The notes under the pieces were generated by a model. That model worked only from the letters and a program-made list of their open reading frames with translations, had not been told where the DNA came from and ran no database searches. This document shows, one piece after another, positions 1-20,975 of a stretch of 20,975 nucleotides of DNA. Position 1 is the stretch's first letter, and every line of letters begins with the position of its first letter. The position numbers were made by a program, and so were the translations under genes. The DNA is from a virus: positions 1 through 20,975 of IMG/VR virus record IMGVR_UViG_3300033149_001807, one strand, 5' to 3'.

Positions 1-2
1 AG

Positions 3-719
3 GTGACGAAGAAGCCGGTCCCGGCAAAGCCTCGCCAGAAGAGGAAGCAGTCACGGAAGAGGACATACCAGCGCAACAGTGCCGCGCCGAAAATCGCTGC
101 GAGCGTTGGCACGCCGAGCAAATTTAATCCCGCGAAGGTCCTCGAGAACGGAACTGAAGAACGATTCTGCCAGGAGTGTCTGGTGCAGCCGAATCCCACG
201 CAAGCATACATCTCCGCGAACCCAAAGGTGACGTACGGATCCGCGGGAGTGATGTCGACACGATTGTTAAAGAAAGTTAAGGTTTGTCAGCGGATCGCGT
301 TTCTTCTCAGCAAGTCAGCCGACAAGACGATCATGAACAAGCGCGAAGCGATGAGGATCCTCACGCAGCGCGCGCGCGCGGACATGGCTGACTATGCTCA
401 CTGCGATGCCCAGGGCGCCAAGTTTGTTAAGTTCGATACGGAGGTACCGAATACCAAGGCAGTTGCCGAGATCACGACGAAGACGATCAACAGGGGCAGT
501 GGAGAGAGCGCTGAAACGGCCATCTTCACGAAGCTCAAGCTGCAGGATGGAGAGCGCGCGATCGACAAGCTGGCGAAGATGCTGGGTTGGTACACGGCCC
601 AGGAGTACGATCACCTGATTAAGGGTCAGCTGACGATTGCTGACCTGGTTGAAGCTGCGAGTGATCGTGGCCGCGGCAAGCCACCAGAGGCTCGAGGCGA
701 GAAGGATGCTTACGGTTAA
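3..719 (+). CDS. terS: Terminase small subunit
   Basis: This 238-residue protein is the likely DNA-recognition subunit of the packaging terminase, which binds the viral genome and brings it to the large subunit. The first 40 residues are rich in Lys and Arg. Residues about 52-100 carry the pattern usual in this family: an FCQECLV segment, then QAYISANPKVTYGSAG, then a LLKKVKVCQRIA helix, which fits a helix-turn-helix unit. An RADMADY segment after it is also typical. The C-terminal third is helical and probably mediates oligomers and contact with TerL. The start is GTG at position 3, so the ribosome site lies outside the window and the true start could be further upstream. TerL is 5.8 kb downstream, which is an unusual separation. 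The assignment rests on family pattern and the presence of TerL in the same genome; a general phage DNA-binding protein is the alternative. Confidence 0.82.
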   Translation: MTKKPVPAKPRQKRKQSRKRTYQRNSAAPKIAASVGTPSKFNPAKVLENGTEERFCQECLVQPNPTQAYISANPKVTYGSAGVMSTRLLKKVKVCQRIAFLLSKSADKTIMNKREAMRILTQRARADMADYAHCDAQGAKFVKFDTEVPNTKAVAEITTKTINRGSGESAETAIFTKLKLQDGERAIDKLAKMLGWYTAQEYDHLIKGQLTIADLVEAASDRGRGKPPEARGEKDAYG

Positions 720-739
720 TAACAGGAAGGAACTCAGAG

Positions 740-1138
740 ATGGAAGTATTAAAGACGCTTGAAGATGGACGTGTCCTGGTGATGGCGACTCGCGAAGAGG
801 TAATGGAGTTCACGGAAAACAGGATGAAGCTCACCAAGATGAAGGACCTCCTCCTTGACAATATGCAGCTGAGTTCTGCGGGTGGTGCCGGGACGGCGAA
901 GAAGCCGCGGCGCACTCCCCGCGGCCGGAAGCTGAAGCAGAAGCCAGTGAAGATCGATTTCAGGAAGAATGCCGAGAAGCTTCCTGCTGATGCTCCGCTG
1001 TGTAGTGTCTGTAAAGCGCCGTTCGAGCGGACGAAGCACAAACAGATCAAGTGTCCGCTGGCGCCCAGAAATCGTTTGCTGGAAAGAAGAAGGGTGAACC
1101 CAATACTGTTGGATCCTATACGATCAGTAAGGCTCTGA
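740..1138 (+). CDS. Small basic protein with half zinc-knuckle; possibly the 5' part of a frameshifted gene
   Basis: I do not recognise this 132-residue protein. It begins with a short helical region, followed by a Lys/Arg/Pro-rich linker (AKKPRRTPRGRKLKQK), then LCSVCK and KCP, which look like three of the four cysteines of a zinc ribbon. After that the sequence becomes Arg/Leu-rich and unlike a zinc ribbon. In this stretch it overlaps the next reading frame by 88 bases. The start ATG has a good AGGAAGGAA ribosome site eight bases upstream. The missing last cysteine at the point of overlap suggests that this frame and the next may be one protein of about 275 residues, joined by a minus-one frame change or broken by a sequencing indel. 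A nucleic-acid-binding role is inferred only from charge and cysteines. Confidence 0.6.
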   Translation: MEVLKTLEDGRVLVMATREEVMEFTENRMKLTKMKDLLLDNMQLSSAGGAGTAKKPRRTPRGRKLKQKPVKIDFRKNAEKLPADAPLCSVCKAPFERTKHKQIKCPLAPRNRLLERRRVNPILLDPIRSVRL

Positions 1139-1566
1139 GGCTCAATGAAGGCGACTCCCTAAAGAACAAGGTCTTGGCTATCCTGCGAGCCTCGATCGAT
1201 CCTCTGGCGACCAATCAGATCGTTGAGATTCTCGAGAGGAGGGGCCACGAGTTCAAATCCGCGAATCCAACAAATGCCATGGGGATCCTGATGCTCTCGA
1301 ATCTGGACCTGTTCGATAAGGCTGGCAAGGATGGGCCCCGTACACTCTGGAAGCCGAAGGAATCGAAGCCGCATGTCGTAGCTGATGGTGATTATGCTTG
1401 TCACAATCCAATGTGTGAGCGCACGGTCAGCCAGGAAGATACGTTCTGTCCAGATTGTAAGGCTGCACACAAGAGTTTGTCCCACATTGACCGGATCCGG
1501 ATGGAGGAGCGGATGCGCAAGGTCCGGAATGGCGAGATGAGTATTGATGAGGGGAAGGCGTGGTGA
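1051..1566 (+). CDS. Winged-helix protein with C-terminal zinc ribbon
   Basis: This frame encodes 171 residues from a GTG. Residues about 20-105 look like a winged helix: helices around SLKNKVLAILRASID and TNQIVEILERRG, then AMGILMLSNLDLFDK and a TLWKP wing. Residues about 117-139 hold a CX4C and CPDC pair, a plausible zinc ribbon. The C-terminus is a charged helix. Together these suggest a DNA-binding regulator, but no exact family is recognised. The GTG start at 1051 has no convincing ribosome site, and the frame is open back to 1015, so translation may enter from the upstream frame by a minus-one shift. The stop overlaps the next ATG (TGATG), so the downstream gene is probably translationally coupled. 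Confidence 0.68.
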   Translation: MSAGAQKSFAGKKKGEPNTVGSYTISKALRLNEGDSLKNKVLAILRASIDPLATNQIVEILERRGHEFKSANPTNAMGILMLSNLDLFDKAGKDGPRTLWKPKESKPHVVADGDYACHNPMCERTVSQEDTFCPDCKAAHKSLSHIDRIRMEERMRKVRNGEMSIDEGKAW

Positions 1567-2231
1567 TGGTAGTTAAAAAGAGAAGCGAAGGCGACGTTGT
1601 AGAGGTTTTCGACAGGTCTCTCTACGTGGATGACAAGACGACTCCTCTCTCCGTGACAATGAAGAAGGCAACCGTTGTAAAAGTATACGGCGCCATGAGG
1701 GATACATGCGATGTCCGCTTTGAGCATGATGGTAGAATCTCGCACGGACATTTCATGTGGGGTGTTCACGACATTAACCATCTGCTCTATAAGGCGCACG
1801 AAGTCAAGGTAGAGGAAGAAGCGATAGCGGAGCTGACGGATATGAATAAGCCGACAGACAACACGTTTCTTAAGCTGTGGTGTACGATCTACTACAAGCG
1901 CCTGCTGAAATTATTCAGGGAGGATCCTAAACCAAAGGAATTGTCCGACGCTGATTTCGAGTTTGAGTATGTAGACATGGAACAAGCCCCGACGAGGGAC
2001 AGAAAAGGGAGAGACATGAGAGCTGAACCAATTAAGCGGGACATGGAGTTTACCTGGAAGATAAAGCTGCTGCTTGCGATCGTGATAGCGGGGATCCTGA
2101 CGCTTGGCGTCCTCGCGTGGGTGTATGAGAAGAGCTTGGCATGGAAGCTACTGTACGAGCCGAAGGTCCAGGAGCGATTTGTTGAGCTTGATGATCGTCT
2201 GATAGAACTCGAAGACAAACTGGGAATGTAA
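1566..2231 (+). CDS. Single-span membrane protein, function unknown
   Basis: The product is 221 residues. I chose ATG 1566 over the two GTG codons just before it because it overlaps the previous stop and sits eight bases after GGGGAAGG. Residues 1-150 are soluble and mixed in charge, with no motif I recognise. Residues about 166-187 (IKLLLAIVIAGILTLGVLAW) form one transmembrane helix, and the last 25 residues are an acidic helix with heptad-like Leu/Val spacing. An in-frame ATG at 2016, preceded by AAGGGAG, would give a 71-residue product made almost only of the membrane helix and the coiled tail. The protein could be an inner-membrane anchor or belong to a lysis module, but no endolysin or spanin neighbour is visible, so no function is assigned. 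Confidence 0.72.
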   Translation: MVVKKRSEGDVVEVFDRSLYVDDKTTPLSVTMKKATVVKVYGAMRDTCDVRFEHDGRISHGHFMWGVHDINHLLYKAHEVKVEEEAIAELTDMNKPTDNTFLKLWCTIYYKRLLKLFREDPKPKELSDADFEFEYVDMEQAPTRDRKGRDMRAEPIKRDMEFTWKIKLLLAIVIAGILTLGVLAWVYEKSLAWKLLYEPKVQERFVELDDRLIELEDKLGM

Positions 2232-2249
2232 ACAGAAAGGTGGAGTGGT

Positions 2250-2855
2250 ATGAAGATGTTGGTAATGCAGACGGGCAATTATGGGACGACAGAGCAATAT
2301 CACGGTAAAAATAAGCCCGAGTTTCCAACCATACGCGGCGATGGCATGGTGGACTGGGAGAAAGAGAATCTACCCCCTAATCGGACGATAGCGTGTGTTC
2401 TCATCCCGTCCCCCGACGAGAGTTACGAGATCGTGCCCGAGGACGAGAAGAAGGGCGAGAAGCCTCTTGGGCTGAGGTCGAAATGTCTTTGCCTTCGCGA
2501 ATGGAACGACAGTAATCACACCCCCGTATGGGATCCGCAGCTGGTCTACGCCAGGCCGATCTTGAAGAAGAAGATAGGGCCGCCTGAAGGCTACGAACTT
2601 GTTCCGGATGACGAGAAACGAGGGGCGAAGAGAGTAGGGATGATGTACATGAGCCAGAAGGATGGAATATGGCACCCAGCTATGCCGGGAGAGCCCTTTA
2701 CTTCTTCTTTCGACTACGCCAGGCCGATCAAGAAGGAGTCTGGCCTCACGGCGCACCAGGAGAAGATTCGTGATAAGTCGAAAGAGTTGGTGGAGCTACT
2801 GGATTTGCCAGCGGAGAGTATTATACTTATGAATCGTCGTGAACGTGACGAGTAG
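2250..2855 (+). CDS. Protein with two tandem ~56-residue repeats
   Basis: This is a 201-residue soluble protein of unknown function with a clear internal duplication. Residues 58-104 and 114-160 align: SYEIVPEDEKKGEKPLG matches GYELVPDDEKRGAKRVG, each is followed by a Trp region, and each closes with YARPI. The spacing between copies is 56 residues. A helical tail (LTAHQEKIRDKSKELVELLDL) follows. The ribosome site AGGTGGAG precedes the ATG. The last codons and the stop run into tRNA-Asn, with ten bases shared. The repeat opening resembles the GYELV ending of the conserved phage protein at 9345-9647, so a shared small fold is possible. Duplicated small beta domains often bind a ligand or partner twice, but that is only inference here. 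Confidence 0.8.
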   Translation: MKMLVMQTGNYGTTEQYHGKNKPEFPTIRGDGMVDWEKENLPPNRTIACVLIPSPDESYEIVPEDEKKGEKPLGLRSKCLCLREWNDSNHTPVWDPQLVYARPILKKKIGPPEGYELVPDDEKRGAKRVGMMYMSQKDGIWHPAMPGEPFTSSFDYARPIKKESGLTAHQEKIRDKSKELVELLDLPAESIILMNRRERDE

Positions 2856-2920
2856 CTCAATGGTAGAGCATCTGGTTGTTACCCAGGTGGTTGCTGGTTC
2901 GAGTCCAGCCTCGTCAGCCA
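2846..2920 (+). tRNA. tRNA-Asn (anticodon GTT)
   Basis: A full cloverleaf can be drawn. The acceptor arms TGACGAG (2846-2852) and CTCGTCA pair in seven positions. The D-arm is GCTC/GAGC. The anticodon stem is TCTGG with CCAGG and closes with one T-G wobble. The loop TTGTTAC gives anticodon GTT. The T-arm is GCTGG, TTCGAGT, CCAGC, and the CCA end is encoded. Its first ten bases are also the end of the preceding protein gene, whose TAG stop lies at tRNA positions 8-10. Phage tRNAs usually supplement codon supply or replace host tRNAs cut by defence nucleases. Confidence 0.95.
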
Positions 2921-2938
2921 GGAAGGAATGAAAAGATC

Positions 2939-3505
2939 ATGAGATGTAGAGCACCATTTCCGGAGGAGTTCAAGAGTCTGTATTCAGACGACCTTGGCGG
3001 CATCGTGCGCGTTGATGTAGTTGTTGATATGAGCGTCAGGAATCTTTGTGTGAAGCCGTACCCAGGACGCAAGAAGGGTTGCCCTAACTTCGCATGTGAC
3101 AGACATCCGGACTGTCCCCCGCACTCATTGCCAATAGATCATACGATAGATCTATCAGGTACCTGCTTCGCCGCATATGAGCGGTACGACCTTGAAGCGC
3201 ACGAAGCGCGGTTCAGGGCAAACAACCCGGGCAAGGAATGGACGAAGAAACAAGCTCGTAATTTGCTGCATTGGCAGCAGGGCTGTACGAATCGTGCGAT
3301 TAATAGGGCTCAGAGATTTATTGACAAGGCCTGCTCTTGGGGAGGTTACTCTGCCGTAGTTGTCAAAGTCCCCGAAGGGCACGGGGTCCAGGTATTTGAG
3401 ACGATGGCCGCAGCTGGCGTTATTCTTGAGAGGCCCATCGATAGGTGGGTGCATAAGGTAGTTTTGATCGGATTCCCGATCTACAACTCACAAAAGGAAG
3501 GATAG
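2939..3505 (+). CDS. Cysteine-rich putative metal-binding protein
   Basis: This 188-residue protein is Cys-rich in its first half: C3, C37, C48, C53, C59 and C76, with a GCPNFACDRHPDCPPHS segment recalling predicted metal-binding families such as DUF2284, where a CPP motif takes part in metal or Fe-S binding. That family link is from memory of motif shape and is tentative. The C-terminal half (about 120-183) is an alpha/beta segment with no motif I know. I chose ATG 2939 because GGAAGGA lies 11 bases upstream; longer in-frame starts fall inside tRNA-Asn. It is separated by two bases from the acyl carrier protein gene, so the two are probably co-translated, and it could act on or with that carrier. 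Confidence 0.75.
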   Translation: MRCRAPFPEEFKSLYSDDLGGIVRVDVVVDMSVRNLCVKPYPGRKKGCPNFACDRHPDCPPHSLPIDHTIDLSGTCFAAYERYDLEAHEARFRANNPGKEWTKKQARNLLHWQQGCTNRAINRAQRFIDKACSWGGYSAVVVKVPEGHGVQVFETMAAAGVILERPIDRWVHKVVLIGFPIYNSQKEG

Positions 3506-3507
3506 AT

Positions 3508-3747
3508 ATGAGTACAATAGCCGAGAGAGTGAGCGAATGTATTGTTGATCAGCTGGGGGTTATCCCGGATCAGATGAAGCCGGAGACCAGGCTCGCGGAG
3601 GACCTGGCAGCGGATTCCCTGGACCTGGTGGAGCTGGTAATGGCGCTTGAGACCGAGTTTGCCATTGAGATCGCGGACGAGGACGCCGAGAAGCTTAAGA
3701 CCGTGAAGGACGTGACGGACTGGCTGGAGAAAGCCGGGGTGGAATGA
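3508..3747 (+). CDS. acpP: Acyl carrier protein
   Basis: This 79-residue acidic protein has the length and pattern of a type II acyl carrier protein. Bacterial ACPs carry acyl or other carboxylate groups as thioesters on a phosphopantetheine arm attached by the host transferase. The DSLD motif is present, with Ser37 as the attachment site, followed by the recognition helix LVELVMALE. Helix I (IAERVSECIVDQLGV) and helix IV (TVKDVTDWLEKAG) are also in place, so the protein looks functional. A ribosome site AAGGA precedes the ATG. The TGA stop overlaps the next ATG (ATGA). Phages rarely carry ACPs. No acyltransferase or ketosynthase is seen in the window, so the cargo is unknown. The surrounding cysteine-rich and Gp37/Gp68-like genes are candidate partners. 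Confidence 0.95.
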   Translation: MSTIAERVSECIVDQLGVIPDQMKPETRLAEDLAADSLDLVELVMALETEFAIEIADEDAEKLKTVKDVTDWLEKAGVE

Positions 3748-4073
3748 CAACGATCACCCAGGCTATAGAATCCATGCCGGAAGCTGAATGGGAGTTAAGG
3801 AAACTGCTTTGGGAAGAGCATGCGTGTCCCCTGAAATATGGTGACGATGGAGAGCGCCAGTGCGCATCGTGCCGGATAGATTTCGTCCGTGATCCTGTTT
3901 CTGTGATTAAGGCCAGGACCCAAGAACGCAACGAGACAAGAATGGTTGAATATCTGAATAGCAGGAAAGCCCCGATCCGGATGGAGTGTTCTGAGTGCGG
4001 GATTGAATCCACTGAAGATGAATGTCCAGAGTGTGGGGCGAAGACTGAGCCTGTCGACAGGGATGGGATCTAA
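3744..4073 (+). CDS. Double zinc-ribbon protein
   Basis: This gene encodes 109 residues starting at an ATG that overlaps the ACP stop by four bases, so translation is likely coupled to the carrier gene. Cysteines C28, C40 and C43 form a first cluster (ACPLKY, then CASC), possibly completed by H26. C82, C85, C94 and C97 form a clean second zinc ribbon (CSECGIESTEDECPECG). Between them lies a charged helix. Zinc ribbons of this kind bind nucleic acid or proteins; nothing visible says which. It is not a family I can name. Confidence 0.78.
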   Translation: MTTITQAIESMPEAEWELRKLLWEEHACPLKYGDDGERQCASCRIDFVRDPVSVIKARTQERNETRMVEYLNSRKAPIRMECSECGIESTEDECPECGAKTEPVDRDGI

Positions 4074-4294
4074 TGGGAAATATGTATACTTTTGTAGTTG
4101 ATCAGACGATACACAGAAATGAATCAATGGATACGAAGATCTGGGGTCCTTTCGGAGATAGGGCGGAAGCTGAGGCCTGGGCCGAGAAGGAACGTAAATC
4201 CCAGCGTCGTCTATTTGCCTCATGTAGTGATCGGCCGGCTACATGCGATTGGGAAGTGCGACCACTGCGTGATCCAGACAGCAACCAGAGATAA
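4073..4294 (+). CDS. Small hypothetical protein
   Basis: This encodes 73 residues with no recognised domain. The ATG overlaps the preceding TAA by one base (TAATG), so translation is probably coupled. The sequence suggests a beta strand (MYTFVVDQTI), a loop ending in WGPFGDRAEAEAWAEKE with a helix, and a final strand (CDWEVRPLRDP). This order is like small phage proteins with a ferredoxin-like or DUF-type fold that pair a WGPF segment with an AEAWA helix. The function is unknown. It ends two bases before the Gp37/Gp68-like gene. Confidence 0.65.
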   Translation: MGNMYTFVVDQTIHRNESMDTKIWGPFGDRAEAEAWAEKERKSQRRLFASCSDRPATCDWEVRPLRDPDSNQR

Positions 4295-4296
4295 TA

Positions 4297-4971
4297 ATGA
4301 GTAACATGTACGACAACGCGAAGACCTGGAATCCATTCAAGGGCTGTGAGTTCGACTGCTCGTACTGTCGGCCGAGCTTCCAGGCCCAGGCGAAGCGGCA
4401 GAGGAAGAACTGTGAGAAGTGCTATACCTACGAGCCACACATGCACCGGGACAGAATAAGCAATATCCCCCAGGCGGAGATTGTGTTTGCTTGCGGGAAC
4501 GGCGACATAGCCTTCTGTTCCAGCTTTTGGATCCTTGCGATGTTCGAGGAGGTGCGTCAGCGGCCGCAGCAGACATTCTACTTCCAGACAAAGATGCCCT
4601 CTTGCCTGAATGGACTTGATATACCTGACAACGTGATCCTGGTGACGACACTTGAGACGAACCGCGACAACGGATACACTGAGGCTGTTTCTGCGATCGC
4701 CCCGCTGCCCACTGAAAGGTATGAGCAGTTCAAGGCCCTGAAGCATCCTCGGAAGGTTGTCACGATTGAGCCGATCATGGAGTTTGATGAGGAGACGTTC
4801 GATCCTATGATCCGAGCACTGCGGCCCGAGTACGTCTGGGTTGGATACAACAGTCGACCGAAGCAGGTGCAGTTGCCTGAGCCGAGCCTGGCGAAGACAA
4901 TGATTCTAATTCACCGGCTGCAGGACCATGGGATTTCAGTGAAGCTGAAAACAATGCGGGAGAAACAGTAA
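4297..4971 (+). CDS. Gp37/Gp68-like (DUF5131-type) CX3CX2C protein
   Basis: The 224-residue product opens with TWNPFKGCEFDCSYC. This matches the N-terminal signature of the phage Gp37/Gp68 family, in which a TWNP-x2-GC motif carries a CX3CX2C triplet (C17, C21, C24) like the cluster-binding site of radical SAM enzymes. A second pair C39 and C42 follows. Downstream, FACGNGDIAF, FYFQTKMP, VILVTTLETN, KVVTIEPIMEF and YVWVGYNS are strand-end motifs expected of a partial TIM barrel with SAM-binding residues. The biochemical reaction of this family is not established as far as I know. The ribosome site is weak (CAGAGA), and the gene lies two bases after its neighbour in the same co-translated string that includes the ACP. 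A link between the two is an inference from position only. Confidence 0.85.
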   Translation: MSNMYDNAKTWNPFKGCEFDCSYCRPSFQAQAKRQRKNCEKCYTYEPHMHRDRISNIPQAEIVFACGNGDIAFCSSFWILAMFEEVRQRPQQTFYFQTKMPSCLNGLDIPDNVILVTTLETNRDNGYTEAVSAIAPLPTERYEQFKALKHPRKVVTIEPIMEFDEETFDPMIRALRPEYVWVGYNSRPKQVQLPEPSLAKTMILIHRLQDHGISVKLKTMREKQ

Positions 4972-4973
4972 GG

Positions 4974-5129
4974 ATGAAACCAGAAGAAAACGACAAATGT
5001 GATGAGTGCGCACTCAAGGCTCTCAAGAGGACGGTATACTGTATATTGCATTGTAATAATTATGACAAATTTGAGCCTAAAGATTCTCCACAACTTACGA
5101 TAGAACATGAAATTAAACATACCACATAA
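4974..5129 (+). CDS. Short cysteine-pair protein (51 residues)
   Basis: This short frame begins at an ATG two bases after the previous stop, with GGGAG eleven bases upstream. The product holds CDEC near residue 9 and CILHC near residue 23, a possible small zinc-binding hairpin, then a polar tail. The A+T content rises in its second half compared with neighbouring genes. It overlaps the next frame by 23 bases. It is probably real given spacing and the cysteine pairs, but its size makes this uncertain. Confidence 0.5.
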   Translation: MKPEENDKCDECALKALKRTVYCILHCNNYDKFEPKDSPQLTIEHEIKHTT

Positions 5130-5295
5130 GCTGAGGGCCGAGCGGATCCGTAGAAGCATGAGGCCATTAAGAGCTTCTGATTTCGAGGGCGGCCGGATTG
5201 GTGAGATTAATTCATTCAGATTTATTGAGAGAATAAGATTCATGGATAAACGGCAGCGCAGGCGTTACAAGCGCCGATGTGCAGAAAGGAAATAG
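5107..5295 (+). CDS. Small highly basic protein
   Basis: A 62-residue Arg/Lys-rich protein (for example RAERIRRSMRPLR and KRQRRRYKRRCAERK). Such charge suggests RNA or DNA binding. The ATG has no clear ribosome site, and the frame overlaps the end of the preceding short gene by 23 bases. The stop lies two bases before the next start, in keeping with the tight packing around it. No family is recognised. Confidence 0.55.
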   Translation: MKLNIPHKLRAERIRRSMRPLRASDFEGGRIGEINSFRFIERIRFMDKRQRRRYKRRCAERK

Positions 5296-5297
5296 TT

Positions 5298-5804
5298 ATG
5301 AACGGAGCAGACATAATAAGCGCCGAGAGAGAACGGCAGATCCACGAAGAGGGCTATTCTGCGGGACACGATGCGGCGCACGACTACAAGGACCTCCTCG
5401 ATGCCGCTTCCTGTTATCTGTGGTCAGCACAACAAGGGCCAGACGGTCACAAGGAACTCGAAGCGCCAGCACAATGGCCGTGGGATAAGGAATACTGGAA
5501 ACCGAAAACACGGTTTCACGATATGAAGCGTTGCGGTGCGCTAGTTGCAGCAGCCCTTGATCGGTTCCTGGACCAACACGCAGAGGAACATACTGAGCAA
5601 GAGCCCGATGGCCGGGGAACGGATACCAATAAATTCTTATTGGATCAGAACTTCGACCTGAGGGAGCAGCGCAGGGTATTGAACGATAGGGTTGCGGCGG
5701 TGGAGAAAGCCCTGGAGGGCCGAGCGGCTGCCATCATCGAGACAATGTCTGAGAAGCAGATGGGGGAAGCTGGCTGGGTGCGACCTCATAGAATGGGCGG
5801 ATAA
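5298..5804 (+). CDS. MazG-like phage protein (possible dNTP pyrophosphohydrolase fold)
   Basis: This 168-residue protein begins with AERERQIHEEGYSAGHD and continues with an AA-rich helix and WPWDKEYWKPK (residues 60-70), then DMKRCGALVAAALDRF. This order is well known in small phage proteins that resemble the all-alpha MazG/dATP-dGTP diphosphohydrolase group, where acidic helices bind Mg-dNTP. Whether it is enzymatically active cannot be told by eye. Residues about 108-160 form a separate, probably coiled-coil, helical extension. I chose ATG 5298 because AAAGGA sits just upstream; an earlier in-frame ATG at 5277 has no site. It is followed by the longest non-coding stretch of the window. Confidence 0.7.
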   Translation: MNGADIISAERERQIHEEGYSAGHDAAHDYKDLLDAASCYLWSAQQGPDGHKELEAPAQWPWDKEYWKPKTRFHDMKRCGALVAAALDRFLDQHAEEHTEQEPDGRGTDTNKFLLDQNFDLREQRRVLNDRVAAVEKALEGRAAAIIETMSEKQMGEAGWVRPHRMGG

Positions 5805-5811
5805 TGCAAAG

Positions 5812-5897
5812 ATTTCGGGAGGGGTTGTTGAATAAGAATAGTTCGGTCTCATTAATCGCTAAATCGTTCGGGTGTTCCGAGCGTCCAGCCCCTCTCG
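5812..5897 (+). ncRNA. Structured RNA element, copy A
   Basis: Opening GATTT is followed by CGGGAGGGGTTG (5816-5827), which pairs with CAGCCCCTCTCG (5886-5897) in 12 positions, including G-T wobbles. Inside, just before the 3' arm, CGTTCGG and CCGAGCG form a seven-pair stem with loop GTGTT (5865-5883), followed by TC. Copy B 5 bases later has the same plan with different bases at paired positions, which is strong evidence for RNA structure. The strand is assumed from the surrounding genes. I match it to no family I know. Confidence 0.65.
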
Positions 5898-5901
5898 TTT
5901 T

Positions 5902-6054
5902 GATTTCGGTAAGAGCTGATGAAAAACAGTAGGGATAATGGTGAAGCTGAAGAAGAAGCGAACGAGCGAAAGCACGGGAGTCTTGGTTGGAGGCATAACG
6001 TTGCCCTGAGTAATATCTATTCGTCTGGGAGTTCCAGGCGTCCAGCTCTTACCG
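5902..6054 (+). ncRNA. Structured RNA element, copy B
   Basis: GATTT opens this copy also. CGGTAAGAGCTG (5907-5918) pairs perfectly with CAGCTCTTACCG (6043-6054). CGTCTGG and CCAGGCG form the same seven-pair inner stem as in copy A, here with loop GAGTT (6022-6040), again followed by TC. The interior is about 67 bases longer than in copy A and contains a 23-codon frame at 5938-6009. The element ends 22 bases before the start of the next gene, with a strong ribosome site (AAAAAAGGAG) between, so it could also act in cis as a leader. It could equally be a small trans-acting RNA. Confidence 0.65.
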
Positions 6055-6076
6055 ATACTAAAAAAGGAGAGATGAT

Positions 6077-6337
6077 ATGAAAGGTCGATGTGTAAAAGAC
6101 TTAATGCTGCCAGACGGCAGGTGTAATGCTGCCACAGGCCTACACACGAAATGCCCGAAGGATCCGAAGAAGTGCAAGAGGTTCGAGAAGGATGCTGACT
6201 TCTACACGGCCAAGCGGGTGGTGAAGCTGCTTGACGGGAAGAAGGCGTTACGGACGACGCTGCCGAAGCACCTGGACAAGAAGAAGTTCATGGCGATGTT
6301 GGTTGCCGATGTGGAGTCGGTGCTGAAGGAAGACTGA
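6077..6337 (+). CDS. Small cysteine- and lysine-rich protein
   Basis: An 86-residue basic protein. C5, C16, C26 and C33 lie in the first 35 residues and could bind one zinc ion. The rest is a Lys-rich helical region (AKRVVKLLDGKKALR, then HLDKKKFMAMLVADVESVLKED). The ribosome site AAGGAGAG is strong. It directly follows the tandem RNA elements, so it is the gene most likely to be affected if they act in cis. The function is unknown. Confidence 0.78.
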   Translation: MKGRCVKDLMLPDGRCNAATGLHTKCPKDPKKCKRFEKDADFYTAKRVVKLLDGKKALRTTLPKHLDKKKFMAMLVADVESVLKED

Positions 6338-6362
6338 TATTAACAACGAAGAGGGAGGAATC

Positions 6363-6524
6363 ATGGATCCGAAAGATAAACATGTGGCGATAGATATTGA
6401 GATCGAGGGACCTGCAGCTGATGACTTTCTGCGCTTGGTTGAGCAGATGGTCAAGCGTGAGGCCGAGAAGTGGGAAGGCATCAAGGTTTCTTCTATGAGC
6501 AAGTTGGAGAAGAAGGAAGACTGA
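6363..6524 (+). CDS. Short protein coupled to terL (53 residues)
   Basis: A 53-residue protein with a strong GGGAGGAA site before its ATG. The stop overlaps the ATG of the large terminase (TGATG). A strand (HVAIDIEIEGPAADDF) and an amphipathic helix (LVEQMVKREAEKWEG) are suggested. It may be a small packaging accessory or simply help to initiate translation of terL. No family is recognised, but the spacing on both sides makes it credible. Confidence 0.7.
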   Translation: MDPKDKHVAIDIEIEGPAADDFLRLVEQMVKREAEKWEGIKVSSMSKLEKKED

Positions 6525-8053
6525 TGGCTGTAGACGCTCCAGATAGTCACCTGCTCTCTAAGCGGTGGCGTATGAACAATCTCTACATGATTGTGAACAA
6601 GGAAGGCAAGGAGGTCCTCTTTCGCTTCAATGAAGTGCAGGAGGATCTCTTCGTCAACATCTGGGACATGAACGTTATCCTGAAGGCGCGCCAGGAGGGG
6701 TTCACTACGTTCATCTGCATCTACTTCCTGGACGAGTGCCTGTTCAACTCCAACGTTGAAGCCGGAATCATTGCCCACACCAAGGATGACGCTGGCGAGA
6801 TCTTCCGGAGAAAGATCCAGTTCCCGTACGAGCACCTTCCTCCGGAGATAGCAGCCACCAGGACCCTCACGACAGACTCCAAGGTTAAGATGGGATTCTC
6901 GAATGGATCCGTAATGAGTGTGGGTACCAGTATGAGATCCGCGACGCTGCAGTACCTCCTGGTATCTGAGCTTGGAAAGATCGCGAAGATGTATCCGGAG
7001 AAGGCCAGGGAAATCATGACGGGATCCCTGGAGACGGTTGGCAAGGGTGATACTTTGATTTTTGTGGAGTCCACCGGGGAGGGGCGAAGTGGCGCATACT
7101 ACGATCTATGCGACAGAGCTCGCAAACTTGAAGAAGCCAACAAGGCTCTCACCCGGATGGACTTCCGTTTCCATTTCTACCCTTGGTTCGATTGTCCGGA
7201 CTATGTGCTGCATGAACCAGTTTCGATCAAGAAGGAAATGAGTAACTACTTCCGGGACGTTGAGGTAGAGATCAGCGAGCTGCGCGGTCCCTTCAAATTG
7301 ACCCAGGCGCAGAAGGCCTGGTACATCAAGAAGCGAGACAACCTGGGCGATGACATCAAGCGGGAATATCCTTCGACGCCAGATGAGGCATTCGAGTCCG
7401 GGATCCAGGGAACGTACTTCAAGACCCAGTTCCGGAGGATGCGCGAGGACGGCCGCATCACGAAGGTACCGCACCAGGGTGGCATAGCTGTAGATGTCTG
7501 GATGGATCTCGGGATGGATGACAGCATGTCCTTGTGGTTTACCCAGGATATCGGCCGCGAGCTGCACGTCATCAACTACTACGAGAACAATGGTGAGGGC
7601 CTGGAGTTCTACAAAGACTACCTCGACGGCCTGAGGAGTACTCACCGGTACCAGTACGGCCGCATAGTGGCGCCGTTCGATATCAAGGTCCGGGAACTTG
7701 GTACTGGCGTGAGCAGGCTCGAGACAGCGCGTAACCTTGGGATGCAGATGGAGGTTGCCCCGAAGGTTGAGAAGAAGATGGACGGGATCCAGAAGACCAG
7801 GAGTCTATTGGGATCCTGTTGGTTTGATGAGGAGAACTGTGGGGGCGGACTCGACCACATGGAGGACTACCGCAAGGAATGGGATCCTGTCCACGGTGTA
7901 TACCGGGACTCTCCTCTTCACAACGCCGACAGTCATGCAGCTGATGCCTTCCAGACGTTGTCTACAGCACACACTTACAGGCAGACGAGAACAGGTCGAC
8001 CGCGCGCGCGGAAGAAGGCCGTTAGAATCAGATCATCGAAAGGGTGGGCATAA
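6524..8053 (+). CDS. terL: Terminase large subunit (ATPase and nuclease)
   Basis: The product (509 residues) is the packaging motor. The N-terminal ATPase domain has the terminase-type Walker A-like KARQEGFT (K54 to T61), with Q-x-G-x-T in place of the classical P-loop, and Walker B-like LLVSELGK (S148, E149). VESTGEGRSG probably forms the coupling motif. The C-terminal RNase H-like nuclease shows WMDLGMDDS (D328) and HNADSHAADAFQ (D469, H471, D474), the metal-binding acidic residues that cut concatemeric DNA. The length is normal for the family. ATG 6524 overlaps the previous stop and is preceded by GAAGGAAG; a longer frame from 6470 would overlap the short gene. The stop overlaps the ATG of the AAA ATPase gene by one base. 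Confidence 0.96.
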   Translation: MAVDAPDSHLLSKRWRMNNLYMIVNKEGKEVLFRFNEVQEDLFVNIWDMNVILKARQEGFTTFICIYFLDECLFNSNVEAGIIAHTKDDAGEIFRRKIQFPYEHLPPEIAATRTLTTDSKVKMGFSNGSVMSVGTSMRSATLQYLLVSELGKIAKMYPEKAREIMTGSLETVGKGDTLIFVESTGEGRSGAYYDLCDRARKLEEANKALTRMDFRFHFYPWFDCPDYVLHEPVSIKKEMSNYFRDVEVEISELRGPFKLTQAQKAWYIKKRDNLGDDIKREYPSTPDEAFESGIQGTYFKTQFRRMREDGRITKVPHQGGIAVDVWMDLGMDDSMSLWFTQDIGRELHVINYYENNGEGLEFYKDYLDGLRSTHRYQYGRIVAPFDIKVRELGTGVSRLETARNLGMQMEVAPKVEKKMDGIQKTRSLLGSCWFDEENCGGGLDHMEDYRKEWDPVHGVYRDSPLHNADSHAADAFQTLSTAHTYRQTRTGRPRARKKAVRIRSSKGWA

Positions 8054-9324
8054 TGGATATGAGAGCAGTAGGACTGGGTGCGGCCGCGGGGTTCGTTGCT
8101 GGAGCGTGGGATAAGTTCCAGGAGTTTCTAAGGAACATCCTCGCACTGATTGTGAGGACCTCAGAATACGAGGAGCATATGGCGTATGCTGCCCTGATGT
8201 TCATCGCCAGGAAGGCAAAGCCAATCTGGCGTCAGAATGTTATGTACGCTGGAGCCAATAAGTACGTGCGGCCGCTCGGGAAGATCCAGCTGGTTGCTTT
8301 TCTGTGTCCACCCATGAACTCTTCCGTTTTCTATAAGATCGGGAAGATCCCTGTTTGCGTCACCAGGAAATGGAACAGCGTTACTATCACCTTCTTCAAG
8401 GCGTCATTAACGGAGGAGCGGCTTGCCCTCATGATCACGGATTGCTTTAACGAGGGTATGATGGCGAAGGAGGGTGGTCGGTTCTTCATCAGGCATATGA
8501 GCGGCACGATTGGAGAGAAGCGCCCGATCATCACTATGGGTGGTGACGATAAGTCTACATCAGGCGAGGATGGCATCAAGATCGATCGTTTCTCCGGGAT
8601 CCCGCTCGGCTGGAAGGTTGATGACATAGGAGAACCACAAAGGAAGGTTGCTCTTTCAGCCCTCGAGCTCTCTCCGGAGGTTGTTGACTCCTGCGACTAC
8701 GCCAAGAATTGGCTGAAGAAGAGGACATGGTTCATTGATAGAGGAATCCCATGGCGCCTGGGGTATGCTTATGAGGGTTTACCAGGATCCGGGAAGACGG
8801 CTACAGTCCGCGCCCTGGGCCAGGAGCTTGACATGCCGATCTTCGTATTCGATATTGCGACCATGACAAACAACGACCTCATCGATAACTGGAATGACAT
8901 GATGTCCTGGGCTCCCTGCATTGCTCTCTTCGAGGATCTCCACACGGTCTTCAATAAGGATGAGAGGATCCTCAACACTGGCCACGAGGCCGGCGTCAAC
9001 ATGGGGACACTTCTGAATGTCCTGGATGGTGTTGAGAATACTGATGGGATCCTGTCCATCGTCAGCACGAACAACATCGAAACCTTGTCGACTGCTCTTG
9101 GTGGAAGCAATGGAGATGGCAAACCCCAGCTGCGCCCTGGACGCGTCAACAAGGTCCTGACTTTCGGCCGGCTTGATACAGCTCAGCAGCGACACATGGT
9201 GTTCCGGATCCTGGGCGATATCGCGCCACAGGATGTCGAGGAGCTCCTGGCGACGAATAAGGACTCAACAGGCTCACAGTTCCAGGATGCCTGTGCGATC
9301 TATGCGGATAAACAAGAACAGTAA
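8053..9324 (+). CDS. BCS1-like AAA ATPase
   Basis: A 423-residue protein with one AAA module. Walker A GLPGSGKTA (K248, T249), Walker B ALFEDLHTVF (E294, D295), sensor 1 STNN (338-341) and the arginine motif RPGRVNKVLTF (R361, R364) follow each other in order. The ED form of Walker B, the LNVLDGVENTDGIL segment and RPGRV with an F three to four residues on resemble the BCS1 clade, whose eukaryotic members move folded Fe-S proteins across the mitochondrial inner membrane. The N-terminal 30 residues (GLGAAAGFVAGAW, then LRNILALIV) could touch a membrane, and residues 60-190 may be the BCS1-type middle domain. The gene is coupled to terL (TAATG). Its job in the phage is unknown; assembly, packaging or membrane roles are possible. 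Confidence 0.87.
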   Translation: MDMRAVGLGAAAGFVAGAWDKFQEFLRNILALIVRTSEYEEHMAYAALMFIARKAKPIWRQNVMYAGANKYVRPLGKIQLVAFLCPPMNSSVFYKIGKIPVCVTRKWNSVTITFFKASLTEERLALMITDCFNEGMMAKEGGRFFIRHMSGTIGEKRPIITMGGDDKSTSGEDGIKIDRFSGIPLGWKVDDIGEPQRKVALSALELSPEVVDSCDYAKNWLKKRTWFIDRGIPWRLGYAYEGLPGSGKTATVRALGQELDMPIFVFDIATMTNNDLIDNWNDMMSWAPCIALFEDLHTVFNKDERILNTGHEAGVNMGTLLNVLDGVENTDGILSIVSTNNIETLSTALGGSNGDGKPQLRPGRVNKVLTFGRLDTAQQRHMVFRILGDIAPQDVEELLATNKDSTGSQFQDACAIYADKQEQ

Positions 9325-9344
9325 ACCCAAAGAAGGAGGACCAG

Positions 9345-9647
9345 ATGAGCGAAGATAATACAGTGTTGTCAGAGTTCCCGAAGTACATATGCCACAAGGA
9401 GGTTCATGCTCTTAAGATTGAGAGCATCCTGTTCGATCGAGATGTTGCTCGAAACCAGTGCCGCCAGACGGACGGCACGGCTATGATCACTCCTGTCGAC
9501 AAACGTTATACACCGTTCAAGGTGGGCGTTGGTTTCGTGGCGAAACATAATCCCCAAGCTGGTGGCTATTACGTTGTGTATGAGGACGGCTACGAGTCCT
9601 TCTCGCCAGCTGAAGCATTCGAGGACGGTTACGAACTGGTCAAATAG
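9345..9647 (+). CDS. Conserved phage protein of the GGYYVVYEDGYESFSP type
   Basis: This 100-residue protein belongs to a family that is widespread in tailed phages and has no established function. Typical motifs are YICHKEVHALKI near residue 14, AMITPVDKRY near 46, a PF segment, then GGYYVVYEDGYESFSPAEAFEDGY at the end. The fold is probably a small beta barrel. The ribosome site GAAGGAGGA is strong. It stands directly between the ATPase gene and a coiled-coil protein. Confidence 0.82.
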   Translation: MSEDNTVLSEFPKYICHKEVHALKIESILFDRDVARNQCRQTDGTAMITPVDKRYTPFKVGVGFVAKHNPQAGGYYVVYEDGYESFSPAEAFEDGYELVK

Positions 9648-9661
9648 AAAGAGAGGTAGTT

Positions 9662-10336
9662 ATGCCATCATGGTTCGGCGATAACCCCAAGAAGAAAGAA
9701 GAGTCCACCAAGGACTTTACGGATCCTGTAACGGAGAAGGAGTCAGAGAAAACAACTCCGACCGTCCATCCGATCGATACGGCCCTCGCGCGGATAGAAT
9801 CGAGTATGACTACAGCAACCAGGGAGAAGTTTACGGAGATGGAGGAGCGGCTGGTCACGATGGCAGCACTCATCGTCGATGAGCGGAAGTACTTCAAGAC
9901 GCAGATCAAGTACTTCATCAACGTGGCGATCCAGAGTTTCTACCAGCAGGAGCAGCGCCACATCGAGAGCCGGATCATCAAGCTGCTCAAGGTTCACATG
10001 AGCGCCCTGGACGACGGGAGTACCGCCAAAGAGGCCATGGGAAAACATCTGGAGCATATGAAGCTGTCGGTTCTCAACTCAGACATTCCTTATGCCTGCG
10101 ATACCGACCAGGCTGTCGAGGAGATGGACGCGATCGAGAGAAGGAAAGCCAGAGAGGCCCAGGTCCGGGCGCTGGTTAAGGCTGCCTGTGGGAAGTGCCG
10201 AACATACACAGGGGAAGTGAAGGACGAGTACTACCGGTGTAAGATTGAAGGCAGCTGCCCAGCCCTGCTCAAAGAAAAACATCGCAAGGAGGATGAGGAA
10301 GATGTCGAAGAAGAAAAAAGAGAAGCCGGCGTATAA
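9662..10336 (+). CDS. Coiled-coil protein with C-terminal cysteine cluster
   Basis: A 224-residue hydrophilic protein with no family I can name. Residues 1-35 are charged and probably disordered. Residues about 38-120 form long helices (ALARIESSMTTATREKFTEM, then RKYFKTQIKYFINVAIQSFY) likely to form a coiled coil. Near the C-terminus CGKC (about residues 177-180), a later C and SCPALL could form a zinc ribbon, followed by an acidic tail. The start has a GAGAGG site. The end overlaps the next gene by 35 bases in another frame. Confidence 0.75.
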   Translation: MPSWFGDNPKKKEESTKDFTDPVTEKESEKTTPTVHPIDTALARIESSMTTATREKFTEMEERLVTMAALIVDERKYFKTQIKYFINVAIQSFYQQEQRHIESRIIKLLKVHMSALDDGSTAKEAMGKHLEHMKLSVLNSDIPYACDTDQAVEEMDAIERRKAREAQVRALVKAACGKCRTYTGEVKDEYYRCKIEGSCPALLKEKHRKEDEEDVEEEKREAGV

Positions 10337-10562
10337 GACCAGGATTAACAAATACAAGCGGGATCCGTTCCGTCCTCAGCCAGATCTCCGGATCCGGCCG
10401 AAGAGTCGGCGCCATCATCCAGTGGGCGAGAAGGCTGATGAGGATTTCTGCCTGCGGAAGTTCAAGAGGAACAAGAAGGGCCAGCTGGTCCTCCGTTGCG
10501 CGAACTCCAGGAAGTGTGCAGGGTGTGTTCCGTTGTATCGGTTATGGAAGGAGAAGAAATGA
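10302..10562 (+). CDS. Basic protein with short zinc-knuckle
   Basis: An 86-residue, strongly basic protein starting MSKKKKEKP. The second half has FCLRKF, then LRCANSRKCAGC, giving four cysteines in a plausible zinc site. I chose ATG 10302 because AAGGAGG lies about nine bases upstream; the earlier in-frame ATG at 10293 is too close to that site. It overlaps the preceding gene by 35 bases and the next by four (ATGA). A nucleic-acid-binding role is inferred only from charge and cysteines. Confidence 0.7.
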   Translation: MSKKKKEKPAYKTRINKYKRDPFRPQPDLRIRPKSRRHHPVGEKADEDFCLRKFKRNKKGQLVLRCANSRKCAGCVPLYRLWKEKK

Positions 10563-10954
10563 ACGAGTTATTATTCTGGCTTATTATTGCAGTGTGCGGT
10601 TCGAGCAGTATCGTGCTTTGCTATTTTGCCCTGAAGGCAGATAGGGAGAGCAGGGGGCTGACGATCACGAAGAAGAAATCAGCCCGAGCCTCCAAGTGGT
10701 TGCGGATGACCGGGTGCGTTGAAGCAAATCCAACAGGCACCGAGAAAGTATTTCTTTCTGCCTTGGTTAGCTTGGCCAAGTCCACCGGGATAGTGATTGG
10801 TGCTACTGGTGATGGAGAGATATATATCGACCACCTCTACGAGCTCAAGGAAGGGGGATATCCTGATATTCTTTATGAGATTGCCGATAAAACATCTTCA
10901 GGTGGTAGCACCCAGCGAGTCATTTATCGTTGGAAATTGAAGGAGGAGAAATGA
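10559..10954 (+). CDS. N-terminally membrane-anchored protein, function unknown
   Basis: A 131-residue protein that opens with a hydrophobic stretch (LLFWLIIAVCGSSSIVLCYF, about residues 4-23) likely to be a membrane anchor, followed by a basic linker and a soluble domain of about 85 residues (VFLSALVSLAKSTGIVIG, then YIDHLYELKEGGYPDILYEI). The start ATG 10559 overlaps the previous stop and is preceded by GGAAGGAG. The stop overlaps the next ATG in the same way. No known holin or spanin pattern is seen. Confidence 0.72.
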   Translation: MNELLFWLIIAVCGSSSIVLCYFALKADRESRGLTITKKKSARASKWLRMTGCVEANPTGTEKVFLSALVSLAKSTGIVIGATGDGEIYIDHLYELKEGGYPDILYEIADKTSSGGSTQRVIYRWKLKEEK

Positions 10955-11187
10955 TCGATCTTGATAGTTATCCGGATGGAGTATATATAGCGAAGCTGTA
11001 TAAAGACTCGCAGGCGTCACGAGTCGAGAAGATTGACGGGGTTTGGTATCACTCAGACGGAACGGGCTGGAAAGAGAAAATGGAATACCCAGAGCAGATT
11101 ATAAGTCTCGAGAGCATGGAGGGGAAGCCGCTGATCAAGAAGGTGGACCTCGGGCCGGTGACTTATCCGCTATCGAATTACTTTTGA
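10951..11187 (+). CDS. Small hypothetical protein
   Basis: A 78-residue protein, probably mostly beta structure (GVYIAKLYKDS, VEKIDGVWYHSDGTGW). The ATG overlaps the preceding stop (ATGA) and follows AAGGAGGAG. No motif or family is recognised. Its position in a chain of coupled genes argues that it is expressed. Confidence 0.65.
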   Translation: MIDLDSYPDGVYIAKLYKDSQASRVEKIDGVWYHSDGTGWKEKMEYPEQIISLESMEGKPLIKKVDLGPVTYPLSNYF

Positions 11188-11197
11188 AGGAGAAGAA

Positions 11198-11620
11198 GTG
11201 AGATCACTGTGCCTCGACAATAGAAAGAATGGCAGCCTGGAGATTGAGTACCGGGTCTACGCAACTCGAGCTACGGCCAAGCGCGGAGCGTGGCGCTTGG
11301 ACAGGAGGTGTGGCATAAAGGTTGCCAAACGGAATCAGGCCACGCTGAAAACTGCCACGGCATTTGTGGATCTCATTACCGATCCGGATAAGGGGGTAAA
11401 GGCGTGTGTCTTTTTCTTCAACAAGAAAGATCTCGGTGCCGGCTCGTTCGCCCATGAGCTACTGCATTGTATTTCGTTCCTTTACAGGGACATGCTGACA
11501 GCCTGGGCGCTGGCGAAGAAGGGTGCCAAGAAGACAGCGCTCGAGGAGAAGCTTGCGACGGAATGTGATGAGATAACAAGGTTGTTCTGGAACTGGTACC
11601 TAAAGAAAAGGAGAGAGTGA
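11198..11620 (+). CDS. HEXXH-containing protein, putative zinc metallopeptidase-like
   Basis: A 140-residue protein from a GTG preceded by AAGGAGAAG. Residues 86-90 read HELLH in the context GSFAHELLHCISFLY. HEXXH at the start of a helix is the metal-binding motif of zincins, with the Glu as catalytic base. A third ligand could be E122 or E125 in the helix TECDEITRLFWNWY. A strand (ACVFFFNK) precedes the motif as in minimal zincins such as SprT-like or Wss1-like folds. The protein is short for a free protease, and HEXXH can occur by chance, so activity is not certain. The stop overlaps the next ATG. Confidence 0.68.
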   Translation: MRSLCLDNRKNGSLEIEYRVYATRATAKRGAWRLDRRCGIKVAKRNQATLKTATAFVDLITDPDKGVKACVFFFNKKDLGAGSFAHELLHCISFLYRDMLTAWALAKKGAKKTALEEKLATECDEITRLFWNWYLKKRRE

Positions 11621-11946
11621 TGGCAGAGAAAAATGATAAAGGAATTGGACCACTACAATTCGATCTTCTGGCGTGTGCTGATAAATTTGGGATGGACGTA
11701 AGGATTCATCACACACAAGGGGATGGTCACGCAGTGGCGCATACTGTTGTAATGAAGAAGCATAAAGAGGGTACGCTGATCCCGTCGGCCATGCACCTCG
11801 AGCCGGAGGAACTGCAGAGCCTTGCGAATGCTCTCGGCCGCGTGGGGATTTATCCACGAAACATTGATCGCCATGTCAAGGACCTGGAGCTACGGGTAAA
11901 GTCGCTCGAGGGGGACATGGAGGATATCAAACCAAGACTGACATGA
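11620..11946 (+). CDS. Hypothetical protein with C-terminal coiled coil
   Basis: A 108-residue protein. ATG 11620 overlaps the preceding stop (TGATG) and follows AAAAGGAG, so it is preferred to the GTG three bases earlier. The middle includes a strand-rich part (DVRIHHTQGDGHAVAHTVVM) and the end is a heptad-like helix (KDLELRVKSLEGDMEDIK) that could oligomerise. No family is recognised. Confidence 0.68.
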   Translation: MAEKNDKGIGPLQFDLLACADKFGMDVRIHHTQGDGHAVAHTVVMKKHKEGTLIPSAMHLEPEELQSLANALGRVGIYPRNIDRHVKDLELRVKSLEGDMEDIKPRLT

Positions 11947-12146
11947 ACAGACGATCTTTCATGAAGAGGGCGTGTACTGGCGCCGCGGCAGTGGCCCTGG
12001 GGATCCCCGGGGTTACTGGAAAGCGGCATTCAGCCGGGATATCGAATATCGTTCGTAAATGGCCGGCCGGAACAGGATACATTCCGATGCTGTACGCGCC
12101 CAAGTTTCTTGAGATGTACTATAGCCGGCACCCCTTGGTGCCATAA
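11943..12146 (+). CDS. Microprotein with twin-arginine (Tat) signal
   Basis: This 67-residue protein begins NRRSFMKRACTGAAAVALG, which fits the Tat consensus: twin Arg, a residue, Phe, a hydrophobic residue, Lys, then a moderately hydrophobic alanine-rich core. Tat exports folded proteins in bacteria. After the signal only about 40 residues remain. They end in GYIPMLYAPKFLEMYYSRHP, which resembles AYIPQMYATTTLVKYYAKSA near the N-terminus of the major capsid protein at 19083-20012 (eight identities in 22 positions by eye). No ribosome site is clear; the ATG overlaps the previous stop and may rely on coupling. Alternatively the pattern could be a chance basic-hydrophobic start of a capsid-like fragment. 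Confidence 0.65.
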   Translation: MNRRSFMKRACTGAAAVALGIPGVTGKRHSAGISNIVRKWPAGTGYIPMLYAPKFLEMYYSRHPLVP

Positions 12147-12163
12147 CCAAAAGGAGATCATAG

Positions 12164-12442
12164 ATGCCGCTTATCAATACGCAGACGATAATATGGAAGT
12201 GTGATGTTTGCGGGAAAGAGTTGGTAATAGCCAAGGATGTTACTGTTAATCAGGACATGATGTTTCCGTTCCTTAGGGTATCTGCTCGTCCTCCACCTGG
12301 CTGGACGCGAGTACTTGGTTTTAATAAGGTAGTTCTAATGGGCTGCCAGGAGGACCAGAACGCGCCAGGTACTAAAGAGTGTTTTTGTGAAGATTGTAAA
12401 CCATCCATTCATTTGGATAAAAAAGGAGATGCCAGTGGCTGA
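12164..12442 (+). CDS. Small zinc-ribbon protein
   Basis: A 92-residue protein with CDVCGKE (C13, C16) near the start and CFCEDC (C73, C75, C78) near the end, separated by a beta-rich middle that includes PPPGWTRV. This is the layout of short treble-clef or zinc-ribbon proteins common in phages and bacteria, in which two distant cysteine pairs hold one zinc. The ribosome site AAAAGGAG is strong. Its last eight bases overlap the start of the next gene. Confidence 0.75.
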   Translation: MPLINTQTIIWKCDVCGKELVIAKDVTVNQDMMFPFLRVSARPPPGWTRVLGFNKVVLMGCQEDQNAPGTKECFCEDCKPSIHLDKKGDASG

Positions 12443-13133
12443 TACAAGATGTGTAAAAGTGAAGAAGACGGTTACAGGAAAGATCACGGTTGTCTACCAG
12501 GTCAAGAGGACGGACCGGGAGGACTGGGACGAGTTTAGTGTGAGCAGCTGGGACGATGCGACGATATCATTCACAGGTGCGCTCAATGGCTTGGTGGTTG
12601 ATGTGTTGGAGATCCTGGAGCTGCCTAAGGCGTACAGCGGTAGTCTCCGTCTCTCTGGCGTGAGTTTCAGCTATGCCGGCGAAGAGGGGACCATGGGTGC
12701 GGTGATCACGGGGATCAAGACGGTCAGTACTGCTCATGCTCCATTTGTCATGAACACTCCGTATCTGCCGTCCAAGGATCTCAGTGATGAGGGCGGACAG
12801 CCAGTATTGTCGGAGCGGCAGGTTGAACACCTGGAGGTGATGGCTGCAGAGGCCCTGGACTACGCGAAGGGGAAGAGGAAGCAGATGGAGTTCCCTCTTC
12901 AGGGCGTGGGCAATGAGATTGATGCCTTGGCGTCTGAAGCTCTTCCCATACTGGAAGAAACTCAGCGCGCGGCCGCGTCGGTATTGTCCAGGCGCCTCAA
13001 GATCTCCACCACGAACGCTTCCAGAGTATTGGATCTCCTGGAAGAGAAAGGGATTGTGGGACCTCCCAGGAAGGGGAAGCCGCGGGAGATCCTGGCGGAC
13101 CTCAAGAAGGGGGACAAGTTACTTTCTGCTTGA
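12435..13133 (+). CDS. Conserved phage protein fused to FtsK-gamma-like winged helix
   Basis: The product is 232 residues. The N-terminal part (1-115) matches a pattern I know from phage proteins of unknown function: DWDEFSV, a helix ending LELPKAY, then LRLSGVSFSYAGEEGTMGAVIT and APFVMNTPYLP. The C-terminal part (about 164-222: EALPILEETQRAAASVLSRR, LKISTTNASRVLDLLEEKGI, then VGPPRKGKPREIL) closely resembles the gamma domain of FtsK/SpoIIIE, a winged helix that reads short polar sequences on the host chromosome. No motor domain is present. I prefer GTG 12435, seven bases after AAAGGAG, to ATG 12429, which touches the ribosome site. A role in DNA recognition is inferred. Confidence 0.83.
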   Translation: MADTRCVKVKKTVTGKITVVYQVKRTDREDWDEFSVSSWDDATISFTGALNGLVVDVLEILELPKAYSGSLRLSGVSFSYAGEEGTMGAVITGIKTVSTAHAPFVMNTPYLPSKDLSDEGGQPVLSERQVEHLEVMAAEALDYAKGKRKQMEFPLQGVGNEIDALASEALPILEETQRAAASVLSRRLKISTTNASRVLDLLEEKGIVGPPRKGKPREILADLKKGDKLLSA

Positions 13134-13153
13134 CGCGCAATAACCGGACGGTA
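13129..13153 (+). repeat. 25-base direct repeat, copy 1 (upstream of 13167 gene)
   Basis: This sequence reads CTTGACGC, G, CAATAACC, G, GACGGTA. It matches 14007-14031 at 23 of 25 positions. It contains TTGACG, close to a sigma70 -35 hexamer, and an ACC-N4-GGT inverted pair at its end. It overlaps the stop of the preceding gene and lies 13 bases before the next ATG, which lacks a good ribosome site. It may be an operator, a promoter element or a translational control site. Confidence 0.7.
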
Positions 13154-13166
13154 GGGTTTACTCATA

Positions 13167-13454
13167 ATGAACATTGCGCCATTACTACAGAAGCACGTCC
13201 GCGACATACTTAGGAACATCTCGAAAGAGACGCGACTGAGGCCGCCGGCTGTCTCCGAAGTGATTAAGGCCTGGGAGAAGAACGCGCCTGTGGCGTTGCG
13301 AGTGTTCTCGAGATTGTACGGGAGCTATCGCGTCACTCAGATCGTGTTGATCTGGGAGAGACTCGTTAGAGAGAAGAATCTCAATATCGGAGGACCTGTT
13401 GGTAAGGAAGTGGCGAGCCAATGTGCGGGTCCTCCAGTCGTTTCGCCAAAGTAG
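13167..13454 (+). CDS. Hypothetical helical protein
   Basis: A 95-residue, mostly helical basic protein (LLQKHVRDILRNISKE, SEVIKAWEKNAPVALRVFSR, TQIVLIWERLVREKNLNIGG). No family is recognised. The ATG lies 13 bases after the first copy of the 25-base repeat, and the only purine run upstream (GTAGGG) is about ten bases away and weak, so initiation may depend on the repeat. It ends four bases before tRNA-Met. Confidence 0.65.
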   Translation: MNIAPLLQKHVRDILRNISKETRLRPPAVSEVIKAWEKNAPVALRVFSRLYGSYRVTQIVLIWERLVREKNLNIGGPVGKEVASQCAGPPVVSPK

Positions 13455-13458
13455 ATTA

Positions 13459-13532
13459 TCCAGGGTGGTGTAATGGTAGCACGTCGGGCTCATAACCCGG
13501 AGACCTCGGTTCGAGTCCGAGCCCAGGATCCA
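13459..13532 (+). tRNA. tRNA-Met-type (anticodon CAT)
   Basis: Acceptor arms TCCAGGG and CCCAGGA pair in six of seven positions, with an A-A mismatch at 4:69. The D-stem is GTGT/GCAC. The anticodon stem TCGGG/CCCGG holds loop CTCATAA, anticodon CAT. The variable loop has four bases. The T-arm is CTCGG, TTCGAGT, CCGAG, and the CCA end is encoded with T at the discriminator position. CAT could be elongator Met or, if the C is modified, Ile for AUA codons. The mismatch and T73 are unusual for tRNA-Met. Confidence 0.9.
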
Positions 13533-13542
13533 AGGAGGTATC

Positions 13543-13734
13543 ATGCCTGTTCAACCAAGAGTGATCAACGGAAGAATCCGAACTGTAGCCGCGGGTACGA
13601 AACGTATCGAGAAGACTGACAAAGGGAACGCGAGAGATGGCGGCGGCTGGCCAGACACACCGAAGGGAAGATCCAGTGCAGCTCGGCAGTCGGGATACAT
13701 CAACGCGTCCCTCGCGAAAAAGAAAAAGAGGTAA
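13543..13734 (+). CDS. Small basic hypothetical protein
   Basis: A 63-residue basic, Gly-rich protein, probably disordered (NGRIRTVAAGTKRIEK, then DGGGWPDTPKGR, and a final KKKKR). The ribosome site AAGGAGGTA immediately after the tRNA is very strong, which supports expression. Residue content suggests nucleic-acid or capsid contact, but no family is recognised. Confidence 0.68.
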   Translation: MPVQPRVINGRIRTVAAGTKRIEKTDKGNARDGGGWPDTPKGRSSAARQSGYINASLAKKKKR

Positions 13735-13760
13735 CAACAACCTATGGCCTGGAGATCTGT

Positions 13761-14021
13761 ATGGTCCGTTTTTATTCGGATTCGCAAGACGACCCCCGCG
13801 ATGGCAAATGCTGTCCTTATTCATATCATATAATCATACGTCACAGCGGCGCGGGGTGGAGATGGCGACTCATGGAGTACGACCAGCAAGTGGCAACAGG
13901 AAAAGAAACGAAATGGATAGATGCCCAAAAAGCTGCCGTAGTGGCTCGTAAACAGTATGTTAAGCAAATTAAGGAAGGTAAAAAGAGACTACGATCGAAA
14001 AAAAAACTTGACGCCCAATAA
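13761..14021 (+). CDS. Small hypothetical basic protein
   Basis: An 86-residue protein with GGAGAT before its ATG. It opens with VRFYSDSQDDPRDGKCCPYS, then a strand-like run, then long basic helices (DAQKAAVVARKQYVKQIKEG and a final KKRLRSKKKLDAQ). Its stop lies inside the second copy of the 25-base repeat. No family is recognised. Another frame on the same strand also reads through part of this region but lacks a credible start and gives unnatural composition. Confidence 0.6.
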   Translation: MVRFYSDSQDDPRDGKCCPYSYHIIIRHSGAGWRWRLMEYDQQVATGKETKWIDAQKAAVVARKQYVKQIKEGKKRLRSKKKLDAQ

Positions 14022-14031
14022 CCAGACGGTA
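14007..14031 (+). repeat. 25-base direct repeat, copy 2 (upstream of portal)
   Basis: This copy reads CTTGACGC, C, CAATAACC, A, GACGGTA and differs from 13129-13153 at two positions. The ACC-N4-GGT pair is kept while the base between changes. It ends ten bases before the portal ATG, which also lacks a strong ribosome site, and contains the stop of the preceding gene. Confidence 0.7.
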
Positions 14032-14041
14032 AAAGCTGAAC

Positions 14042-16087
14042 ATGGCAGTAGAAAGCCCTAGGCAGCAAGGCGTCTCCTTCAAGACGGGGACCAATGGAAA
14101 CCCGATAGTACCCACTGTCGGTTTTTTGCGTGTCAAATCCAATGAGCTTCTCGATGAAGAAGCGCGCCTCAAATTAAAATCCGAAGAACTCCTCGAGGAT
14201 CCCTCCGCCAACGGCAGCTTCGCGCAGCTGATCGAGTCACGCTTCAAGCAGGCCGAGAACGCGAAGGATCACGTTACTGATATTCTGATGGATGCACTTC
14301 GCCGGCGTAAGGGTGTTTACTCTGCGTCCCACCTGGCGGAGATCCGGCGCCAGGGTGGCAGTGAGATCTACATGAAGGTCACGGAGACGAAGTGCAACGC
14401 CGCTGAATCATGGATAGCAGATGTTGTCACTCCCATCCAGGGGAAGCCTTGGGGTATGGATCCCACGCCACGGCCGGAGCTTCCACCGCAGGTTACTGAA
14501 TCGGTTGTGATGCAGACCCTCGCAGAGTTCGAGGAGCGTGGTCTCGAGGGATCCGAGGATGAGATCCGCGAAGTGGCCGCAGGCCTCCGAGACGATGCGT
14601 GGCGTAAGATCAGGGAAGAGGCCAAGACCCGGGCCGGCCGCATGGAGAACCTGATCGATGACGAATTTATTGAAGGGCAACTGCCGGCAGCTCTTGATAA
14701 TGGTATCTCTGATCTTGTGACTGAAGGCACCATGATTGTCAAGGGCCCCTTCATCCAGATGGAGAAGGGCCTCGACTGGCTCGAGGAGCGAGACTGGTTC
14801 CCTAATGTCACTGAGCTCCCCGCCATGAAGTTCAAGAGAGTGGATCCACTTAATTTCTTCCCCAGTCCTGGTGCAACAACGATCGAGGATGCGACCTACT
14901 TGATCGAGCGCGATGAATTTACTCGTGGCGCGTTGTCCAGGATGCGCGGGGTCGAAGGCTACAACGATGCGCTGATCGAGAAAATTCTTAGATCTAATCT
15001 GCAGGGGACGACGGTACCCCTGAGGACTGACTCTGAACAGGCCACTCTGGAAGACCGACAGGGAAGCCACAAGCTTGAGAATCCGGATGACAAGTATCAA
15101 GCGCTTTGGTACTGCGGAACGTGCCCTGGCTGGGTCCTCGAAGAGTGGGGCATCACTGGACTTGATGAGTACACTGATTACGAATGTGTTGGGCTTAAGG
15201 TTGGCGGCTATGTGATCCACGCCAGGCTGAACCCGGATCCCCTGGGCAAGCGCAACTATCACAAGGCCGTCTACAAACCTGTTAAGGGATCCTTCTGGGG
15301 CAATGGTGTACCGCGGCTGATGAACGACACCCAGGACGCCTGCAATTCTACTGCCAGGCATTTGATCAACAACCTCTCGATCGGGAGTGGTCCTCAGGTT
15401 GTCATTCGGGACGTTGACGCTCAGGCCGAAGGCGAGGACCTCGAGTCGATGTACCCGTGGAAGATCTGGCAATTCAATGAACCTGCGCGCACGGCCGCGA
15501 AACCGATCGACTTCTTCCAGCCGGAGATCCACGTCGAGCAGCTGCTCAAGGTGTTCGAGTTCTTCCTTAAGATGGCTGACGATGAGACGGGGATCCCCAA
15601 GTACGAATACGGAAGCGCCCAGGGCACTGGCGCCGCGAAGACAGCCACGGGACTATCCATGCTCATGAACAGCGCGAGCCGGGTCCTCAAGAAGTCTATT
15701 GCTGGAATCGATTCCCAGATCATCCAGCCGATCGTTCACCAGGCCTTTGTGTGGAACATGCTTTACATTGACGATCCCAGTATTAAGGGCGATGTCAACA
15801 TCCAGGCCTCCGGCGCCATGGGAATTTTTGTTAAGGAACAACAGCAGCTGAGACTGCAGGAGATGCTGACGACCACAGCCAACGCAGAGGACCGCGAGAT
15901 TATTGGACCGACTGGCCGTGCGGCTCTGCTTCGTGCCGGGATGAAGGGTCTCGAGGTCGCGGTCGACAAGGTTGTTCCGGAAGACGAAGATATCAAAGAG
16001 AGATTAAGGGCAGCAGCTGAAGCACAAATGCCTCCGGGAGGTCCGGAGACGGGAGCACCTGTGCCAGCGGTGCCAGGAGTACAGTGA
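14042..16087 (+). CDS. Portal (head-tail connector) protein
   Basis: This 681-residue protein has the size and layout of podovirus-type portals (P22-like, the dodecameric ring through which DNA enters and leaves the head). The N-terminal third is helical with an RRGKGV-like turn (DALRRRKGVYSASHLAEIRR). The central part has RVDPLNFFPSPGATTIEDAT, a motif typical of these portals, and KAVYKPVKGSFWGNGVPRLM. The helical crown region includes SARVLKK-like residues and FEFFLKMADDETGIPKYEYG, where the DETGIP segment is shared in the family. The end is acidic with a Pro/Gly tail. Its position downstream of terL and upstream of the capsid genes fits. The start is ATG 14042 with only a weak ribosome site, ten bases after the 25-base repeat. 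Confidence 0.9.
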   Translation: MAVESPRQQGVSFKTGTNGNPIVPTVGFLRVKSNELLDEEARLKLKSEELLEDPSANGSFAQLIESRFKQAENAKDHVTDILMDALRRRKGVYSASHLAEIRRQGGSEIYMKVTETKCNAAESWIADVVTPIQGKPWGMDPTPRPELPPQVTESVVMQTLAEFEERGLEGSEDEIREVAAGLRDDAWRKIREEAKTRAGRMENLIDDEFIEGQLPAALDNGISDLVTEGTMIVKGPFIQMEKGLDWLEERDWFPNVTELPAMKFKRVDPLNFFPSPGATTIEDATYLIERDEFTRGALSRMRGVEGYNDALIEKILRSNLQGTTVPLRTDSEQATLEDRQGSHKLENPDDKYQALWYCGTCPGWVLEEWGITGLDEYTDYECVGLKVGGYVIHARLNPDPLGKRNYHKAVYKPVKGSFWGNGVPRLMNDTQDACNSTARHLINNLSIGSGPQVVIRDVDAQAEGEDLESMYPWKIWQFNEPARTAAKPIDFFQPEIHVEQLLKVFEFFLKMADDETGIPKYEYGSAQGTGAAKTATGLSMLMNSASRVLKKSIAGIDSQIIQPIVHQAFVWNMLYIDDPSIKGDVNIQASGAMGIFVKEQQQLRLQEMLTTTANAEDREIIGPTGRAALLRAGMKGLEVAVDKVVPEDEDIKERLRAAAEAQMPPGGPETGAPVPAVPGVQ

Positions 16088-16183
16088 ACGGGGAAGCGGG
16101 GAAGCGGAGGGCGCCGCCGAGTGGCGACGATAACCCTCGTATAAATCCGCAGTGGTAGTTAACAACTAACAGAGGAGAGGACG
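16088..16183 (+). other. Intergenic region between portal and beta-helix genes
   Basis: These 96 bases hold a nested inverted repeat: GAGGG with CCCTC around CGCC and GGCG, and a TATAAAT at 16140 that could be a -10 box, though I see no matching -35. GAGGAGAGG just before 16184 is the ribosome site of the next gene. I see no open frame of note. Confidence 0.4.
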
Positions 16184-17206
16184 ATGGCATATTTCCAAGA
16201 ACTAACAGCCGGGATAATCTTTCTGAGAGGTAAGGACCTCGAGGATACGACACAGTTAAGAACAGGCAGCTCAGCAACGGCCGCATTGATTTATGCGGAA
16301 ACGGAAGATGGCATGAACAATCCGCCCACCGGATCCATGTACCTTTCCACTGCAGGAACCATCTGGTTCCGTATTGCTACCACACCGGCGGCTACGGACT
16401 GGATCCCGCTCGACCTCGAAGCTGTCGAAACCGCGTACATCTATGTTGCTAAGAGTGGTAACGACACCACGGGCAACGGCTCAGCAAACGCGCCATATCT
16501 GACTATCACGCAGGCACTGTCAGTTGTAACGTCCGCGCGCAAGACGATCATGGTTGCACCAGGCGAGTACGAAGAAGTTGGAGCAATCGTGTGGCCGACA
16601 ACCGTGTCGGGCATTCAGTTGATCGGTACAGGCAATCGCTTCGAAACAGTTATCAGCGCGGCCGCTGGCGATGAGGTTATCACCTTAACACCAGGCGTTC
16701 AGACGAGCACGTTTGAACTCACGATCCAGAACATCCAGATTGACCACGACACATCTGGCCAGGACGGCATAGCCGCAACCAACGACTCCATGACCAAGAA
16801 GCTTAACATCTACCTCGGTAATGTTGGGTTTGCTGGTGATGGCGCGGATAATGCGATCGTCTGCACACACGGTGATACTGGCAACGCCATCCGCATCTAC
16901 TGGGATGGCGGGAATGGTGACTGCGAGAGTGGCATCGACCTGGCACAGGCCAACGATGGGGACAGGTTCTATGTCGATAACGTAATCTTCAGCGGTGACG
17001 ACATCGATGCCGGGACGAATGTAGCCGGGACGATCAAGATGCGTTATTGCCAGATTGGTTATCGCACGTTCACAGGTGGTGGAGCATCAACTGTGGTTAC
17101 CATGGCATGGTGCATCAGGGACAACAGCGGAACACTTGGTGCTGTTGACGCTGCTGATGTGGAAACGAACAGCTCGATCACTGGCTCAGTCATTGTCGGA
17201 ACGTAA
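16184..17206 (+). CDS. Parallel beta-helix (pectate-lyase-like) structural protein
   Basis: The product is 340 residues. Residues 1-80 form a small domain with GSMYLSTAGTIWFRI, similar to domains that sit in front of phage beta-helices. Residues about 85-110 read YIYVAKSGNDTTGNGSANAP, then YLTITQAL, the opening signature of DUF1565/pectate-lyase-like right-handed beta-helices. The following region repeats short strands with N, G and D turns (IQLIGTG, FELTIQNIQI, IYWDGGNGD, FYVDNVIFSG) as the coils of such a helix. These proteins bind or cut polysaccharide in tailspikes, or decorate capsids. Located between portal and scaffold, it is more likely a head fibre or decoration protein than a tailspike. 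The ribosome site is GAGGAGAGG. Confidence 0.8.
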   Translation: MAYFQELTAGIIFLRGKDLEDTTQLRTGSSATAALIYAETEDGMNNPPTGSMYLSTAGTIWFRIATTPAATDWIPLDLEAVETAYIYVAKSGNDTTGNGSANAPYLTITQALSVVTSARKTIMVAPGEYEEVGAIVWPTTVSGIQLIGTGNRFETVISAAAGDEVITLTPGVQTSTFELTIQNIQIDHDTSGQDGIAATNDSMTKKLNIYLGNVGFAGDGADNAIVCTHGDTGNAIRIYWDGGNGDCESGIDLAQANDGDRFYVDNVIFSGDDIDAGTNVAGTIKMRYCQIGYRTFTGGGASTVVTMAWCIRDNSGTLGAVDAADVETNSSITGSVIVGT

Positions 17207-17242
17207 TCTCGGATAGATCCCCGAGTTTAATTGGAGGCCATT

Positions 17243-17515
17243 ATGGCCAAGAAGAAAAAGAAAAAGAAGGTTGCAGTTGCGGCTAAGAAGCGGGTTCCTC
17301 GTCGCAGGAGCGGTACTCTTGAACCAGATCTTGTCAAGGCCGGCGCAGTTGGCGTTGGTAGTCCAAGACCGGGACCAGGTGTGCCACTCGATGCCAGTAT
17401 GGCTCGAACTCCTGTACGTAGACCAGCTCCCTCCAGGGCGCGTTTGGCGCGCATGAGGAAGCCTCGCAGAGCGGCGAGTCCGACGAAGGGGCCATACGGC
17501 TGCAGTCCTATGTAG
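17243..17515 (+). CDS. Small Lys/Arg/Pro-rich basic protein
   Basis: A 90-residue, strongly basic protein beginning MAKKKKKKKVAVAAKKRVP and rich in Pro, Gly and Arg, so probably disordered and able to bind DNA. ATG 17243 follows GGAGG by six bases and is preferred to a TTG at 17231. No family is recognised. Given its place between the beta-helix and scaffold genes it may be a minor head or internal protein that neutralises packaged DNA, but this is inference. It is followed by two hairpins. Confidence 0.6.
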   Translation: MAKKKKKKKVAVAAKKRVPRRRSGTLEPDLVKAGAVGVGSPRPGPGVPLDASMARTPVRRPAPSRARLARMRKPRRAASPTKGPYGCSPM

Positions 17516-17523
17516 GTTTTGAT

Positions 17524-17589
17524 CTTGTGTGTTGATCCCAGCACACAAGTCATATTGACGGGCCGCCCCGGCCCAGGCACCGGGGCGGC
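17524..17589 (+). terminator. Two tandem hairpins after basic protein gene
   Basis: The first hairpin pairs CTTGTGTG (17524-17531) with CACACAAG (17542-17549). The second pairs GCCGCCCCGG (17562-17571) with CCGGGGCGGC (17580-17589) around an eight-base loop. There is no T run after either, so they could attenuate transcription or stabilise the message, not terminate fully. Confidence 0.6.
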
Positions 17590-17604
17590 TCCTAAGGAGA
17601 GAGT

Positions 17605-17886
17605 GTGAGATACATTAAGTTTGAGACGGGGACGAAGGATCGATGCCGGCATGCTCTCGAGATGCTCAAGCATAATGAAGCCTTTGAATGTCTGATGGAG
17701 AATTTGCTCCTGGTGTCAGAAAAGAATGCAAGCAGCAGGACGGTGGATATGAATCACGATGACCCAGAAGTGGGTCCTATGCGGGGAGTCGCGAGATTCC
17801 TTGCTGAGTTCAACAAGATTTGTAGGGATCCCCGGAAACATCTCGGGGGTCAGAACAAGAAACCGAAACCAACTCCCGACCGATAA
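17605..17886 (+). CDS. Small hypothetical protein
   Basis: A 93-residue protein from GTG 17605, preceded by AAGGAGAG. It is mostly helical (DRCRHALEMLKHNEAFECLM, then MRGVARFLAEFNKICRDPR) with a basic end. No family is recognised. The ribosome site lies inside CTCCTAAGGAG, a small hairpin that may limit translation. It stands 21 bases before the scaffold-like gene. Confidence 0.66.
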   Translation: MRYIKFETGTKDRCRHALEMLKHNEAFECLMENLLLVSEKNASSRTVDMNHDDPEVGPMRGVARFLAEFNKICRDPRKHLGGQNKKPKPTPDR

Positions 17887-17907
17887 GGCCGAGGGCAGGA
17901 GGAAGTC

Positions 17908-19038
17908 ATGATAGATAGTCCAGAAGTAATACCAGATCAGATCAAGAAACAGCAAGAGAAAGCTGCCAGGCAGATGCAAGAGCACAAGGATCGACGCGAA
18001 GGCGCCGCCGGTGCTTCATCTCCTGCAGCCCCTGCGCCCTTGGCCGAGACGCCGGCAGCCGCACCCCCTGCAGCAGTAGCTGCATCTGGTGCTGAGCCCA
18101 CGCATCCGACTGAGAAGCCCGCAGCGGATCCCGGAGTTCAGAACGTTGAGACACCGGAACAAAAGCTAGAACGCATTGAAGCGGAGAAGGCTGACCTTAG
18201 ACGCCAGCTCGATTCCGCCAATGGTAGATTCGGAGGACAGGTCCAGAACCTGAAGTCGAAGATTTTCGATCTTGAGGAACAGCTCAAGTCGCAAGTCCCG
18301 GCTGCCGCGCCTGCGGGATCCAGTCCGGCTACAGTTGCAGAGGTCACCCCCACCGGTGCCGCTGCTCCTGCGTCGGCCCCCCCACAGGGAACACCGGCAC
18401 ATCTAAAACATGTGACGGAGGAAATGATTGAACGTTACGGAGATGACTTCTTCACCATGGTGGCCGCTGTCGCCAGAGGAATTGACGAAGAGAAGGATGG
18501 TGAATTAGAAAAGAAAATCTCTACTCAGACGAAGAATCATTTGGCTGTCCAAGAATCTCGTCAGCTCGCCAGAGAATACTGGACTGACGTCGATGCTATT
18601 GAACCAGGTGCATCTGTTATCAACGGAAATCCTGACGAAGGAATCGCTTGTGAACCCAACTGGTCCACATTTCTGGATGAGCCGGTCCGACCTGGAAGCT
18701 CACTCACGAGACGGCAGGAGGCTGAAGCCGCGGTTGTTAATCGCAACCCGATCGCTTTCGCTGCCTTAGTGAAAGAGTACCGAGCAAGAGGTTCGGAGAG
18801 TACCCGTAGTGAACAGCCACCTCGACCGTCGGTTGCGTCACAGGCCGTCCCCGCATCAGTGCAGGGAGACGGAGCCCTACCTCCAGAGAAAGGAGCGAAG
18901 CGGCAGATCCCTGAATCAGAGATTACGAAGTACAGGGCAGACGCTGCTAAGGGTCAGTTCACGATCGAAGAGGCTAACGAACGTATGAAGGAATACGATG
19001 CCGCATACCGGGAGAAGAGAGTCCTGGTTGGCGCTTAG
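17908..19038 (+). CDS. Scaffolding-like protein
   Basis: This 376-residue protein lies directly before the major capsid gene, the standard position for scaffolds that shape the prohead and are removed before DNA entry. Residues 1-30 are a charged helix. Residues about 33-80 and 130-165 are Ala/Pro-rich linkers (such as AAPPAAVAASG). Residues about 82-130 form a coiled coil (LERIEAEKADLRRQLDSANG, VQNLKSKIFDLEEQLKSQ). The second half includes a helical part (EEMIERYGDDFFTMVAAVAR) and a C-terminal RYRADAAKGQF-like segment, KYRADAAKGQFTIEEANERM, that would be the coat-binding end. Low sequence conservation is normal for scaffolds, so the call rests on composition and place. The ribosome site is GGCAGGAGG. 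Confidence 0.78.
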   Translation: MIDSPEVIPDQIKKQQEKAARQMQEHKDRREGAAGASSPAAPAPLAETPAAAPPAAVAASGAEPTHPTEKPAADPGVQNVETPEQKLERIEAEKADLRRQLDSANGRFGGQVQNLKSKIFDLEEQLKSQVPAAAPAGSSPATVAEVTPTGAAAPASAPPQGTPAHLKHVTEEMIERYGDDFFTMVAAVARGIDEEKDGELEKKISTQTKNHLAVQESRQLAREYWTDVDAIEPGASVINGNPDEGIACEPNWSTFLDEPVRPGSSLTRRQEAEAAVVNRNPIAFAALVKEYRARGSESTRSEQPPRPSVASQAVPASVQGDGALPPEKGAKRQIPESEITKYRADAAKGQFTIEEANERMKEYDAAYREKRVLVGA

Positions 19039-19082
19039 GCGCCAGTGGCGCGGTCGTAGTGTTCCTCTGAGGAGAAGAGACA

Positions 19083-20012
19083 ATGAGTGTTGCACCAGCA
19101 GCCGGATATCCGCAATATGCGGACTCAGACATTGCCTATATCCCCCAGATGTACGCCACTACGACATTGGTTAAGTACTACGCCAAAAGTGCGGTGACCG
19201 CCATCACGAACACCAAGTATGAAGGCGAAATCCGTGACGCTGGCGATAAGGTGATTATTCGGACCCGTCCGAGTATCACCATTCGCGATTACAAGAAGGG
19301 ACAGAAGCTGGAGAAAGAAACACCAGAGAGCGCTCCAGTCACTCTCCTGATCGATAAAGCGAAGTACTATGACTTCGTCGTAGACGACGTAGACAGCAAG
19401 CAGGCGGATATAGTGCTGTCATCCGAGTTCACGGATGACGCGAGTGAGCAGATGAGGATTGCGATCGACACTGACGTGTTGGGATCAATCTACGCAGATG
19501 CTGATTCGTATAACCAGGGACAGTCGGCGGGACGCATCTCGCAGGACCTGAACCTGGGAGTGAACGGGACACCTTTATTGGTGACCAAGCAAAACGTGAT
19601 CGAGGTTCTCACGTTGGTCGGTACGGTTATGGACGAGTACAATGTTCCGGAAGAGAATCGGAAGATTGTTGTACCCGCCTGGTTCCGTTACCTGATCATG
19701 AACTCGGACCTCAAGAATGCCAGTATAACTGGCGATGGCACGTCCATTGTTCGCAATGGCCGTGTTGGTGATGTCGATCGACTCACACTCTTCATGAGCA
19801 ATCTGTTGAGCGTGGTCACAGACGGAACCGATCGGGTGACGAACATCATCGCCTGCCAGATGGACGCGATCACGTACGCGGCTCAGCTCGTCAAGAACGA
19901 GACGCTGCGCGCGGCTGACACCTTCGGGCGTGAGTATCGTGGTCTGAATGTCTATGGCTACAAGGCAGTCAAGCCTCAGGGTTTGGTCTGGCTCTACGCC
20001 ATGAAGGGCTGA
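19083..20012 (+). CDS. Major capsid protein
   Basis: A 309-residue protein, the likely HK97-fold shell subunit. Near the N-terminus AYIPQMYATTTLVKYYAKSA is typical of many phage capsid proteins, followed by AGDKVIIRTRPSITIRDY and the TLLIDKAKYYDFVVDDVDSK segment, which marks the beta-sheet and spine region. KIVVPAWFRYLIMNS and MSNLLSV sit where the A-domain is expected, and the tail YRGLNVYGYKAVKPQGLVWL is the usual C-terminal strand. The length fits. It follows the scaffold-like gene by 44 bases and has GAGGAGAAG upstream, inside a weak TCCT/AGGA hairpin. A GC-rich hairpin follows it. Confidence 0.92.
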   Translation: MSVAPAAGYPQYADSDIAYIPQMYATTTLVKYYAKSAVTAITNTKYEGEIRDAGDKVIIRTRPSITIRDYKKGQKLEKETPESAPVTLLIDKAKYYDFVVDDVDSKQADIVLSSEFTDDASEQMRIAIDTDVLGSIYADADSYNQGQSAGRISQDLNLGVNGTPLLVTKQNVIEVLTLVGTVMDEYNVPEENRKIVVPAWFRYLIMNSDLKNASITGDGTSIVRNGRVGDVDRLTLFMSNLLSVVTDGTDRVTNIIACQMDAITYAAQLVKNETLRAADTFGREYRGLNVYGYKAVKPQGLVWLYAMKG

Positions 20013-20024
20013 GGACAATAACGG

Positions 20025-20040
20025 GGGGCCTTCGGGCCCC
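20025..20040 (+). terminator. GC hairpin after major capsid gene
   Basis: GGGGCC pairs with GGCCCC around a TTCG loop, 12 bases after the capsid stop. TTCG loops make very stable hairpins. No long T run follows, so it may be a partial terminator or protect the capsid message from 3' decay. Confidence 0.65.
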
Positions 20041-20115
20041 TCGATTACTGGGGATGGCCGGGCCTGGTATGGCTCGGGTTGAGAAGTAAGTTGACTCCTA
20101 AGAGGAGACGAGGAA

Positions 20116-20601
20116 ATGGCAACGACATACGACAAAACAGTCGGCGGAACAGCCGAATTGAATGTCACTGAAGCGGGCTATTACTTCACCCTTCGCAGGA
20201 AGTACAACACAGACTCGGACGCAGACGGGAATGTAGTGAGCGGCGACACACTGTCGCTCTTGAACATTCCAGCAGATACGTTTGTGGAGAGGATAGCAAT
20301 CATTGTTGAGACCATCGAAGATGGTACTCTTACGGTTGATGTCGGTGACGGATCGGGAGCCGCAGGCTTCCTTGACGATGCCAACATGGAATCCCTCGAC
20401 ACCAAGATCACAACGCTGGCACTGACTGAAGCTACGCCGAACACGGTCACCGGTTATACGAACGGAAAACTGTATACCGCTGCTGACACGATCGACATGC
20501 TCTTCAACAACGCTGCCGACACTGTGAAGTTCGAGATTGTTGCACTCTGCATAAGGCTGAAGAAGGCCGACGCACAGAACAACCCAGTAGGGTCTACCTG
20601 A
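20116..20601 (+). CDS. Head decoration-like protein
   Basis: A 161-residue beta-rich protein directly after the major capsid gene. It has repeated strands with Thr/Val/Ile (TLSLLNIPADTFVERIAIIV, TLTVDVGDGSG, ALTEATPNTVTG) as in phage decoration or cement proteins that bind the outer surface of the shell. No exact family is recognised, so the role comes from position and composition. The ribosome site AGAGGAGACGAGG is strong but its AGGAG is paired with CTCCT in a five-pair hairpin (20095-20107). A hairpin follows the gene. Confidence 0.72.
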   Translation: MATTYDKTVGGTAELNVTEAGYYFTLRRKYNTDSDADGNVVSGDTLSLLNIPADTFVERIAIIVETIEDGTLTVDVGDGSGAAGFLDDANMESLDTKITTLALTEATPNTVTGYTNGKLYTAADTIDMLFNNAADTVKFEIVALCIRLKKADAQNNPVGST

Positions 20602-20644
20602 TCCTGGGCTGAGGAAAAGCCCGAAGAATAGCTGACGGAAATGA

Positions 20645-20673
20645 CCAGGGGGTCGGCGACACCGACCCCCTGG
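20645..20673 (+). terminator. Strong hairpin after decoration-like gene
   Basis: CCAGGGGGTCGG (20645-20656) and CCGACCCCCTGG (20662-20673) pair in all 12 positions with loop CGACA. It lies 44 bases after the stop, without a T run following. It is the most stable simple hairpin in the window and would separate the capsid block from the genes beyond. Confidence 0.75.
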
Positions 20674-20709
20674 CTTACTGCCAACGACAAAGAGAAGGAG
20701 GAGGCAATC

Positions 20710-20975
20710 ATGGCCCCACCAAGAAAGAAACTGAAGAAGATAAGAAAGACGCGATATCTCAAGCACTCGGAAAACGGGAACATCTGTATCTGGACCCCGA
20801 TCCTCGAGAAGCGTGAAGATATGCTACCGTGTGACAAGGATGGCAAACTGTTATCGAGAGCCGACTCGCGCTATGACATCAGCGATCTTTCCATTATGGA
20901 TAAGATCACGAGTTGTCGTAGAATAGCCGACCTCATTGACCTGGGCGCCCGTTTCGACGTTGGATTCGAGAAGGA
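20710..20975 (+). CDS. Partial hypothetical protein (runs off the right edge)
   Basis: A frame open to the end of the window, at least 88 residues. It begins MAPPRKKLKKIRKTRYLKHS, then NGNICIWTPILEKREDMLPC and ends in a helical part. The TWTP-type segment (here IWTPILEKRED) with an alkaline start resembles a small protein found in phage head modules near the decoration protein, but I do not name it. The ribosome site AGAAGGAGGAGG is strong. The stop is beyond the window. Confidence 0.65.
   Translation, partial: MAPPRKKLKKIRKTRYLKHSENGNICIWTPILEKREDMLPCDKDGKLLSRADSRYDISDLSIMDKITSCRRIADLIDLGARFDVGFEK

Follow-up and report, generated by a model that had tools for sequence, protein, structure and literature searches.

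In phages such as T7, the hairpins that RNase III processes are repeated stems that lie between cistrons of a polycistronic message, just upstream of a ribosome site, and each of these sites is a single irregular hairpin without a conserved branched junction. In prophage genomes, multiple hammerhead ribozymes flank genes and have been proposed to process long phage transcripts (PMC3088659), and the put RNAs of phage HK022, which are about 70 nt in length, act in cis on transcription (PMC9378689). Here we analyzed a viral DNA stretch of 20,975 nt (IMG/VR record IMGVR_UViG_3300033149_001807; hereafter the window), in which an earlier note, made from the sequence alone, had pointed to two tandem, covarying copies of an unrecognized structured RNA. 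The analysis suggests from the sequence a selected RNA device, seen so far in one virus, whose job we infer below.

The copies lie between an ORF that ends at 5804 and one that starts at 6077. With 272 nt, this gap is the largest inter-ORF gap in the window (the earlier note had called it the largest of the accessory block), and the Shine-Dalgarno sequence of the downstream gene is strong, as previously described (Table 1). The gap carries two direct-repeat elements back to back, A and then B, in which the letters differ and the folded plan is the same. Each copy has a 12-bp outer stem (P1) and a 7-bp inner stem (P3), and both share the GNGUU loop and the UC joint between P3 and the 3' arm of P1. 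These features, together with the 67-nt difference in length between A (87 nt) and B (154 nt), were each given correctly in the earlier note; its shared 5' sequence, GATTTCGG, is also present in both copies, starting at 5811 in A, one base before the 5812 given there, and at 5902 in B. The P1 stem of B ends 8 nt before the Shine-Dalgarno sequence and 22 nt before the ATG of the 6077 gene. RNAfold recovered P1 and P3 of both copies unprompted, from the joint sequence and from each copy alone. The P2 region is weak, being short in A and having a prediction that is not conserved between the copies, and the 5947-6015 region of B folds no better than shuffles (z -0.32). Since the unpaired junction strands beside P1 and P3 are conserved, each copy reads best, from its sequence, not simply as nested hairpins but as a three-way junction in which the P2 branch varies. 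The conserved strands, predicted to be unpaired at the junction, are NUGAANAANANUAG and CUNANUAAUNNCUA(A)NU; a covarying, Rfam-unmatched RNA pair on the + strand is supported, and the earlier note, which pointed to the covariation, had overlooked these strands. A candidate pseudoknot in A, GATTT/AAATC, was dropped because its pairing is not kept in B.

Table 1 Coordinates of the tandem elements and of the neighboring features in the window.
Feature	Position	Strand	Remarks
Terminase small subunit	3-719		
42-aa ORF	5804-5932	+	TAATG overlap with upstream gene; low coding score, without homologue
Element A	5811-5901	+	GATTT leader, P1, J1/2, short P2 region, J2/3, P3 with GUGUU loop, UC joint, P1 3' arm
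A P1 5' arm CGGGAGGGGTTG	5816-5827	+	pairs with 5886-5897
A J1/2 TTGAATAAGAATAG	5828-5841	+	10/14 identical to B
A J2/3 CTCATTAATCGCTAAAT	5848-5864	+	11/16 identical to B, one deletion
A P3 hairpin CGTTCGG-GTGTT-CCGAGCG	5865-5883	+	arms 5865-5871/5877-5883; followed by TC joint 5884-5885
A P1 3' arm CAGCCCCTCTCG	5886-5897	+	
Element B	5902-6058	+	plan as in A; about 67 nt extra within P2 region
B P1 5' arm CGGTAAGAGCTG	5907-5918	+	pairs with 6043-6054
B J1/2 ATGAAAAACAGTAG	5919-5932	+	
53-aa ORF	5919-6080	+	ATGA overlap with 6077 gene; low coding score, without homologue
B insert region	5933-6005	+	replaces short P2 loop of A
B P3 hairpin CGTCTGG-GAGTT-CCAGGCG	6022-6040	+	arms 6022-6028/6034-6040; followed by TC joint 6041-6042
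B P1 3' arm CAGCTCTTACCG	6043-6054	+	
Shine-Dalgarno AAAGGAGAG of downstream gene	6063-6071	+	
Downstream gene	6077-6337	+	86 aa, basic, four Cys; no match in Pfam, PHROGs or NCBIfam
Terminase large subunit	about 6539-8053		

Comparison of the two copies shows that the pairing is kept while the bases change. Among the 19 stem pairs, 12 are identical, five are changed on both sides (three in P1 and two in P3), a further two carry a one-sided change (G-U to G-C and U-G to C-G), and no pair is broken, which bears out the claim of two tandem copies with differing bases and kept pairing, whose arms could be located at exact coordinates. When the same 12 stem substitutions were placed randomly on A, all 19 pairs survived in one of 300,000 trials, and shifting the pairing register lowered the paired cells from 100% to 32-50% with at most one double change. 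A letter-shuffle control, which is weak with two alignment rows, gave 14/500. The junction strands are conserved in a fixed register: the matches directly 3' of P1 (10/14) and directly 5' of P3 (11/16) have permutation p values of 0.0013 and 0.0006, respectively, and both together never occurred in 100,000 permutations. Furthermore, a loose descriptor (a 7-bp hairpin plus a 12-bp perfect outer stem) is passed by both A and B and returned 0 or 1 hit per shuffle in 20 whole-window shuffles. A, B and the two together all fold with z-scores of about -3.0 to -3.5; since the 100-nt tile that covers A comes 6th among 836 tiles by folding energy, this energy alone is unexceptional and would not have flagged the region. 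The two most extreme folding values in the window, with z about -6, are at 7751-7850 (+), inside the terminase gene, and at 20601-20700 (both strands), just past the ORF ending at 20601, where the outlier may be a terminator. The covariation is a single comparison of two paralogues on one contig, and we consider it likely that A and B are diverged tandem copies of one selected + strand RNA. The structure is well supported by the sequence, and the function is what we infer from it.

Rfam 15 gave no credible family over the element, even with E relaxed to 10. At relaxed thresholds the best matches reached 10 to 16 bits, where the gathering scores are 40 to 50, and are consistent with chance; the only Rfam matches in the window were two tRNAs. 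This agrees with the earlier note, whose reader knew of no family of this plan and had named a match to a known Rfam family as one finding that would overturn the claim; no such match was obtained. Three candidate identities were rejected: a tRNA-like reading, as ARAGORN and Rfam show the two normal tRNAs only; a C/D-box sRNA, for which UGAUGA is present in B and absent in A and the Rfam match reaches 10 bits only; and c-di-GMP-II-GAG on the minus strand, where 16 bits against 40 was taken as chance. A covariance model was made from the two copies, and searches with it took in about 100 loci altogether. In 585 kb of phage loci, either terminase-related or picked up by the pattern scans, A and B were the sole matches, 31 whole related records gave nothing at E<=1, and 648 kb of other loci gave weak partial or low-scoring matches below 20 bits (A scores 110 and B 45). 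Among the matches listed by five IMG/VR pattern scans on different conserved parts, none had both stems in full, and neither did any match in a pattern scan of 84,980 prokaryote genomes; these scans require the chosen letters to match exactly and would miss homologues that have diverged, so an empty result does not equal absence. BLASTN against phages and plasmids returned short chance matches only, the flanking proteins (86 aa and 163 aa) have no related locus in IMG/VR, and the element is absent from the terminase relatives (52 loci, at most 50% identity). The phage is without a close relative in the data, its best terminase match being 50% identical and its best capsid match 48%. The window holds no further copies besides A and B. 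Hence the "family" of the earlier note is not supported, as no homologue beyond this contig was found in the pattern scans of IMG/VR and genomes or in the covariance searches, and homologues with compensatory changes were not found outside the two paralogues, which on this point counts against that note.

There are three G-U pairs in A and one in B, the U-G pair of P3 being the same in both, and on the minus strand they become A-C mismatches. Since these pairs are sensible on the + strand only, the RNA is placed on that strand, on which the main genes run. The same preference argues against DNA-level palindromes, that is, remnants or signals of mobile or replication elements in which the paired changes would stem from template switching and not from RNA selection. 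Quasi-palindrome correction can indeed yield paired changes without selection, and the length of the inverted repeats (21 nt, 86% for B) and the fact that the searches found no RNA homologues would suit this explanation; however, the junction strands and the loop are conserved between the copies although they lie outside the palindromic arms, the window has no additional copies, and no transposase was recognized among the neighboring genes tested, so that we regard it as quite unlikely. Another explanation is that the 42-aa and 53-aa ORFs are overlapping small genes holding a duplicated coding stretch, with the structure being secondary. Their TAATG and ATGA start/stop overlaps are typical of a phage gene chain, and a conserved 26-mer is in the same codon register in both ORFs. 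Against this, they score -0.06 and 0.01 bits per codon, respectively, for coding potential, compared with about 0.07 or more in 33 of the 34 other genes (range about 0.07 to 0.47), and neither ORF has a protein homologue in our searches. Moreover, most differences between A and B alter the amino acid in the shared register, the changes lie at stem positions that pair with each other, the difference in length (67 nt) is not divisible by 3, and an open 42-codon frame turns up in 7% of shuffles. Small genes thus appear improbable as the explanation, and the gap is taken, from its sequence, as mainly non-coding, within which a leader peptide may exist. The earlier note had named a decayed coding sequence as another finding that would overturn its reading; both gap ORFs score as non-coding.

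From 5000 to 6600, we found no sigma-70-like promoter and no + strand terminator-like site (a GC-rich stem with a T run directly behind it, under a short-loop rule), which fits read-through transcription without showing it; an intrinsic terminator was rejected as the identity of the element on the latter result. Both absences also weigh against a trans-acting small RNA, whose modules would be excised or transcribed alone and would have their targets in the host or the phage, or would titrate a host protein, as does the leader-like placement of the element directly upstream of a same-direction gene with a strong Shine-Dalgarno sequence. The tandem modules are compact and stable, as would befit such an RNA, and their conserved unpaired strands are possible protein or RNA binding sites, but on balance we judge action in trans to be unlikely. 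A riboswitch-like or translational switch would make different use of the junction: a ligand or protein would hold it while P1 of B forms, and on opening, the 3' arm of P1 would pair with the Shine-Dalgarno sequence. When the 5' arm of P1 is left out, the 3' arm (6047-6053) does pair with 6066-6072 and hides the Shine-Dalgarno sequence, and the conserved junction could be the binding site. However, 20% of shuffled leaders hide this sequence equally, so that the pairing is no better than chance. A helix of 12 bp such as P1 would also be very stable for a switch, and element A would play no part; we give such a switch very little credence. As for the functions proposed in the earlier note, an sRNA family, a packaging RNA or a tandem leader regulator, there is direct evidence for none of the three.

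The RNA pair is located inside a 5.8-kb cargo (719-6539) that parts the small and large terminase subunits. Two annotated phages, L222 and L223, have the terminase genes adjacent or overlapping. The same apparently holds for the nearest relative, L002, where a TerS-sized gene lies directly before the large subunit gene and overlaps it. The cargo also includes a tRNA-Asn and a phage-encoded acyl carrier protein (3508-3747), identified by NCBIfam NF002148 (E 2.8e-30) and by the PHROG of that name. A further gene (4297-4971) is weakly radical-SAM-like: its matches to TIGR04471 (radical SAM mobile pair protein A) and to DUF5131 stay under the curated cut-offs. The large subunit gene is followed by genes for an AAA ATPase, the portal and the major capsid protein; the AAA ATPase (PF00004, 8044-9324) comes directly after it, and the order in the annotated relative L222 is terminase-portal. 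In a phage cargo region, a 67-aa ORF (11943-12146) starts with MNRRSFMKRACTGAAAVALG, a lookalike of a twin-arginine export signal.

The best explanation as a whole is a selected tandem RNA that acts in cis at an intercistronic boundary, to which we assign a probability of roughly 0.5; given that a selected + strand RNA is present, action in cis is probable. A presumed polycistronic phage transcript would span an accessory gene, the RNA pair, and the small gene leading to the large terminase subunit, and the pair, folded in three dimensions around its putative junctions, would mark the intercistronic boundary in this long message. A nuclease, RNase III of the host for instance, or a protein that binds the RNA and recognizes the junction might then process or stabilize the message, and this would set the expression of the 6077 gene and of the genes after it. 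We count the prophage hammerheads as a precedent supporting a transcript-processing role for A and B (PMC3088659). If real, the pair adds a branched RNA architecture that Rfam does not know to the few structured RNAs that punctuate phage messages, and a tandem pair with built-in covariation is a searchable model for larger metagenome sets. At present it is an orphan, two paralogues from one contig, and matters mainly as a testable candidate.

Of the known systems, the T7-type RNase III sites resemble A and B in having repeated stems in an intercistronic gap before a ribosome site and differ from them in the branched junction present here; the 12-bp stem would be a candidate substrate. HK022 likewise has two similar structured RNAs in one phage, putL and putR, yet these antitermination RNAs are formed by two side-by-side stem-loops downstream of two early promoters (PMC9378689), whereas here each copy branches inside a single outer stem, A and B are adjacent, and no sigma-70-like promoter was found from 5000 to 6600, so the pair does not qualify as put RNA. 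The put RNAs may be regarded as a functional parallel of paired cis RNAs with a different fold. The likeness to the type I hammerhead ribozymes that phages and prophages carry (PMC3088659) includes a putative three-way junction that is open at stem I, a short joint from stem III to stem I with UC at its end, an intergenic position in phage with several copies near each other, and a partly similar J1/2 (NUGAANA here, CUGANGA in the hammerhead). P1 and P3, both strong, follow the type I order, with P2 as the weak branch. However, both copies lack C3, G8, G12 and A15.1. In place of the C3-G8 pair, A has U/U and B has A/A at positions 3/8, and in place of the G12 and A15.1 of GAAA, the strand leading into P3 reads CUAAAU in A and UCUAUU in B, with U directly before P3 in both. 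Natural hammerhead variants with a covarying U3-A8 pair or with U15.1-A16.1 (PMC3088659) do not account for these cores. A CUGAUGA word in B (5916-5922) overlaps the end of the P1 5' arm; since CUGANGA occurs 20 times on the + strand of the window, we do not consider it significant. A hammerhead was rejected: the predicted topology fits, the catalytic core fails in both copies, and Rfam gave no hammerhead match to E=10. That the tandem junctions form a new class of small RNA, catalytic or ligand-binding, which has a hammerhead-like topology with a different core and cuts or gates phage transcripts between genes, seems to us a long shot. By analogy with the prophage ribozymes, A and B may nonetheless work like a transcript-punctuating element, yet one that is not a hammerhead.
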